64,000 bases of DNA. It comes from Natrialba magadii ATCC 43099 (GTDB taxonomy: Archaea > Halobacteriota > Halobacteria > Halobacteriales > Natrialbaceae). Under the pieces are notes generated by a model. That model saw nothing but the letters and a program-made list of their open reading frames with translations, was not told the DNA's origin and searched no databases. The DNA is taken from the NCBI RefSeq assembly GCF_000025625.1, contig NC_013922.1, forward strand, positions 558,001 through 622,000, given 5' to 3'. Numbering within the stretch: the stretch's first letter is position 1; each line of letters begins with the position of its first letter. A program made the position numbers and the translations under genes. Below, piece by piece: positions 1 through 64,000 of the stretch.

Positions 1-25
1 GGCCCCGGACGAACAACTGTGGGCT

Positions 26-1720
26 ATGCTTCACGCAAAGGGGCCGCTGCTGACCGTTGACGTCGGTGAGCGAACGGCCACTGAGACCGAAATCGACGAC
101 CTGCTCGCCGAAACCGTCGGCGGGCGGGCGACCGCGACCGCACTGGCACACGAGCGAATTCCGTTCGATGCGGAGCCGTTCGGACCCGAGAACCGCGCCT
201 ACCTCTCGACGGGGCCGCTCCAGCAGTCCCAGATGTCCTTTACGGGTCGGATGAACATGACCGGCCTCTCACCGTTGACAGAGGGACTCGTCTCGACGAA
301 CGCTGGCGGCTATCTCTCGCGCAACTTCGTGGAGGCTGGCATCAGCGTTTTCGAGGTCGTCGGCGAGAGCGACGAACTGCTCGCCATCCACGTCACCGAC
401 AGCGGCGTCGAGTTCGAAGAAGTACCGGAACTCGAGGGCGCGACGGTTCCCGAGACCTCCGACTACATGGCCGACCACCACGACCTCGGCCCCGAACACT
501 GCATCGCCATCGGCCCGGCGGGCGAGAACCTCGTTCGCTTCGCGTCGGTGATGACGTTCGACTCGCGGGCGTTCGGCCGTGGTGGCCTCGGTGCAGTTCT
601 CGGCTCGAAGAACGTCAAGTGCGTCACCTTCGAGGGTGACAGCGATGCAGCACCCGAGGTCGACGTCGAGATTCCGAACCCACCGGAGATGGACATCCAC
701 CGCGAGGCGGCCACCTCGGACGACCGGATGCGTCGCCAGGGGACCACCGGCGGGACGGAGTTCATCAACGACAACTTCTCGCTGCCGACGCGCTATTTCG
801 AGGGATACGAGTTCGAGGACGCAGATCAGATCGGCGGCAACGCCGTTGAGGAGAAGAAGTACAAGAAAGGATCCTGTTCGGCCTGCGCCTACGCCTGCAA
901 ACTCCCGACGCGGGACGAAGAGCGCGGCGTCGAGACGGAGGGCCCGGAGTTCGAGACCGTCTACGCCTTCGGCTCGATGCACGGTGTCGGCGACATCGTC
1001 GACGTCATGCAGGCGAACGAACTCTGTGACAACTACGGGATGGACACCATCTCCGCGGGCGTCACCGTCGCGGCCTATCTCGCGAGCGAAGACGAGTTCG
1101 GGAACGCAGAACTTGCCCAGGAGATTACCGAGAAAATCGCCCGCCGCGAGGGCGTCGGCGACACGCTCGCGGAGGGGGTCGCTCGCTGTCACGACGACCT
1201 CGGCGTCGAGAACCTCACCGTGAAGGGCATGGAGTTCGCCGCCCACGACGGCCGTGTTCTCCACGGACAGGGCCTGTCCTACGCCGTCGCGAATCGCGGT
1301 GCGGACCACATGTACGCCGGCATGCTGAGTCTCGAGTACGCCGGCGAACTCGATCCGGAAGGTACCCTCGGCAAGGCCGACGTGCTGGTCGACCAGGAGA
1401 ATCACAACGCCTTCCGCGACACGGGTATCGTCTGTGCCTTCGGCGGCGATTACGTCACCGAGGAGCGTCTGGGGACGCTGTTCGACGCCGACTACGAGGA
1501 CCTCCTCGAGGTTGGCAAGCGAACGATCGAGCGCGAGCGACACTTCAACAATCAGCGCGGCCTCGACAGCGCGGACGACGTGCTCCCCTACGAGATTCCG
1601 GATCTCGAGGAAGCGGTCGCGGAGTACTACGAGGCTCGCGGCTGGAACGACGACGGAACGGTGCCGGAGACGACGGATGCGGTCGCGGCGGGCGAGACGG
1701 CGGTTCCGTCGGACGACTGA
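26..1720 (+). CDS. aor: Tungsten-dependent aldehyde:ferredoxin oxidoreductase
   Basis: Oxidises aldehydes to acids in the cytoplasm with ferredoxin as electron acceptor, using a tungstopterin and a [4Fe-4S] cluster. The 564-residue protein has the family N-terminal fold (VGGRAT near 31, GPEN near 53, TGPL near 62) and the cluster ligands C284-x2-C287-x3-C291, with the distal ligand C470 in DTGIVC. Length is slightly short of the usual ~600, with an acidic C-terminus. The ATG lies only 25 bases into the window; the N-terminus already aligns with the family start, so the gene looks complete, although upstream context is not visible. It converges on an MFS gene and a MoaD-like gene lies beyond that, which fits pterin-cofactor chemistry. 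The particular aldehyde cannot be told from sequence. Confidence 0.93.
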   Translation: MLHAKGPLLTVDVGERTATETEIDDLLAETVGGRATATALAHERIPFDAEPFGPENRAYLSTGPLQQSQMSFTGRMNMTGLSPLTEGLVSTNAGGYLSRNFVEAGISVFEVVGESDELLAIHVTDSGVEFEEVPELEGATVPETSDYMADHHDLGPEHCIAIGPAGENLVRFASVMTFDSRAFGRGGLGAVLGSKNVKCVTFEGDSDAAPEVDVEIPNPPEMDIHREAATSDDRMRRQGTTGGTEFINDNFSLPTRYFEGYEFEDADQIGGNAVEEKKYKKGSCSACAYACKLPTRDEERGVETEGPEFETVYAFGSMHGVGDIVDVMQANELCDNYGMDTISAGVTVAAYLASEDEFGNAELAQEITEKIARREGVGDTLAEGVARCHDDLGVENLTVKGMEFAAHDGRVLHGQGLSYAVANRGADHMYAGMLSLEYAGELDPEGTLGKADVLVDQENHNAFRDTGIVCAFGGDYVTEERLGTLFDADYEDLLEVGKRTIERERHFNNQRGLDSADDVLPYEIPDLEEAVAEYYEARGWNDDGTVPETTDAVAAGETAVPSDD

Positions 1721-1753
1721 GTTGGCTGAATACGCGCTTTTCGGTGCCTTCGA

Positions 1754-3040
1754 TTAGGCCAACACGAGCAGTGAGACTGCAATCACGAGTGCAACTGCCG
1801 GGAAAATCGCAAGGATCGCGAACAGGACGCCCATCCCGCCGTAGGTGAGCGCAATGCCGGCGATCGAAGCCCCCGCCGCGCCGATGCCGAAGACGCCGAG
1901 GTAGGTGTAGCCGAACGAGAGGCCGTGCACGTCGGCCGCGACGTACTTGCCGATCAGCGCCTGGTGAATCGGCGCTTCCATGTAGACGAAAAAGCCGAGC
2001 GCAGCACAGACCGCAAGCGTCGCCGTCAGGCCGGCCGAGGCTCCGATCGGGAAGAGTATCGAGACGACGACCAGCGCAGCGAGCGCGACGATGATCGCCC
2101 GTTCGGGCGAGCGCGTATCGCTCAGCTTTCCGCCCGTATACTGCCCGACCGCACCGATCAATAGCAAGCCGGCGTAGGCGTACTGGCTGGGATCGACCGT
2201 CTCGCCGGCGATCTCGACCGGTTCGAACACCGCCAGCCCGGCGAGTACGTCTGGCAGGAAGGTGAAAACACCCCGGTAGTACGTCCCGGCCAGCATCGCG
2301 ATGGCGAACACGAGGACGAAACTACCCGTGAACAATAGTTTCGACTGTGAGGCGAACGCGGTGAGGCGCTCCCGCGGTGACGGCGCGCTGTCATCGGTCT
2401 GTGCGGCACCTGGATCGGTATCACTACCCGAGCCGTCCGTTTCGGGACGCGGTGAGTCGTCGGCTGCGTCAGTACTGTCCGTCGCTGCCAGTTCATCGAA
2501 CTCGAGTCGGGTCGCTGCAACGACGCCAACGAGCGCGGGCACGACGAACAGCGCGGCGACGACGCGCCAGTCGAGAACGGTCAACATGATGGCCGCGACG
2601 AGTGGGCCGAGTGCGGTGCCGACGTTGCCGGCGACACCGTGGTAGGCCAGCACGGTTCCTTGCTTGTCTGCACCGCGGGTGATCAGTGAGAGCCCGGCCG
2701 GGTGGTACAGGCTGGCTGCGGCTCCCCAGAGGACGAGCGCCGCGGCGAGCAACCAGATGTTCGCAGCGAGGCTGATGAGTGCGAAGCCGCCGCCCATGCC
2801 GAGCATCGAGACGACGACGAGACGCGTCGAGCCGTAGCGGTCCGCGAGGATGCCACTGGGGAGTGCGCCGACACCGATGAGGGCGTAGCCGACCGCGACG
2901 ACCGTTCCGAGAACCGCAGGTGATACATCGAAGGTGTCGAGCCAGAGCACGACGAACAGCGGAATCGTTAGCTCGTAAATGTGGAACGTCGTGTGGCCGA
3001 GCATCGTGAACTCGGCGATGTCGCGGTCGGTGCCCTCCAT
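1754..3040 (-). CDS. MFS transporter, Fsr/AraJ-like
   Basis: A 428-residue integral membrane protein with about 12 hydrophobic segments and a hydrophilic Asp/Ser/Thr-rich central loop (about residues 190-230) separating the two six-helix halves. Family signatures include a cytoplasmic loop GILADRYGS near residue 62 and SLYHPAG near residue 110, the latter typical of the fosmidomycin-resistance-like branch. It ends 34 bases from the stop of the convergent aldehyde oxidoreductase and starts 8 bases after the stop of the MoaD-like gene upstream, so it is probably cotranscribed with that gene. The substrate is unknown; export of a small organic compound or drug is the family default. Confidence 0.88.
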   Translation of the reverse strand: MEGTDRDIAEFTMLGHTTFHIYELTIPLFVVLWLDTFDVSPAVLGTVVAVGYALIGVGALPSGILADRYGSTRLVVVSMLGMGGGFALISLAANIWLLAAALVLWGAAASLYHPAGLSLITRGADKQGTVLAYHGVAGNVGTALGPLVAAIMLTVLDWRVVAALFVVPALVGVVAATRLEFDELAATDSTDAADDSPRPETDGSGSDTDPGAAQTDDSAPSPRERLTAFASQSKLLFTGSFVLVFAIAMLAGTYYRGVFTFLPDVLAGLAVFEPVEIAGETVDPSQYAYAGLLLIGAVGQYTGGKLSDTRSPERAIIVALAALVVVSILFPIGASAGLTATLAVCAALGFFVYMEAPIHQALIGKYVAADVHGLSFGYTYLGVFGIGAAGASIAGIALTYGGMGVLFAILAIFPAVALVIAVSLLVLA

Positions 3041-3048
3041 CGTGTGGC

Positions 3049-3330
3049 TCAGCCCCCGTAGACTGACGGAACGAGGCGGATCACGGCGCCCTCCCGGAGT
3101 TCGGTTGCCAATCCGTCGATGTGGGTCACGTTTTTCTTGTCCATCGTGACGACCGTATCCCCGGCCAGCGCTTTCGCGTCCTCGTCGACCAGTTCGCCCG
3201 ACAGACCGGGGTACTCGTCCTCGAACTCCCGGAGCAGGTCGCCGACCGTTTCGGCGGTGGTCTCATGATGGATTGTCTTCTCGCCGACGGTGTCACGAAA
3301 CGGCCCGAAGAGCACGCACTCGAGTTGCAC
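3049..3330 (-). CDS. MoaD/SAMP-type ubiquitin-like protein with C-terminal GG
   Basis: A 93-residue beta-grasp protein ending VPSVYGG. The terminal diglycine is the site that E1/MoeB-like enzymes adenylate, either to carry sulfur for pterin dithiolene synthesis or to form an isopeptide bond to protein lysines (sampylation in haloarchaea). The start is a GTG; the sequence from MQLECVLFG aligns with MoaD-like starts. It lies between the MFS gene and the FAD protein on the same strand, close to the tungsten aldehyde oxidoreductase. That position favours a cofactor-sulfur role, though dual roles are known for haloarchaeal SAMPs. Which SAMP type it matches cannot be settled by eye. Confidence 0.85.
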   Translation of the reverse strand: MQLECVLFGPFRDTVGEKTIHHETTAETVGDLLREFEDEYPGLSGELVDEDAKALAGDTVVTMDKKNVTHIDGLATELREGAVIRLVPSVYGG

Positions 3331-3405
3331 GATGTGCGAGTGTTTCTCGTGGGATGTCTTGTAGGCGACGGTCGCGGCGATAGACGGCCGCTACACGACC
3401 GGTTC

Positions 3406-3984
3406 TCACTCGGAACGGAGGTCGGGCACGTCCGCGGGCGTATCGAAGTCGTGGAAGTGTTCGCCCTTCTCCTTGCTCAGAATGTTGAGCGCGGCCGATG
3501 CGCCGTCGCCGGCCGCGATGACGGCTTGCCACTCCTCCGCGCGGACCATCGCACCGGTCGCGTAGAGGTTCTCGACGCTGGTTTCCATATCGATGTCGAC
3601 GTCGATGGCTCCCTCGTCATCGAACGCGATATCCAGTTCCGCGTCCTCGGCCAGCGAGCGATCCGCACCCGTCGCGAGGACGACGTACGTTGCCTCGTAG
3701 GATTCGTCCTCCGTCTCGACACGAAAGCCGTCGTCCGCCGACTCGACCGCCGTGACCGGCTCGCCGAGGTGTACGTTTGCACCGCGGTCCTCGACCTGCC
3801 CGCGGGCAATCGTCATGTACTCGTCACCGCCGAGGCTTCGAATCCCGAGGTAGTTGAACAGGTGTGCCTTGTGCATCCACGTCTCGTCGGTGTCGAAGAC
3901 GTCCGTCTCAAGGCCGTTCTTCGCCGTAAACAGTGCCGCACTCAGACCGGCGGGGCCGCCGCCGACGATGATCACATCGGTCAT
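3406..3984 (-). CDS. Single-domain FAD-dependent oxidoreductase, thioredoxin-reductase-like
   Basis: A 192-residue flavoprotein with an N-terminal dinucleotide-binding fold (VGGGPAG at about 7-13), an ATG motif (VVLATGAD near 105) and a second Gly/Asp FAD-binding segment (LYATGAMVR near 145). These are the FAD-domain landmarks of thioredoxin reductase. The intervening NADPH domain and its redox CxxC are absent, and the protein is well under the ~310 residues of true reductases. It may accept electrons from a partner or act on a small substrate. It is 75 bases upstream of the MoaD-like gene and is probably in the same transcript. Confidence 0.85.
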   Translation of the reverse strand: MTDVIIVGGGPAGLSAALFTAKNGLETDVFDTDETWMHKAHLFNYLGIRSLGGDEYMTIARGQVEDRGANVHLGEPVTAVESADDGFRVETEDESYEATYVVLATGADRSLAEDAELDIAFDDEGAIDVDIDMETSVENLYATGAMVRAEEWQAVIAAGDGASAALNILSKEKGEHFHDFDTPADVPDLRSE

Positions 3985-4232
3985 ACGCTACTTCGACCAC
4001 GAACCAGCCGATAAACGATTTTGTCGTCAGCAGAGACGGTGTTCGGCGCGTGACTGTCCGCGACGCTGGAGCTCTGGCCGCAGAACCTGGGGCCAGCGGT
4101 TCGCGACTCGAGTACTCCCATCACGATGCCCATTCCAGCCGGTACTCGCGTTCGCCCGCCACCGATTCCATCGTCTCGAGAACAGTGCCAATCTCACCTG
4201 CAGGATAGTGACGGAGATCGCGTGGACCGGTC

Positions 4233-5048
4233 TCAGGCGGTCCGATCTGCCAGGGACAGTTCCGCTGGGTCGATCTGGTGTGTCGACTCGCTTGCTGTCG
4301 CATTCGAAATTGTGTACCGCGTGCCGTATTCGTCTCCCTCGGAACGCTTGACACGCTCTTGTGTATCGTCTTCGCCTGCGGTCCCATCGACAGACTCCGC
4401 CTCCAGCACTGTCACTGCTCCCACGAGCAGCGGCGCGAACACACCCGCTACCGCGACTTCGACAGCCGAGAGCGGCTCTCGAACCACAACGCGGTCACCC
4501 GCCTCAATCTCGTACTCGTCGATCAGAGTCCGAGCGGACTCGAGTACCTGTGCGTGCGAGACGGCAGCGCCGCCGTCGGTGAGCAGCCCGGTCTCGGGAG
4601 CCAGCGACTGTGGTGGGAACGATGGGTTCTCACTCCAGAGGCCGGCGTCGAAGTGCTTGATCGCCGGTGTCTCCGGCTTCTCGCCGTAGCCGAGCATGCT
4701 GGTCCCACGGGGAAGGTCGTAGCGGCCGGACTCGAGTTCGTCGACGGGTGCGACGAGTGCCTGCAGGTCGGTTGCGTCGGTGAGATCCGCTGGCGGGTTC
4801 GGATGGGTCGTCGCCCCGAGAAGTGTTGCACCGAAGCAGGCGAGCAGGGCCACCGGGCCGTTGCCGGCAACGCCGACGGTGACGCCCTCGCGGACGCCGG
4901 CGTGGCGCAGGAAGTTGCCGGCCTTCCAGGCCGAGGTACAGAGCCAGTGGGCGTCGTAGTCGCGGCCCGTCGCGTCGACGAGGACCGTCCGATCCTCGCG
5001 GCGGTCCCGGGCGAACAGCTCGTCGACTGTGCCAACGTGCGCGGTCAT
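4233..5048 (-). CDS. Half-length acyl-CoA synthetase-like (ANL) protein
   Basis: A 271-residue protein resembling only the N-terminal part of AMP-forming acyl-CoA synthetases: an early GRDYDA/NFLRHAGV section, GVAGNGPVALLACFGATLLGA-type core (about 58-80), and a region near residues 152-165 where the phosphate loop should be. The usual Ser/Thr/Gly-rich TSGTTGxPKG loop is reduced to LLTDGGAAVSH, and everything after the Rossmann-like second half is missing. The C-terminus is a short acidic tail. It is therefore unlikely to adenylate an acid unaided; a regulatory or binding role is possible. It lies 250 bases upstream of the FAD protein on the same strand. Confidence 0.7.
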   Translation of the reverse strand: MTAHVGTVDELFARDRREDRTVLVDATGRDYDAHWLCTSAWKAGNFLRHAGVREGVTVGVAGNGPVALLACFGATLLGATTHPNPPADLTDATDLQALVAPVDELESGRYDLPRGTSMLGYGEKPETPAIKHFDAGLWSENPSFPPQSLAPETGLLTDGGAAVSHAQVLESARTLIDEYEIEAGDRVVVREPLSAVEVAVAGVFAPLLVGAVTVLEAESVDGTAGEDDTQERVKRSEGDEYGTRYTISNATASESTHQIDPAELSLADRTA

Positions 5049-5110
5049 ACTGGCTACTGTGTGCCGCGGTGAAAAAAGCGCGCCGAAACGGACGGCTGGC
5101 GTGGCTGCGA

Positions 5111-6283
5111 TCAGAACGCCCGCTTGATTTTCTCGAAGAAGCCTTCGTTGACGTCGATCTCGTCGCCGCCCGCCTCTGCGAAGGCCTCGAGCGCTTCGCG
5201 CTGCTCCTCGTTGAGCGACTCCGGCGTGACGACCTGGACCTTCACGAAGAGATCTCCCTGCCCTCGACCACGCAACCGCGGCATGCCCTTGCCCCGGATG
5301 CGGAAGGTTTCGCCGCTCTGGGTCGCTCGCGGAACGTCGAACTCGACGGCCCCGTCGAGCGTCGGCACTTCGACGGTGTCGCCGAAGGTCGCCTGCGGGA
5401 ACGAAATCGGAAGCCGGTAGCGCAGGTCATCGCCATCGCGCTCGAATTCCTCGTGCTCGCGGATTGCAACGTCGATCAGCAGATCACCGTGTGGCCCACC
5501 ATCCGGGCTGGGTGCACCCTCCCCTTCCATGCGGAGGGTCTGTCCCTCCTGAATGCCCGCTGGAACCTCGACGGTGAGCGTCGCCTCGTTGCGGACGTAA
5601 CCCTCGCCGCGACAGGAGTCACAGGTTTCGGAGTAGAGCGTTCCCTCCCCCTCACACTGTGGACACGTCGTCGTCTGCTGGACACGACCGAGCGGCGTCT
5701 GCTGGACCTGCGTCACCTGCCCGCGACCCTGACACTCCGAACAGGTCCGGGAGTCGGCGTCGGGCGGGTGGCCCTCGCCGCCGCAGTCGTCACACTCTTC
5801 GGGACGCTCGACGGTGAACTGTTTCTCGACGCCCTCGAAGGCTTCGTCGAGATCGATCTCGAGTTCGGTACGCAGATCCCGGCCCTTCTGGGGACGGCGA
5901 CGACCGCGCCCGCGGCCGCCACCGCCGAAGACTTGCTCGAAGATATCGCCGAGGCCGCCACCGCCCATGCCGCCACCCATACCGCCGAAGGGGTCGCCAC
6001 CCATGCCACCCATTCCGCCGCCCATACCGCCCTCGCTGGCGTCGAAACCGTGCTTTTCGGCCTGCTCGTAGCGGTCGTGGCCCATGCGGTCGTAGGCCTC
6101 ACGTTTGTCCTCGTCGGTGAGTACCTGCTTTGCCTTCTGGATCCGCTTGAACTTCTCCTCGGCGTCCGGGTCGTCGCTGACGTCCGGATGGTACTCCGTG
6201 GCCTTCTTCCGGTACGCCTGTTTGATCTCCTCGGCGGAAGCGTCGCGGCTCACACCGAGTGCGTCGTAGAAGTCCTCGCTCAT
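5111..6283 (-). CDS. dnaJ: Molecular chaperone DnaJ (Hsp40, type I)
   Basis: Co-chaperone that delivers unfolded substrates to DnaK and stimulates its ATPase. The 390-residue protein has a J domain with YHPD near residue 34, a Gly/Phe-rich linker near 78-120 (GGMGG runs), four CxxCxGxG zinc repeats (CDDCGGEG, CSECQGRG, CPQCEGEG, CDSCRGEG) and the C-terminal substrate-binding domains. I chose the ATG that gives MSEDFYDALG at 6283; an upstream in-frame ATG at 6295 would add only MEQR. It lies downstream of dnaK with a ~280-base gap, so it may have its own promoter. Confidence 0.97.
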   Translation of the reverse strand: MSEDFYDALGVSRDASAEEIKQAYRKKATEYHPDVSDDPDAEEKFKRIQKAKQVLTDEDKREAYDRMGHDRYEQAEKHGFDASEGGMGGGMGGMGGDPFGGMGGGMGGGGLGDIFEQVFGGGGRGRGRRRPQKGRDLRTELEIDLDEAFEGVEKQFTVERPEECDDCGGEGHPPDADSRTCSECQGRGQVTQVQQTPLGRVQQTTTCPQCEGEGTLYSETCDSCRGEGYVRNEATLTVEVPAGIQEGQTLRMEGEGAPSPDGGPHGDLLIDVAIREHEEFERDGDDLRYRLPISFPQATFGDTVEVPTLDGAVEFDVPRATQSGETFRIRGKGMPRLRGRGQGDLFVKVQVVTPESLNEEQREALEAFAEAGGDEIDVNEGFFEKIKRAF

Positions 6284-6564
6284 TCGTTGTTCCACCGATA
6301 CTCGGTTGAGGCACTTGAAACGACCGTTCCCGCGGGACGGTGCAGATGTGGGTGTCTCCTCGTGATTACAGCAGTTACAGCACAGGTGTGGGTAACCCTC
6401 CGTAGCGCCGTGGCACCACCAGTTGCTGGTCGTCGGGAAACAGCAGTGATTCTCCGCCGGCTACAAACAAAACCGGCCGTCACTCGAGTACGTCTCCAAT
6501 TGCCGCGCGGACTCGAGTACTCGTTGTGCGAACGAGGTAGCGATGCGAACAGCGGGCGCGGGGA

Positions 6565-8520
6565 TTACTGCTCGTCGTCTTCCTCGTCGACGTCGAAGTC
6601 GACATCCTCGAAGTCGGCGTCGACGAACTCCTCGTCGTCGCCGCCTGCTGCGCCGCTTGGGCCTGGGTTCGGGCCGCCGCCCATACCGCCCATGTCGCCC
6701 ATGCCGGCGCCGGCTGCGCCCGCTCCTGCACCTGCGCCGCCTGCTGCACCAGCACCGCCAGCGCCCGCTGCACCGGCATCCTGGTACATCTGCTTGCCGA
6801 TCTCCTGCAGTTCGGTGCTCAGGTGCTCGGTCGCAGCTTCGATGTCCTCGGCCGTCGCCTCGCTGTCGTCGATCGTGGCCTCGAGGTCCTCGATGGCCGC
6901 CTCGATGTCACCGCGAAGGGCATCGTCGACTGCCTCCTCGTTCTCCTCGAGGAGGGTCTCGGCGCGCTGGATCGTGGCCTCGGCCGTGTTACGGGCTTCG
7001 ATTCGCTGGCGCTTTTTCTCGTCCTCTTCGGCGTGCTTCTCGGCTTCCTGCTGCATCTCGTCGATTTCGGCATCGGAGAGACCCGCGCCGCCCTCGATGG
7101 TGATCTCCTCGGACTCGCCGCTACCCTTGTCCTCGGCGGAGACGTTGACGATGCCGTTCTCGTCGATCGAGAAGGTGACTTCGATCTGTGGAGTGCCCGC
7201 GGGTGCCGGTGGGATGCCGGTCAGGTGGAATTCGCCGAGCATCTCGTTTTTCTCGGCGAGTTCGCGTTCACCCTGGAAGACGCGGACCTGCACGGTTGTC
7301 TGGTTGTCCGCGGCGGTGGTGAAGATCTTCGACTCCTCGGTCGGGATTGTCGTGTTCTTCTCGATGAGGCGCTCGAAGAGACCGCCCTTGACCTCGATTC
7401 CGAGGCTGAGCGGGGTCACGTCGAGCAGGACGATGTCGTCGACCTCGCCGCCGAGGACGCCGCCCTGAATCGCCGCGCCGAGTGCGACGGCTTCGTCGGG
7501 GTTGACGTTCTTCTGGGGTTCCTTGCCGGTGAGTTCCTCGACCTTCTCGCCGACCTGTGGCATGCGGGTCGAACCGCCGACGAGGAGGACTTCGTCGATG
7601 TCGTCCTTGCTGTAGCCGGCGTCTTCGAGGGCTTGCTCGGTCGGGTCGACGGTGCGGTCGATCAGGTCCTGCGTGAGTGATTCGAACTTCGCACGCGTGA
7701 GAGACTCTTCGAGGTGGATCGGGCCGTCGTCGGTGGCCGTGATGAACGGCAGGTTGATCTCCGTCTCTTTCCGGCTGCTGAGTTCGATCTTGGCCTCTTC
7801 GGCGGCGTCCTTGAGCCGCTGGAGGGCCTGGCGGTCCTCGCGGAGGTCGATGCCGTGGTCGGCCTCGAACTCCTCGGCGAGGAAGTCGATGATGGCCTCG
7901 TCCCAGTCGTCACCACCGAGGTCGTTGTCTCCGTTGGTCGCGACGACCTCGTAGACACCGCCGCCGAGGTCGAGGATGGAAACGTCGAACGTACCCCCAC
8001 CAAGGTCGTAGACGAGGACGGTCTGGTCGGAGTCGTCGTCGAGCCCGTAAGCCATCGAGGCGGCCGTCGGCTCGTTGATGATGCGCTCGACTTCGAAGCC
8101 GGCGATTTCGCCGGCGTCCTTGGTCGCCTGGCGCTGTCGGTCCGAGAAGTACGCGGGGACGGTGATGACTGCCTTCTCGACTTCGTCGCCGAGGTACTCC
8201 TCCGCGTCGCGCTTGATCTTCTGGAGGATCATCGCGGAGATTTCCTCGGGTGTGTACTCTTCGCCCTCAATGTCGACGGTGTAGTCGTCGTCGCCGATGT
8301 GGCGCTTGATGGAAGCGATCGTCTTTTCGGGGTTCTGGATCGCCTGGTTCTTCGCGGGTTTGCCGACGAGCCGCTCGTCGTCGTCGGTGAACGCGACGAC
8401 GGAGGGGGTCGTCCGTTCGCCTTCGGCGTTGACGATAATCTCCGGATCGCCGCCTTCCATGACGGCGAACGCGCTGTTCGTCGTACCGAGGTCGATTCCG
8501 AGAATCTTGTTGCTCGCCAT
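6565..8520 (-). CDS. dnaK: Molecular chaperone DnaK (Hsp70)
   Basis: ATP-driven chaperone, 651 residues. The N-terminus [16 protein letters not shown] carries the Hsp70 phosphate-1 motif; [10 protein letters not shown] near 190 and the [11 protein letters not shown] segment near 325 complete the ATPase signatures. A substrate-binding domain follows ([10 protein letters not shown]), then a helical lid and a Gly/Ala-rich disordered tail ending in a very acidic segment, all normal for haloarchaea. I chose the ATG at 8520; the longer in-frame ATG at 8541 is not supported by family alignment. A TATA-like element lies about 29 bases before this ATG, suggesting a leaderless transcript. No grpE is adjacent; the upstream gene is an unrelated lipoprotein. 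Confidence 0.98.
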
Positions 8521-8545
8521 TGTGGAGGGTATTGTGCGCACTTTG

Positions 8546-8552
8546 TTTTAAG
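8546..8552 (-). promoter_or_regulatory. TATA-like box of dnaK
   Basis: On the minus strand this reads CTTAAAA, centred about 29 bases upstream of the dnaK ATG at 8520. That is the spacing of archaeal TATA boxes to a transcription start that coincides with the start codon (leaderless mRNA). No other good TATA candidate is nearer. Confidence 0.5.
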
Positions 8553-8680
8553 CGTTACTAGCCAGCGTCACGAGTCGAATAAAATTCTGGATACGCGGTT
8601 GTCACTGTGGAGTCGGGCGATTTTGCACGATAATTCGGTCGATTGGCCCACTCAAGCCGTTGGGAACGACTGCACAGGCG

Positions 8681-9877
8681 CTACGGTGCCAGAATCTGGA
8701 GCCCCTCTCCGCGAGCCAGAAGCAACGCGGACCCGGCACTGGCGAACGGTGCAGGCGAGGTTGGGTAGAAGTCGATCGTCCACCGCTGCTCACCGGTGGT
8801 GATGTCGATTCCGTGGAGGTCGAGGTCGGGCCCAGCGTACCAGACCGTCTCGCCGACGACGATCGGACTCCGTTCGGCCCAGCCGTCCGCGTTGAAATCG
8901 ATGTCCGAGCCGTACGTCCACTGGGTATCCAGTTCGGTGTCGAGACAGTGGAGGACGCCACTCGCGTCGACGGCGTATATTCTGTTTTCGGCGTACGCGA
9001 GTGCGTGTTCAATCGGTTCGTCGAAGCGGTGGCTGTCGATGGTGTCTCCATCTGCTGGATCGAGCCGTTCGATGACTCCCTGTTCGTCAGCCGCCCCGCT
9101 CACGAGAATGCTGTCGCCGATTACCGGTGGGCCGGACGGTGACATATTGGTGTCCGTCGACCAGCGCTCATCGCCGGTTTCGAGTTCGAATCCCGAACAC
9201 TGTCCATGCAGATCGACGTGAACACATAGCTCGTCCGTACAGGCTGGTTGGACGGGCGAAACGTCTACATCGTGGACGTCCCACTCTGTCTCGCCAGTTG
9301 CCGCGTTCGTCGCGACCATCTGTCCGGTGCCGGACTCCTGGCCAGTGAGTACAAGCCCATCAGCGTACACTGGCGGTGTCGAGGCTGGCAGCCCGTCCGT
9401 TTCCCACTGTGTTCCATCGTCGTCCAGCGGCCGCCGGTACAGTTCGTTGCCTGCGGTCACGAAGACCGCCTCATCCGTGGCTGTGATGTATTTCAGTACG
9501 TGCTGCGGGGAGTCAATGGCGTGCGTCCACACCTCCTCGAACGTTTTGAGGTCGAAGCCGACGATGTCCCCTGCTTCGTTGTCGAGGAAAATGGCGACGC
9601 CGTCGACCGTGAGAATCGGGCCGAGAAAATCCGGACCATCCCCGTGATGATCGATTTCTCGGCGGACCTGTGGGCGGTCGGTACTATCGCCCTCCTCGAC
9701 GTACGCCCGATTCTGTGCATCCCGTCTGGGTTGTGTCCAGTCTGTGAGTTCGTCGGACTCGAGTGCAACGCCTTCCAGTTCGGTTTCGCCGTCACTGTTG
9801 CTGGGGGCACGTAGGTAAGAGCTACAGCCGCTAACTAGTGTCGCGCCGGCTGTTGCGAGGACCAATCGCCGTTTCAT
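8681..9877 (-). CDS. Exported PQQ-type beta-propeller lipoprotein
   Basis: A 398-residue protein starting MKRRLVLATAGATLVSGCSS: a short signal peptide with a twin Arg and a lipobox ending SGC, so it is probably anchored outside the membrane by a lipidated Cys22-type residue. The body is a series of PQQ-like blades recognisable by repeated W-x-T/D and G-x2-A/V patterns (EEVWTHAIDS, ETEWDVHD, DERWSTD, DTQWTYGS, EQRWTIDF). Such propellers are usually binding scaffolds; no enzyme motif is visible. An in-frame start at 9916 would place hydrophilic residues ahead of the signal, so 9877 is preferred. A perfect inverted repeat sits 35-61 bases upstream. Confidence 0.85.
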   Translation of the reverse strand: MKRRLVLATAGATLVSGCSSYLRAPSNSDGETELEGVALESDELTDWTQPRRDAQNRAYVEEGDSTDRPQVRREIDHHGDGPDFLGPILTVDGVAIFLDNEAGDIVGFDLKTFEEVWTHAIDSPQHVLKYITATDEAVFVTAGNELYRRPLDDDGTQWETDGLPASTPPVYADGLVLTGQESGTGQMVATNAATGETEWDVHDVDVSPVQPACTDELCVHVDLHGQCSGFELETGDERWSTDTNMSPSGPPVIGDSILVSGAADEQGVIERLDPADGDTIDSHRFDEPIEHALAYAENRIYAVDASGVLHCLDTELDTQWTYGSDIDFNADGWAERSPIVVGETVWYAGPDLDLHGIDITTGEQRWTIDFYPTSPAPFASAGSALLLARGEGLQILAP

Positions 9878-9911
9878 AGCCCTGTATTCTTCCTGACTAT
9901 GAATATGTTTT

Positions 9912-9938
9912 ACCACTATATTGAACGAATATAGTGGT
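9912..9938. promoter_or_regulatory. Perfect 10-bp inverted repeat upstream of the propeller lipoprotein
   Basis: ACCACTATAT, 7-base spacer, ATATAGTGGT. It lies 35-61 bases upstream of the lipoprotein ATG (9877), in the core-promoter region of that gene, so a dimeric regulator binding site is the simplest reading; a transcript hairpin is the alternative. Confidence 0.55.
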
Positions 9939-9943
9939 GTTCG

Positions 9944-10008
9944 AATTGTTGACTACCGCTATTTCCGTAGTCCCGTCGATAGATATAAGTCACTACCAGT
10001 CAACAATT
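9944..10008. promoter_or_regulatory. Nested inverted repeats between lipoprotein and zinc-ribbon genes
   Basis: AATTGTTGAC (9944-9953) is the exact reverse complement of GTCAACAATT (9999-10008). Inside it, GACTAC (9951-9956) pairs with GTAGTC (9967-9972). A TATA-like GATATAAG lies near 9981-9988, reading rightward. The arrangement suggests paired operator half-sites around a promoter, or a structured leader. Confidence 0.45.
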
Positions 10009-10042
10009 AGAGCGGAAGACATCACTGGACGCGAAAGTGTCC

Positions 10043-10061
10043 CGGGTGCTAGAGACACCCG
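10043..10061. other. Short hairpin CGGGTG/CACCCG
   Basis: CGGGTG (10043-10048) and CACCCG (10056-10061) flank a 7-base loop. It belongs to the same dyad-rich intergenic stretch and could form in a rightward transcript starting near 10010. Confidence 0.35.
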
Positions 10062-10210
10062 AAACGTGGCTTCCAACTTGCGGCGCTCGAAGCCATGATT
10101 GCGTACATTCTCACGGGATATAAACATCCCGCACGACTGACGCATTGCCCAATACAACCAGCAGCAGCGCTCTCCTGCCGAGCCACGAACTCACGGCGGT
10201 GCCACCCCGC

Positions 10211-10537
10211 ATGAGCCACGACAGTGATCCAGAGCCAGCGTCTGCGACTGGCTCCACTGGCGACTCCGCACTCGAGTTACCCCCGTGCCCGCGCTGTGGC
10301 ACCCCGGTCACCCGCACCACCGTCATCGGCCCCACCGACGCTATCGCCGGCCCCTGTGGCTGTCGCGTTGCACCTGGGATTACCAAGCGGGGCCGCGATG
10401 GGAACCACGGCAACGACCACGACCGTGACCGTGAGCGTGAGCACGAGCACGACACCAGCGACAACGGGGACAATCGGGACAACGGGGACAACCGGGACAA
10501 CCGGGACAATCGGGACAACAGGGACACCAACACCTAA
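10211..10537 (+). CDS. Small zinc-ribbon protein with Asp/Asn/Arg repeat tail
   Basis: A 108-residue protein. Its N-terminal half has CPRCGTPV (about 30-37) and PCGCRV (about 53-58), a four-cysteine zinc ribbon of a type common in small haloarchaeal proteins. The C-terminal half is low-complexity: first HD/RE-rich, then D-N-R/G triplets encoded by a 9-base tandem repeat. The ATG at 10211 is preferred over an upstream TTG at 10145 because the intervening residues look non-coding. The function is unknown; nucleic-acid or protein binding is typical for such ribbons. The tail could be a repeat expansion into the 3' end of the gene. Confidence 0.6.
   Translation: MSHDSDPEPASATGSTGDSALELPPCPRCGTPVTRTTVIGPTDAIAGPCGCRVAPGITKRGRDGNHGNDHDRDREREHEHDTSDNGDNRDNGDNRDNRDNRDNRDTNT
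10467..10528. repeat. 9-bp tandem repeat, GGGACAAYV
   Basis: Six full units beginning at 10467, 10476, 10485, 10494, 10503 and 10512 plus a partial one. The repeat encodes D-N-R/G triplets at the C-terminus of the zinc-ribbon gene; the period is a multiple of three, so copy-number change keeps the frame. Confidence 0.85.
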
Positions 10538-11107
10538 CCCCTCAAACGGAACGGCGTACTCGAGTACCCTACAATCCCATCACCCATCTCGACGCGCCAC
10601 GTCGGACTGTCGTGGTCTGGGAGGTGGCGGGAAGGGAGGGCTGCGGGAAACCCACAGCCCCATTCCCATTCCCATTCCTACTCCCACTCTCACCCCCGAC
10701 ACCACAACAACCAGCGCACTCGAGTACCGGGCCAGCCGACGGGGGACTGGGACACGTCTCTCGCACTACTCACAGCAGCGCCGATACGTCGGCACCCGTA
10801 CTCGAGGTCGTGTTCGAATGTGGGGTTGGCTGGATTCAAATCCGAGTCGGACTCCGACTCCGAGGTCGAGTCTATCCCGACACCGTGGTCAAACATCCAC
10901 ACTCTCAACTCGACAAATCCGGCAAACTCGACCAACTCGACCAACCCACCCTACCAACCAACTCGAACCACTGCCAGATCGTACTCGAGGACACTCGAAC
11001 GTGTGGATGAAAATTGTGAGTCACAACACAGCCGTTCGAATCGCCTTACCGACCGACAACTGAGCCTCCGGTATGATTTTCTACCACGGGTGAGAGTGTC
11101 ACCCATA
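10538..11107. other. Gene-free low-complexity stretch
   Basis: About 570 bases without a convincing gene. It contains pyrimidine-rich CCCATT-type repeats near 10659-10685, GACTCGGACTCC-like runs near 10846-10870, and tracts rich in CAACTCGAC near 10905-10965. A perfect palindrome TACTCGAGTA lies at 10557-10566. Several overlapping frames are open only because of the repeats and lack protein-like composition. Confidence 0.6.
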
Positions 11108-12727
11108 ATGAACGATATCGGCCACCAGGGGAACGACCTCCCCGAGAATCCCGAAGCGTGCCTGCGGTCGACAACCGACGACCGAGTACCGCCGTCGGGA
11201 GAGGGTGAGGGCGAGGGCGAGGGCGAGGGCGAGGTGACAGTCGTAGACTCAGCACCCGAGTCAGCGACTGCCAGTACCGACATTGGCGAGTCGATTACCC
11301 GGACAGATCCCGACGTCGTCGCGGTGGAACTCGACGACCTTCGCTACGAGGAACTCGTCGGAGAGACGGACACTGACGTCGATCGCGAGGATGTCGTGAG
11401 CGGGACGACGTCGGCGCAGTTACTCGGACACTGGCTGCTCTCTGGGGCGCGAACACGACTCGAGAACCGGTCCGACACTAATTCGGATACCCACAGTGCG
11501 GAGGCGGTATCGGCTGCGGAGGCTCGAGACCGACCCGTCGCACTCGTGGATCGGCCGGTCGAGGACACCGTCGCGGATCTCTGGGGGCGACTTTCGCGAC
11601 GAGCGAAGCTGGCAACCGGAGGTGCTCTCGCCGCCGAGTTCGGCGGGCCGCTGAAAGCCGGCCTCGGGCTGGGGGTGTTCTGGGGGCTGTTGATCGGGGC
11701 AACCCTCCGTCTCGTACAGGACCCTCTGCTCGTCCCTGTCGATGCGCTCTCGAGCGACGGCTCCGGGACCGTCGGCGCATTTCTGGGACCGCTGCTATCG
11801 GTTCTCGACGCGGTTCTCCTGATCGTCCTGCTGGGCCTCGCGTTCGGCGTGCCGCTCTGGCTGTTGCTGGCGCGAGCGACTCGGTGGTTCGAGAACGGTG
11901 ACGCTGACCGGGTAGCCGCCCAAGACGCCGTTGGAACACTGATCGCGGACCACAGTCCGTCGGTGACTGACGCCGACGCACTTGCCGAACGTCGCGATGG
12001 AGTGACTGCGCGACGGCTACTCGCATTGCGCGAGGCGGGGTACGACGTCCTCGCAGTCGTCAGCGCCGGTCGTCGACCACGAATCGAACGGTTCCTCGAG
12101 GAGCCGGCGTCGGTCCCGCCGACCGCCGTCGAGGAGCCGTCCGGATCCAGTCGGCTTCGATCGGTCCTCTACCGGGTCGTCGGCTACGCCTTTACGATCG
12201 GGTTCCTCTCACTGTTCGGTCTGATGGCCCTTGGCGGCGCACAGGACTGGTTCGTGGTGCAGCTGTTTGCGGCGTGGTTCCTCGTGAACTTCGTCGCTGC
12301 GGCGGGCGTCGCCTGGCTCGCGGGGGCTCACTGGACCAGCGCTGGCGCTGGCGGTGCGGTTGCCTGGCTCACCAGCGTCAACCCCATTATTACGCCAGGG
12401 TTGTTCATCGCCTACGTCGAACTGCAGTACACGAGTGTCAAGCTTGCCGATATCTTCCGAATCAAAGACACGCTCGCGAAACGAGAACGAGGGCTGCTCG
12501 AACGACTGCGCGGACTTCACGCCGAGGTGGGACTCTTTCGGCTGCTGGCGATCATGACGGTCGCAAACCTCGCAAGCTTCATCGCGAGCGTGCTGTTCGT
12601 CGTCGCCGTCCTCCCGTATCTCGCCGCCGATATCGGCGGCCTCGAGGGGGTCGGCGAGACGCTACTCGAGGGCATTCGTGAGGGGATCCGCATCGTCGAA
12701 ACCGTCAGCCCGCTGTTCGTCCGCTGA
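11108..12727 (+). CDS. TraB/PrgY-family membrane protein lacking the GxxH motif
   Basis: A 539-residue protein whose order matches haloarchaeal TraB-family proteins: DPDVVAVELD near 67-76, a GLL/LGHWLLS segment, VALVDRP near 150, then multiple membrane helices (about 190-215, 225-265, 355-425 and 485-520) with the conserved WLTSVNPIITPGLFIAYVE-type region and final NLASFIASVLF helix. In the family the strand before the first helix ends in VGTAHVS, whose G-T-A-H supplies a metal-binding His; here the aligned segment VTVVDSAPES (43-52) has D-S-A-P. The preceding residues 31-42 are (GE)6 from a hexanucleotide repeat. The ATG at 11108 is chosen because residues further upstream are low-complexity. 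It may be a pseudo-enzyme that keeps the membrane scaffold. Confidence 0.75.
   Translation: MNDIGHQGNDLPENPEACLRSTTDDRVPPSGEGEGEGEGEGEVTVVDSAPESATASTDIGESITRTDPDVVAVELDDLRYEELVGETDTDVDREDVVSGTTSAQLLGHWLLSGARTRLENRSDTNSDTHSAEAVSAAEARDRPVALVDRPVEDTVADLWGRLSRRAKLATGGALAAEFGGPLKAGLGLGVFWGLLIGATLRLVQDPLLVPVDALSSDGSGTVGAFLGPLLSVLDAVLLIVLLGLAFGVPLWLLLARATRWFENGDADRVAAQDAVGTLIADHSPSVTDADALAERRDGVTARRLLALREAGYDVLAVVSAGRRPRIERFLEEPASVPPTAVEEPSGSSRLRSVLYRVVGYAFTIGFLSLFGLMALGGAQDWFVVQLFAAWFLVNFVAAAGVAWLAGAHWTSAGAGGAVAWLTSVNPIITPGLFIAYVELQYTSVKLADIFRIKDTLAKRERGLLERLRGLHAEVGLFRLLAIMTVANLASFIASVLFVVAVLPYLAADIGGLEGVGETLLEGIREGIRIVETVSPLFVR
11201..11230. repeat. GAGGGY hexanucleotide repeat within TraB-like gene
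   Basis: One GAGGGT followed by four GAGGGC units, in frame, encoding Gly-Glu pairs directly before the first beta strand of the TraB-like domain. Confidence 0.85.
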
Positions 12728-12783
12728 ATTCGGGCGGGACGGGACGACAGGACGAGACCAACCACCCGAAGCGACAATCGAGC

Positions 12784-14190
12784 CTATTCGTCTCCACGAG
12801 CCGCTTCGAACATGTCGAGCGCCGCCTCGCGGCGCGCCGCGTGATCGACGATCGGGTCCGGATACTCGGGTGCAACGCTCGCCCGCTCATCGGGTTCGAG
12901 AGCAACCCACTCGTGGATCGTCTCGGCGGGAACGTCCGCGAGTTCCGGGACGTAGGTTCGAATGTACTCGGCGTCGGGGTCGTGGCGCTCTCCCTGGGTC
13001 ATCGGGTTGAAGATCCGGAAGTACGGTTGTGCGTCGGTACCGGTTCCGGACGCCCACTGCCAGCCGCCGACGTCGCTTGCGGTGTCGTGATCCGCGAGCT
13101 TCTCGCGGAACCAGGCGTACCCCTCGCGCCAGTCGAGCATGAGGTCCTTCGTCAGGAACGACGCGACGATCATGCGCAGGCGATTGTGCATGAACGCCTC
13201 GGCTCGAAGCTGACGCATGCCAGCGTCGACGATCGGATAGCCCGTTTTCCCGTCCTTCCAGGCCTGGAGTGCAGCAGCATCGGTCTGCCACTGAATCGGG
13301 TTCTCGTAGGATCGGTAGTTCGCCGTGACGGTGTGTGGATTCGTGTCGAGTACGTGGGCGTAGAACGCTCGCCAGGCGAGTTGGGATTCGAACTCCTCGC
13401 AGGAGTCGGCCGCTGCCTCGTCCGGAGCCTCCGATTTCGCACGGTCGAGCGCCTCGTACACCGTGCGGATGCCGATGGTTCCCCACTTGAGGTGCGGTGA
13501 GAGACCGGAAGTGGCGTCGGCCGCAGGGTCGTCTCGCTGGTCTGCGTACCGATAGATAGGGTCAGCACAGAACGTCTCGAGCCGACGGCGTGCTGCCTCC
13601 ATCCCGGCGTCGGGAATCGTCGCCTCTGGGTCGTCGAATCCGAGGGCTTCCTGAGACGGAAGCGAGTCCCCGGAGACTGACGCCAGTTGCTCGCCGTCCG
13701 GTGCCGAGACGGGAGACTCCTTCTCGCGATCACGCCACTTCTTCCAGAAGTACGAGTAAACGGCGTACGTCTCGCCTTGCTGGGTGGTAATCGAGCCTGG
13801 TTCGAACAGAAGCGCATCGTCGACGGACGTGGCCTCGATTCCGGCATCAGTCAGCGCCTCACGGACCTCCTCGTCTCGCTTGCTCGCAAGCCCGGAGTAG
13901 TCTCGATTCCACGAGACGCGCTCTGCGCCGTGCTCACGGGCGATCCGCGGCAGTTCCTCTCGAGGGTCACCCGTGGCAACCACGAGATCGCCGCCGCGCT
14001 CGCGATACCAGGCCCGGAGTTCCGAGAGCGACTCGAGCATGAACGCCACCCTGGGCGGCGAGGCGAACTCGAGGACCGCCGGGTCGAAAATGAATGCGGG
14101 TATCACCGAGCCCGTTTCCGCCGCGGCGGAAAGTGAGTGGTTGTCCGTGGCTCGAAGATCTCGGCGGTGCCAATGAACGTGAACGCTCAT
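12784..14190 (-). CDS. phr: Deoxyribodipyrimidine photolyase (cryptochrome/photolyase family)
   Basis: Light-driven repair of cyclobutane pyrimidine dimers, 468 residues, the usual length. The N-terminal alpha/beta antenna domain starts VHWHRRDLRATDNH; the FAD domain has LSPHLKWGTIG, ESQLAWRAFYAHVL, the MRQLRAEAFMHNRLRM helix and DVGGWQWASGTGTDA followed by FRIFNP, all class I signatures. Expected in an organism exposed to sunlight. It ends 57 bases from the stop of the convergent TraB-like gene. Substrate class (CPD rather than 6-4 product) is inferred from similarity only. Confidence 0.95.
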   Translation of the reverse strand: MSVHVHWHRRDLRATDNHSLSAAAETGSVIPAFIFDPAVLEFASPPRVAFMLESLSELRAWYRERGGDLVVATGDPREELPRIAREHGAERVSWNRDYSGLASKRDEEVREALTDAGIEATSVDDALLFEPGSITTQQGETYAVYSYFWKKWRDREKESPVSAPDGEQLASVSGDSLPSQEALGFDDPEATIPDAGMEAARRRLETFCADPIYRYADQRDDPAADATSGLSPHLKWGTIGIRTVYEALDRAKSEAPDEAAADSCEEFESQLAWRAFYAHVLDTNPHTVTANYRSYENPIQWQTDAAALQAWKDGKTGYPIVDAGMRQLRAEAFMHNRLRMIVASFLTKDLMLDWREGYAWFREKLADHDTASDVGGWQWASGTGTDAQPYFRIFNPMTQGERHDPDAEYIRTYVPELADVPAETIHEWVALEPDERASVAPEYPDPIVDHAARREAALDMFEAARGDE

Positions 14191-14465
14191 AACGCGGTAA
14201 GGCTGCCGTTCGGGATCGTAGTCCTCTCGATAATCGTCCCACCGGGGTTCGATCGTATACCCACAGACCGGGCTGTGTGTCGATGGCTCATAGTGTGACG
14301 TCTCCTGCTCACGAGTTATCGATTGCCCCTAACAATCCACTTCTCTAACGAGACGACAGCCGCTCCACGGTCAAATCCGCCTATCGCAAGCGACTACGTG
14401 GGGGGCGACGATAGAGCGTCGCACACACCGAATTGTTTTTGACAACTCGAACACACGGCTAGGGC

Positions 14466-15029
14466 ATGTCAGATGGGTCCGCGGCAGAACGTATCAGGGA
14501 GCGTCGACGGAACGCGATCGACCCCGAAGCGTTTCTCCTCGACATCGACGCGATTGAGCCGACCGACGAGGACGAAGGACTCCAGTTCACACCTGCGTTC
14601 ACCGACCGCGTCGAGGAGCATCTCGAGAAGCTCCAGACCGACGGTGTTGAACCAACCGATATTGGCGCTATCTTCGCCGTTTCAGACGACAACGTTTCCA
14701 AAGCTGACCGGTCGTTCCCGGCCTACAAGACTGGTAGCACCGTCCGAAGCTGGCCCTCCGAGGGGGCAGTCCAGCTCGACGTTGCCGTCGACAAGAGCAT
14801 CCGCGAGGTGACCGACGAGTGGAATGACGTCCCCTCCAGGCAGCGTTACCGCATCCTCCAGTCGCTTCGATCCTTCCAGGAGGAGTGTCTGTTCTGTTCG
14901 GGAGCAATCTCGATCAGCGACCAGACGGTCGAATCATGCTGTAGCAACGTTGAGGTCGTAACGGTCTCGTGTACCGGCTGCGAGCGACGATTTCTGGAGT
15001 TCACACCGGGTTCGGTCCCGGGAATGTGA
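14466..15029 (+). CDS. Hypothetical protein with C-terminal cysteine ribbon
   Basis: A 187-residue acidic soluble protein not recognised as a named family. The first 110 residues are helical and charged (MSDGSAAERIRERRR at the start). The C-terminal third carries CLFCSG, ESCCSN and CTGCERRF, enough cysteines for one or two zinc sites. Codon use matches its neighbours and its haloarchaeal-style composition supports a real gene. It stands alone between the divergent photolyase and a small membrane protein. Confidence 0.65.
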   Translation: MSDGSAAERIRERRRNAIDPEAFLLDIDAIEPTDEDEGLQFTPAFTDRVEEHLEKLQTDGVEPTDIGAIFAVSDDNVSKADRSFPAYKTGSTVRSWPSEGAVQLDVAVDKSIREVTDEWNDVPSRQRYRILQSLRSFQEECLFCSGAISISDQTVESCCSNVEVVTVSCTGCERRFLEFTPGSVPGM

Positions 15030-15066
15030 CTCTCCAGCACAACAGTTATCGATGGCCAAGCGACTA

Positions 15067-15114
15067 GGTGACCGGGTGACCGGGTGACCGGGTGGCCGAG
15101 TGACCGAGTGACCA
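15067..15114. repeat. 8-bp tandem repeat, RGTGACCG
   Basis: Six units: three GGTGACCG, then GGTGGCCG, AGTGACCG and AGTGACCA. It lies in the gap between two hypothetical genes. The period is not a multiple of three and no gene spans it. Confidence 0.85.
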
Positions 15115-15156
15115 GGTGAGCAACACTCTTATCGATTCGAACACAAATCGGGAGCG

Positions 15157-15573
15157 ATGGCGTTTCCTGGGCCGATCGACCGGCTTCACCAGCCCGAGTA
15201 CACCGGTGAAAACCGCTGTCTCCCATGCACTGCCGGTAACATCGTTCTCGCAGTTCTTCTCAGTGCCACAGCGGCCGCACTAGCGTGGTTCGGTGCCGGT
15301 CCGGTGGTCGCACTGGGTGTTGGAATCGGTATCCTCTCGTGCTCAGTCGGTGCGATTGCCATCCGCGGCTACCTCGTTCCGGGAACGCCCGAACTCACGA
15401 AACAGTACCTCCCTGATCGGCTTCGCCAACGATTCCACGACCGCGAGCCGGGACTCGACGACGGTGCGGATCTCGACCTGGCGATGAAAGGAATCGGAAC
15501 CATACAAACGCAATCCGACGAACGAAGCGACGGCGACGAGTCCGAGACAGCGGACGAGACCAATACGAACTAG
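15157..15573 (+). CDS. Small two-helix membrane protein
   Basis: A 138-residue protein with two hydrophobic segments (about 28-45 and 48-70) after an N-terminal HQPEYTGENRCLPCT motif, and a long acidic C-terminal tail. The N-terminal CxxC-containing motif recurs in my memory of conserved haloarchaeal membrane proteins, but no function is assigned here. A TATA-like CTCTTATCG sits about 30 bases upstream of the ATG. Confidence 0.65.
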   Translation: MAFPGPIDRLHQPEYTGENRCLPCTAGNIVLAVLLSATAAALAWFGAGPVVALGVGIGILSCSVGAIAIRGYLVPGTPELTKQYLPDRLRQRFHDREPGLDDGADLDLAMKGIGTIQTQSDERSDGDESETADETNTN

Positions 15574-15666
15574 TCACGTTCGAGCGCAAGCACTGCCAGG
15601 ACTGGCGACTACAGTCCGGAGCCAGAAGTACGAAACCCGGAGTACGGAACCTGGAATCGGAGCCTA

Positions 15667-17061
15667 CTACTCCTGAACGACGGTCCCGTCGTACTCTTCG
15701 CTGGCCCGAGTCGGCTCGAGTGCCTCATCAACGTAGCGTTCGTCGTGCAACAGACACGCGATTTCGTGTGTCGGTGAGTGCTCGATGTAGTCCGGCACTG
15801 TCGACTCACACGGTGAGACGAACGCGTCCTCGAGTGTCGCTGCACACGCATCCGGTCCCTGCTCCCGGAGTTCAGTAATCGCGTTCGTGACCACTGATTC
15901 GGCTGCAGTATCCGACAGCGTGGGCGGGAGACCGAACTCATCGCGGATGAGCTCGTCCAGCCGCTCGTGCGAGAGCTTCGACTGGTCGTCGCGAACGTCC
16001 TTATCCGACTTGGTCAGCGTCACAAGCTGTGTAACCTCCTCCGCTTCGCGCACCTGTAACTTGAACGTCAGGAGCGATCGCCACTCTGCCTGCTCGAGAT
16101 CGAACTCTGCCGGCGGAATCACACGGGGGCACCGTGTGTGGAACTGACAACCCGATGGCGGATTGATCGGCGACGGGACCTGACCCTCGAGGAATATCTG
16201 GTCCCCCTCCCAGAGTGGATCCGGCTCCGGAATTGCCGAGAGCAACGCCTCAGTGTAGGGGTGGTGTGGCTCGGAGAAAATCTCCTCAGTTGTCCCGACC
16301 TCGGCGAACTCGCCGAGATACATTACGGCGATCCGATCCGAGATGTGTTCGACGACGCTCAGGTCGTGTGCGATAAAGATGTAGGCCAGATTGAACTCCT
16401 CCTGGAGATCCTCGAGCAGGTTGAGAATCTGGGCCTGGACACTCACGTCGAGTGCTGACACCGGCTCGTCACAGACGATCACTTCCGGATCGACCGCCAG
16501 CGCCCTGGCAATACCGATCCGCTGTCGCTGCCCGCCGGAGAACTCGTGTGGATATCGGTGCGCGTGGCTCGGGTTCAGGCCAACGGTGTCGAGAAGCTCG
16601 TTCACTCGATCAATGCGTTCCTCACCGTCAGCGATGCCATGGATATCGAGCGGTTCGCCGATGATATCACCGACGGTAAGCCGCGGATTCAGACTCGAGA
16701 ACGGATCCTGGAAGATATACTGCAGGTCCGTCCGGAGGTCTCGAAGCCGACTACTCGAGAGGCCTGTCAGTTCGATTGCTTCGCGCTCGGCGTTCGGGCT
16801 GTCGTCTAGCTGCTGTCTATAGTAAGCACTACCCTCGGTCGGTTCGATGAGTCGCAAGAGCGCCCGTCCGAGCGTCGTCTTTCCGCACCCACTTTCACCG
16901 ACGACGCCGAGCGTTTCGCCCGGATACAGTTCGAGGTTGATGTCGTTGACCGCTTTCACGGTTTGCTTTCGACCGAGGAGGTTATCGATGAACCCTCCTT
17001 CCGTCGTGTAGTGTTTCGTCAGGCCGTCGGTCCAGAGGATTGGCTCTTCGTTGTTACTCAT
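15667..17061 (-). CDS. dppF: Dipeptide/oligopeptide ABC transporter ATP-binding protein (DppF/OppF type)
   Basis: Second ATPase of the importer, 464 residues. Walker A is GESGCGKTT near 58-66, the ABC signature is SGGQRQR and the Walker B region is [12 protein letters not shown]. The Opp-type cysteine segment is present ([10 protein letters not shown] with later residues), in the position of the C-terminal cluster motif seen in DppD/DppF proteins. A C-terminal extension of about 130 residues beyond the canonical end is typical of haloarchaeal homologues. I prefer the ATG at 17061, which overlaps the stop of the upstream dppD by eight bases (ATGAGTAA), indicating translational coupling. Confidence 0.93.
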
Positions 17062-18109
17062 GCTTCTCACCTCGCACTCGCTCGCTCAGATCGTCGTCAA
17101 TCGTGACGTCGAATCCGAGTCCGTGCTGCAGATCGTTGGTGTACTCCAGACACCGCGCCGACTGTTGGGCGCCGTTGGATCCGTCGCCAGTGGTGATCAT
17201 GCCCGGCTCCGTTCGGGTACAGGCTTCCTCCGCGTACGGACAGCGGGGATGGAAACTACACCCGGTCGGTGTATCGATCAGGTCGGGCATTGCTCCCGGA
17301 ATTGTCCGCAACCGGTCGCTGTCATCCCCGACGCGCGGGATCGAACTCATGAGTCCGACGGTGTAGGGGTGTTTTGGATCGTAGTACAGATCCTCGACGG
17401 GTGCTTTTTCGACGGCCTGACCGGCGTACATGACCATCACGCGGTCACAGAGTTCGGCGACGACGCCGAGGTCGTGTGTGATGAGCTGAATCGCCGTATC
17501 GAACTCGTCGGTGAGATCCTCGAGCAGGTCGAGAATTTTCGCTTCGGTCGTTACGTCGAGTGCGGTCGTTGGTTCGTCTGCGATCAGTACGTCGGGATCG
17601 CACGACAGCGCCATTGCGATCACCGCTCGCTGTTGCATCCCACCGGAGAACTCGTGAGGGTAGTCAGAGTAGCGGTTCTCGGCGTCCGGAATGCCGACCT
17701 GGTCGAGCAGTTCGATGCTGCGCTCTCGTGCGTCTTCCTCGTCGTAATCGAGGTGGTGCCTGATCGCTTCGGCGATCTGCTCACCGACCGTGTACACGGG
17801 GTTGAGCGCGGTTTGGGCATCCTGGAAGATCATTCCGATCCGGTTCCCGCGGACCTGACGGATCTCCTCATCGTTCATCTGCAAGAGGTCTTCACCGTCG
17901 AGCAGGATCTCACCGCTCTCGATCTCGCCTGGGCTCTCGATGAGTCGCAGTAGCGAGAGGGCAGTGACGCTCTTTCCAGCACCGCTCTCTCCGACGACGC
18001 CGAACTTCTCGCCGCGTTCGATCGTGTAGGAGAGGTCGTCGACGGCGGTGACGACTCCTTCCGCCGTGTAGAACGACACCGTCAGGTCGTTGACTTCGAG
18101 GAGTGCCAT
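17054..18109 (-). CDS. dppD: Dipeptide/oligopeptide ABC transporter ATP-binding protein (DppD/OppD type)
   Basis: First ATPase of the importer, 351 residues, normal length. Walker [10 protein letters not shown] near 37-45, signature SGGMQQR, Walker [13 protein letters not shown], and the Opp-type [15 protein letters not shown] segment near the C-terminus. Its ATG overlaps the stop of the permease gene upstream by one base, and its own stop overlaps the start of dppF. It powers uptake of peptides or another oligomeric solute captured by the substrate-binding lipoprotein at 20136-22169. Confidence 0.94.
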
Positions 18110-19122
18110 TATCCACCACCTCCGATGTCGTCGACCTGCGCATCGAGTGCGTCGTTGACTGCGTCACCGATGATGTTCATCGACATAACGAACAGGAAGA
18201 TCATCAGCCCCGGGAAGACGGTCGCCCACCAGAACCACGTGCCACCGTCACCCGTCGCAAGCGTGTCAGATTCGGCGTCGAGGATCGTCCCCCACTCGGG
18301 CGTCCCGGGATCGAATCCGAGCCCGAGGAAACCGAGTGCTGCAACACCGATAACGACGGTCCCGATACTGAGCGTTGCCTGCACGATAACCGGCGCAATG
18401 GCGTTCGGAATCACGTGGCGGAAGATAACCGACCGGTCTCGAGCGCCAAGGGCTTTCGCTGCCATTACGTACTCGTTTTGCTTCACCTTCAGAATCTCAC
18501 CGCGAATGATACGCGCGTAGGTTGCCCAGCCGACGAGCGCGAACGCGCCGACCAGTGGCCAGAAACCGCCGCCGAAGAGGGCGACGAGGATAAGTGCCAG
18601 CACGAGTCCAGGGAACGCGAAGACAACGTCGAGAATCCGCATGAGCACTTCGTCGACCCGACCGCCGAAGTAGCCGGAGACACTACCGTAGATGACGCCG
18701 AACGTTGCCGCAAGTGCGGTGACGACGAGACCGATCGAAATACTGTAACGGCCGCCAGCGACCACTCGAGAGAACATGTCTCGTCCGAGCCGGTCAGTAC
18801 CCATCGGATGCGATATCGATGGCGAGGCGTATCGTGCGCCGACACCCGTCGCGGTTGGATCGTACGGGACGATCGAGAACGGCTGAACGGTGACTCCACC
18901 CACCGAAATCGGCTGGGAAAGCAACGCAGCGACTGTCATCACGCAAATGACTGCAAAGCCACCCAGCGCGAGCCGGTCATGAACAATGTTCGATACGATC
19001 TTTCGCCACCGGCTCTCTAACTCGTCAGCCTCCTCCTCGCTCCAGGTATCCAGTGAGTCCTGCTCCTCGATACCATCGGTATCGAAGCCCGAAATCTGTA
19101 TTCGTCCTCTTTCTGTTGACAT
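18109..19122 (-). CDS. dppC: Dipeptide/oligopeptide ABC transporter permease (DppC type)
   Basis: A 337-residue inner permease with six predicted membrane helices after a hydrophilic N-terminus. It has the extracytoplasmic HPMGTDRLGRDMFSR motif near 105-120, characteristic of DppC/OppC, and the EAA-type coupling loop (YVMAAKALGARDRSVIFRHVIPN near 215-235). It forms the channel with DppB. Third gene of the operon, nine bases after dppB. Confidence 0.94.
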   Translation of the reverse strand: MSTERGRIQISGFDTDGIEEQDSLDTWSEEEADELESRWRKIVSNIVHDRLALGGFAVICVMTVAALLSQPISVGGVTVQPFSIVPYDPTATGVGARYASPSISHPMGTDRLGRDMFSRVVAGGRYSISIGLVVTALAATFGVIYGSVSGYFGGRVDEVLMRILDVVFAFPGLVLALILVALFGGGFWPLVGAFALVGWATYARIIRGEILKVKQNEYVMAAKALGARDRSVIFRHVIPNAIAPVIVQATLSIGTVVIGVAALGFLGLGFDPGTPEWGTILDAESDTLATGDGGTWFWWATVFPGLMIFLFVMSMNIIGDAVNDALDAQVDDIGGGG

Positions 19123-19130
19123 TGTTGTGA

Positions 19131-20087
19131 TCAGTATTCGTCTCTAATTCGTGGGTCGAGCAGTGCGTAGACGATGTCCGCGAGCAGGTTTGCGAGCACG
19201 ATGAAGAAGCCAGTAAACAGGGTGATCGCCAGAATGAGGTTGATCTCCCTGAGGTGGACTGCATCGATGAGTTCTCGTCCGAGACCGGGCCATCCGAACA
19301 CCGTCTCGACGACGACCGAACCGGCGACAATACTCGCAGTTAGGAACGCGGCGACCGTCGTGACCGAGATGAGCGAGTTCCGCAGCACGTGCTTGAGAAT
19401 AACGGTGCGCTCCGGGAGTCCCTTTGCACGAGCGGCGGTGACGTACTCTTTGTTCAACTCCTCGGCCATCGACGTACGCATAATTCGCATCATGTTCGCT
19501 GCAGCTGCCGTCCCGATCGTGACACCGGGTAGGATCAGCCACCAGAGCATCGATGGAGAGAGCAACGATGTCTGCGGATCAAGCGTTGGGAACCAATCGA
19601 GCTGAACGGCGAACACTGCCATCAGCATCAGTCCCAGCCAGAAGTTCGGGATCGAAATGCCCGAGAGGGCGACGAATCGGCTGACGTCGTCACCGAGCTG
19701 GTCCTTGTTGACCGCGGCGTAGATCCCGCCTGGGATAGCGATCAGGAGTGCAAACACCCAGCCGAACAGACCGAGTGCAATCGTCTCGGGAAGCCGAGCC
19801 AGCACGACGGCACTAACGTCGCGACTGGTCGAGTACACCTCGCCAAAGTCGCCAGTCAATACCCCCTGCATCCAATCGAGATACTGCACCCAGACCGGTT
19901 GGTCGAGACCGAACTCGCGTCGAAGACGAGCCGCCTCATGTGATGGCACGTTGGGATTCGCCGCAACCAGCTGGTCGACGATGTCTCCCGGTGTGATGTG
20001 CATAAGCGCGAACGTAACTACTGAAACACCGAACAGTACCGGGACCGAGGCGAGTATCCGTTTAAGAATGAACTTTTGTAAACTCAT
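19131..20087 (-). CDS. dppB: Dipeptide/oligopeptide ABC transporter permease (DppB type)
   Basis: A 318-residue permease with six membrane helices. The first helix follows the family start (FILKRILASVPVLFGVS), then FALMHITPGD, the large external loop and the EAA-type loop (YVTAARAKGLPERTVILKHVLRN). It partners DppC. It is separated from the upstream substrate-binding gene by 48 bases that contain a GGTCGGGTGGTCGG-like run. Confidence 0.94.
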   Translation of the reverse strand: MSLQKFILKRILASVPVLFGVSVVTFALMHITPGDIVDQLVAANPNVPSHEAARLRREFGLDQPVWVQYLDWMQGVLTGDFGEVYSTSRDVSAVVLARLPETIALGLFGWVFALLIAIPGGIYAAVNKDQLGDDVSRFVALSGISIPNFWLGLMLMAVFAVQLDWFPTLDPQTSLLSPSMLWWLILPGVTIGTAAAANMMRIMRTSMAEELNKEYVTAARAKGLPERTVILKHVLRNSLISVTTVAAFLTASIVAGSVVVETVFGWPGLGRELIDAVHLREINLILAITLFTGFFIVLANLLADIVYALLDPRIRDEY

Positions 20088-20135
20088 ACCTTGTACGTGT
20101 GGAAATGGGTTGAAGGTGGTCGGGTGGTCGGTTAG

Positions 20136-22169
20136 TTAGTCGCGATCCAGATAGATGATCTGCTCGTCAGCAGGTGCGTACACTGCATAGCTCAGGATCG
20201 CCTGCGTCTGTGGGTGGACGTTGAAACCGACCACGTCGTCGTTGGTCGTCCCGGTGTTCAGCGAGTAGTCGACGATGGTGTTTGCCGACAGTTCGGTCAG
20301 TTCGGGCCACAGCTCATCGTAGCGCTCTCTGCGAGTGTCTTCGTCCTCAGCGACGTCCGTCGCGAAGCGACAGCTCCGGAGCAGGTCGACGAAGTCATCC
20401 GGCAGTGCTCCTTCCGGGAAGAAGAAGTTACAGCAGCCGTTCCAGTTGTCCGGATCGTGAATCGTCTCCGGGAAGCCGTGTGGTTCCGGCGTGCCGGCGA
20501 GACCGATGACAGCCGCAGCGTTGTCTTCTGCAAATTCCTCACGGGCACCGTCGGAGTAGAGATCAGGCGTCCAGTCACCGAGTGCGGCCGGCGTCTCGAG
20601 TTCAGCCTCGAAGAGACCGCTCTGGTTCAACTGGTCGACAGTGAGCTGCATCTTGTCGATACGCTCGTCGTCGTCGGAGTTCGTCCGGATAATAATCTCG
20701 ACCGGTGCCTCCTGGCTTGACTCCTCGATAAGCTGTTCGGCCAGTTCCTCATCGGGCTCGGCCGGGTAGGACCAATCCTCTTCGAACAGATCTTCGTAGT
20801 CGTCGGCGGTCGTTGCCAGGTCGGCGGCTGGTTCCGGGAACGGAACTCGTGCCGGGTCACCCCAGCCCTGTTCGATGAGGTCGACGATCTGCTGGCGCGG
20901 GATCAGCGCGCTGACTGCCCGGCGGATCTCTGGTTCGGAGAAGGCACCGCCAGTGTCGGTCTCCTCGACAGGGAACTGCATAAACTTGAAGCCGAACGCC
21001 TCCGTCGCGGAGACGACGAAGTTGTCCGACTCGTAGAAACTGTTCCGTGCGTCAGACGGCAGTTCGTACGCGATGTCGACGTCGCCGTCCTCGAGTGCAG
21101 AACTCCGCTGGACGGACTCGTCGACGAATCGGATGTTGATTTCGTCGATAACCGGACCCTCGGGGAACTCGTCGGGACCATCCCACCACGGAATGTTGTC
21201 GAGACCGACTTCCTCGACCCAGTAGTTTTCGTTTCGGGAGAGAAGCAACTGCGAGCCTTCCTCGAACTCTTCGACCTGGTATGGGCCCGTACCGATCGGG
21301 ACCATGTCTTCGTCGTCCCGTGGATCGAGCTCTCCCGCCGGAACGTCGGCGTGCTCGGCCGGGTAGACATACGGGTTCATCTCTACGAACGCTGCGGCGT
21401 CAGGTTCCTGCGAGTACAGCGCGTACGTGTAGCCGTCGTCGCCGTCGAGGGCCTCAGCGTACAGGAACGTGTCGAACATCTGACCCTCGTTGTCAGAGCC
21501 GACGTATCTGTCGTAGGACCGGACGAGGTCTTCGGCCGTCAGTTCATCGCCGTTGTGGAACTCGATACCTTCGTGCAGACGCCCTTCGACTCTGGTTCCG
21601 TAGACGCCGTCATCGACGGCGTCGCCGGCTTCTTCTCGGGTCAACACTCGGACCGTGTCGCCCTCTTCAGCCGGCAGGTCGTCAGGGTGATGCATCAGGA
21701 CGAGGTTGTTGTCGTCTTCCAGATCAAAGAACGGGAAGCCGTCGTCCGCGTCGTCGGCTTCCATCTCGACCATGTAGTCCTCGTAGTCCGTGACGTCAAC
21801 ATCGTTTGCTTCCTCGGCCTCGTGTTCTGCGGCCATCCACGGCAGATATTCTCCGCTGCTGTCGACCGTAGTCAGACCGTCGTAGACCGCGTCGAACACC
21901 ACCGAGTCCTCTGCAGCGGTACTCTGTGCCTGGTCGTAGTCGGAGATGCTGTTACGTGGGATTGCGAACTCGAGTCTGCCGCCCTCCTGAATCTCATCGA
22001 GGTCGACTTCGTTTCGCTCTAACGCGTCGCTAACGTCGAGAACTTCATCTTCCTCATCGTCACCATTGCCCATGCAACCGGCGATACCGATTGCACCGGT
22101 AGCTGCGATACCCTGCAGCAGTCGACGGCGATCAAGACTCGAACTTCGTGATTTCGTTGATTTCGACAT
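20136..22169 (-). CDS. dppA: ABC transporter substrate-binding lipoprotein, family 5 (DppA/OppA type)
   Basis: Solute receptor of the importer, 677 residues. The N-terminus has a twin-arginine signal (SLDRRRLLQGIAATGA) and a lipobox ending IAGC, then an acidic spacer; it is exported by Tat and lipid-anchored. The mature region has the SBP_bac_5 features: AEDLVRSYDRYV, GTGPYQVEEFEEGSQLLLSRN-like repeat, INIRFVDES and SALIPRQQIV. It is larger than typical DppA (~530) because of inserted acidic loops. I chose the ATG at 22169; 15 residues upstream in frame lack signal character. First gene of a five-gene operon; peptides are the likely cargo but sugars or other oligomers are not excluded. Confidence 0.92.
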   Translation of the reverse strand: MSKSTKSRSSSLDRRRLLQGIAATGAIGIAGCMGNGDDEEDEVLDVSDALERNEVDLDEIQEGGRLEFAIPRNSISDYDQAQSTAAEDSVVFDAVYDGLTTVDSSGEYLPWMAAEHEAEEANDVDVTDYEDYMVEMEADDADDGFPFFDLEDDNNLVLMHHPDDLPAEEGDTVRVLTREEAGDAVDDGVYGTRVEGRLHEGIEFHNGDELTAEDLVRSYDRYVGSDNEGQMFDTFLYAEALDGDDGYTYALYSQEPDAAAFVEMNPYVYPAEHADVPAGELDPRDDEDMVPIGTGPYQVEEFEEGSQLLLSRNENYWVEEVGLDNIPWWDGPDEFPEGPVIDEINIRFVDESVQRSSALEDGDVDIAYELPSDARNSFYESDNFVVSATEAFGFKFMQFPVEETDTGGAFSEPEIRRAVSALIPRQQIVDLIEQGWGDPARVPFPEPAADLATTADDYEDLFEEDWSYPAEPDEELAEQLIEESSQEAPVEIIIRTNSDDDERIDKMQLTVDQLNQSGLFEAELETPAALGDWTPDLYSDGAREEFAEDNAAAVIGLAGTPEPHGFPETIHDPDNWNGCCNFFFPEGALPDDFVDLLRSCRFATDVAEDEDTRRERYDELWPELTELSANTIVDYSLNTGTTNDDVVGFNVHPQTQAILSYAVYAPADEQIIYLDRD

Positions 22170-22527
22170 TGTATTTAAACCACCATTGCGTTGGATGCGG
22201 TCACTCTCCGCCACCAGCGTCGGCGAGACTCATCGACGAGTCCAACGACCTTTGGGTAGGGCAACCACATCCCATTTGCCAACACTACAACCTGTCCATC
22301 TAAGTGAGGCCATAAATAGGTTTTGATCACGAATTATAATGACACGGTTGCAGAAGTAATAATTGTAGGTTTAGTCTCTCACTAGGACATATTGCCCTAC
22401 AACTGGCCAAAGATGTGTTCAACAATGTACGTTCCCACACATTAGATAGCCGACATAGACGCGAACAACTCGTCTTTGAAAACCACCTCGTTTCGAACAC
22501 CACTAACCGGTCGGATAGGACCGAGAT
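22170..22527. other. Leader and promoter region of the peptide ABC operon
   Basis: About 360 bases without a gene, visibly richer in A/T than the coding DNA. A TATTTATG-like element near 22309-22320 (minus strand) could be the operon promoter with a leader of about 120-150 bases. No hairpin strong enough to call a riboswitch was seen. Confidence 0.35.
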
Positions 22528-22613
22528 CTATAGTAGCCACTGCAAGTCAGTGCACACCTGATCGCCAGCCTGCTCGGCGAGCAGTGTGTAACTAGTTGCA
22601 GTTGTTACTATAG
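22528..22613. mobile_element. MITE-like hairpin element, copy A
   Basis: An 86-base element bounded by CTATAG on both sides. The left arm CTATAGTAGCCACTGCAA and the reverse complement of the right arm CTATAGTAACAACTGCAA differ at two of 18 positions. The arms enclose ACACCTGATCGCC and a near-palindromic tip TGCTCGGCGAGCA. There is no coding capacity. The same termini recur in copies B, C and D. Confidence 0.6.
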
Positions 22614-22755
22614 TAGTCACTGTAAGACACTGCGCACCCGTCCCACGACGAACGTGTGGTTCGGAGCAAGCGCGGTCTGCAACGAGCACGGTTCGGAGCA
22701 AGCGCGGTTTGCAACGAGCAAAGTGAGTGAGAACCGCGGGAAAGCACGGAGCGCG
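22608..22755. mobile_element. MITE-like element, copy B, abutting copy A
   Basis: Starts with the CTATAGTAGTCACTGTAAG terminus, sharing the CTATAG of copy A, then GCGCACCCGTCCCACGACG, four 16-base units and GTGAGTGAGAACCGCGG. The same series occurs in reverse orientation in copy C. No matching second terminus was found, so it may be truncated. Confidence 0.5.
22658..22721. repeat. 16-bp repeat array inside element B
   Basis: Four 16-base units alternating GGTTCGGAGCAAGCGC and GGTYTGCAACGAGCAM. The same unit, reverse-complemented, is arrayed in element C at 25261-25340. Confidence 0.75.
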
Positions 22756-23423
22756 GGATCGTAGATCCCGCGGCCCATGCGAGCGGGCCGTCGGCCCGCG
22801 AGCAGACGGCGAACACCGTGACCCCTGCTGGATCGCGAGCGGAGTGAGTATTCCGACCGCCCGTCAGTAGGCACACGAGAGCTGTTTTCAGACACACCTC
22901 CGAAACTGGAACCGGTTCTTGCACCTGAACCCGATCACACACAGACTGGTTGCCAAATAGCCACCCATCAACGCGACCACGCACCTGACTCAGTCGGTCG
23001 CAGTCTCGACGGACTCGAGTTCCCCCTTCTGGTCGACCCAGACAGAAACGCCCCAGCAGGTGGTGAACTCGCGGGTTCCTCCCGATCGGCCGCTTCGGCA
23101 CGGATTTTGTCAAGGTCGCCATCCGTCAGGAGGGTATCACCCTGCTCGGTCTCGTCAGGTTCGAGAGCGAACGTCTCTGTGACTGTCTCGTCCGTATAGC
23201 GGCCGATAACTGAGACGTCGATTCACGTCTGCTGTTGGGTTGAGCGGCTGTAACGCTTTTTTGGCGGTTGACTGGACGCTGAAGGAGAACAGCGACGGTC
23301 ACCGCCCACAACTCACTGCACTGCTGACCGGTACGGCAACTCGAGTGTGTAGGATACTGGAGGGTACAGACACGACGAATGCGGGGGTACACTTACTATC
23401 CAGTAGCCACTTATAGAACAGTA
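22756..23423. other. Gene-poor stretch with GC-rich dyads and a decayed frame
   Basis: The first part (to about 22810) has palindromic GC-rich runs (CGGGATCGTAGATCCCG; GCGGGCCGTCGGCCCGC). A reading frame without a start lies at 22980-23222 on the minus strand (see separate entry). The remainder up to the HTH gene contains TATA-like CTTACTATC near 23390-23398 and no other gene. Confidence 0.45.
22980..23222 (-). pseudogene. Decayed coding fragment
   Basis: On the minus strand from 23222 the frame directly after a TGA reads IDVSVIGRYTDETVTET and continues with FALEPDETEQGDTLLTDGD and KIRAEAADREEP before becoming low-complexity and stopping near 22980. The first 50 residues have real haloarchaeal protein composition, but no start codon precedes them and the tail looks frame-shifted. 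I do not recognise the parent family. It lies next to MITE-like elements. Confidence 0.35.
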
Positions 23424-23801
23424 ATGGAGACATCGGATGGAGGTGACGTCAGAGATCAGTGGGACCAGTTGCTCCGCGTGTTGTCGGCCCAGCCACGCCG
23501 GCAGATCATCGTTTCGCTGCTGGATGCACCCGCCGATCAGCGTCTGCCGCTGCCAGCGGCAGCACTCACGTCACACTCCGCAGAAGACTCCGAACGACTT
23601 GTGATCGAACTCCAGCACTCTCATCTCCCTGTGCTGGCTAGAGCGGGCTACATTCGCTGGGAACAAGAGCCGCTCTCCGTCCAGCGCGGCCCGCGATTTT
23701 CCGAACCGGCCGCAGTAATGGGGCTCTTGCAGGGATCGGCTGACAGACTGCCAGACACGCTAGCACGTGAAGGGCTCGTTGAATCGTATGAGTCGGAGTA
23801 A
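23424..23801 (+). CDS. Small HTH-type regulator, ArsR/DUF7344-like
   Basis: A 125-residue protein starting METSDGGDVRDQWDQLLRVLS. Residues 20-100 show the winged-helix pattern of haloarchaeal ArsR-like proteins: AQPRRQIIVSLL, a helical middle and the LARAGYIRWEQEPLSVQRGP wing followed by a C-terminal helix. It overlaps the downstream HalOD1-PAS gene by 14 bases, so the two are almost certainly cotranscribed and coupled. The ATG at 23424 is preferred over 23379 because conserved-looking sequence begins there. The target genes are not evident. Confidence 0.6.
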   Translation: METSDGGDVRDQWDQLLRVLSAQPRRQIIVSLLDAPADQRLPLPAAALTSHSAEDSERLVIELQHSHLPVLARAGYIRWEQEPLSVQRGPRFSEPAAVMGLLQGSADRLPDTLAREGLVESYESE

Positions 23802-24498
23802 CGAAATCATATACAAGGTGGTCGCAGCGCTCGCCGCTGCGGATGGGACTGATCCAGGCTCGTTAGAATATACGCTGGCAGATTACGTCGATCCAACGAT
23901 GATCGAACGTCTCGTCATGAGTGAGACGACCTCAGAGCTCTCATTTGAAGTTCCCGGTCACAACGTAACGGTGACCGCTGACAGCAACGTCTTCGTCGAC
24001 GGCGTCAAGTACCGGGCCGGCACCCAGTCACGGGGTGCGTCTGGCGAACAAACGATCGCATCGCCACCAGCACCGGAAAACCCGCTACAACTCCAGCGGT
24101 TTTTCGCCAACCTTCCCTGTACGGTCTACCAGTCGCGTAACGAGGAAGGGTGGCCGATCGAGTTTATCAGCGGCAACTGCCGTGATCTGACTGGCTACGA
24201 ACCGAACGCGTTCGTCATCGGCGGCGTCAACTTTGGCTTCGATCTGATCCATCCGGACGACTGTGACCGTGTGGGTGAGGCGGTTGATGAAGCCATCGAG
24301 ACCGAATCTCCGTTTTCGGTCATGTACCGGCTACAGCGAGCAGACAGTACGGAACGATGGGTTCTCGAGATCGGGATGCCGCTCTTTGATGGCACTGAAC
24401 CGCTCTCGATCGTCGGTGCAATCGTTGATTTATCCGAGGTAAATCGGAAGCAGGGGCAGTCGATTTCGTCCCCTGAACAGGCCAATCCGAGCGGGTAA
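23788..24498 (+). CDS. HalOD1 output domain plus PAS domain protein
   Basis: A 236-residue soluble protein. Residues 1-75 match the haloarchaeal HalOD1 output domain (IIYKVVAALAAADGTDP, YTLADYVDP, then a short beta segment FEVPGHNVTV). Residues 105-220 are a PAS domain of the PAS_3 type (FISGNCRDLTGYEPN, LIHPDDCDRV, VMYRLQRAD). There is no kinase or methyl-accepting module, so it looks like a stand-alone sensor-output adaptor. The ATG at 23788 lies inside the end of the HTH gene. An in-frame start at 23767 would overlap more and lacks support. Confidence 0.75.
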   Translation: MSRSNEIIYKVVAALAAADGTDPGSLEYTLADYVDPTMIERLVMSETTSELSFEVPGHNVTVTADSNVFVDGVKYRAGTQSRGASGEQTIASPPAPENPLQLQRFFANLPCTVYQSRNEEGWPIEFISGNCRDLTGYEPNAFVIGGVNFGFDLIHPDDCDRVGEAVDEAIETESPFSVMYRLQRADSTERWVLEIGMPLFDGTEPLSIVGAIVDLSEVNRKQGQSISSPEQANPSG

Positions 24499-24578
24499 GT
24501 TCATTTCACCAGCGGTCCAGGCAGAGACCCTGACCCTTGAGATTGGGTTGTTGACCCGTGTAGATGAACCGTCTCGAC

Positions 24579-25121
24579 TTATTCGTCTGGACTGATGTGA
24601 ACGGTCGTTTCGGCGGTCAGTCCCTTCTCCTCGGCGTTGGGAACGTTAATCTGGACGGAGATCGTGTGTTCGCCGGTTGCAGCCTCTTCCCACTCGCTGT
24701 CAGAAACTTTGAACAGCTGATGCCATACCTTTCGGAACCGCTTGCGTTCGCCGCGCTGGAAGTTGAACTCGCCGCTCTTGTCTGGTGGGTCGTAGCGTGC
24801 AACGTGTGTCGCTTCCGTGACGCCGTCGATATCCCAGGTCCACAGCAGGGGTGACTCCGTCGACAGCGTGACTGGAAGTGGAAGCGAGTTGCGCATCGTG
24901 ACGGTGAACGGTATCGGTTCGCCCGCTGAGAACGTCGTTTGAGGAGTTACAATGTCGACCGAAATTGCCCGTTGGCGAAGCCCCGTCGGAACGAAGAGTT
25001 TGCTTAGCGTCGACGAATTTACGGAGCGAAAGGACTGGACCGTCGTAGACGACTCTCTCTCGTGAGGAGTAAACGGCTCGTCGTCGCGTTCGATGGCATC
25101 CGACTCGTAGATCCGACGCAT
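24579..25121 (-). CDS. Hypothetical beta-sandwich protein, BsuPI/Ig-like
   Basis: A 180-residue protein with no signal peptide. From residue 50 it shows alternating strands typical of an immunoglobulin-like or intracellular-protease-inhibitor (BsuPI-like) fold: ISVDIVTPQTTF, AGEPIPFTVTMRNSL, STESPLLWTWD, RGERKRFRKVWHQ, GEHTISVQINVP. The hydrophobic/hydrophilic pattern and acidic end suggest a real haloarchaeal gene. Function is unknown. Element C lies directly upstream. Confidence 0.6.
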   Translation of the reverse strand: MRRIYESDAIERDDEPFTPHERESSTTVQSFRSVNSSTLSKLFVPTGLRQRAISVDIVTPQTTFSAGEPIPFTVTMRNSLPLPVTLSTESPLLWTWDIDGVTEATHVARYDPPDKSGEFNFQRGERKRFRKVWHQLFKVSDSEWEEAATGEHTISVQINVPNAEEKGLTAETTVHISPDE

Positions 25122-25221
25122 AGCCGTCGTGAAGCACTGACTCGCCTAAAGCGTTCGGGTGCCCCGTGGAAGAGTACCAGCTGCAACCAGTTTCACACTG
25201 ATCGTACAGCCCACACAGGTT

Positions 25222-25398
25222 ACTGTGCTTTCCGCGGTTCTCACTCACTTTGCTCGTTCCGAACCGTGTTCGTTCCGAACCGTGCTCGTTCCGGACCGCG
25301 CTTGCTCCGAACCGCGCTTGCTCCGAACCGTGCTCGTTCCGAACCGCGCGTTCGTCGTGCGACGGATGCACAGTGACTTGCAGTTGCTACGATAGTGT
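25222..25398. mobile_element. MITE-like element, copy C (inverted relative to B)
   Basis: Read on the minus strand it begins CACTATCGTAGCAACTGC, then AGTCACTGTGCATCCGTCG and CACGACGAACG, the 16-base array, and AGTGAGTGAGAACCGCGG followed by AAAGCACAGTAACC. Its order equals copy B. The far terminus is degraded, so the left boundary is approximate. Confidence 0.5.
25261..25340. repeat. 16-bp repeat array inside element C
   Basis: Five consecutive 16-base units of GAACCGYGYTYGYTCC form starting at 25261, 25277, 25293, 25309 and 25325 (one begins GGACCG). The flanking DNA up to the RNA-binding gene at 25545 holds no recognisable gene. Confidence 0.8.
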
Positions 25399-25544
25399 CG
25401 CGAGAGACAATTGGTCCTCCCCGGTCGTGTTCACACTTGACTCCGCTTTCCGCATGTACCCGAGAACAGGCACGTCTCGCGCTGTTCGATAACGCTCTCG
25501 TTCAGAAACTCAGCGGTTCACGAACGCAACGACTCAGTGCACAA

Positions 25545-25988
25545 TCAGGACGCATCACGTTCCCGAAGCTGCTCGAGTACCTCGCGAGCGTTCTCGAGTG
25601 CCTGCTCTTTTTTCGCCGGATAGGCCTCGACCTTCGCGCGGAGCATGATGCCGTCACCGACACGGATCGTGCCTTCGAAGGCGGCCTGTTTGTCCAGGCT
25701 GAGGAACAGTTCGGTGTTCTCGGTCACGCGGTCGTCGAGTTCGTCGAGTAGCGTGTCGAACGACTCGAGATCGGTAAGCCGCGAGAGCACGTGTCGAACG
25801 TCGTCTGCGTTCTCGGCGCGGGCCGAGAGGACGAGGATGCGGTCGCCGTAGTGGCCTTCGGATTCGACGCGGTCGAGTTCGAACTCCTCGGGGAGGAAGG
25901 TTCGAAGGGCCTCCTCGACGCGCTTTTCGTCCTCTGTGGCGTAGCAGAACGTTCGGATGTCGACGTAGTGAAGCGGAATCTGTGGCAT
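25545..25988 (-). CDS. RNA-binding protein, archaeal exosome-associated family (UPF0201/PF01877-like)
   Basis: A 147-residue protein starting MPQIPLHYVDIRTFCYATED. The order of strands and helices, with LPEEFELDRVESEGHYGDRI, LVLSARAENADD and the LFLSLDKQAAFEG segment, matches a conserved archaeal family of RNA-binding-domain proteins found near exosome or ribosome genes elsewhere. The upstream in-frame start at 26021 would add eleven basic residues without family support, so 25988 is used. No exosome genes are adjacent here. Confidence 0.75.
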   Translation of the reverse strand: MPQIPLHYVDIRTFCYATEDEKRVEEALRTFLPEEFELDRVESEGHYGDRILVLSARAENADDVRHVLSRLTDLESFDTLLDELDDRVTENTELFLSLDKQAAFEGTIRVGDGIMLRAKVEAYPAKKEQALENAREVLEQLRERDAS

Positions 25989-26090
25989 CTGTGGTGTCGT
26001 ATACGGCCGCCGAACTCTCACATAGGTGGCCCCGGTTTCGGGGAGCGCCTGTCAGTCGGTGTCGGAAGGTGCCGCTCGTTGTGGGTGTCG

Positions 26091-26327
26091 TTAGTTTTCG
26101 GTTTCGGTTTCGGCTTCGTTTTCGTCTTCGTCGTCCCCATCCTCGTCGACGTCAGCCGCCTCGAGGTCTTCCTCCGGAATGCCCGTCTCTTGGCCGTCCT
26201 CGAAGCTCACGGTGTAGGTCACGTCGCCGAACATCGATTCCATGGTCTGGGTGACTGTCCCGACTTCGCCGTTGAACTCGCTGTGCTTGTCCGTCAGGAC
26301 AACCTTGTCGTCTTCCTCGAAGCTCAT
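26091..26327 (-). CDS. Small KOW-like (DUF1918-type) protein with acidic tail
   Basis: A 78-residue protein: a single SH3/KOW-like barrel (MSFEEDDKVVLTDKHSEF, GEVGTVTQTMESMFGD, VSFEDGQETGIPEEDL) followed by a 25-residue Asp/Glu/Asn tail. The barrel type occurs in many small haloarchaeal proteins of unknown function. I chose the ATG at 26327; the 51 in-frame residues upstream are not protein-like. It lies 63 bases upstream of the RNA-binding gene on the opposite-end side, same strand, so cotranscription is possible. Confidence 0.75.
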   Translation of the reverse strand: MSFEEDDKVVLTDKHSEFNGEVGTVTQTMESMFGDVTYTVSFEDGQETGIPEEDLEAADVDEDGDDEDENEAETETEN

Positions 26328-26513
26328 AGTCGCAGTTCCCCGCCATCGCGTAAAAAGGGACTGATTCACCGGTCTCCTGAATGGTTCCTCGGTGCTCGAG
26401 TGGCATCTTCGGTCATGGTTCTCTTCGCCTGAACGAGGTGCCTGAACGAGGCGCCTGTACGAGGATCCCCAACAAGACACCTGATCGAGGGTCGGTCAGA
26501 CTGACTCGCCACG

Positions 26514-26927
26514 TCAGTTGTCTGAATCGCCGCTCCCTGTGGTCGACCGGTCTGTTCCTGTGTGACCGTCGATAGCACCAACAGTCGCTCGTCGAGCACG
26601 AAGCCATTCGTACCCAGCACCGACGCTGACCGCGATTCCGTAACACCCCCCGAGGAACGGGAGCCAGTAGACCCAGAACTCGAACCGCGGCGCAATAGCG
26701 TTTCCAATAGCCGTCCCGATGCTGTAGATGACGTATCCCGGCAACGCCAGCGGCGAGAACAGTTCCGTCCGGAGCCACCCCAGCGCGAACGGCACGACCA
26801 AGACGATTGCAGTCGCCACCGTCACTGGACTCGTAAGCGCTCGCCGACCAATCTCGGACCATCTCACAGACTGGCCCGTCAACGCCGATTCGGTCTTCGA
26901 ACCTGTGTCAGGTCGAGTTCCGGTCAT
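26514..26927 (-). CDS. Hypothetical membrane protein
   Basis: A 137-residue protein with about three hydrophobic stretches (about 35-50, 58-80 and 85-108) between polar ends. Its start overlaps the stop of the aspartoacylase-like gene by four bases (ATGA), so the two are translationally coupled. No family recognised; a membrane partner for the exported enzyme is a guess from the coupling. Confidence 0.6.
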   Translation of the reverse strand: MTGTRPDTGSKTESALTGQSVRWSEIGRRALTSPVTVATAIVLVVPFALGWLRTELFSPLALPGYVIYSIGTAIGNAIAPRFEFWVYWLPFLGGCYGIAVSVGAGYEWLRARRATVGAIDGHTGTDRSTTGSGDSDN

Positions 26928-27823
26928 TCGCTCTTGTCACCTCTTGATTCGGTCTCTGTCTCGGTTTCGGTCTCAATCTCCGCTTCAGTCTCCCGCCCCA
27001 CCGCTCCCGCACCTGCCACACCAATGCCCGTGTCGTACTCGAGTACCCCATGAGCCGCGAGGACGTGTGCGATCACGAGCCGAGACTGTGCAGTCATGGT
27101 CGCGTGGTCCAGGAGGAACTCGGTGGTCTCGAAGAGGTAGGCGGTCGCGTCGAGTTCGGCGGCGGCCTTCTGGAAGAGCAACGGGCCGCCAGCGGTGCTC
27201 TCCTGGGGTGTGAACCGGTGGAACGGCAGGTACCAGGGAACGGTGTCCGCGGTGAGCGCGTCGGCGATTGCAGGGCCATGGGAGTCCATGGAGTGAAAGA
27301 GAGCCTGTCCGACGTACTCCCGGTGGAAGCCGTAGATCCCAAGCGAGCGATGGAGGTCGAGAACGACAGCCGGCTCGTACCGTTCGACGGCATCCCAGAT
27401 GCCGCGTGCGAGTTCGCTGGTTGGCTCCTGGTTGGCCGGGAAGTGGCGGTTCAGGTCGCCGTCGATCCCACCGCGTTCGTCGTTCTCCACGGCGACGCGG
27501 TCGGTCTCTGGGACGACGACAAGTCGGCCAGCATCGGGTGCCCACTCGGTGGCGTCGCGGGCGGCTTCGATACCGCTGTATTCGTCGCCGTGGACGCCGC
27601 CGAAGACCATCACCGTCGGGCCCGAGTCGGGAGCCGAAATCTCGTACAGCGTCGTTTCGTGGACTGTCTCGGGGAGCAGTTGTACTGTCTCGCGGGTGAC
27701 CGCGTCGGTACCCGCTCGCGCTACCGTGAGCAGTTGGTCGTTTCCGTCCGGTCGACTCGCGACGCCTGCGATAGCTGTCCCTGCGAGTGTTGCCATCGCG
27801 GCGAGCGCACTCCGACGCCTCAT
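26924..27823 (-). CDS. Succinylglutamate desuccinylase/aspartoacylase-family metalloenzyme
   Basis: A 299-residue zinc-hydrolase of the M14/AstE-AspA type. The zinc site is visible as GGVHGDEYSG near 75-84 (H-x2-E) and a third ligand in VLDLHRSLG near 157-165. An N-terminal hydrophobic stretch follows MRRRSALAAMATLAGTAIAG, a twin-arginine-like signal, so it may be exported. The C-terminus is a repetitive Glu/Thr tail. It probably cleaves an amide or peptide-like bond; the substrate is unknown. It is the first gene of a two-gene unit. Confidence 0.8.
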   Translation of the reverse strand: MRRRSALAAMATLAGTAIAGVASRPDGNDQLLTVARAGTDAVTRETVQLLPETVHETTLYEISAPDSGPTVMVFGGVHGDEYSGIEAARDATEWAPDAGRLVVVPETDRVAVENDERGGIDGDLNRHFPANQEPTSELARGIWDAVERYEPAVVLDLHRSLGIYGFHREYVGQALFHSMDSHGPAIADALTADTVPWYLPFHRFTPQESTAGGPLLFQKAAAELDATAYLFETTEFLLDHATMTAQSRLVIAHVLAAHGVLEYDTGIGVAGAGAVGRETEAEIETETETETESRGDKSE

Positions 27824-28044
27824 CGGTTGATGTGACTAGATCCGCCTTCAAACACCTTCCCATTGAAGCCGCGAATGTCATCGAAAGTGGCTGTTCCGTC
27901 ATTTCTCGATTTCCGCCAAGTCACGGACAGACGTGTTCGCTTCTGGCATGCCAGCCAGCACCTGTTGCGAGTCTAACCCGTGGTCCACTTCACCAATGAT
28001 GATCAATAGTTTTGGATGATGGAAGAATAGTTCCGAGTACGTAA

Positions 28045-28197
28045 ATGCGTGGGCCACCTACCGATTGTATGGAACGCCGAGATCCGATTACGAACGTCCC
28101 GATCGACGACGGTGATGTCCCTGTGTACCTGCCCGGAACGCCCACGCTCTCGTTCGTCCGAACGATCGAACGAGTGATCGACATGGTTCGTCGGTAA
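28045..28197 (+). CDS. Possible 50-residue protein
   Basis: An open frame starting MRGPPTDCMERRDPITN and ending RVIDMVRR before TAA, with a possible second start at residue 9. Composition (DDGDVPVYLPG, then an Arg-rich helix) and third-position GC bias look coding. It sits alone in the gap between the aspartoacylase-like and DJ-1-like genes. No homologue is remembered, so it may be a chance frame. Confidence 0.35.
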   Translation: MRGPPTDCMERRDPITNVPIDDGDVPVYLPGTPTLSFVRTIERVIDMVRR

Positions 28198-28259
28198 GCA
28201 GCCGGCTGGCTGAACACATACCTCCCACCTCTCAGACATTTCCTCCCTTTCCCCTGATC

Positions 28260-28946
28260 TTACATGTCCGAGACACCGAGTTCATCGAGCAGCGTCTCCG
28301 CCGCCGCACTCGAGGACCCAGGTCCGCGAGCGGTGAGGAGATCGCCATCGACAGTGACGCTCGTGTCCTGATCGAGTTCGGCGTCCCAGTTGCCGCCGGC
28401 GGCCTCGACCTCGTCTTCGACCCAGTAGGGAAGCTTGCGGCCGGTCGGCATGACGTCGTTCTCGTCGACGATTTCTTCTTCCCACTCGTTCGGGAAGCCG
28501 GTCACGTCGCGACCCTCGACGATGAAGCCACCGTCGCTGTCACGGGCGAACGCGAGCAGGCCGACCGCGTGACAGACGACCAGCGCCTTGCCGTCACCCT
28601 CGACTGCGTCTCGCAGGAGTCGGCGAGCATCGCTGTCCTGATTTACGTCCCATTCAGTGCCGTGCCCACCGGGGAAGACGACAGCGTCGTACTCCGCGGC
28701 GTCTGCTTCGGCTGTCGGAATCGGATCGTTGAGCCGCTCATCGTTTTCGTGGACCTCACGGACGTGCTCGGCGGTCTCCTCGCCGACCTCGTCCGGATCC
28801 GCCGACGTCTCATCGAGTTCCGGCGGCCCGCCCGAGGGCGTTGTGACTGTGATTTCGACGCCCGCATCCGAGAGCGTCTCGAGTGGCTCGATGCATTCTT
28901 CTCCCCAGTAGCCTTCCTCGCTGACGACGAATAGTGCGCGCGTCAT
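28260..28946 (-). CDS. DJ-1/PfpI superfamily protein, Hsp31-like
   Basis: A 228-residue class I glutamine-amidotransferase-like protein. The nucleophile elbow is ALVVCHAVG with C125 and H126; the acidic partner is in GEECIEPLE near residue 17, and VVFPGGHG near 89-96 follows the family. Hsp31-like members act as chaperones or glyoxalases that repair or remove methylglyoxal damage. No signal peptide is present. It is divergent from Hsp20. Confidence 0.88.
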   Translation of the reverse strand: MTRALFVVSEEGYWGEECIEPLETLSDAGVEITVTTPSGGPPELDETSADPDEVGEETAEHVREVHENDERLNDPIPTAEADAAEYDAVVFPGGHGTEWDVNQDSDARRLLRDAVEGDGKALVVCHAVGLLAFARDSDGGFIVEGRDVTGFPNEWEEEIVDENDVMPTGRKLPYWVEDEVEAAGGNWDAELDQDTSVTVDGDLLTARGPGSSSAAAETLLDELGVSDM

Positions 28947-29275
28947 GGAGACAGACCTACGCTGAGCAGCCTCAAAACTCCCTCACCACCCGAGGGTGCT
29001 GCCGCGACCGTGTGACCTTTTCCGGTTTCGGTTGGCGATGTTGTCGCCGGTACTGTTCTGGCTGCTCGGTGCTATTGCTATTGCTATTGCTATTGCTATT
29101 GCGACTGCTGTCGGTGTTGGTAGTGCTGTGTCGGCTACGTGAACTCGAGTCACTGCTGTGCGTTGTTCCATTCCCTACGGCCGGCGCTACCATGCCACAA
29201 CACGTTATCGTCACTGACGGTCAGACGGACCTGAAGTGGCCTTTTTCGGTATCGATAGCGTACGTCGTACTGACT
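28947..29275. other. Divergent intergenic region with hexanucleotide repeat
   Basis: About 330 bases without a gene. It holds five GCTATT units at 29071-29100 flanked by CTG/GTT-rich sequence. In-frame residues upstream of the Hsp20 start are Leu-rich repeat translation and are not counted as part of that gene. Confidence 0.6.
29071..29100. repeat. GCTATT hexanucleotide repeat, five units
   Basis: Five exact GCTATT units in the divergent region between the DJ-1-like gene and Hsp20. It does not lie in a recognised gene. Confidence 0.9.
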
Positions 29276-29767
29276 ATGTCAGACAGATCGAGTCCGTTCG
29301 ACGGCATTGAGGAACTGCTCGACAAGCTCAACCGGCAACTCGAGACGGCTGCTCGATCCTGGGAGCAGAGCGTGGACGGGGGAGGTCAGGGCCGAGACCG
29401 ACGCCAATTCAATTTCTCGATGGATGTGGGGAGCGGTTCGACCAGCCTCGATATCGCAGACGAGGACGAGGAGTTCATCGTCACTGTCGACGTTCCAGGC
29501 TACGAGGCTGACGACCTCGATATTCGACTGGCTGGCGAGTTGCTCACGATCGAGGGCGAGCGCGAGCACGCGGAGGGCCACGACGACGAGGAACGCGGCG
29601 TCTACATCCGACGGGAGCGAGAGGTACAGTCGTTTAGTCGCAAGGTGACGCTGCCGGCTGCTGTCGATTCTGACGGCGTCGATGCGACGATTAACAACGG
29701 GATTCTGACGATTCGGCTTCCAAAGCGTGAACCGGACAGTGAATCCCACCGGATCGATATCGACTGA
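29276..29767 (+). CDS. hsp20: Small heat-shock protein Hsp20 (alpha-crystallin domain)
   Basis: A 163-residue holdase chaperone. Residues 50-150 form the alpha-crystallin domain: FIVTVDVPGYEADDL, AGELLTIEGERE, the REVQSFSRKVTLPAAVD segment and NNGILTIRLPK, ending in a short acidic tail. It prevents aggregation of unfolded proteins, handing them to DnaK-type systems. The ATG giving MSDRSSPFDGIEEL is chosen; a longer in-frame ATG at 28934 would translate repetitive non-coding DNA. Confidence 0.95.
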   Translation: MSDRSSPFDGIEELLDKLNRQLETAARSWEQSVDGGGQGRDRRQFNFSMDVGSGSTSLDIADEDEEFIVTVDVPGYEADDLDIRLAGELLTIEGEREHAEGHDDEERGVYIRREREVQSFSRKVTLPAAVDSDGVDATINNGILTIRLPKREPDSESHRIDID

Positions 29768-29822
29768 GTTCCAGTCGATCACAGTCACGCCAGTTTACCG
29801 TCTTCTGTGCTTCCCACTCTGG

Positions 29823-29934
29823 ACCCTGCGCCCAACACCTTGCACTCTGCACCCTGCGCCCAACACCTTGCACTCTGCACCCTACGCCCAACACCTTGCA
29901 CTCTGCACCCTGCGCCCAACACCTTGCACTCTGC
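29823..29934. repeat. 28-bp tandem repeat, four units
   Basis: Head-to-tail units starting at 29823, 29851, 29879 and 29907, each beginning ACCCTRCGCCCAACACC and ending ACTCTGC, with one difference (TGCG versus TACG) in unit three and a decayed fifth unit from 29935. The repeat lies in the gap between two convergent genes, hsp20 and the DHH gene. Confidence 0.92.
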
Positions 29935-29958
29935 ACCCTACTCCTCACACCCTCGCCG

Positions 29959-31011
29959 TTAGTCGTCGAGATTCAGCGCCTCGAAAAAACGACTCGAAAT
30001 TCGGCCACTGACGAAGTCCAGAAGCTGTTCCGCGTCGCCTGCCTCGTCCGCGAAAATGCCGAGTTCGATGTGACCACCGGCCATATCGTGGTGGCCGCCC
30101 GCCGATCCCAGATCACCGAATCCATCGTCGAGCGTTTCGCCCATGTTGATCCGCGGATCGATCGAGCGACCACTGATTCGAATCGCGTCGCCGACGATGC
30201 CGTAGACGAGTACCGTATCGACGCCCTCGAGATTGAGCAGGTAATCTGCCGCCTGAGGTAGTGCGTCCGTCTCAGCCGTTTTACCGACATTCGCGACCAT
30301 CGAGGACGCCCGGCGCTCGCGGGTGTCGATTGCCCGGCCAATTGCGTCGAGCGTGCCCGGCGAAAACGCACTTCCATACAACTGTTCGAGAACCTCGAGT
30401 TCGGCGTCAGCGTAGACCGAAAGTGCAGCCTCATACTCTCGTCGCGTCGGCTCGCGGACGAAATCGAGGCGCTCACGATGGAGTGCAAACAACAGTGCCG
30501 AGGCGAGTCGGCTCGTCAACTCGATGTCGAGTTCCCCGAGGTACTCGACGAAGATGGTCGCTGTCGCGCCGTACTCGGTCCGGATATCTGTGAATTCCGC
30601 CCCGTCATCACCGCCGGGGTGATGATCAACGACGATATCCGGTTCGATCTCCGTATCGAGTGACGTGTTCTGTCCACTCGTGTGATCGACGAATGCGAGA
30701 CAGTCGAACTCCTCGAACGTCACGCCGTCGAGTGGGACGACAGTGAGTGCGAGCATGTTGACGAACGCTCGATTCTGCTGGTGTGAAATATCACCGCCGT
30801 ACGTGATCACCACCTCCTCGACATCGTGTTCACCTGCGATCGTCTCGAGTGCGAGTGCGCTGGCCAGACAGTCGGGGTCCGGATTGTCGTGACAGACGAC
30901 GACGAGCGAGGAGGCGGACTCGAGAACCGAGACGAGGTCGGCCGCGCGTGACATGTCGTCATCCAGTACGAGAAACAGCCGTTTGAACCCAGTGACGGTA
31001 CGGAGTGCCAT
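29959..31011 (-). CDS. DHH-family phosphoesterase (NrnA-like)
   Basis: A 350-residue cytoplasmic metallophosphoesterase. It has CHDNPDPDCLASALAL near residue 40-55, VVDHHPGGD near 127 (the DHH motif), and SAGGHHDMAGG near 315 from the C-terminal DHHA1 substrate domain, the layout of oligoribonuclease/pAp phosphatases. It likely degrades short RNA or cyclic-dinucleotide products. The ATG at 31011 (MALRTVTG) is chosen; the 73 residues upstream in frame are repeat-derived. Confidence 0.88.
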   Translation of the reverse strand: MALRTVTGFKRLFLVLDDDMSRAADLVSVLESASSLVVVCHDNPDPDCLASALALETIAGEHDVEEVVITYGGDISHQQNRAFVNMLALTVVPLDGVTFEEFDCLAFVDHTSGQNTSLDTEIEPDIVVDHHPGGDDGAEFTDIRTEYGATATIFVEYLGELDIELTSRLASALLFALHRERLDFVREPTRREYEAALSVYADAELEVLEQLYGSAFSPGTLDAIGRAIDTRERRASSMVANVGKTAETDALPQAADYLLNLEGVDTVLVYGIVGDAIRISGRSIDPRINMGETLDDGFGDLGSAGGHHDMAGGHIELGIFADEAGDAEQLLDFVSGRISSRFFEALNLDD

Positions 31012-31370
31012 CGCCGACCGTCTCGCGACCCAATGACTCGTTGACCGGGGGTACTCGAGTCGGTTGGCATCGGTGCGATATGGTATGGTGCTGGTATGGT
31101 GCTGTATGATGCCGTATACTGTCGTATGGTGTCGATATGTGATGAGATCATGTCGTCCGTTCCCGTATGGTTCCAGTACCGCTCGGGACAGTCGTCGTAC
31201 GGATGATCGAATCGATGGTCGTTTCTGCAACCGAAAATCGTCGTCGCCACGCGTAGCCCCGTCTCGAGTAGTCTGATAACAGCCGAGGAATCGCCGGGAG
31301 AGCTGTCAGTACTGATGCCATGCGAACCATTGACGAAATCTATTTCATACCGGGCACTCCGTTCACGAGT
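31012..31370. other. Divergent intergenic region with TATGGT repeats
   Basis: About 360 bases between the DHH gene and the thiolase gene. Around 31078-31140 it carries irregular TATGGTGC/TATGRTGC repeats, richer in T and A than the surroundings. No gene, tRNA or clear operator was seen. Confidence 0.55.
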
Positions 31371-32549
31371 ATGCGAGATGCCTACCTCGTCGGTGCGGGG
31401 CAGTCGGCCTACGGGGCTTTTCCATCCGAGAGCTACCGCTCATTGTTCCGAACGGCGTTCGAAGACGCAGTAGCGAGCGTTCCGAACGGAGTCGAGACGG
31501 ACGACGTCGACGAAGCCTTCATCGGCACGCTCGGCGTCGGTGGCCGCCAGCTCGGACTCTCGGGGCCGGCAGTAACCGAACACGTCGGTCTCGATGGCGT
31601 TCCGTGCACGCGCGTCGAAAACGCCTGCGCAGCGAGTGGCTTTGCGACTCGCCAGGCCGTCCAGGCAGTCAAGTCCGGCATGGCGGACGTCGTCCTCGCG
31701 GGCGGCTTCGAGATCATGACTGACATGAGTTCGGACGCGACGAAATACTGGCTCGGCGTCTCCGGTGAAACCGAGTGGGAGCGCCTCTCTGGCACCACCT
31801 TTTCCGGGGTGTACGCCCAGATGGCAAGCGCCCACATGGAGGAGTACGGCACCACGCGCGAACAGCTCTCGCGCGTCGCCGTCAAGAACCACGCCAACGG
31901 CGCGAAGAACCCGCACGCGCAACTGGGATTCGAGTGTTCACTCGAGGACGCCCAGTCGGCACCGGTCGTCGCGGATCCGCTCAATCTCTATCACTGCTGT
32001 CCGACCTCCGACGGCGCGGCCTGTGCACTGATCGTCAGCGAGGATGTCGTCGACGACTATACGGACGATCCGATCCGCGTCGCCGGCGTCGGTGCTGGCA
32101 GCGACAGTGTTGGCCTCTTCCAGCGCGATTCCTACACGGGCGTCCCGGCGAGCCAGCGTGCCGCCGAGACGGCCTACGAGATGGCCGACATCGGCCCCGA
32201 GGAACTCGATTTCGCGGAGGTCCACGACTGCTTTGCAATCGCCGAACTGCTGGCCTACGAGGATCTCGGCTTCTGTGAGAAGGGCGAGGCTGGCGAGTTC
32301 ATTGAATCCGGCGCGACCGAACTCGGCGGTGATCTCCCCGTCAATACATCGGGCGGGCTCAAGTCGAAGGGCCACCCGATCGGCGCAACCGGTTCCGGTC
32401 AGGTCGTCGAGGCGTTCAAACAGCTCTCGGGCAAGGCCGGCGATCGACAGGTCGAGAACCCCACCCGTGGGCTCACCCACAACGTTGGGGGCAGCGGCGG
32501 TGCATCTGTCATTCATATTTTCGAGAAGGAAACGGAGGTGAGCGCCTGA
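31371..32549 (+). CDS. Thiolase (acetyl-CoA C-acyltransferase, SCP2-type)
   Basis: A 392-residue thiolase that condenses or cleaves acyl-CoA. The nucleophile is in ENACASGF near residue 85, EVHDCFAIAE near 287 supplies the second site, and KGHPIGATG near 335 gives the catalytic His; the C-terminus is NVGGSGGAS as in SCP2/archaeal thiolases, with no second Cys there. In archaea such thiolases form a complex with HMG-CoA synthase through a DUF35 protein, and the next gene encodes exactly that combination. The genes overlap by one base. The ATG at 31371 is chosen by alignment (MRDAYLVGAG). Confidence 0.92.
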   Translation: MRDAYLVGAGQSAYGAFPSESYRSLFRTAFEDAVASVPNGVETDDVDEAFIGTLGVGGRQLGLSGPAVTEHVGLDGVPCTRVENACAASGFATRQAVQAVKSGMADVVLAGGFEIMTDMSSDATKYWLGVSGETEWERLSGTTFSGVYAQMASAHMEEYGTTREQLSRVAVKNHANGAKNPHAQLGFECSLEDAQSAPVVADPLNLYHCCPTSDGAACALIVSEDVVDDYTDDPIRVAGVGAGSDSVGLFQRDSYTGVPASQRAAETAYEMADIGPEELDFAEVHDCFAIAELLAYEDLGFCEKGEAGEFIESGATELGGDLPVNTSGGLKSKGHPIGATGSGQVVEAFKQLSGKAGDRQVENPTRGLTHNVGGSGGASVIHIFEKETEVSA

Positions 32550-34021
32550 TGGTCGCTATTACTGCTGTCGGCGCGTACGCACCGCGATTCCGTATTATGG
32601 CCGAAGAATTCGCAGACGCCTGGGGTCACTTCCAGGCCTCCGGTATCTCCGAGAAGGCCGTTCCCGCAGCCGACGAGGATGCTCTGACGATGGGCTACGA
32701 GGCCGCGACGCGTGCACTCGAGTCAGCCGACCTTACTGGCGAGGCTATCGACTGGCTCGGCTTCGCATCCTCTCGCCCACCGCTCGCAGAGGAGGACTTG
32801 ACGGCCCGTCTGGGCGCGATGCTCGCCGTCAGCGAGGCGGCTACCCGTCACGTCTTCACCGGCAGCACGCGAGCCGGCACCCGCGCGCTCTGGGCCGGCA
32901 TAGACGCCGTCGCTGCTGACGAGACCACGACGGGGCTCGTCGTCGCCGCCGACGCACCGGTCGGTGAACCCGACAGCGAACTCGACCACGCCGCCGGCGC
33001 AGGCAGCGCTGCGTTCGTCCTCGAATCGAGCGGTCCCGCCAACATCGTCGACCGCGCCGAGTACTCCCGCCCCTACCCCGGCACCCGCTTCCGGAACACC
33101 GGCGAGGAGGAGACTCAGGGCCTCGGCGTCACCCAGTACGACCGCCAGGCGTTCACCGAAACCATCGCTGGCGCTGTGGCTGCACTCGAGTCCAATTCCA
33201 ACGACGACCTCGAGCCAGCGGCCGCTGCTATCCAGGCACCGAACGGGAAACTCCCCTACCGCGCCGCCGGCGCGGCCGGCGTGGGCACCGACGAGATCCA
33301 GGCCGCTGCAACGGTTCACGACCTTGGCGACCTCGGTGCCGCGAGCGTCCCCGTCTCGCTCGCCAGCGCGCTCGCAGAGGGTCACGAGTCGATTCTGGGC
33401 GTCTCATTCGGTAGTGGAGCCGGTGCTGACGCGCTGGTACTCGAGTGCAGTGGGAGCGTTCCGGCACAGGTTGACTTGGATGGAGATAGCGAAGACGACG
33501 AGCAGACACTCTCGTACGCCGAGTACCTCCGCCAGCGCAGCGTCGTCACGGCAGGACCACCGTCGGGCGGCGGTGCGTACGTCAGCGTTCCGTCGTGGCG
33601 GCGGTCGATCCCACAGCGGTACCGACTCGAGGCGGGCCGCTGTCCGGAGTGTGGCGCGCTCGCGTTCCCGCCGGAGGGTGCCTGTGATGAGTGTGGGTCG
33701 CTTGCCGAGTACGAGGCAGTCGAACTCGCAGATACGGGTCGAATTGAGGCTGTGACGACGATTTCACAGGGTGGTGCGCCGCCGGAGTTCGCGCCACAGC
33801 AGTCGCAAGCGGGAGATTACGCGGCGGCGATCGTCGAACTTCCGGTTGCAGAGAGTTCGAGAACGGAGACAGGTGAGGGGACCGTGAGCCTCCCTGCGAT
33901 GGGGACCGACGCTGCACCTGACGCCTTTGCAGTCGACGATGAAATCGAGACGACAATTCGGCGAATCTACACGCAGGAGGGCGTGACGCGGTACGGATTC
34001 AAAGTTCGACCAGCCACGTAA
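32549..34021 (+). CDS. HMG-CoA-synthase-like domain fused to a DUF35 zinc-ribbon/OB domain
   Basis: A 490-residue fusion. Residues 1-330 follow the archaeal HMG-CoA synthase/KAS III fold (ITAVGAYAPRFRI, TMGYEAATRALE, GLVVAADAPVGEP, AGAGSAAFVLE). The nucleophile motif ACKAGT aligns with STRAGT at 106-111, putting Thr107 where the Cys should be. Residues 350-490 form a DUF35 domain: an extended helix, the zinc ribbon CPECGAL...CDECGS and an OB fold (DTGRIEAVTTISQGG). In archaea separate DUF35 proteins join thiolase and HMGCS; here they are covalently fused. Because the Cys is absent, normal HMG-CoA synthesis is doubtful; an acyl-CoA-binding or channelling role with the thiolase is more likely. 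Confidence 0.85.
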   Translation: MVAITAVGAYAPRFRIMAEEFADAWGHFQASGISEKAVPAADEDALTMGYEAATRALESADLTGEAIDWLGFASSRPPLAEEDLTARLGAMLAVSEAATRHVFTGSTRAGTRALWAGIDAVAADETTTGLVVAADAPVGEPDSELDHAAGAGSAAFVLESSGPANIVDRAEYSRPYPGTRFRNTGEEETQGLGVTQYDRQAFTETIAGAVAALESNSNDDLEPAAAAIQAPNGKLPYRAAGAAGVGTDEIQAAATVHDLGDLGAASVPVSLASALAEGHESILGVSFGSGAGADALVLECSGSVPAQVDLDGDSEDDEQTLSYAEYLRQRSVVTAGPPSGGGAYVSVPSWRRSIPQRYRLEAGRCPECGALAFPPEGACDECGSLAEYEAVELADTGRIEAVTTISQGGAPPEFAPQQSQAGDYAAAIVELPVAESSRTETGEGTVSLPAMGTDAAPDAFAVDDEIETTIRRIYTQEGVTRYGFKVRPAT

Positions 34022-34226
34022 CGAAGGCTGTCAGCGTTAGCACCTCGCGTTGTGAATGAACGCGAACGCTTTTGTCCAGGGGTCAAACGGCTATTACGAA
34101 CTCCGTGCGGAAAGCGGTCGAAAAACCGACTGAGCCGGAGTTTGAACGGGCTAAACCATGATTCGACGATCGATCACCGGGGCCCGTTACACCGATCCGT
34201 ATACGTCGTGATTCGGGGTCGACAGC

Positions 34227-35018
34227 TCAGTTTGCTTGCGCAGGTGTCTCCGCTTCGATGGCTGCCGGACCGTCCGGCGTGAGCAACACCTCGAACGCCC
34301 GATCTTCCAGATCTGCCGGCGGTTCGAGGTAGCCGGTCGCAAACGCCGTGTACGGTGTCGCGAGTTCGAGGGTGACGTCTACGGCGGCGACGACCGTCTC
34401 CTGATCGCCCGCCGGGGAGATTTCGAGTGTGTAATCGCCAGCAGGTACGGCAATGTAATCAGACGCCTCGCCGAAGGCGACGTTCTCGAAAAGCGGCTGG
34501 CCGGCAGCGCTGACGTCGACAGCCGGGGCGTCCGGTGACGCGTGGACGAGCCGTACCACAGCGGAGCCGGCGTCGGTCAATACGAGGACCTCGAACGTGT
34601 TGGCCTCGAGTTCACCGATGGCGGCGAGCGTATAGAAGGCGTCCTCGACGCTCACCTGCTCGTCGTAGACGATCGCGTCCGGATCGTCAGCTGCCGTAAT
34701 CTGGACGCGATAGGTGCCCGGCTCGAGCTCGAGATACGGCGAAATATCGCCGTAAGGGACGTCTGCGAGTACCCGTTGGTCGTCGACGAATACGTCTACG
34801 TTCGGCGCGTCCGGAGAGAGGTGAGCGACGCGGACACCGCCTGTTGGCGGTTCCATCGGTGGCTCGTCGTTTTTCTTCTTCTCGTCTGGTTTCTCGTTCC
34901 GTTTCTTCTCGCGTTCGTCGTCTTCGTGCTCGCCGCGTGCATACACCGTCCCAGGGATCGCTGCGAGACCACTTGCGACACCAACACTTTTGATCGCCGT
35001 TCGTCTGGTCGGAGACAT
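34227..35018 (-). CDS. Exported protein with two DUF4397 domains
   Basis: A 263-residue protein with an N-terminal twin-arginine-type signal (MSPTRRTAIKSVGVASG) and a Lys/Glu/Asp-rich linker (about 30-60). Two DUF4397 repeats follow, each starting VRVAHLSPDAPNVDVFV or VRLVHASPDAPAVDVSA and containing YLELEPGTYRVQI or YIAVPAGDYTLEI. The family occurs in cell-surface proteins of unknown function. The gap downstream to the DUF35-fusion gene is about 200 bases and holds no gene. Confidence 0.88.
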   Translation of the reverse strand: MSPTRRTAIKSVGVASGLAAIPGTVYARGEHEDDEREKKRNEKPDEKKKNDEPPMEPPTGGVRVAHLSPDAPNVDVFVDDQRVLADVPYGDISPYLELEPGTYRVQITAADDPDAIVYDEQVSVEDAFYTLAAIGELEANTFEVLVLTDAGSAVVRLVHASPDAPAVDVSAAGQPLFENVAFGEASDYIAVPAGDYTLEISPAGDQETVVAAVDVTLELATPYTAFATGYLEPPADLEDRAFEVLLTPDGPAAIEAETPAQAN

Positions 35019-35626
35019 TGCACCTGCAGGCTCGAGAAAGACGGATAAATAGGGTGTAGTCAGTACGACTGATTGAATTCGAGGTTGTACAGCTCGGCGA
35101 GTCGTAGCTGACGCCTACCGACTGTCCAGATTGCTGTAACTCTGTATCGGTGCAATGCAGAACGATCGCGGTATTGCAGCAGAAACGGAAAACGGTTCGT
35201 ACGCACAGTGAATCAAAGATGGTCCCCTGGCCAGCGTCCCCCTCAAACCATAGTAACAACTGAAACTGTTTGCACACCAATCGCACTTCCGCGGTTCTCA
35301 CTCGTTCCACTCGCTCCGAACCGCGCTGCCTCCGTGCGGCTTGGTGTGCACTGACTGTCAGTGGTTACCATAGCTTACCCATTTCCATACAGCTATCCCT
35401 GACAGCTCTCGTCCCTGCGAGTAACGTTGTTTCCGTCAGGACGCAACGCTCAGGAGGACGCTATCAGCTGCTGTGCGTCCGCTTTTGTCGTCTGTGGGTA
35501 GTGACCGCTGACACTGACTGCCCGCAGTGTGGTAGAAGGGAGGGGGTGGGAGTGAATTCCAACTCGAGATTTGAGGAGAGAAAGGGAGAGAAAGAGAAGG
35601 AGAAGGAAAGTGACTGGAGTGAACGA
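35019..35626. other. Gene-free region with MITE-like copy and purine-rich tract
   Basis: Contains MITE-like copy D (35248-35373, listed separately). A purine-rich stretch with GGGAGG and GAGAAAGGGAGAG runs lies at about 35535-35615, directly beyond the stop of the small membrane protein. No gene was recognised. Confidence 0.55.
35248..35373. mobile_element. MITE-like hairpin element, copy D
   Basis: A 126-base element with imperfect terminal inverted repeats of about 33 bases: left CCATAGTAACAACTGAAAC and onward to GCACACCAA, right (reverse complement) CTATGGTAACCACTGACAG to GCACACCAA, about 25 of 33 matching. The interior contains ACTTCCGCGGTTCTCACTC and CGCTCCGAACCGCGC, similar to the reverse complements of sequences in B and C. 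No coding capacity, so a non-autonomous element is likely. Confidence 0.65.
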
Positions 35627-35842
35627 CTAGTCCGCGTTGAGCGGTGGCTTGGCGGAACGGGCTTCATCGGAGGCGTCGGCCGGCGTGTTGACGAACATCG
35701 CGTGGCCGATGATCCCCATCGCGGTGAATGCGCCGATCGGGACGGCTGCGGTCAACGAAACGCCGACGAACGTCAGGGCTGCGGTGATTCCAAGCAGTGC
35801 GACTGGGATGAGGCCAAGAACAATGTCGTAATATCCAGTCAT
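35627..35842 (-). CDS. Small two-helix membrane protein
   Basis: A 71-residue protein starting MTGYYDIVLGLIPVALLG with two hydrophobic helices (about 8-27 and 33-50) and a short polar C-terminus (PADASDEARSAK). A good TATA box lies about 31 bases before the ATG, so this is a leaderless-style gene. Function unknown. Confidence 0.7.
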   Translation of the reverse strand: MTGYYDIVLGLIPVALLGITAALTFVGVSLTAAVPIGAFTAMGIIGHAMFVNTPADASDEARSAKPPLNAD

Positions 35843-35869
35843 AATCTATCCAATAGTACGTGAAATGCG

Positions 35870-35876
35870 TATATAA
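35870..35876 (-). promoter_or_regulatory. TATA box for the 71-residue membrane protein
   Basis: Minus-strand TTATATA, centred about 31 bases upstream of the ATG at 35842; the best TATA match in the window. Confidence 0.6.
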
Positions 35877-35972
35877 GTGTTTCCCATAATCGCTTGATAT
35901 TGGACCGGTTTCTAATCCATATTTGGGGTGCTGGATACTCATAACTTATGAGTTGCTTATCAGAGAGCAGAT

Positions 35973-36143
35973 ATGGATAAGAATAATCATGCGATAGCAG
36001 AGAGATTCTTCGGTGAGGCACTGAAACGAGATATCACGACGAAAAAACGCACGAGGAGAGGACTGTGTTTAGTGTTGGCACTAGTCATAGAAACGATTGA
36101 AGGGATAGTTCAGAATATGAGACTGCTACCAGCGCCAGAATAG
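35973..36143 (+). CDS. Possible 56-residue AT-rich gene
   Basis: Open frame from ATG to TAG reading MDKNNHAIAERFFGEALK with a short hydrophobic middle (CLVLALVIETIEG) and a basic stretch (TTKKRTRRG). Its Lys/Asn-rich, AT-rich codon use is unlike the surrounding acidic proteins and suggests foreign origin. It may be a chance frame in AT-rich DNA. Confidence 0.3.
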   Translation: MDKNNHAIAERFFGEALKRDITTKKRTRRGLCLVLALVIETIEGIVQNMRLLPAPE

Positions 36144-36195
36144 TGTTTACCATCTATGATATGTTTGATGCCGGAGATGACAGAGGATCGAAACG

Positions 36196-36612
36196 CTATC
36201 GTCGGGTGATCACAGCATACCCGACACGCCAGCCGACGAGGGCGACCAGTCCGAAACCGGTGATGACAAGGCCGAACGGCCAGGCAGCCGAGCCATCGAG
36301 AAACGGCGATACACGGAGTGACAGTCCGATATTCGCCGCTGCGATCCAGGTCAGTGCCGTCAGTCGCGCCGTTCCGATCACCGACGCCGTACTGTTACGA
36401 GTGTACAACCCCGACAACGCCGTCATCGCGACCCAGCCGAGCAGGAACGGGGCCAACGCCTCGAGCAGGGCGGGAATGCCGTCGACCAGCCCGTGTGAGT
36501 ACTGACCGTACAGGATCAACGCCGTCAACAGAGCAATGTCGACGGTACCGACCAGCAGCGTTTCGCGATCGAAGACCGATGTGCGCTCATCCGCCTGCAC
36601 TGCAGTGTCCAT
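36196..36612 (-). CDS. DUF3054 membrane protein
   Basis: A 138-residue four-helix membrane protein (helices about 18-38, 48-68, 78-98 and 108-130) with the DUF3054 pattern AALLEALAPFLLGWVAMTALSG in the second helix. Widely conserved in haloarchaea and some bacteria without a defined function. It begins with a short acidic N-terminus MDTAVQADERTSVFDRE. Confidence 0.85.
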   Translation of the reverse strand: MDTAVQADERTSVFDRETLLVGTVDIALLTALILYGQYSHGLVDGIPALLEALAPFLLGWVAMTALSGLYTRNSTASVIGTARLTALTWIAAANIGLSLRVSPFLDGSAAWPFGLVITGFGLVALVGWRVGYAVITRR

Positions 36613-36992
36613 ACGCGCTGGTCGGGACCGTATCCCTATTGGTGTCCCGATTTCAGCCGCAGCATCGGCTCGTCACGAAGCCGGCTCGACGCAGGAATTG
36701 ACAGGGGAGGAGGAACCCGGCGACTGGCATCGCCGAGTTGCCGCATGTCGTCCCAACGGACGAAGCGTCTCCGTGCGAGGGCGTCCTCGCACGTCTCCTC
36801 GAACACACGAATGGAGCTTTGTTATCGGGTCCATTCACTGACCGCCCATCGGTTCGGAAACCTACCTGTCCGGTATATGCTGTCCATACCGACTCGAGTG
36901 CCTGCCGTATGGAGTCCCAAACCGGGACACTGCGTGATCAACTGGCCTCTTGTTCAGGTACCGTCCCAGCTGCTACCGCACAGCCATATACA
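36613..36992. other. Intergenic region without a recognised gene
   Basis: About 380 bases. Several short open frames exist on both strands but none has convincing composition or a plausible promoter. I see no repeat or RNA gene here. Confidence 0.55.
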
Positions 36993-37619
36993 TTACCGTG
37001 CTCTTGATCCACTACTGCCGTCCTCACGACGCAAGTACCCGATCGTCCCTGGATCGAAGTAATAGCGCGAGCCGCAGTTTCCACAGTCCGCAGACAGGGC
37101 CTGGCCGTGCTGGTGGAGTTTCCAGAGTTTCGTTTGATTGCGTTCGATATCGAGTGTCACCGACTGGTCACAGTTCGGCACGGTACACGGGAACCGGACG
37201 TACCAGTTCGGCACCGAGAGCGCGCCGAGCGGGGCGAGTTCGCTCCGGAGTCGACACAGCAGATTGAAAATCGTCACCGAGGGGTTCTCGCGGTCGATCA
37301 CGACGCCTTCGACATCGCTGATGAAGCCACCACGGCGACACTCGTCATCGTACAGCGGCAACACGGGGATTCCCTTCGCGAGGGCGTAACCGATCTCCTG
37401 GTTGATCCACTGGCTGGTCGTCGCTCGCTTGGTGAGCACCGCGACGACCACGTCGCTGTTCGCCAATCGGCCCTCGAGACGCGCTCGTGAGCCGCCGGAT
37501 TCGACCTCCTCGAGCGCGATGTGGACACCAAAGGGGAAGTTCTTCACCGTCGAGAACAGATCCTGGACGAGCTCGAGATCACCTGGCGCGTGCGAGACGA
37601 AGACCTGTTCTCCGGACAT
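36993..37619 (-). CDS. TIR-domain protein with C-terminal zinc ribbon
   Basis: A 208-residue protein. Residues 5-130 show a TIR fold: EQVFVSHAPGDLELVQDL at strand A/helix A, SDVVVAVLTKRATTSQW with the W71 of the conserved TIR tryptophan-containing motif and candidate catalytic Glu75 (WINQEIGYALAKG), then PVLPLYDDE. Bacterial TIR domains are NAD hydrolases in immune systems, with the Glu essential. The C-terminal 60 residues carry C145, C150, C179 and C182, a zinc-binding or nucleic-acid-like ribbon. I prefer the ATG at 37619; the 66 residues upstream in frame are basic and non-conserved. No partner (Argonaute, Thoeris-type ThsA or cyclase) is adjacent. It is a plausible defence gene but may be a non-defence TIR protein. 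Confidence 0.8.
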   Translation of the reverse strand: MSGEQVFVSHAPGDLELVQDLFSTVKNFPFGVHIALEEVESGGSRARLEGRLANSDVVVAVLTKRATTSQWINQEIGYALAKGIPVLPLYDDECRRGGFISDVEGVVIDRENPSVTIFNLLCRLRSELAPLGALSVPNWYVRFPCTVPNCDQSVTLDIERNQTKLWKLHQHGQALSADCGNCGSRYYFDPGTIGYLRREDGSSGSRAR

Positions 37620-37701
37620 ACGTTCTCGTCGAGATGATGGTTCGTGAGCTATTATGAAGGTACCTACTCTCGACAGGAGCACACGGCGGCCGCTGCAGAC
37701 G

Positions 37702-38154
37702 CTATGCCTGCGAAATCGTCTCGAGTACCCGCTGTGAGAATTCGACCTGCGAGAGGTCGTCCGAGAGCCGCTCGAACCACGCAGCTTCGACGTGCCAGCT
37801 TCCACGACGAACTCCATCAGTCGTCAGCGACGTCACCTCGAGTCGTCCCGGCTGCCACTCGCGCTCCTCGGCGACCGCCAGCAGTGTCCGGAGTACTGCA
37901 CCGACCTCGTTGCTCGTCACACCCGGTGCCTCCGAGACGGTTTCGTACTCGAGTACGATCGGAGCCAGTTGCTCGTCGCCGGTGGTCTCGCTCTCGTGTC
38001 GGTTTCCGTCCACGTTCGCGTCTCCGTCCCCATCCTCATCCTCAGCCTCATCCCCATCTCTGTCCCCCTGTTCGAGTTCGAACGCCGTCACGTAGATGCC
38101 GTGGCTCATGAGCCGATTCTCGAGTGCGACAGCCACGGGCCGCTCGTCGCTCAT
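37702..38154 (-). CDS. Conserved haloarchaeal hypothetical protein with acidic insert
   Basis: A 150-residue soluble protein. Two conserved-looking halves (PVAVALENRLMSHGIYVTAFELE; IVLEYETVSEAPGVTSNEVGA and the WHVEAAWFERLSDDL end) are joined by an Asp/Glu/Gly-rich insert (residues 30-60) derived from GAC/GAG-rich DNA. No family assigned. It is divergent from nothing obvious, with about 80 bases to the TIR gene downstream and 110 to tpiA upstream. Confidence 0.6.
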   Translation of the reverse strand: MSDERPVAVALENRLMSHGIYVTAFELEQGDRDGDEAEDEDGDGDANVDGNRHESETTGDEQLAPIVLEYETVSEAPGVTSNEVGAVLRTLLAVAEEREWQPGRLEVTSLTTDGVRRGSWHVEAAWFERLSDDLSQVEFSQRVLETISQA

Positions 38155-38265
38155 ACGAGATGTGTTGTCGTGTTGTGAGAAAAGGTGTTTGGTCGGGTGT
38201 CTACTGTGCCGGCATTGTGAACACCCGTGGTGAGAAATCGCGGGAACGGCCGAGCAAAAGCCCGC

Positions 38266-38910
38266 TCAGAGCGGGTCGACCAGATCCTCAAGTGCAGCCG
38301 TCGGATCGTCAGCCTTCGCGACGCCGCTTGCGAGCAGGACGCCCTCGGAGCCGAGGTCGCTGGCAGCGACCACGTCGTCGCCCGTGCTGATACCCGCACC
38401 GCAGAGCACGGACACATCGTTATCGACGCTCTCGGCTGCATCCACGGCGTCCTCGACGATATCCGGATCAGCCTGGCTGACCGGCGTTCCCGTCCCGATC
38501 AGTGCTGGCGGTTCGACGGCGACGGCATCCGGTCCGAGCGCCGCGGCCGCGCCGATCTGTGCTGGGTTGTTCGCACAGACGACCGTCTCGAGTCCGGCGC
38601 GCTCCGCTGCCTGCACCGAGCCGTCGATATCGGCGAGTTTCAGGCGCTGCTCGGAGTGGTTGATCAGGGTGCCGACTGCACCTGCGTTGGCGACGGACTC
38701 CGCAAGCGTGTGTCCGGTGTTGCTCCCGTGTTCGATCGGATCGACGTGCTGTGCCCAGGTCTCTGCGCCGGTGTCGGCGACGCGTTCGAGGTGTGCTGCC
38801 TGCGGCGCGACGGCGAGGCGAGCGTCGGTAGTCTCGTTAACATCGCGGACGGCCTCCGCGACGGCGACTGGATCACACGGATACGTCTTCAGGTTGACGA
38901 GGACGAACAT
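38266..38910 (-). CDS. tpiA: Triose-phosphate isomerase
   Basis: Interconverts dihydroxyacetone phosphate and glyceraldehyde 3-phosphate in glycolysis/gluconeogenesis. The 214-residue archaeal short form has NLKTYP near 7 (Asn-Lys), INHSEQRL near 92 with the His, and the catalytic Glu in [12 protein letters not shown] near 130-145, followed by the phosphate-binding ALLCGAGIS-like segment. Cytoplasmic and probably a homotetramer, as is usual for archaea. The gap downstream to the hypothetical gene is 111 bases. Confidence 0.96.
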
Positions 38911-39098
38911 CGCTATAGGAGAGAGGCCCGTCCCGCGAAAGAAATAGCTTGCGAGTCAGCGCGCCATGTCGTGCCACGACCGCCACGTGGGATGCGGGGG
39001 CAGACAGCGGCTCGTACTCGAGTGGCACAGACGACGCGCTCGCATCGCAATCGGGTGTGTCTCCCGTTGCTCCCAGCTTACTTCGACGCGAGCGGCGC

Positions 39099-39650
39099 TC
39101 AGTCCTTGCGCTTGACGACGTCACCGAGCGTGTAACTGCCCGACGAGGAGCCGCCGGACCACTCGGAGTCGTCGCCCGAACTTCCCTCTGCGCTCAGGTC
39201 GATCTCGAGGAAGCGCTCGAGTTTCGACTGGACGCGATCGCTCGGCAGGGTATCGCCGCGTTCGATCTTTCGGATGAGACTCGACTTCTCGTTGAGCTCG
39301 TTGGCCAGATCGGACTGGCTGAGGCCCTTGTTTTCGCGTGCGGACCGGACGAGGTCGTCGTAATCGGGTGCGAGTTCGTCCATATCGTCGAACATATCGT
39401 TCCGACGTTGGGTACTCGAACTCGACGAAGACGAGCTACTTGCCCCACTCGAGCCGGCCGATTGGCCGCTCGAACTCGACGATGAGGACGAGGAACCGGT
39501 CGAGTACTTGGTGGACGTGCTCGAACTCGACGGCTGTCTGACTTCGGTGCCGAAGTCGGTACAGTTCGAACACACGTCTAACTTCGCGCCCTCGACCTTG
39601 ATGGTCTTCGGAGACGACGTCTCGGCGCCACACATCTCGCACTGAACCAT
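39099..39650 (-). CDS. Multiprotein bridging factor aMBF1
   Basis: A 183-residue transcription cofactor of the aMBF1/MBF1 family. It has an N-terminal zinc ribbon (CEMCGAETSSPKTI...CSNC), a Ser-rich low-complexity linker of about 50 residues (roughly 45-95) and a C-terminal XRE-type helix-turn-helix (DLANELNEKSSLIRKIERGDTLPS) with an Asp/Ser/Gly tail. In archaea it links transcription or translation factors; its role is not fully defined. The ATG at 39650 is chosen (MVQCEMCG). The expanded Ser linker is longer than I would expect. Confidence 0.9.
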   Translation of the reverse strand: MVQCEMCGAETSSPKTIKVEGAKLDVCSNCTDFGTEVRQPSSSSTSTKYSTGSSSSSSSSSGQSAGSSGASSSSSSSSSTQRRNDMFDDMDELAPDYDDLVRSARENKGLSQSDLANELNEKSSLIRKIERGDTLPSDRVQSKLERFLEIDLSAEGSSGDDSEWSGGSSSGSYTLGDVVKRKD

Positions 39651-39731
39651 GCACGAATCTATATCGCGGCGAGTCATAAACCATGCGGCGCGTTGCTGTT
39701 CCGAAGACAGTCCCACACCAGCCTGAGACCG

Positions 39732-40343
39732 CTACTCGAGTGCCGACCAGGAGTAGAAAAAGCGCTGAAGCGCCGTCAGGTGACCGACGACGGCGAGGAA
39801 GACCAGTAGCCATCCGATCAGCGTTAGACCGGCGACCTCGCCCGAAACAGGATAGGCCAGAAAGCCGACGACACCGATGATGGCCAGCCGGTCCGCACGA
39901 CCGACGAGACCGCCGTAGACCCGGTCGAGGCCGACAGCCTGGGCCTGGGTTCCGAGGTAGGAGGTCATCACGACGCCCGTAACGGCGAGGAAGCCGAGCA
40001 GGTAATCACCGATGCCGGCCGCCAGACCCGCGATGATGACGATGTCGGCGTACCGGTCGAGCACGTGGTCGAGCAGGTCGCCGCCCGCCGACGCAACCTC
40101 CTGCTCTCGCGCGAGTGCGCCGTCGACGATATCGAGCCAGCCGTTCAGGAAGACTAACGCGGCGGCGACGGCGTACCAGACGGGTGCTGCTCTCCCCCCG
40201 AGGAAGAACGCCCCTGCGGCCAGCACCGCCATCCCGAACGCGACGATACTCACGCCGTCGGGGCTCATCCCGATGCGGTCGAATCCCTTTACGAACGGAT
40301 CCAGAAAGCGCGAGATGTATGGTCTGAACTTATCGAGTGTCAT
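39732..40343 (-). CDS. CDP-alcohol phosphatidyltransferase (archaetidylinositol-phosphate synthase type)
   Basis: A 203-residue membrane enzyme with about six helices. The family catalytic motif DG-x2-AR-x8-G-x3-D-x3-D is present around residues 70-95 (VDGALAREQEVASAGGD...DHVLDRYAD). It transfers CDP-archaeol to an alcohol such as inositol phosphate during polar-lipid synthesis. Its start overlaps the stop of the kinase upstream (ATGA), giving the order hisC-kinase-pgs. Confidence 0.9.
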   Translation of the reverse strand: MTLDKFRPYISRFLDPFVKGFDRIGMSPDGVSIVAFGMAVLAAGAFFLGGRAAPVWYAVAAALVFLNGWLDIVDGALAREQEVASAGGDLLDHVLDRYADIVIIAGLAAGIGDYLLGFLAVTGVVMTSYLGTQAQAVGLDRVYGGLVGRADRLAIIGVVGFLAYPVSGEVAGLTLIGWLLVFLAVVGHLTALQRFFYSWSALE

Positions 40344-40936
40344 AGCAGGTACTCCGTAAAGTCGACCTCGCCAGCACTCGGCTCGCGCTCACCCGCAACG
40401 ACGGCTGCGAGTTCGTCCGCGACAGCTTCTGGCTCGCGATCGGTCGTGTCGATTTCGTAGACGGACTCGAGTCCGTGCTGGTCGACGGCTTCGGAGAGGA
40501 TTACGTCGAGGGCCTCGCTCTCAGCATTTTCGGCCGCCTTTCCTTCGGTTTCGCCGCGTTCGCGGAGTCGATCCGCAAGCTCTTCGGGGGCACACCGGAG
40601 GACGGCGACGCGGTCAGCGTCGAAGTGGTGTGCGAGGTGGGAGTCGACGACGAGGGTATCGGCGTCGTGGCCGTCGAGCCACGCTGCGAGCCCGTCCAGG
40701 TCGGCGACCTTGCTCTCGCGGTCGGGGTCGACCTCGGTGTAGAGGCCTTCTTCGGCGAGCACGTCGTTGAGGTGGACGACTTCGACCTCGCCGTGGTCGA
40801 TGTCTTCACCGTCAGCGTTCGCGTCTTCGCTGTCCGCTTCACTCTCACCCTCATGCTCTCTGGCGAGCCGATCAGCCAGCAGTTCGGTCGCGGTCGTCTT
40901 CCCCGTTCCAGGGGTCCCGGTGACCGCGATTCTCAC
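40340..40936 (-). CDS. Adenylate kinase-like NTPase (Fap7/hCINAP family)
   Basis: A 198-residue P-loop NTPase beginning (GTG start) MRIAVTGTPGTGKTT. Family members are atypical adenylate kinases needed for small-subunit rRNA maturation with Rps14 in eukaryotes and archaea. Further motifs are HLNDVLAEEGLYT (NMP-binding area) and VVDSHLAHH near 97-105. An acidic insert (about residues 27-50) is haloadaptive. It overlaps the end of hisC (GTGA) and the start of the lipid-synthase gene. Confidence 0.87.
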   Translation of the reverse strand: MRIAVTGTPGTGKTTATELLADRLAREHEGESEADSEDANADGEDIDHGEVEVVHLNDVLAEEGLYTEVDPDRESKVADLDGLAAWLDGHDADTLVVDSHLAHHFDADRVAVLRCAPEELADRLRERGETEGKAAENAESEALDVILSEAVDQHGLESVYEIDTTDREPEAVADELAAVVAGEREPSAGEVDFTEYLL

Positions 40937-42132
40937 GTGTCGGACACCTCACGTTCGTGGTCGGCTGCGGGACCGGAATCAGAATTGGGATTGGGTTCGG
41001 AATCGGAATCGGAATCGGAATCGGAATCGAGATCCAGACCGAGATCCGCGAGCACCTCGTTGAGCGTCTCGATCGCGCGCTCGGTTTCGGCCTCGGTGCC
41101 GCAGGTGATGCGGATACAGCCGGGTAGCCCGAAGCTCGTACAGTCCCGGACGATGACGCCACGTTCCTGCATCGTCTCGGCGACCGTACTGGCGTCGCCC
41201 ACAGCTGCGAGGGCGAAGTTCCCCTCGCTCTCCCAGACGTGCGCATCGATATCCTCACGCATGGCCGTGCGGGACTTGCGTGCCGTCTCGACGGTCCGCT
41301 CGACGTGTTTGTCGTCGCCGAAGGCGGCCAGCCCGGCCCGGCAGGCGAGTTCGCTCGCGGCGAAGGGCGTGTTCACGCGCGTGTAGGCGTCTGCCCACTC
41401 GTCGGGAACCACGGCGTAGCCGAGTCGGAGGCCGGCGAGGCCGTAGGCCTTCGAGAACGTCCGCAAGACGGCGATATCGTCCCGCGAATCGAAGCCGTCT
41501 CGGCCCTCGATAAGTGCGATGGCGCTCTCGACGTCGGCGAACTCGCCGTAGGCCTCGTCGACGACGACGAGCGTCTCCTCGTCGGTTTCGTCTGCCAGGC
41601 GCTCGATTTCGGCGAGGTCGATCGTCGACCCCGACGGGTTGTGCGGGCTGGTGAGATAGACGATCCGTTCGCCGTCGTAGTCCTCGAGAACTGCCTGTGC
41701 GGTCTGGGCGAATCCATCCTCGCGGTCGAGGCTGTACTCACTGACCTCGCCGTGGTGGAAGCGGGCGCTCATACCGTAGTAGGCGAATCCGGGCGTCGGA
41801 ACGAGCACCTCGTCGCCGGGTTCGATGACGGCCCGTGAGAGGTAATCGAGTGCCCCGTCGCCACCGTTTGCCAGCCAGACCTGTGCGGGTGAGATGTCCC
41901 AGTGGTCGGCGACGGCTTCGGTGAGGTCAGTGTGTGTTGATTTCGGGTAGGAACTGACGGTCGAGGCTGCCTCGCGGATAGTCTCGACGGCGGCCGGCGA
42001 GGGTCCGTGCGGGTTCTCGTTCGAGGCGAGTTTGACGAACTCCGAGGGATCGCGCCCGAGTTCGCGGGCGACTTCCTCGATGCCCCGACCCGCCTCGTAG
42101 GCGACGTGATCGGACAGATCGCGCGGTTGCAT
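40933..42132 (-). CDS. hisC: Histidinol-phosphate aminotransferase
   Basis: PLP enzyme of histidine biosynthesis, 399 residues. Landmarks: KLASNENPHGPSP near 35, SYPKS near 66, the PLP-Lys motif RTFSKAYGLAGLRLGY near 225, and a C-terminal Arg-containing segment (ADLGLDLDSDSD). I chose the ATG at 42132 (MQPRDLSD); 42171 adds 13 non-conserved residues. The last 40 residues are an Asp-Ser repeat from a GGAATC hexanucleotide expansion. No other his gene is adjacent. Confidence 0.95.
   Translation of the reverse strand: MQPRDLSDHVAYEAGRGIEEVARELGRDPSEFVKLASNENPHGPSPAAVETIREAASTVSSYPKSTHTDLTEAVADHWDISPAQVWLANGGDGALDYLSRAVIEPGDEVLVPTPGFAYYGMSARFHHGEVSEYSLDREDGFAQTAQAVLEDYDGERIVYLTSPHNPSGSTIDLAEIERLADETDEETLVVVDEAYGEFADVESAIALIEGRDGFDSRDDIAVLRTFSKAYGLAGLRLGYAVVPDEWADAYTRVNTPFAASELACRAGLAAFGDDKHVERTVETARKSRTAMREDIDAHVWESEGNFALAAVGDASTVAETMQERGVIVRDCTSFGLPGCIRITCGTEAETERAIETLNEVLADLGLDLDSDSDSDSDSEPNPNSDSGPAADHEREVSDT
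40999..41028. repeat. GGAATC hexanucleotide repeat in the 3' end of hisC
   Basis: Five GGAATC units on the plus strand. Read as GATTCC on the coding strand they give Asp-Ser pairs in the disordered C-terminus of HisC. The period of six keeps the reading frame. Confidence 0.9.
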
Positions 42133-42228
42133 ACGCGAAGCCTGTTCGCCGTGGCTCTTAAGCGTGCTCACCTACCGTCGCCACGCCGCGTCTGTGTCAC
42201 CCGCGCTAACTGCAGAAGCTGTAGGGTG

Positions 42229-44061
42229 CTACGATTCGAACAGCGTCTCGAGTCGCTCGAGCGTCTCCGCTCCCGCAGTATCCTTGTCGTATCGTACACC
42301 CAGGAATCGCGGGAATCGCAGTGCATAGCCCGACGAGTACGTCGGCGACGTCTGGATCTCCTCGTAGCCAACCTCGAAAACGACGGCCGGCTCGAGTTCG
42401 ACCGCCGTTCCGTCCTCCGCGACGATGTGGGGTTCCAGCAGTTCCGTCAATTCCTCGAGTTTCTCGTCCGTGATGCCCGTCGCGACCTTGCCGACCGTTT
42501 CCAGGTCGTCGCCGTCGCGAACCGAGAGCTCGAACGTCCCGAGGAACGTCGCCCGCCGTCCCTCGCCCCACTCCGCACCGGTGACGACGCAGTCGAGCGT
42601 CTCGACGTCCGGTTTGCGCTTCTGCCAGTTCTTTCCGCGCCGGCCCGGCGAGTACGCTGAATCGGGGTTCTTGAGCATTATCCCCTCGTGGCCGGCCTCG
42701 AGTGCGTCCGCGTCGACGGCCTCGATTTCGTCAGGGTTGTCGGTGACCCACAGCAGCGAGAAGCCGTCGATCTCTTCGGGTTCTTGCTGGGGGCCCATCG
42801 CGAGCACCGACTCGAGTTGGTTGTGTCGCTCGACCAGTGGCTCCTCGAGGAGGTCGTCGCCGTCGGCGTGGAGACAGTCGAAGAAGACTGGGCGAACAGA
42901 GACGTTTTCGCGGGCTTTCGCCACGTCGTGCTTGCGCCGGAAGCGCTTGAGCACCTCCTGAAACGGCAAGGGGTTGCCATCGTCGTCAATCGCGACGACC
43001 TCGCCGTCCAGAATCGCGGGGCCGTCGAGGTGTTCGTCGGCAAACTCGACGACCTCCGGGAGTGCGTCGGTGACCGCTTCCATGTTCCGGGAGAAAACGT
43101 GCGTCTCGCCGTTGCTGTCGCCGTCTGGACCGCCAGGGCCTGCTGGATCGTAGTGTAACTGGATTCGCGCCCCGTCGTACTTCCACTCGACCGCAGCCTC
43201 GTCCCACTCCTCGAGTGCATCCGTAACCGTCCCCGCCTGCGCGAGCATGGCCTGGACTGGGCGACCGATCTCGAGGTCGATCTCGTCGAGTCCGTCGACG
43301 CCGTCCTCGCGGGCGGTTTCCGCGACCTGGCCGTAGTCGTTCGAGACCTGGAGTGCGCGTTCGACCGGCTCTTGGGGAACCTCGAAGGCCTCGGCGATGG
43401 CGTCCCGGACGGTACCCTCGCCGACGCCGATGCGCATTTCGGAGAGGACGAGGCGAGCGAGGTAGCGCGCTTCGTCGCTCGAGCAGCGGTTGAACAGCCC
43501 GAAGAGGAGGTCGACCTTCCGGTCTTGGCTGCCCGAGCCTTCGGCGGCCGCGAGGTCGGTAAGGGTGTCGTTTATTTCGCGGACGGTGAGGTCGCCGGTG
43601 CCGTTGCTGCTGTTGCTGTCGTTGCTGCTGTTGCTGTCGTTGCCGCTGTTGCTGCCGTTGCCGCCGTTGTTGCGGTCGTCCTGGTCGTCATTGTTGTCGA
43701 CAGCACCACCAGCGCCACTGCCACCGCCGCTCATGAACGCACCCAACCCCTGCTGGCCGCCGAAGTCGTAGCTCGCCGCCACCGCACCGATTTCGCCGCG
43801 GTCGGCGAGTCGCTCCTCCACGTCGTCTGCGTCGACGTTCGTCCCCGCTGCACGGGCGATAGCCTCGTAGCAGGTGTTTGGCCCGATATCGAGCGTGGTC
43901 GAGTCCCAGGCTGGGAAGACCCGGCCCTGGACGAACCGGGCGACGATTGGGAGATCGTCGCCGGCCTCTGCGAGCAGGTCGCGGACGTGGGCAACGATCT
44001 CGAGATCCGCGGATTCGGCCTCGATCGTGGCGGCGCGGTCTGCGAACGTGGCGAACTCCAT
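42229..44061 (-). CDS. ligA: ATP-dependent DNA ligase
   Basis: Archaeal replicative/repair ligase, 610 residues. The adenylated Lys is K294 in EWKYDGARIQ; the RxDG-x-loop and GPAILDGEVVAIDD segment and the C-terminal EGIMLKNPDS/W-K-R motif give the OB-domain end. The N-terminal DNA-binding domain is interrupted at about residues 107-155 by a Gly/Asn/Ser insertion (GGSGAGGAV, then N-rich repeats). This insertion corresponds to a tandem repeat in the DNA. It likely forms a disordered loop and need not harm activity. Confidence 0.96.
   Translation of the reverse strand: MEFATFADRAATIEAESADLEIVAHVRDLLAEAGDDLPIVARFVQGRVFPAWDSTTLDIGPNTCYEAIARAAGTNVDADDVEERLADRGEIGAVAASYDFGGQQGLGAFMSGGGSGAGGAVDNNDDQDDRNNGGNGSNSGNDSNSSNDSNSSNGTGDLTVREINDTLTDLAAAEGSGSQDRKVDLLFGLFNRCSSDEARYLARLVLSEMRIGVGEGTVRDAIAEAFEVPQEPVERALQVSNDYGQVAETAREDGVDGLDEIDLEIGRPVQAMLAQAGTVTDALEEWDEAAVEWKYDGARIQLHYDPAGPGGPDGDSNGETHVFSRNMEAVTDALPEVVEFADEHLDGPAILDGEVVAIDDDGNPLPFQEVLKRFRRKHDVAKARENVSVRPVFFDCLHADGDDLLEEPLVERHNQLESVLAMGPQQEPEEIDGFSLLWVTDNPDEIEAVDADALEAGHEGIMLKNPDSAYSPGRRGKNWQKRKPDVETLDCVVTGAEWGEGRRATFLGTFELSVRDGDDLETVGKVATGITDEKLEELTELLEPHIVAEDGTAVELEPAVVFEVGYEEIQTSPTYSSGYALRFPRFLGVRYDKDTAGAETLERLETLFES
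43603..43675. repeat. GTTGCTGCT-type repeat in ligA
   Basis: Plus-strand CTG/TTG-rich repeat with an 18-base period (GTTGCTGCTGTTGCTGTC) encoding the Asn/Ser/Gly insertion of the ligase. Read on the minus strand the codons are AAC, AGC and GGC types. Confidence 0.8.
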
Positions 44062-44132
44062 CGGCGGTGTCTATCGCCGGGGAGGCTAAAACGGTTCTGA
44101 GACCGGGCGACTGAGACAGCTTTCTGGAAGAG

Positions 44133-45191
44133 CTATCGCTCGAGTGCGTGTAACGTGCCGTCGAAACTACCGACGACAACCAGTTCGTCACTAATCGCTG
44201 GCGTCGACCCGACCTCGTCGTCGGTCTGGTATGACCAGCGTTCGCTTCCGTCAGCCGCGTCGACTGCGTATAGCGAGTTGTCAGCGGATCCGACGTAGAC
44301 GATTCCGTCGGCGGACGAGGGCGAGAAGACGAGTCCATCTGTGTCGAACGTCCACTCCTCGGTTCCGTCGCTGGCATCGACGGCATATAGTTTGCCATCG
44401 CCACTGCCGACGTACACCGTCCCGTCAGCGACAGTGGGATTTGAATTGGTACCCCCGTTCGTCTCGAACGACCACAATTCTTCACCGTGGGTATCGACCG
44501 CGGAGAGGACGCCGTCGGAATTCGCGATATAGATCGTTCCATTGACGACGGTCGGATCAGAGACAATTGAGCTCTCGGTTTCGAACGCCCACTCTTCAGT
44601 CCCATCTGCAGCGTTGAGGGCGTATAGCGAGTTATCACGACTGCCGGCGTAGACTGTCCCGTCGTCGACTGCGGGAGAGGTCTGGACGCTGTCTCCCGTT
44701 TCGAACGCCCACTCTTCCGTTCCGTCTCGGGAATCAAGTGCGTACACGAACGAGTCGTTACAACCGACGTATACGGTCTCTGCTGCGAGTGCTGGTGAGG
44801 AGAGAACGGGTAACTGTGGAATATTTGGACGGAATGACCAGTTCTTGGTTCCGTCCAGATGAAACCCATAGACTGTGTCCAACACGCCGGTCTGACCAGT
44901 ACTTCCAATGTACAAACCGTCGTCGCTTACCGCCGGTGTCACCCGGACCACGTCGTCCATTTGTGGTCCAGTGTTCCATACTCTTTCGCCAGTATTTAAC
45001 TCAAATACGTGGACACCACCCCCTTGGCTTCCGACATATATTCGTTCATCCGAAACTATTGGGAAAATCCTGATATCGGATCCTAATTGGCTTGTCCATC
45101 GTATGCGACCGCTATTTATTAACCCAGTACACCCAGATAAAGTGATAGTTATAATGGCCGATGATAAGTAGGTCCTGCGATCATATTTCAT
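44133..45191 (-). CDS. Exported PQQ-type beta-propeller lipoprotein
   Basis: A 352-residue protein with a signal peptide and lipobox (ITITLSGCTGLI) and seven or so near-identical PQQ-like blades. The signature is repeated W-A/S-F-E/D-T (for example EWAFETGDS twice, EEWTFDTDG) with VDDGTVYAGS, VVNGTIYIAN and VADGTVYVGS between blades. The high blade identity suggests recent internal duplication. It is probably an outer-surface scaffold. The 5' end and upstream region are AT-rich, marking the edge of an islet shared with the next gene. Confidence 0.85.
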   Translation of the reverse strand: MKYDRRTYLSSAIITITLSGCTGLINSGRIRWTSQLGSDIRIFPIVSDERIYVGSQGGGVHVFELNTGERVWNTGPQMDDVVRVTPAVSDDGLYIGSTGQTGVLDTVYGFHLDGTKNWSFRPNIPQLPVLSSPALAAETVYVGCNDSFVYALDSRDGTEEWAFETGDSVQTSPAVDDGTVYAGSRDNSLYALNAADGTEEWAFETESSIVSDPTVVNGTIYIANSDGVLSAVDTHGEELWSFETNGGTNSNPTVADGTVYVGSGDGKLYAVDASDGTEEWTFDTDGLVFSPSSADGIVYVGSADNSLYAVDAADGSERWSYQTDDEVGSTPAISDELVVVGSFDGTLHALER

Positions 45192-45280
45192 TGTATAATT
45201 TTATGGGCGTGGCAAATAAATATCTTATGATTCGGCCATAAGGTAAAGTATGCTACCTATGTTCCATTTGTGTGTGGGTC

Positions 45281-46768
45281 CTAAACATCAACTGATTGAT
45301 AAGCACCAGTCCGATCAATCAGGTCAGTTGTGGACCATTTTGCAATAGTTGACGAATGCTCACAAGGGCATGCTTCATCATAATACTCTAAGTGCCCCCA
45401 CTCAAATCGTGCGCGGGTCCTAACTTCTCTATAATATCCATGTCCAGCATGGTTATCAACGGTGATCCTAGCAGAAGCTACATCATCTGGGTGGGCTGGG
45501 AAATAATTACTTCCTGTATTATCACTGGCGTAACTATCGAGCGGGATATCCCAATACCATTCTTGCTCGTCACCAGACCCTTCTTCTGAAACATCTGGTC
45601 CAGAGCTACTTCCAGACCCGTCTGCAATCGCATAATCAATTACTGTGCTCCCGATTGAACCCCATTTACCCCCAACTGTTCCAGCAATATCTAACACAGT
45701 ACCTAGGAAATTTGGATCCGGATCCTCACTAGAATCCTTTGGTCTGGGATGGCGAAATTCTAACTCATTAAGTTCGGAGTCATTATCATCAGAATGACCG
45801 GCCCAGAACTCAACATTCGTCTGATATGGAACACCTTCATCTTGGTCGCAAGATTCAACATAAGGATCCGGTGTGTCTTCGAAATATAATTGCATATACC
45901 AGCGTTTAGTATTGGCAAAAGCGATTTCATGCTCTGATGTTAGTAAGTCCCCATCAGAATCATATCGACGATCTGCAAGGGTTGCATACTGACATTCCCA
46001 TTCCATTGTACGACTACTTTCATCGCACCGTGAGGGATATGCATGTAAGTCAGATGACTCAGGTGAGAGGTTCCGCATGACAACTCCCGCTTCTGAGTCT
46101 GCATCTGTTACCCTAGAACCTGAATCAATGGAGCGATTATACTCCTTTTCCGATTCCATATCCCTTGTCGGAATGTTCCGGATACTATTACTAGTTGGAA
46201 CCCCTGTATTTGGGACAGTAATTTCAGAAAATCCTGTAACAATTTCACGACGTGTTTCTGGTTTTAGCGCGCTTTCGACGTCATCTGCGGAAACCCCTTC
46301 TGATACAGGGTTCAAAGAAAATGCTAATGGTCCGTACTCTGCAGAGGGCCGTCTTAGCGTACCCGTGATACGATTATTGATGATGTCAATCCTTCCTTTT
46401 AATGGAAGTTCCACATCATCATGAGTAACAGTATATTGTGGATCAGTCTTTGAGAACGTGTATACATCAACTGAATCATTGTTGCTGTCACTAGATAGCC
46501 GGTTGTCAGAGCCTACCTCAATCGTGAACCCTGCAGCGGAGAGAGTCCCCTTAATCCCGTCAGAGTTAATATATAGAGTTGCGGTTGCATCATCCTGCAC
46601 TTTGTCTGTAACTGGGTCATACGTTTTCCCGACAAACTGAAGGGAACCATCAGCGGCAACAGTTCCGATGCCAGTGACCGTTGCGGAGCTACTAGCCGCA
46701 AAAACGCTCCCAAGAACGCTTCGTCTACTGAAATTAGAGGTTTTATCCTCGTTGTCAGGCTGTTTCAT
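45281..46768 (-). CDS. Large Tat-exported protein of unknown family, AT-rich
   Basis: A 495-residue protein. It begins MKQPDNEDKTSNFSRRS with a twin-arginine signal (FSRRSVLGSVFAASS) ahead of a hydrophobic stretch; there is no lipobox, so it would be released or cell-wall-bound. The body has beta-rich segments (LQFVGKTYDPVT, YINSDGIKGTLS, ELPLKGRIDI), Ser/Asp-rich linkers and Cys pairs near residue 250 (SRCDESS, WECQY) and at the C-terminus (ACPCEH). No family recognised. Codon use is AT-rich and Asn/Ser/Lys-rich, unlike neighbours. The ATG at 46768 is preferred over a TTG at 46774. Confidence 0.7.
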   Translation of the reverse strand: MKQPDNEDKTSNFSRRSVLGSVFAASSSATVTGIGTVAADGSLQFVGKTYDPVTDKVQDDATATLYINSDGIKGTLSAAGFTIEVGSDNRLSSDSNNDSVDVYTFSKTDPQYTVTHDDVELPLKGRIDIINNRITGTLRRPSAEYGPLAFSLNPVSEGVSADDVESALKPETRREIVTGFSEITVPNTGVPTSNSIRNIPTRDMESEKEYNRSIDSGSRVTDADSEAGVVMRNLSPESSDLHAYPSRCDESSRTMEWECQYATLADRRYDSDGDLLTSEHEIAFANTKRWYMQLYFEDTPDPYVESCDQDEGVPYQTNVEFWAGHSDDNDSELNELEFRHPRPKDSSEDPDPNFLGTVLDIAGTVGGKWGSIGSTVIDYAIADGSGSSSGPDVSEEGSGDEQEWYWDIPLDSYASDNTGSNYFPAHPDDVASARITVDNHAGHGYYREVRTRARFEWGHLEYYDEACPCEHSSTIAKWSTTDLIDRTGAYQSVDV

Positions 46769-46793
46769 AGCCAACTGATAATTCGACCAAGAG

Positions 46794-46800
46794 TTATTAA
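46794..46800 (-). promoter_or_regulatory. TATA-like box of the 495-residue protein
   Basis: Minus-strand TTAATAA, about 26-32 bases upstream of the ATG at 46768, within an AT-rich promoter region. Confidence 0.4.
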
Positions 46801-46968
46801 AACTTTTTGATAGTTCTAGATACTAATATAACCTCCGAAGATTATAGTATATTTTCATGGTACAATATCATAGACGATCTATAAAGAAGCAAAATGCCAT
46901 GTATATTTTCTAACGGGCAGAAAGGTTCAAAGAGGACCTTTAAACCAGTCGCGCACCCACACCGACGT

Positions 46969-48528
46969 ATGCCATCAGGGGACCTCGCAGCGCGGGTCAC
47001 AGACGTGTTGTCGGTCGACGCCGACGGCTACCGCGAGCACGCCGAGGCCGACGCCGAAGTCATCAAAGACGCCATCGAGGACGGCGTCTTCGACAATCCA
47101 CAGGCCATCGTCGGACTCGAGTACGAGTTCTACGCGATCAAGGACGACGACGCCACGCTGCGGCGGGTGCCGCGGCGGCTACTCGAGTTGATCGGTTTCG
47201 AGAAGGAACTCGGGCTGCACAACGCGGAGATGACGACGAGTCCGCAGCCGCTGAACGGCCACGGGCTGGCGGCCCAGGAGTCGGAGGTCAAAGCGCGTCT
47301 GCAGACGGCGCTGAACGTGACCCAGTCTGAACGCATGCGACTGGTCAGCGACGGACTCTGGACGATTCCCCCGGAGGGCGAGGACGCGACGACGTACCTC
47401 ACGGACAGCGTCGAGCGCACCGTGGAGGACGAGGCTGCGGAGGGCGGCGAGCGATCCGTTCGCGTCGCAACGAACATGAGCGACTCGGCGCGCTATCATG
47501 CGATGGCCAACACGGATAGAGCCGACGTGGCCGGTATGCGAGTCGAGGCACCGAACGTCTCCTTGCAGGCCGATACGGTCATGCCCGAGAGTCTGATCAC
47601 GTCGATTCAGCCCCACTATCAGGTGGCCCACGCCCCTGATCTGCCGACGTACTTCAACTACGCCGTCCGGACCGCTGCCCCGCTGCTCGCGCTCGGGGTG
47701 AACTCGCCGTTCTTCCCCGCCGACCTCTACGACGACGAGGCGACGGCCGAGGACGTGCTCGCGGATGGGTGGATGGAACACCGGATCAGCGTCTTCGAAA
47801 CCGTGCTGAACGACCCGAACACGGGCGAGGGGAAGGTTCGATTCCCGCAGGATCTCGACTCCGTCGAGGAGGCCGTCGACCGCATTGCCACCGACGATAC
47901 GATGGTTCCGATGCCCGTCGAGGCGGGCGAGCGCTTCGACGACCAGTTTCCCCACTTCCGTCGCAAGCACGGCACCTACTGGCGGTGGGTTCGGCCCGTG
48001 TTCGGCGGGCCGACGCGCTCGGCCGCGAACGCGCGCATCGAGTTTCGGCCGATTCCCGCCCAGCCAACCGTCCGGGACTCCGTCTCGTTCCTCGCGGCGT
48101 TCGCCGGCCTCCTCGAGAGTCTGGTTCGGCTCGAGCACCCTGTCCACGAACTCGACTGGCAGACTGCCCGCGAGAACTTCTACGCGGCCATGCGCGACGG
48201 GCTCGAGGCGGATATCGTCTGGATCACCAACGACGGCAAGGAGACGACGGACACGCTGGCGCTCTACGAGGATCTGCTGGCCCACGCCGAGGACGGGCTC
48301 ACGAGTCGTGGTCTGACCGAGGAGCAGGCCGCGAAGTACCTCTACCCGCTGCGCCGGCGTGTGCGCCAGCAGTTGACGCCGGGCCGATGGAAGCGCGAAC
48401 AGGTCCGTTCGGCAGTCGACGACGGCGCGGACCTGGAAACGGCGATCGAGACCATGCAACGAGCGTACGTTCGCCGCCAGCGCGAGACGCTGCTGGAAGG
48501 GAGTTTCGCTGACTGGATCGGCGACTGA
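46969..48528 (+). CDS. Glutamate-cysteine-ligase family (GCS2-like) protein
   Basis: A 519-residue ATP-grasp/GS-superfamily enzyme. The N-terminal metal/ATP site is GLEYEFYAIKDDD at 49-61, then HNAEMTTSPQPLNG near 85-98, and ARIEFRPIPAQPT near 365-375 corresponds to the conserved C-terminal Arg-Glu strand. It is longer than haloarchaeal GshA (about 360 residues) and diverges, so the amine donor or acceptor may differ; amide-bond formation on glutamate is the likely chemistry. The ATG at 46969 is chosen. It lies upstream of an aldo/keto reductase on the same strand, with an 82-base gap. Confidence 0.75.
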   Translation: MPSGDLAARVTDVLSVDADGYREHAEADAEVIKDAIEDGVFDNPQAIVGLEYEFYAIKDDDATLRRVPRRLLELIGFEKELGLHNAEMTTSPQPLNGHGLAAQESEVKARLQTALNVTQSERMRLVSDGLWTIPPEGEDATTYLTDSVERTVEDEAAEGGERSVRVATNMSDSARYHAMANTDRADVAGMRVEAPNVSLQADTVMPESLITSIQPHYQVAHAPDLPTYFNYAVRTAAPLLALGVNSPFFPADLYDDEATAEDVLADGWMEHRISVFETVLNDPNTGEGKVRFPQDLDSVEEAVDRIATDDTMVPMPVEAGERFDDQFPHFRRKHGTYWRWVRPVFGGPTRSAANARIEFRPIPAQPTVRDSVSFLAAFAGLLESLVRLEHPVHELDWQTARENFYAAMRDGLEADIVWITNDGKETTDTLALYEDLLAHAEDGLTSRGLTEEQAAKYLYPLRRRVRQQLTPGRWKREQVRSAVDDGADLETAIETMQRAYVRRQRETLLEGSFADWIGD

Positions 48529-48610
48529 GCGGCGTTTTCACAACTCAACGGTCACTGTCTCGCTTGCCGCTTCCCCCACGTCCGTGTACCGTCTCCCCGT
48601 AGCCCGTCCT

Positions 48611-49417
48611 ATGTCGTCACAGTCACCACAACTCCCGCAACCGGGTCTCGGCACCTCCGGCCACGAAGGCGAGTCGTGTACCGACGCCGTCGTCACCGCA
48701 CTCGAGTCCGGCTACCGTCACATCGACACCGCACAGATGTACGACAACGAGGAAGCCGTCGGTCGCGCGCTCGAACAGGCCGACATCGACCGCGAGGACG
48801 TCTTCCTCGCGACGAAGGTTCACCCGTCGAATCTGGCTGCGGAGGACGTACTCGAGTCCACCCGTGAAAGTCTCGACCGACTCGGCGTCGACACGGTCGA
48901 CCTGCTCTACGTCCACTGGCCGATGGGGGAGTACGACGCCGAGGAGACGCTGCCGGCGTTCGACGAGGCCGTCGAGGTGGGACTGACGCGCCACGTTGGC
49001 GTGAGTAACTTCACGCCGGACCTTCTCGAGGAGGCCGTCTCCATGCTCGATGCTCCGGTCGTGGCTCACCAGATCGAACTCCATCCCGAACTGCAGCAGG
49101 ACGAACTCGTTTCGCTCGGCCGCGAGCACGACATTCAGACGGTCGCGTACTGCCCGATCGCCAAGGCTGATGTCGCAGAGATCGGCGTTCTGCAAGAGAT
49201 CGCCGACGACCATGACGCGACGCCGATTCAGGTCGCGCTGGCGTGGCACTACGACCGCGAGAGTGTCGTTCCGATTCCGAAGGGGACGGGCGAGCACATC
49301 CACGAGAACTACGAGGCGCGCGAGATCGAGTTGACGGACGACGACCGCGACCGGATCGACGACCTCGATGCGGGTGAGCGACTGGTCGATCCGGACGACG
49401 CGGCCTGGAATCGGTAG
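48611..49417 (+). CDS. Aldo/keto reductase
   Basis: A 268-residue TIM-barrel NADPH-dependent reductase. The catalytic tetrad is visible as D39 and Y44 (GYRHIDTAQMYDNE), K69 (FLATKVHP) and H102 (LLYVHWPMG). The C-terminal coenzyme segment SVVPIPKGTG near 218-227 binds NADPH phosphate. It reduces small aldehydes or ketones; the substrate is unknown. The ATG at 48611 is chosen (MSSQSPQLPQ). Confidence 0.92.
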   Translation: MSSQSPQLPQPGLGTSGHEGESCTDAVVTALESGYRHIDTAQMYDNEEAVGRALEQADIDREDVFLATKVHPSNLAAEDVLESTRESLDRLGVDTVDLLYVHWPMGEYDAEETLPAFDEAVEVGLTRHVGVSNFTPDLLEEAVSMLDAPVVAHQIELHPELQQDELVSLGREHDIQTVAYCPIAKADVAEIGVLQEIADDHDATPIQVALAWHYDRESVVPIPKGTGEHIHENYEAREIELTDDDRDRIDDLDAGERLVDPDDAAWNR

Positions 49418-49527
49418 CGGCAGCGAGCGATCCGCTTTCTCGGAACGGACGGCCCACTAGTCTGGTAGCTCGTTCGCTGTTTCTGACAATTCGTGCGGTG
49501 TGGTACCACTCTCTGGGCCACAAGTGA

Positions 49528-49534
49528 TTAAGTA
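49528..49534 (+). promoter_or_regulatory. TATA-like box of cofD
   Basis: TTAAGTA, about 26 bases upstream of the cofD ATG at 49557, consistent with a leaderless transcript of the cofD pair. Confidence 0.4.
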
Positions 49535-49556
49535 TTCTCAGGCGAGAGTCTGGAAT

Positions 49557-50549
49557 ATGGTTACCTTCCTCTCCGGGGGCACCGGGACGCCGAAGCTGTT
49601 AGACGGTGCTGGCGCCGCGTTCTCACCGGAGGAGACCACAATTGTCGCCAACACGGGCGACGATATCGAACTCGGCGGACTGTTCGTCTCGCCGGACGTC
49701 GATACGGTACTCTTTCAGGGTGGTGGGATCCTCGATCGTGACACGTGGTGGGGCATCGCAGGCGACACGCACCGAACGAACTCGGCGCTGATGGATATCG
49801 CGGCAGCAGCTGATCTCCCCGAGGGGCCACAGTATCTCCCCGCGGAGAAACAGACCGCCGGCCGTGAGCTCGCCAACTGGCGTCGCTTTTCGGGCGTCGC
49901 CGAATTCATGACGATCGGTGACCGCGACAGAGCTGTCCATCTCACGCGGACCAGCCTCCTCGATCAGGGCGAGACGCTGAGCGAGGCGATCGCCACACTC
50001 GCCGACGCGTTCGGACTCTCGGTCGATCTTCTCCCGATGAGCGACGACCCCGTCGCGACCCTGATTCACACGCCGGACGGAATGATGCACTTCCAGGAGT
50101 ACTGGGTCGGCCACCGGGGCGAACCGACCGTCGAAACCGTCGAGTTCCGCGGCTCGTCCATGGCACAGCCGGCCCCCGGCGTGCTCGAGGCACTCGAGGA
50201 CACCGTCGTTATCGGCCCCTCGAATCCGGTCACCAGTATCGGCCCGATGCTCGCGCTGCCGGGCTTTGCGGACGCACTCGCCCAGACGACGGTCGTGGCC
50301 GTCTCGCCGTTCCTCGGCGACGAGGCGTTCTCCGGTCCTGCGGGCGACCTGATGGAAGCGGTCAACGCCGAGCCGAGCACCGAGGGGCTCGCAGCCGCCT
50401 ACCCGTTCGCAGACGCCTACGTCATCGACACGGACGACGACGCGGAGTTCGACCGGCCGACGATCCAGACCGATATCCGGATCGACGGCGAGGCCGATGC
50501 CGAACGAGTTATCCGCGCCATCGCCGAAGCGATCGATATCGTCAGCTAG
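49557..50549 (+). CDS. cofD: LPPG:FO 2-phospho-L-lactate transferase (coenzyme F420 biosynthesis)
   Basis: A 330-residue enzyme that transfers 2-phospholactate from LPPG to FO, giving F420-0. The start [17 protein letters not shown] is the family phosphate/GDP-binding loop; [10 protein letters not shown] near 37-46 and [11 protein letters not shown] near 230 are further signatures. Haloarchaea use F420 in some redox enzymes and in photolyase antennas. The ATG at 49557 is chosen. The next gene starts two bases after its stop, so the two form an operon. Confidence 0.95.
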
Positions 50550-50550
50550 G

Positions 50551-51291
50551 ATGTTCTCCCCACCGCTCGCCCTCGCCAGTTTGAGCGGCGAATCCGACGC
50601 CGACTGGGCCCGTTCCGGTGCCGACTACGCCGGCTGTGCTTTCCTCGGCGGGATCGCCATCGACGACCGATCGAGAGCCGCCGCGCGCGAACTCGTCGCC
50701 CGCGACCGAACCGAGTTCCTCCCCGACGACCCCCTCACGTTCGTCGACCGCCAGCTTCAGGCACTCGAACCCGAGTCCACCCCGATCCAGCCGGCGGTCA
50801 ACGTCCGCAGCGCGACCCGGGAACCGATCCGCGACGTGGCTCAGGTCTGTCACGAGCATGACGCACTGCTCGAAATCAACGCCCACTGCCGACAGGACGA
50901 ACTGTGCGCCGTCGGCTGCGGTGAGACGCTCCTCGCGGACACGGATCGCCTGGCGGGCTACGTCGAAACGGCAGCCAGCACCAGCGCAGCCGTCGGTGTG
51001 AAGGTCCGCGCCGAAGTCCCCGGTGTCGAGTTGCCTGTGTTGGCGGGTGTACTCGAGTCTGCCGGTGCGTCGTTCGTCCACGTCGACGCGATGGATACGG
51101 AGTCGGTCATCGCCGAGATTGCGGACGCCACGGACCTCTTCGTAATCGCGAACAACGGCGTCCGTGACGAGGAGACGGTTCGGGAGTACGTCGAGTACGG
51201 TGCGGATGCGGTGAGTGTGGGTCGGCCGAGTGACAATCCTGTTGTACTCGAGCGGGTCCACGATGCGGTGGTGGCGCAGTTGGAGTCGTGA
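50551..51291 (+). CDS. TIM-barrel protein, dihydrouridine-synthase-like (MJ0144-type)
   Basis: A 246-residue (beta/alpha)8-like protein. It has the phosphate-binding C-terminal segment (FVIANNGVRDEETV, ADAVSVGRPSDNP) seen in FMN-dependent DUS/dihydroorotate dehydrogenase barrels, and an early HCRQDELCAVGCGETLL Cys segment near 110-126. It is similar to archaeal MJ0144-like proteins of uncertain role. It follows cofD by two bases (TAGgATG), so a link with F420 or flavin metabolism is suggested by position only. Confidence 0.7.
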   Translation: MFSPPLALASLSGESDADWARSGADYAGCAFLGGIAIDDRSRAAARELVARDRTEFLPDDPLTFVDRQLQALEPESTPIQPAVNVRSATREPIRDVAQVCHEHDALLEINAHCRQDELCAVGCGETLLADTDRLAGYVETAASTSAAVGVKVRAEVPGVELPVLAGVLESAGASFVHVDAMDTESVIAEIADATDLFVIANNGVRDEETVREYVEYGADAVSVGRPSDNPVVLERVHDAVVAQLES

Positions 51292-51478
51292 TGGAACTCG
51301 GCTCTATCGCGGAGTGAGCACACGGTTTCTCGCCTCTGTCTATGTCCTCTTCTGTCTGCGCTCGGTTCCGTCTGTGTGCTCTCCTATCTGCTTCGATTTC
51401 GCCTGTGTGCTCTCGCATCACCCACATCTACAGCGAAACCACGAAAGGACTTTCCAGCAGGCACACCTCCACCCCGCT

Positions 51479-51802
51479 ATGACCCTCGACGAACTCTCCG
51501 AGGAGATGCAGGAATCGTACAGCGAGGTTGGGGAGGAACTCACCGTCTCGCTCGACCGCGAGACGCGAAACGAACTCGCCATGCTCGAGACGGCACTCGA
51601 GCCGGACGAAACCGACGAACTCGTTCGCCGAGCGATTCACATGCTCTTTCAGTCGACCGTCGAGACGGGAACGATGGACTTCCACCTGCGCTCGGGCTTC
51701 GACGTAACCTACGACGAATATCTCTCGGGGATGACGTTCGACGAGATGACGGGTGCGAATCAGTATCCGACGATGGACGACGAGCGCCGGTATCAGTTCT
51801 GA
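51479..51802 (+). CDS. Small haloarchaeal hypothetical protein
   Basis: A 107-residue acidic soluble protein (MTLDELSEEMQESYSEVG, helical; then a patch TYDEYLSGMTFDEM near the C-terminus). No metal or membrane motif. Codon use is typical of the region. It lies 187 bases after the TIM-barrel gene; that gap has CT-rich runs and no gene. Function unknown. Confidence 0.65.
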   Translation: MTLDELSEEMQESYSEVGEELTVSLDRETRNELAMLETALEPDETDELVRRAIHMLFQSTVETGTMDFHLRSGFDVTYDEYLSGMTFDEMTGANQYPTMDDERRYQF

Positions 51803-52045
51803 GGGCGTTGCTGTTCCGTCGCTGACGAACTGCCACTTTCTGCCCTGGCGGCTGTTGCTGTTCTCCCTCTGACGGCCGTCACTGTCCCGACTGTCACCGC
51901 AACTCAGACGGTAACTAGTACGACTCGACGTTCCACGCCAGGAGAGAGACGGGTGATATTGACTATCGTATGTGTTATAATGTCACCTTATTCTTAGATC
52001 TAAATAATAGGTGCGCTTATTGCCCTCGACCACTCGGCTGTAGAC

Positions 52046-52174
52046 ATGGCAATCAGTCAGAGCGCGTCCGAAACGGCGTACCGCTGTCCAACGTGTACAG
52101 GCGACCTCGCCGTCCGATACGACTCCTTCGAGTGTACAGACTGCGGGTTCACGCCGCGTCACGGCTCGGACTAA
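52046..52174 (+). CDS. 42-residue zinc-finger protein
   Basis: A small protein starting MAISQSASETAYRCPTC. It has YRCPTCTGDL and FECTDCGFTP, two CxxC knuckles spaced 16 residues apart, the standard haloarchaeal mini-zinc-finger. The frame ends FTPRHGSD before TAA. A TATA-like TAAATAATAG lies about 35-40 bases upstream. Similar micro-proteins are known to be expressed in haloarchaea, but this one has no assigned role. Confidence 0.75.
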   Translation: MAISQSASETAYRCPTCTGDLAVRYDSFECTDCGFTPRHGSD

Positions 52175-52378
52175 CTCGTCCTTTCATAGAACTCGTACCG
52201 ACTCTAACATCTTTCAAACCCTGCCACGGGTGAGGCCGTGATTTTCCGCTGCAGTACGCCCGCAGAGTCGTCTTTGTATAGAATCGGTCTGCATTGGGAG
52301 AGTTGTCGCAATCGGCCGGTCAACCCTCGGTGACCAGTGAGTATAAGACTGTTAGTAGTAGGCGCACAGACAGTATAC

Positions 52379-53029
52379 ATGGGGTTAACTGCTGAATTCC
52401 GATTATTCTCAGAACACGATCCGCTGATTCAACTCGCCCGTGCGGTACCGGAGTGTACGATCACCGTTGAACACGACGAACAGACCGCTGCCGGACCGAT
52501 CGTATTCGTCCTCCGCGTGGTCTGTCGATCGTTCGAGACGTTCGAGGAAACGCTCGAAAGCAAGCCTGCGGTCCTAGAATTCACCCCCATCAGCGAGGAG
52601 AGTTCGGTGCGTATCTACCACACTGTTTTCGAGAACCAATACTCCGAAGAGATCGATGAACTCCTGTTCAACAAAACGCTCATCGAGCGATGGTGGGTGA
52701 CGAGCGATGGAGAACATCTCAAACAGCAGTTCGCCGATCGTGACGAACTTGCAGCCTATCGTGACAGTTGCCGGAAACTGGCCATGGATTTCCGACTCGA
52801 CCGACTGTATGAATCGAGCGGCGACAACGATCGTCTCCCCGGCGTCTCCGAGAAGCAACATGAAGCACTCCGTGCAGCCTACGAGACGGGCTACTTCGAT
52901 GTTCCTCGACAGGCATCGCTCAGGGACGTTGCTGACTCGCTCGATATCTCCCGATCAGCGCTTGCCGAACGACTCCACCGTGGCCAGGCACACGTTCTTG
53001 AGCACTATTTCTCAGACAACCCAGTTTAA
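52379..53029 (+). CDS. HTH_10 (bacterio-opsin-activator type) transcription regulator
   Basis: A 216-residue protein. The N-terminal ~150 residues are a sensor-like alpha/beta region (TAEFRLFSEHDPLIQL, ITVEHDEQTAAGP). The C-terminal 50 residues are the HTH_10 domain: EALRAAYETGYFDVPRQASLRDVAD, then ISRSALAERLHRGQAHVLEHYF. This family controls individual operons in haloarchaea. The MATE exporter gene begins 60 bases after its stop, so the exporter is its likely target. The ATG at 52379 is chosen over 52337. Confidence 0.9.
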   Translation: MGLTAEFRLFSEHDPLIQLARAVPECTITVEHDEQTAAGPIVFVLRVVCRSFETFEETLESKPAVLEFTPISEESSVRIYHTVFENQYSEEIDELLFNKTLIERWWVTSDGEHLKQQFADRDELAAYRDSCRKLAMDFRLDRLYESSGDNDRLPGVSEKQHEALRAAYETGYFDVPRQASLRDVADSLDISRSALAERLHRGQAHVLEHYFSDNPV

Positions 53030-53089
53030 AACCCGGACTATGTGGGTCTCCAGTGATCTGCACCCATCCCCTCAGTTCAGGTACACGCG

Positions 53090-54607
53090 ATGGACGAATC
53101 AACGACGAATGAGTCTATTTCACAAGATCTTACGACAACGGGTACACCCTCGCAGAGTCAGTCGATTAACGTAACCGATGGTCAGTTGTTCAAGCCGCTG
53201 TTAGTCCTCTCAGCACCGATCGTTCTCGCAGAGGGGCTCGATATCGTCTATTTCCTGGTCGACCTCTACTGGATTGGTCATCTCGGAACCAATGCAGTGA
53301 CGGCGATGTCCTACTCGTGGCCGATCGTCTACCTCGGAATGAGCATCGGACTCGGAGTAGTGACAGCGGGGACAGTTCTCGTCGCACGGCACAAAGGCGG
53401 CGGTCAATTACGTGCGGTCCGTTCGGTAGCTGGGGGAACCATCTCGTTCGTAACGATCCTTGCGCTGGTGCTTGCGGTCATCGGATACATCCTCGCGCCG
53501 CGGTTGCTCACGCTTGTCGGTGCAACTCCCGGTACGGAGCCATACACGCAGGCCGTCGGATACACGCGAATCACGTTTCTCGGTTTGGTCCCCATGTTCT
53601 GGTTCTTCGTCTTCAACGCGCTCTCTCGAGGATGGGGCGATACGAAAACCCCGCTGAAACTGATGGGGATCAGCGCATTCGTCAACATCCTCATCGATCC
53701 GTTCGTGATCCACGGATTCTCGGCGAACCCGCTCTTCGAGTGGGCCGGACGCCACTCGCTCGAGCACTCGCTGTACGCCTGGACCGGGTTCGCTGGCTAC
53801 GGCATCGAGGGCGCTGCCATCGCAACGATCTTTGCCCGATCGATCGCCGCTGCATTCGGCCTGTATATCCTCTTCTCTGGCCGAATCGGGTTCGAGCTGA
53901 CACTGGCATCGCTCCGACCGCGTCGCTCGACACTCGTCGAAATCCTCACGATCGCCTCACCGACAGCAATCGAGATGGGCGTTCGCGCCGGTGGCGTCGC
54001 AATCCTGACGGCAGTTCTCGCGATCGAAGGTGATGCTGCCGTCGCGGCGTACGGCATCTCTGAGTACCTCGTCGCGATCCTGTTTGTCATCTCGCTCGGG
54101 CTTGCGCGCGGGGTGGAGACGACCGTCGGACAGAATCTCGGTGCCGGCCAGCAACCCCGTGCCAAACGCGCAGTATACCTCTCTGCGGGGATGGCTAGTG
54201 TCCTGTTTGTCTGTATCGTCGCCGCTGCCTACCCGTTTGCCGAATCGATCGTGGGCGTGTTCCTGGGTGTCGAAGGCGGTGGCGTGGCTGCCGATACGAT
54301 CAGAGAGAGCGGTGCATCCTTTGTCAGGATCGTCGGACCAGCACTGGTCTTCTTCGCCGTGTTCCAGGTAACTCTCGGCGCGTTCCGCGGAAGCGGAAAC
54401 ACGACACTCGCGATGCTCCTGGCCACGCTAGAGCTGTTCGTATTCCGCATCCCGTTGAGTTACGCCGCACTCGTCTGGTTTGGGGCCGGCATCACTGGCG
54501 TATGGTATGCGATTGCGTTGTCTTACATCATCTCGTCGGTGATCGCCGTCGTGTGGCTCGTCCGCGGAACGTGGATCCCGTCATCCTCACTGCCAACACA
54601 GCACTGA
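53090..54607 (+). CDS. MATE-family multidrug/cation efflux transporter
   Basis: A 505-residue membrane protein with 12 helices in two homologous halves. The N-terminal polar stretch (MDESTTNESISQ) precedes the first helix (LFKPLLVLSAPIVLAEG). The half-repeat PG/N-x3-D-x2-WIGHLG near 50-65 and the GVETTVGQNLGAGQ motif near 340-355 are MATE signatures. It likely exports organic cations in exchange for Na+ or H+. It follows the HTH_10 regulator. Confidence 0.92.
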   Translation: MDESTTNESISQDLTTTGTPSQSQSINVTDGQLFKPLLVLSAPIVLAEGLDIVYFLVDLYWIGHLGTNAVTAMSYSWPIVYLGMSIGLGVVTAGTVLVARHKGGGQLRAVRSVAGGTISFVTILALVLAVIGYILAPRLLTLVGATPGTEPYTQAVGYTRITFLGLVPMFWFFVFNALSRGWGDTKTPLKLMGISAFVNILIDPFVIHGFSANPLFEWAGRHSLEHSLYAWTGFAGYGIEGAAIATIFARSIAAAFGLYILFSGRIGFELTLASLRPRRSTLVEILTIASPTAIEMGVRAGGVAILTAVLAIEGDAAVAAYGISEYLVAILFVISLGLARGVETTVGQNLGAGQQPRAKRAVYLSAGMASVLFVCIVAAAYPFAESIVGVFLGVEGGGVAADTIRESGASFVRIVGPALVFFAVFQVTLGAFRGSGNTTLAMLLATLELFVFRIPLSYAALVWFGAGITGVWYAIALSYIISSVIAVVWLVRGTWIPSSSLPTQH

Positions 54608-54757
54608 CGCTATTATCAACAAATTTCCACCCCCTCAAAATGATTGACTCCTCTGTGTCAGGTGTGGCTGTGCAACTGTCGGAACGACAAAACGACACAG
54701 GAATAGTACCAACCGTTGCCTCGGCTGCTCTCAAGTAGCGTCGGTGTGTCCACTCAG

Positions 54758-56671
54758 TCAGTCGTCGATCGGCGCCGCACTCGAGAGCGCCTCGTCGATT
54801 TCAGCGTCTTCCATTTTGTCGACCAGAGCGTCGATGACCTCCTCGCGCTTGCCCTTCACGAACTTGATCGAGCCAACGACGAGGTGGCCGCCGCCGGAGA
54901 CGCCGCCGCCGGGCACTTCCTCCTCGAGTTCGGAGACCATCTGTGGGATGTCGAGGCGAACGCCGTCGGAGCGGAGCACGGCGAAGTCAGGGCCGTAGCC
55001 GACCGTGATGACGGGATCGCCGGTTTCCTCGATTTTGCGGTCGTGGATCTCGCCCGTCGTCTTGCCCGGTGCGGGGTAGGTAAAGCGGTGGGCATAGTTC
55101 TCGACGTCGATCCGGTAGAGGTGGGCATCGTTATCCAGGTCCTCGTGCTCGAGGTGGGCCATCGCGGCGTCGAGTTGCTCGTCAACCTCCTCGCGGGCGC
55201 GGTCGGCGAAGAACGAGACGAGGTCGCGGTGGCGCTCCTCCTCGTCGCTGTTAATCTGGAGCAGGTCCTGAATGAGCTGATCGCCGGAGTTGTAGCGCAG
55301 CCAGAAGGCCGCGTAGTCTAACGCCTCGCTGACGTCCTGCAGGCGGTCCTCGTCATAGCCTTCCTCGACGGCGAGGTCGATGTAGTCGTCCATCGCGTCG
55401 GCCTTCGAGCGGTCCGAAATGCCGGCGACGGCGGGGACGTGACGGAGTTCGTCCGTGATGTCCGGGTAGATCATCCGCGCGAGTTCGACACAGAGCATGC
55501 CCGTCGTGATCCGGTAGTCCTCGTCGTGGAGGTACGGATTGACGTGGGCGTCGAGCAGGTCACCGACTGCGTCGGGATCCGGATGGTGGTGATCGATCGC
55601 GACGATCGGAATGTCGTAGTGTGCCAGCGTCTCGTAGGCCGGGACGTCCTCGGCCGTCGAACCGTTGTCCAGCATCAGCAAGAGGGGCAGCTGCTGGCCG
55701 TGTTTCTCGCGGTCCTCGAGTGCGAAGTTCAGGTCGCGCGTCGCGTCCTCCATCTCGTAGAACGGAGCCTTCGCGGGCAGGCGCTTGATGAGGTGCTGTG
55801 GTGCATCATCGTCCTCGTGCACCTCGGCGATGAAGCGCTCGAGTGCGATCTGGACCGGGACTGCGGCACACATCCCGTCGCCGTCCGCGTGGTGGCGAAC
55901 GCGAATCGGGCGGCCCTCGAGTACGGTTCGGCGCAGCAGGGTCGCGACTTCCTGGAGGTCGTCGCGGAGCTTTTCGAACGCGGGCCAGTCGATTAGCGGC
56001 GCGACATCGTGTGGCTCGGCGCGCGATTCGAGTGCGTCCTCGAGTCGATCGCGGGCTTCCTCGGCGGTCTCGCCCTCGAGTTTCGAGAGGCCGTCGACTT
56101 CGATCTGGACGGAGCCCTCGCGGTGTTCGGGGGTGCCGGTGACGCGGACGACGTCGCCGACCTCGACGGACGGGTAGGCGCGGACGCCGGCCTCTTCGAA
56201 GGCGGCACAGGGGACGACGCCGGATTCGTCGGTGACGTGGAAAATCGTCGGGCCGCCGGTCTGTTTGACCTGCACGACTTCGCCTTCGAGGTGGATCTGT
56301 TCGCCGACGGTTCCCTCGAGACGGTCAGTGCCGGTCAGGGAGTAGTCGTGGGTGACGGCTTCGACGGTCGTCCCGTCGTCGAGATCGACCTCGGCCGGTT
56401 CGAACGCCATGTCACCGTTGTCGCGAACGGTTTCGAGTTCGACGACGAGTTCGTCGCCGACGGCGAAGGTGCCTTCGAGAACAGACTCGTGGACGAGTCC
56501 GGAGACGGATTCGGAGAGATCGACGAAGACGCCGTAGTCGACGATACCGTTGATTTCAGCGAGGTAGGGTTGGTTCTGCTCGACATCCTCTGCGGTACAA
56601 TCTGCATCGAGATCGTAGACGACGGAATCCCCGTCGTCTTCGCCGGGGACCCCGGCGGACTCACGTGTCAT
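54758..56671 (-). CDS. RecJ-like DHH nuclease with S1 and OB domains
   Basis: A 637-residue protein. Residues 30-85 form an S1-like fold (YLAEINGIVDYGVFVDLSESVSGLVHES), residues about 110-185 an OB fold (IHLEGEVVQVKQTGGPTIFHVTDES), and the remainder the DHH/DHHA1 nuclease: VRHHADGDGMCA near 257, DHHHPDPD near 360 and a C-terminal GGGVSGGGHLVVGSI-like DHHA1 loop near 600. It corresponds to the haloarchaeal RecJ-type single-strand exonuclease associated with archaeal replication. The N-terminal zinc finger of some homologues is absent. Confidence 0.88.
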   Translation of the reverse strand: MTRESAGVPGEDDGDSVVYDLDADCTAEDVEQNQPYLAEINGIVDYGVFVDLSESVSGLVHESVLEGTFAVGDELVVELETVRDNGDMAFEPAEVDLDDGTTVEAVTHDYSLTGTDRLEGTVGEQIHLEGEVVQVKQTGGPTIFHVTDESGVVPCAAFEEAGVRAYPSVEVGDVVRVTGTPEHREGSVQIEVDGLSKLEGETAEEARDRLEDALESRAEPHDVAPLIDWPAFEKLRDDLQEVATLLRRTVLEGRPIRVRHHADGDGMCAAVPVQIALERFIAEVHEDDDAPQHLIKRLPAKAPFYEMEDATRDLNFALEDREKHGQQLPLLLMLDNGSTAEDVPAYETLAHYDIPIVAIDHHHPDPDAVGDLLDAHVNPYLHDEDYRITTGMLCVELARMIYPDITDELRHVPAVAGISDRSKADAMDDYIDLAVEEGYDEDRLQDVSEALDYAAFWLRYNSGDQLIQDLLQINSDEEERHRDLVSFFADRAREEVDEQLDAAMAHLEHEDLDNDAHLYRIDVENYAHRFTYPAPGKTTGEIHDRKIEETGDPVITVGYGPDFAVLRSDGVRLDIPQMVSELEEEVPGGGVSGGGHLVVGSIKFVKGKREEVIDALVDKMEDAEIDEALSSAAPIDD

Positions 56672-56944
56672 CTTGAGTGTCCGGTTAGTGACGGCTGCGT
56701 ATAACCCTTGTCAAGAAGGGATGTCAGTCGTCGATCCCAAAACTGCAGGCAGTGGCGGGGCTGGCGTCGCGACGGCTATGTTGGTTGGTGAGACACGGCG
56801 GTTGGATTGGCGGCACGATGGTTGAACTGGTGATCTGATGGATGGATTGGCGGCACGGCGATTGATTCGCCGCAACACATCAGGAACACTGCTCGCCACG
56901 CGACCATCGGAACGTTTAGCAACCGCACCCTCCGATGATGGTGT

Positions 56945-57439
56945 ATGGGGCTGCTCGACGCGCTGTTTCGCTCGAACGAAATCCTCGGCATCGCCGAGGA
57001 GACACTCGAGTTCGCGATCGAATCTTCGGAGGCGTCCCACCCCAACGAGTACATGGGGTTTCTGCGGGGGACCGAGGCGTCTCGACTGGGACTCGAACAA
57101 GAGGGGCTCGTCATCACGGACGTGCTGGTGGTGCCGGGAACGGAAGCAAACAGCGTGAGCGCGACGGTTAAGACGAGCCAGATTCCGAACGACGTGAAGG
57201 CGCTCGGGAGCGTTCACTCCCATCCAAACGGCGTGATCAGTCCGAGCAGTGCGGATCTGGAGACGTTCGGCCGCGGGAGTGTGCATATCATTATCGGCGC
57301 ACCGTACCGCCGTCGCGACTGGAAGGCGTTCGACTCGCAGGGCAAGCGCACGACCCTGAACGTGATCGACGTCGACCTGCCCGAAACCGAGGACTTCTTC
57401 GATTTCACGCAGGCAGATATCGACGAGGAACTGTATTGA
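56945..57439 (+). CDS. JAMM/MPN+ metalloprotease (HvJAMM-like desampylase)
   Basis: A 164-residue zinc isopeptidase. The JAMM site is E35 (NEYMGFL), H91 and H93 (SVHSHPNG), S101/102 and D104 (PSSADLE), the complete E...HxH-x10-D pattern. Haloarchaeal JAMM proteins cleave SAMPs from targets. The SAMP-type gene at 3049-3330 could supply a substrate, though it is 50 kb away. It is followed at 185 bases by ribL. Confidence 0.85.
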   Translation: MGLLDALFRSNEILGIAEETLEFAIESSEASHPNEYMGFLRGTEASRLGLEQEGLVITDVLVVPGTEANSVSATVKTSQIPNDVKALGSVHSHPNGVISPSSADLETFGRGSVHIIIGAPYRRRDWKAFDSQGKRTTLNVIDVDLPETEDFFDFTQADIDEELY

Positions 57440-57623
57440 GACGGGAAACTGTGTGAGCGTGAGAGACATGCTGACGCTGACACAGCGGCTGACGCAGACA
57501 CCGAAACCGAAACCAACGTGAGACCGACACTGGAATCCACACGATGATTCAGCAGACGAGCACGAAACGCCAGCAACAACGGCGACAGATCTCGATTTCG
57601 AGGACGGAACTGAGGACGAATCT

Positions 57624-58070
57624 ATGACGAACGACAACCCACGGACGGTGATCGCACAGGGAACCTTCGATCTGTTACACCCCGGTCACGTCCACTATCT
57701 CGAGGAGGCCGCCGCAATGGGTGACGAATTATACGTAATCGTCGCACGGAAATCGAACGTCGATCACAAGAAAGCGCCCATCTGTTCGGCCGCACAGCGG
57801 CGGGACGTCGTCGATGCGCTCGAAGTCGTGGACGAAGCTATCCTTGGTCACGAGGAGGATATCTTCGTCCCGATCGAGCGAATTGATCCCGACGTGATTG
57901 CACTCGGTCACGACCAGCACCACGACGCGGATGCCATCGAGGATGAACTCGAGCGCCGCGGGATCGACTGTGTCGTCGACCGTGCGAGCGGTCGCGAGTC
58001 GACACGCGAGGACGAGGTACTTTCGACCAGATTGATCATCGACCGAATTCTCGAGCGGCGTGATAGATAG
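57624..58070 (+). CDS. ribL: FAD synthase (archaeal cytidylyltransferase-like)
   Basis: A 148-residue nucleotidyltransferase that adenylylates FMN to [21 protein letters not shown] near 13-30 contains the HxGH nucleotide-binding motif (H19, H22), and [11 protein letters not shown] near 138-148 is the C-terminal ISSTxIR-like segment. This is the CTP/ATP transferase family used by archaea in place of bacterial RibF. It follows the JAMM gene with the same orientation. Confidence 0.9.
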
Positions 58071-58361
58071 ACAGATTGCTACGTGACTTCCTCCTGTAGT
58101 ACTCTAAGTCGCCGTTCACAACCGTATAACGGCTCCCAAGCGAAACAGCATACCCCTCGACTCAGAAAGAGGCAATAGTTGCCGAGAGAAGTGACGAGGA
58201 CCCAGCCGAACAGTGGTTTGATGCTCGAATGCGGCCCCTGGTCAGCACACCCGATCGAAGCCGCGTCAATTCTTTCCCCTATCTCACCAAAAACGCCATA
58301 ATTGCCAGGTAGAGGCCCTGAAACCGCAAACTTTTGAATGTGGAGAACAGAGGAAACGACC

Positions 58362-59747
58362 ATGCAGACTGATCCAACTCGCAGGACGTTCCTGGCGGGC
58401 AGTGCGACTGCAGGTATCGTTGCAGTCGCCGGCTGTGCCAGCGACGGGGATGGCAACGGTGGCGAAGATGGGGCTGAAAACGGCGACGAAAACGGAGACG
58501 CCGAGGAGTTCGACTACACCGTCGACGCCGAACTCGAGGAGGGTGATGGCTCCTACGAACTCTGGGCGCTCGACCAGGGTCGCGACGACATCTTCACGTA
58601 CGAACCAGCCCCCGAGGGCGACGACGAATTCGCGCTGACGAACCACATCGATCTGAACGAACTCGAGGACCTCCCAGCGGAGGGCATCGTTCCGCACATG
58701 ATCGACTTCAGTTCGGACTACGAGTACGCCGCCATCGCCTGTACGGCCGGCGCGCGAACGCTCGTCTTCCGAACCGACGACCACGAACTCGTCGCCGACA
58801 TCGACACGGGCGAGGGATCGCACATGGCCGCGTTCACCCCCGAGGACGACTATATCCACGTCGACGCGATCGGTGAGGGTGCAATCGTCCGCGTCGAGGC
58901 CGACCTCGACAGCGAATCGTTCGAGGTCGTCGACGAAATCGTCGTCCTGGAGGACGACACCGTCCAGGACGCCGGCATCGAAAGCGGCTCGCCGATCTGT
59001 CACCAGTACGCCCACGACGGGCGCTCGCTGCACACGCTCGGTCCGAGCTACCACGACGGTGCGCTCGTGATCGTCGACCACGAGGAGTTCACCGTCGACA
59101 CGGCAATCTCCGGCGACACGCTGCCGACGAACTGTGGCACGATGCCACACCCGACCGAGGAGAAGTTCTACCTCACCGCTGGCCTGCCATCCAGCGACAG
59201 TGAGGGCGTCGGTGACTACTACGTCTACAACACCGCTGAGGACGAGGTCATCGTCGACGGCGAGTCGACCGAGGGAATCGACGCACACGGCTTTTGGTTC
59301 ACGCCAGACGGCGAGGAGCTGTGGGTGCTGAACCGTGAAACCAACGACGGTGTCATCGTCGACCCCGAGACCGACGAGGTCAAGGAGACCATCGACGCCT
59401 ACGGTCCCGCTCAGGACGACGATCCTGCTGAGAGCGACGCACCCGACATCATGTGGACCTCGCCCGACGGCGAGTACATGTTCGTCACCCTACGCGGCCC
59501 AGCACCGCTCTCTGGCGACCCACACGCTGCAACCGGTGTGACGCCCGGCGTCTCGGTTATCAGCGTCGAGGACCGTGAGCACGTCGACGTACTCGAGCCG
59601 TTCCCAATTGAGGAGTTCGACGACGAACACATCGAACTCGCCCAGGACGACGAGGAAGACGGTCCACGAACGCCTGACTTCCACGGCCTCGGCGTTCGTC
59701 CGATCGAGACGTTCGAGACAGAAATTACGAACTCGCCGCCGTTCTGA
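58362..59747 (+). CDS. Tat-exported lipoprotein beta-propeller (YVTN/nitrite-reductase-like)
   Basis: A 461-residue protein with a twin-arginine signal (PTRRTFLAGSATAGIVAVAGC) ending in a lipobox GC, and a Gly/Asp/Glu-rich spacer. The body has WD/YVTN-like repeats: TLVFRTDDHELVADIDTGEG, ALVIVDHEEFTVDTAISGDTL, WFTPDGEELWVLNRET and TSPDGEYMFVTLRG. There is no haem motif. It is probably a surface protein involved in recognition or redox partner binding; the function is not known. Confidence 0.85.
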   Translation: MQTDPTRRTFLAGSATAGIVAVAGCASDGDGNGGEDGAENGDENGDAEEFDYTVDAELEEGDGSYELWALDQGRDDIFTYEPAPEGDDEFALTNHIDLNELEDLPAEGIVPHMIDFSSDYEYAAIACTAGARTLVFRTDDHELVADIDTGEGSHMAAFTPEDDYIHVDAIGEGAIVRVEADLDSESFEVVDEIVVLEDDTVQDAGIESGSPICHQYAHDGRSLHTLGPSYHDGALVIVDHEEFTVDTAISGDTLPTNCGTMPHPTEEKFYLTAGLPSSDSEGVGDYYVYNTAEDEVIVDGESTEGIDAHGFWFTPDGEELWVLNRETNDGVIVDPETDEVKETIDAYGPAQDDDPAESDAPDIMWTSPDGEYMFVTLRGPAPLSGDPHAATGVTPGVSVISVEDREHVDVLEPFPIEEFDDEHIELAQDDEEDGPRTPDFHGLGVRPIETFETEITNSPPF

Positions 59748-59902
59748 GACGCGTCTCGACGGCCGCAGTCATTGACTATTTGATCGTTTTGGGCGACAGT
59801 CTTCCCCGGTAGGAAGGAGCCAGCAGTAGCTGTGTCGCAGTTGAGTTCGAGTCGGGTGTGAGTCTGTCTGGAATTGAACTTGCGACGACTAGCAGCTGTC
59901 GC
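59748..59902. other. Short gap between the propeller gene and a mini-zinc-finger gene
   Basis: About 155 bases with CT/AG-rich patches, no repeat and no gene recognised. Confidence 0.5.
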
Positions 59903-60058
59903 TCAATTCATTCGAATAACCGGCGGCGGCAATCGGAACGAGTCGACTGTATGGCCGGTCTCGACGAAGTGCTCGATCGCTTCTTTCGAAACGTCTGCCT
60001 CGGACCGCCCTTCCCCGGTGCTGCACTGCCACTCACACTCCAGACAGTACTTATACAT
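59903..60058 (-). CDS. 51-residue zinc-finger protein
   Basis: A complete small gene reading MYKYCLECEWQCSTGE, SEADVSKEAIEHFVETGH and FRLPPPVIRMN before a TGA. Two N-terminal cysteines (CLEC) with a later C/H pair (C12, H30/H36) would bind zinc. This CxxC plus VETGH pattern is a recurring haloarchaeal micro-protein. It sits between ilvD (its stop is about 110 bases away) and the propeller gene. Confidence 0.78.
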   Translation of the reverse strand: MYKYCLECEWQCSTGEGRSEADVSKEAIEHFVETGHTVDSFRLPPPVIRMN

Positions 60059-60168
60059 CTACGTTGTCGTCCGGTGTACCACTGGGAAAGTCTCGTGCAG
60101 GACATAGAAGGCGCGAACAAACACGGACGTTGGTTCTCGGAGGCCAAATACCGTCGTCGATCAGTCGC

Positions 60169-61911
60169 TCAGTACTCGCCCGAATCCGACTCGCGCGTTA
60201 GGCCCGGATTCGTCACCGCACCGTTCGACGCGGAGTCGAAGTCACGGCCGTACTTCGCCAGCACGCCACTGTCGTACGCTGGCGCGGGTTGCTCCCACTC
60301 CTCGCGGCGAGCGTCGAGTTCGGCGTCATCGAGGTCGACCGCGAGTTCGCGCTCCGGAATATCAACCGTGATCTCGTCGCCGTCCTCCAGCAGTCCAATC
60401 GGACCGCCGACGAACGCCTCGGGGGCGACGTGGCCGATCATTGGCCCGCGGGTACCACCGGAGAACCGACCGTCAGTGATGAGCGCCACGTCGTCCTCGT
60501 GGCCGGCACCGACGACTGCGGCAGTGACGCCGAGCATCTCGCGCATCCCGGGGCCACCCTTCGGCCCCTCGTTGCGGATGACAATCACGTCGCCGCTCTC
60601 GATGTGACCCTCCTGAACGTACTCCATGGCAGCCTCCTCGTCCTCGAAGACGCGGGCCGGCCCCTGGTGGTAGAACTCGTCGTCACCGGTGACCTTGAGC
60701 ACCGCGCCGTCGGGTGCGAGAGAGCCCGAGAGGATCTTGATCGCGCCCTCGTCCTCCTTTGGATCATCCACGGAGTAGAGGAAGTCCGCCTCAATCTCGT
60801 CGTCAGCCGGCAGGTCGAGGCGCTCGAGTTCCTCCTCGACTGTCCGGCCAGTGACGGTCATCGCATCGCTGTGATAGAGATCGGACTCGAGTAGCCGACG
60901 GATGACGATTGGGACGCCCCCGATCTCGTGGAGGTCGTTCATCACGCGGTCGCCGCCGGGAGCGAGGTCGGCGATCTTCGGCGTGCGCCGGGAGATTTCG
61001 TCGAAGTCCTCGATTTCGAGGTCGATGCCGGCCTCGCGGGCGAGCGCGAGCAGGTGAAGCACGCCGTTGGTCGAGCCGCCAATCGCGGTCTGGAGCGCGA
61101 TGGCGTTCTCGAAGGACTTTCGGGTGAGGATGTCGGAGGGGCGTCGATTCTCTTCGACGACTTCGACGGCGAGTTCGCCGGCGCGGCGGGCGACTTCGTA
61201 GCGCTCTTCGTCCTCTGCGGGTGGAGACGCGCTGCCGAGCGGTGCGAGGCCCAGTGCTTCGGAGACGGAGGCCATCGTGTTCGCGGTGAACATGCCGCCA
61301 CAGGAGCCTGCGCCGGGGCAGGCGCTGCGCTCTAGGTCGTCCAGTTCCTCGGCGTCCATCTCGCCGGTGCCGTAGGTGCCGACGCCCTCGAAGACGCTGA
61401 CGATGGTCACGTCTCGGCCCTCGTGCTGGCCCGGCATGATCGAGCCGCCGTAGAGGAAGACCGAGGGGAGGTCCGTCCGGATCGCGGCCATCATCATCCC
61501 GGGCAGGTTCTTGTCACAGCCCGCGACGGTGACGAGGCCGTCGATGCGCTCGCCGAACGTCACGAGTTCGACGCTGTCGGCGATGAGTTCTCGCGAAATA
61601 AGCGAGGCTTTCATCCCCTCAGTTCCCATCGAAATCGCATCCGAGATGGTGATCGTGCCGAACTCGATCGGCATCCCGCCGGCCTCGTCCGCGCCCTCGA
61701 GTGCGGACTCGGCGACGTCGTCGAGGTGAACGTTACAGGGAGTGATGTCAGCTGCCGGGTTCGGCACGCCGATCATCGGCGAGGAGAGATCGTCGTCGTC
61801 GAAGCCCATTGCGCGGAACATCGCCCGGTGGGGTGCCTTCTCCGCCCCTTCGGTGACCTCGCGGCTCCGGAGGCGTTCGTCTTTGCCGTAGTCGAACTCG
61901 TCGCTGCTCAT
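60169..61911 (-). CDS. ilvD: Dihydroxy-acid dehydratase
   Basis: Iron-sulfur dehydratase of branched-chain amino acid synthesis, 580 residues. Cluster and site residues are in TPCNVH (C59), GCDKNLPGM (about 132) and [10 protein letters not shown] (about 197 and 203); the magnesium and substrate motifs GSTNGVLHL and [15 protein letters not shown] near 480-495 are intact. The ATG at 61911 ([10 protein letters not shown]) is chosen; the earlier 62004 adds 31 non-conserved residues. No other ilv gene is adjacent. Confidence 0.95.
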
Positions 61912-62064
61912 GCTCGGACCTTGCGTCGGGAGACCATAAGTCACCGTTTGTCGGTCGTTCTTTCCATGACCGGTGGGACCGGCCGCGGGCGTGTCAGTGA
62001 CCACCCGTCGTTTCTCTATTTCGAGTGATGGTCACGGATTCTTACCAATTTTCGAGGAAGAAAG

Positions 62065-62070
62065 TTTATA
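62065..62070 (+). promoter_or_regulatory. TATA box before the 109-residue gene
   Basis: TTTATA centred about 27 bases upstream of the ATG at 62095, in the sequence AAGTTTATACC; suits a leaderless transcript. Confidence 0.5.
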
Positions 62071-62094
62071 CCCTCCCGTTTATCTCATCGAAGC

Positions 62095-62424
62095 ATGGCA
62101 CGCGACGATCCGGTACAACAGAACTCGGATGCACAGTCAGCCAACCAACTCCCGAATCTCGTGACGATTGTCGGTCGCGGGGTTCCCTCACGATTCGAAA
62201 TCGCCGTCGACGGCGAGATCGAGATGGTCGCAGACGATCCCGTTTCCGAGGGTGTCGTGGTTTCTGAGAAGGTCGCAGAGGGGACGATCGACGTGGGCGT
62301 CCAGCGATTCCGATTCGCCGGCGAGATGGCGAACGTCCACGTGGTCGACTGGAACGGCGTTCCCGCGCCGGAATCTGCGAGTACACCGACGGTCCACGTC
62401 GAGTACGGCGCACCGACCCGGTAA
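62095..62424 (+). CDS. Conserved haloarchaeal hypothetical protein
   Basis: A 109-residue acidic protein of about 70 beta-prone residues (LVTIVGRGVPSRFEIAVDG, VVVSEKVAEGTIDVGVQRF, VHVVDWNGVPAP) after a short polar N-terminus. No family name can be given. Its good promoter and typical composition support a real gene. It lies between ilvD (divergent) and the RFAP synthase gene. Confidence 0.7.
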   Translation: MARDDPVQQNSDAQSANQLPNLVTIVGRGVPSRFEIAVDGEIEMVADDPVSEGVVVSEKVAEGTIDVGVQRFRFAGEMANVHVVDWNGVPAPESASTPTVHVEYGAPTR

Positions 62425-62594
62425 CCGCTGCGTATAACGCACCTATTCTGCGGTCTGCTGTCTGTCGTCTACCGCTACGGCTACTGGTTCATAGCGACTG
62501 TTCCATAGAGATTGTCCCACAGAGACTGTCGTCAGGCGTTGCCAGCGTCGAAACCCCCTTCCCGAGACCGACCCTACAGCGCGTACACAGACAC

Positions 62595-63632
62595 ATGCCG
62601 AACGCGAGCGAGTCGGACGCTGGACCGCCCTCACCAGCTGACAGGGAACGCGGCGTGACCGTCAGCGCCGGTGCTCGCCTCCACGTCGGCTTCCAGAACC
62701 TCTCGCTCGCTCGCGAACGACTCTACGGCGGCATCGGAATCGGGCTCGAGACACCACGCGTCACCGTTACAGCAGCCCGCGCCGACGAGATCGCCGCCGC
62801 AGACCCGCTCGTCCGTGACTATGCCGTTCGGGCGGTCGACGTGCTCGACGTTCCCGGGATCCAAATCAATATCGAGGAACGGCTACCGCGACACGTCGGC
62901 CTCGGGAGCGGAACCCAACTCGCACTTGCCGTTCTCGCGGCGACGGCTCACGCCTACGACCTGGAGCCGCGGGTCAGGACGAACGCCCCTGCGATGGGGC
63001 GGGGCGGCCGCAGCGGTATCGGCGTCGCCACCTTCGAGAACGGCGGCTTCGTCGTCGACGCTGGACATCCGACGAATCGCTTTACGACCGCGCCGCCGGA
63101 CGAAGGCGACTGGACAGTCCCACCCGTCGTCGCCCGCCACGACCTGCCCGATGACTGGCGCTTCCTCGTCGTCGTCCCCGACGCCGACCCCGGCCGCAGC
63201 GGCACGAACGAGGACGCCAGTATGCGCACCGTCGTCGAACGCGCAGACCCCGCCATCGCGGACGAACTCGCCGGCGTCGTCACCCGGAAACTACTCCCCG
63301 CCGCGGCCGCAGGCCGACTCGAGGCCTTCGGCGAGGCGATCCGCGAAATCGGCCGGAAGAACGGTGCGTGGTACACCGACGCCCAGGGCGGCGTCTTCCG
63401 CCCGCCCGCCGGTGAACTGGTGGAGGCACTCGAGTCCTGTCCAGTTCTCTCGGGGATCGGGCAGTCCTCGTGGGGGCCAGTCGTCTACGGCGTGACGGAC
63501 CGCGGCCATGCCGAGGAAGCGGTCGCCGCGGCCGAGGATGCACTCGCAGAACGTGGGCTGTCGGGTGAGGTACTCGTGTCGTGTGCGGCAACGACCGGTG
63601 CAACGGTCAAGAAGCACCACCTGCGCCGATAG
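62595..63632 (+). CDS. Beta-ribofuranosylaminobenzene 5'-phosphate synthase-like protein (GHMP family)
   Basis: A 345-residue GHMP-fold protein. It has VTVSAGARLHVGFQNLS near 22-38 and the ATP-like loop PRHVGLGSGTQLALAV near 98-113; AMGRGGRSGIGVATFENGG near 132-150 and HHLRR at the end match RFAP synthase. In methanogens this enzyme condenses 4-aminobenzoate with PRPP in the first step to methanopterin-type C1 carriers. The ATG at 62595 is used. Assignment to this step in a haloarchaeon is inferred. Confidence 0.85.
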   Translation: MPNASESDAGPPSPADRERGVTVSAGARLHVGFQNLSLARERLYGGIGIGLETPRVTVTAARADEIAAADPLVRDYAVRAVDVLDVPGIQINIEERLPRHVGLGSGTQLALAVLAATAHAYDLEPRVRTNAPAMGRGGRSGIGVATFENGGFVVDAGHPTNRFTTAPPDEGDWTVPPVVARHDLPDDWRFLVVVPDADPGRSGTNEDASMRTVVERADPAIADELAGVVTRKLLPAAAAGRLEAFGEAIREIGRKNGAWYTDAQGGVFRPPAGELVEALESCPVLSGIGQSSWGPVVYGVTDRGHAEEAVAAAEDALAERGLSGEVLVSCAATTGATVKKHHLRR

Positions 63633-63701
63633 TGCCAGCCAGCGCGACAGTCGTCGCGATCACGGAAACGGTTCTAAGCCGCTTCTAGGTGGAGACCCGC
63701 T

Positions 63702-64000
63702 ATGCGTCGACGACGCTACCTTGCGGCGGGTCTGGGATTCGGGGGCATGGAACTGGCGGGAAGTACACTGTACTCGAGTACCAGTGTCAGTGCACGGCAG
63801 GATACCGACCAGACAGCGGAATCGGAATTAATTACGTTCACCGATGCTGGCTCGACAGTCACCGACGAGTTCGAACTCGAAGATGGCGTCACGATCGTCG
63901 AAAGTAGCCACGACGGCGACTCGAACTTCATCGTGGATCTCGTTCCCGCCACCGGCGATCGGGCTGAGTTGCTCGTCAATGCGATCGGTGCGTACACCGG
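63702..64000 (+). CDS. Exported protein, N-terminal part (runs off the window)
   Basis: An open frame beginning MRRRRYLAAGLGFGGMELAG, an Arg-rich twin-arginine-like signal followed by a short hydrophobic stretch, and continuing without a stop to the window end. The early mature part (ELITFTDAGSTVTDEFELEDG and VESSHDGDSNFIVDL) is beta-rich. The family cannot be told from 100 residues. Confidence 0.65.
   Translation, partial: MRRRRYLAAGLGFGGMELAGSTLYSSTSVSARQDTDQTAESELITFTDAGSTVTDEFELEDGVTIVESSHDGDSNFIVDLVPATGDRAELLVNAIGAYT

What the first reader, a model, noticed from the sequence alone, without database searches (positions are those of the whole stretch)
36993..37619. TIR-domain protein with a C-terminal zinc ribbon
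A 208-residue TIR protein keeps the candidate catalytic Glu75 in WINQE and ends in a four-cysteine ribbon (C145, C150, C179, C182). TIR domains in prokaryotes are commonly NAD-depleting immune effectors. A ribbon fused to TIR could sense nucleic acid or a partner. No known defence partner is adjacent, so it may be a stand-alone or previously undescribed TIR arrangement.
Basis: partly seen in the sequence, partly recalled or inferred. Interest (0 to 1): 0.6.

Follow-up and report, generated by a model that had tools for sequence, protein, structure and literature searches.

The report
Core archaeal TIR–zinc-ribbon protein
This is a real 208-residue TIR protein with a zinc-ribbon-like tail, belonging to an apparently undescribed, old archaeal family that sits as a single-copy, vertically kept gene among housekeeping genes rather than in defence islands, so it looks like a resident NAD- or nucleotide-cleaving sensor, although its activity is untested.

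Summary
Window 36993-37619 (-) encodes a 208-residue TIR protein (Pfam TIR_2, 42.6 bits against a cut-off of 28) with Glu75 in WINQE and a four-Cys tail. Relatives of the same architecture occur in haloarchaea (63 of 74 genomes of the host's family), in two mcrA-positive methanogen families (33 of 33 good genomes of one) and in a few Nitrososphaerota, Thermoplasmata and Dehalococcoidia records. Glu75 and all four Cys are identical in all 37 aligned sequences from these groups. In Natrialbaceae the gene lies just downstream of tpiA in 47 of 49 loci, is under purifying selection (dN/dS about 0.08, like tpiA), and where absent the locus is otherwise intact. No viral relative was found. The same genome keeps separate, recognisable defence TIRs in a CBASS/SLATT island. 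In three Nitrososphaerota the gene follows two four-CBS-domain genes. Best reading: an old, resident TIR glycohydrolase whose ribbon is a regulatory or targeting module, acting in NAD or nucleotide stress signalling rather than as a mobile defence module. Catalysis, zinc binding and trigger are inferred. Novelty: a new variant of a known kind.

The parts
36993..37619 (-). TIR-ribbon gene, 208 aa, ATG start at 37619, stop included
   Evidence: translation; start supported by N-terminal conservation; family alignment
37227..37613 (-). TIR domain, residues 3-131
   Evidence: Pfam TIR_2 residues 6-94; AF2 model; structural matches
37395..37397 (-). Glu75 codon, predicted catalytic glutamate, in WINQE
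   Evidence: identical in 37 of 37 sequences; equivalence to the TIR catalytic Glu by motif and by TIR-survey numbering (PMC7075850)
37023..37205 (-). C-terminal zinc-ribbon-like domain, residues 139-199
   Evidence: strand-knuckle-strand-helix-strand-knuckle-strand model, pLDDT 83.6; Cys and P190/T192 conservation
37170..37187 (-). first knuckle, C145 to C150 (Cx4C here, Cx2C in methanogen and Nitrososphaerota relatives)
37074..37085 (-). second knuckle, C179 to C182 (Cx2C)
37651..37658 (-). TATA-like element TTCATAAT, 32 to 39 bases upstream of the ATG; TTAATAAT-like at the same place in most relatives shown; possible promoter of its own
   Evidence: upstream sequences; by inspection only, no statistics
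37702..38154 (-). conserved 150-aa hypothetical gene directly upstream, no Pfam, NCBIfam or PADLOC family
38266..38910 (-). tpiA, upstream anchor of the conserved locus
   Evidence: NCBIfam; beside the TIR gene in 47 of 49 loci
36196..36612 (-). DUF3054 gene downstream, other side of the conserved locus
   Evidence: Pfam; present in 40 of 49 loci

Best explanation
The gene encodes an old, stand-alone archaeal TIR enzyme with a dedicated C-terminal zinc-ribbon-like module. SHOWN: TIR fold (predicted), invariant Glu75, invariant four Cys, one copy of this architecture in the host genome, a conserved housekeeping locus in Natrialbaceae, purifying selection, clean loss in some lineages, wide presence in methanogens. 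INFERRED: Glu75 breaks an N-glycosidic bond, most likely releasing nicotinamide from NAD+ and giving ADP-ribose or a cyclic isomer. The ribbon binds zinc and holds, targets or oligomerises the TIR domain so that activity is off until a signal arrives. The role is in the cell's own NAD or adenine-nucleotide stress signalling, possibly with shut-down when a threshold is passed, rather than as a horizontally traded phage-defence cassette.
For: TIR_2 in 27 of 27 diverse members. E75 and four Cys in 37 of 37. TIR part aligns best to TIR structures including NADases: SPARTA 8spo Z 13.0, AbTir 7uxu 12.1, SARM1 7anw 12.0. One gene of this family per genome, in 63 of 74 host-family genomes and 68 of 292 class genomes. 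A methanogen family has it in 33 of 33 good genomes. Next to tpiA in 47 of 49 loci; tpiA-side locus kept and the gene missing in 12 Natrialbaceae genomes. dN/dS 0.081 against tpiA 0.071 and hisC 0.186. No viral relatives. The ribbon search finds the TIR-ribbon gene and almost nothing else. In three Nitrososphaerota two four-CBS-domain genes lie directly upstream on the same strand; CBS domains commonly bind adenine nucleotides (own knowledge). The same genome has separate defence TIRs in a recognisable CBASS/SLATT island.
Against: No enzyme activity was measured. The characterised archaeal TIRs TcpA (327 aa) and TcpO (341 aa) (PMC10937652) are longer than this protein. W71 of the haloarchaeal WxxxE is replaced in all 12 methanogen sequences, so product or activity may differ there. 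Several independent losses show it is not essential. 9 of 38 loci have a TIR neighbour order that disagrees with housekeeping genes, so some exchange within the family is likely. The CBS link is seen in only one lineage.
Confidence: 0.5

Rival explanations
1. A resident antiviral effector: the TIR domain depletes NAD+ when the ribbon senses infection, but the gene is inherited vertically instead of being traded in islands.
For: TIR models of the ThsB type give weak but real hits (PADLOC PDLC00436 E 2.8e-6; Pfam ThsB_TIR above cut-off). Repeated clean losses are typical of costly immune genes. Thoeris TIR systems sense phage capsids (PMC12578639, title and abstract).
Against: Housekeeping neighbourhood, tpiA-like constraint, near-universal presence in one methanogen family, no ThsA-like or other known defence partner beside it, no viral relatives.
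Confidence: 0.25
2. An RNA-acting enzyme: the ribbon binds RNA and the TIR domain removes nicotinamide from NAD-capped transcripts.
For: NAD-RNA exists in Haloferax volcanii (PMC10663502). Several prokaryotic TIRs including archaeal TcpA do this reaction (PMC10937652). In haloarchaeal members the ribbon is much less acidic than the TIR part (mean net charge -0.75 against -7.8). A Nudix zinc-ribbon model is among weak Pfam hits of two members.
Against: The ribbon is not basic on average in any group. Archaeal TcpO lacks this activity although it is a NADase. No RNA-related gene neighbour is conserved.
Confidence: 0.1
3. A nucleoside or nucleotide N-glycosidase of the deoxyribosyltransferase/DNPH1 type that cleans the nucleotide pool.
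For: Structural scores tie within 1 Z: 7o62 deoxyribosyltransferase Z 12.6, 8qhr DNPH1 Z 12.0. The best PDB sequence hit is 7m5h, labelled nucleoside 2-deoxyribosyltransferase (E 0.0022). Housekeeping distribution.
Against: Pfam Nuc_deoxyrib_tr is below its cut-off (22.2 against 28.8) while TIR_2 is above. The N-terminal VSHAxxxD and WxxxE motifs are TIR-type.
Confidence: 0.1
4. A scaffold TIR without catalysis that assembles a signalling complex.
For: Most TIR domains are thought to act in complex formation and fewer in NAD degradation (PMC7075850, abstract). W71 is lost in methanogens.
Against: Glu75 is invariant across five deep groups, which a pure scaffold would not require.
Confidence: 0.05

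Closest known systems
Thoeris ThsB (TIR that makes cyclic ADP-ribose isomers for ThsA)
   Same: Small TIR protein; Pfam ThsB_TIR above cut-off; conserved catalytic Glu.
   Different: No ThsA beside it, C-terminal ribbon added, housekeeping locus, mostly vertical inheritance.
Archaeal TIR proteins TcpA (Theionarchaea) and TcpO (Methanobrevibacter olleyae), PMC10937652
   Same: Archaeal TIR proteins; NADase shown for both, NAD-RNA de-nicotinamidation for TcpA.
   Different: 327 and 341 aa, against 187-220 aa here; sequences not compared here.
SPARTA TIR-APAZ
   Same: Best structural match of the TIR part (8spo_E Z 13.0; tied with several others).
   Different: No APAZ domain, no short Argonaute partner.
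CBASS TIR-SAVED in the same genome (L212:7118-8338)
   Same: TIR domain, same cell.
   Different: It lies with a cyclase and an E1-E2-JAB gene in an island; the finding has no SAVED domain and no such neighbours.
Nucleoside 2-deoxyribosyltransferase / DNPH1
   Same: Related fold with tied Z.
   Different: Below the Pfam cut-off; TIR-type motifs.

Membership tests
TIR domain (Pfam TIR_2) | curated HMM cut-off reached | tested here: met
   42.6 bits against 28; all 27 diverse members match at E up to 1
TIR domain (Pfam TIR_2) | TIR fold | tested here: met
   AF2 pLDDT 83.9; Z 11.5-13 to TIR structures over 114-150 residues
TIR NADase | catalytic Glu | tested here: met
   E75 in 37 of 37 sequences
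TIR NADase | NAD+ cleavage | not testable with these tools
   needs an assay
zinc ribbon | two Cys knuckles in a small beta-rich domain | tested here: met
   four invariant Cys; model
zinc ribbon | fold match to a solved ribbon | tested here: inconclusive
   no confident Foldseek hit, VIA Z at most 3.3; weak Pfam ribbon hits in some members
zinc ribbon | bound zinc | not testable with these tools
   needs ICP-MS or a structure
Thoeris | ThsA effector gene adjacent | tested here: not met
   neighbours are tpiA, MBF1, DUF3054 and other housekeeping genes
Thoeris | ThsB-type TIR domain | tested here: met
   Pfam ThsB_TIR 29.4 bits against 21.2; PADLOC ThsB hit E 2.8e-6 over residues 4-81
SPARTA | APAZ domain and short Argonaute | tested here: not met
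   no such domain in the 208 aa and no PADLOC hit for it
CBASS TIR-SAVED | SAVED domain and cyclase neighbour | tested here: not met
   TIR part only, PDLC02012 E 0.05 over residues 5-75; neighbours housekeeping
defence-island gene | defence or mobile genes around it | tested here: not met
   eight window neighbours scanned without a defence system; MBF1 hits mainly through its HTH
nucleoside 2-deoxyribosyltransferase | curated HMM cut-off reached | tested here: not met
   22.2 bits against 28.8

The most novel reading that the evidence does not exclude
TIR-ribbon proteins are a resident, pre-immune TIR signalling enzyme of archaea: a core NAD- or adenine-nucleotide-cleaving stress switch, coupled in Nitrososphaerota to CBS-domain nucleotide sensors, of the kind from which defence TIRs could have been recruited.
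Probability: 0.3. Interest if true: 0.75.

Novelty: new variant of a known kind. Interest (0 to 1): 0.52.

Why it matters
Prokaryotic TIR proteins are studied almost wholly as phage-defence effectors carried in islands. A TIR family that is single-copy, strongly constrained and present in every good genome of a methanogen family would show a resident role for TIR chemistry, in organisms where knock-outs may be feasible. It also gives one testable set of positions: Glu75 and four Cys.

Tried and rejected
The longer ORF to 37817 was rejected: the conserved N-terminus starts at 37619. A defence partner beside the gene: none found. The convergent J-domain gene as an obligate partner: present in 34 of 49 loci but absent from the six Natrialba loci that share the window's arrangement, and not found in the host genome. 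It tends to be lost with the TIR gene (Fisher p 0.002, not corrected for ancestry) but is kept in two genomes without it. A conserved partner in methanogens: none across genera. The ribbon fused to other domains: the ribbon-only search returned TIR-ribbon genes plus a few weak fragments. A known solved fold for the ribbon: no confident match, which does not show it is new. Viral carriers: none; one Natrinema copy lies on a 987-kb replicon that carries the same tpiA locus. Literature: no paper found on a TIR-zinc-ribbon family; the library lacks most subscription journals.

Full report
Observation. The minus-strand ORF 36993-37619 gives the stated 208 residues. Relatives fix the start at 37619. 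Pfam places residues 6-94 in TIR_2 above the curated cut-off.

Structure. AlphaFold2 with 34 family sequences gives mean pLDDT 83.9, pTM 0.81. VIA-align puts the TIR part on TIR structures (8spo_E SPARTA Z 13.0; AbTir 7uxu 12.1; SARM1 7anw 12.0), but deoxyribosyltransferase 7o62 (12.6) and DNPH1 8qhr (12.0) are tied with them. Sequence breaks the tie towards TIR: TIR_2 is above its cut-off, Nuc_deoxyrib_tr below. The C-terminal 78 residues modelled alone give a confident small beta domain with the Cys pairs at strand ends and no confident PDB match.

Family. One contig-collection scan gave 49 haloarchaeal loci at 54% identity or more (L031-L079) and distant full-length relatives in three Nitrososphaerota, a Thermoplasmata and a Dehalococcoidia record. 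In f33, 33 of 33 good genomes have a match, 31 of them covering TIR and ribbon in one frame by my count. In f19, 48 of 86 good genomes do, but some of these matches cover the TIR part only. In the host family 63 of 74 sampled genomes have it. Across 37 sequences E75, D14 and the four Cys are identical. Haloarchaea, methanogens and Nitrososphaerota each form one side of a well-supported branch. The Thermoplasmata and Dehalococcoidia rows have very long branches, so deeper order is unsure.

Neighbourhood. In Natrialbaceae the order is ligA-hisC-AK6-AIP synthase-MBF1-tpiA-hypothetical-TIR-DUF3054, with tpiA in 47 of 49 loci. GenBank's own annotation of Natrinema thermotolerans agrees and names the TIR and J-domain genes. 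In 12 Natrialbaceae genomes without the gene, the tpiA side of the locus is kept, and in 11 of them DUF3054 still lies downstream; so the gene was lost several times. A TATA-like element lies 32-39 bases upstream of the ATG, with similar sequences in most relatives shown (by inspection).

Selection. Among seven Natrialba sequences the median dN/dS is 0.081 for TIR, 0.071 for tpiA, 0.186 for hisC and 0.219 for the hypothetical neighbour (simple Nei-Gojobori counts on GC-rich genes). TIR distances follow housekeeping distances only moderately (r 0.55 with tpiA, against about 0.8 among housekeeping genes), and 29 of 38 loci agree on nearest neighbours. So descent is mostly vertical with some exchange or rate change inside the family.

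Contrast inside the genome. Two other TIR_2 hits lie at G000:C1 345-350 kb. That stretch holds a CBASS cyclase, an E1-E2-JAB gene and TIR-SAVED, and further on a DUF4231/SLATT-like gene followed by a ThsB-like TIR. The organism therefore keeps ordinary defence TIRs elsewhere, in a different setting.

Mechanism. Shown: predicted fold, invariant Glu and Cys, distribution, synteny, constraint. Inferred: NAD+ (or a related nucleotide) is the substrate, from established TIR chemistry; zinc binding; and regulation by the ribbon. In L080, L081 and L082 two proteins of the four-CBS-domain type lie directly upstream on the same strand, and an M50 protease lies convergently downstream; Pfam confirmed the CBS domains in four of the upstream proteins and CBS plus M50 in the L080 protease. 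Because CBS domains commonly bind adenine nucleotides (own knowledge), I read this as a hint towards nucleotide-state signalling; it rests on one lineage. In methanogens W71 is replaced in all 12 sequences, so product chemistry may differ.

Verdict.

Noticed in passing
G000:C1 341.4-350.5 kb (L212:3426-12512): Defence island in the host genome: CBASS-type cyclase, E1-E2-JAB fusion, TIR-SAVED effector, then a DUF4231/SLATT-like gene followed by a ThsB-like TIR; an integrase-like ORF at L212:667-1872 and a resolvase-like ORF at 13302-14051, named by eye, flank it.
   Followed up: partly
L080, L081, L082 around 8-12.6 kb: Nitrososphaerota TIR-ribbon genes directly follow two CBS-domain genes and face an M50 protease gene; possible functional link.
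   Followed up: partly
L040, L044, L060, L077 and others, about 10.6-11.4 kb; absent from the window: A convergent gene for a J-domain protein with several CxxC pairs lies beside the TIR gene in 34 of 49 loci, including lineages where the rest of the locus has changed, but not in the window or its close Natrialba relatives.
   Followed up: partly
window 37702-38154: Conserved 150-aa gene without any Pfam, NCBIfam or PADLOC family, found in 39 of 49 loci between tpiA and the TIR gene; evolves faster than tpiA and the TIR gene (dN/dS 0.22).
   Followed up: partly
window 44100-47000: G+C falls to 0.44 in an otherwise 0.60-0.66 stretch; the two ORFs there (44133-45191 and 45281-46774) have almost no match in the 49 related loci, so this looks like a recent insertion.
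   Followed up: no
window 39099-39716: The MBF1 homologue carries a long poly-Ser linker between its zinc knuckle and HTH.
   Followed up: no
G579, G664 (methanogen genus g138): TIR-ribbon gene split into two pieces in different frames, perhaps pseudogenes or sequencing errors.
   Followed up: no
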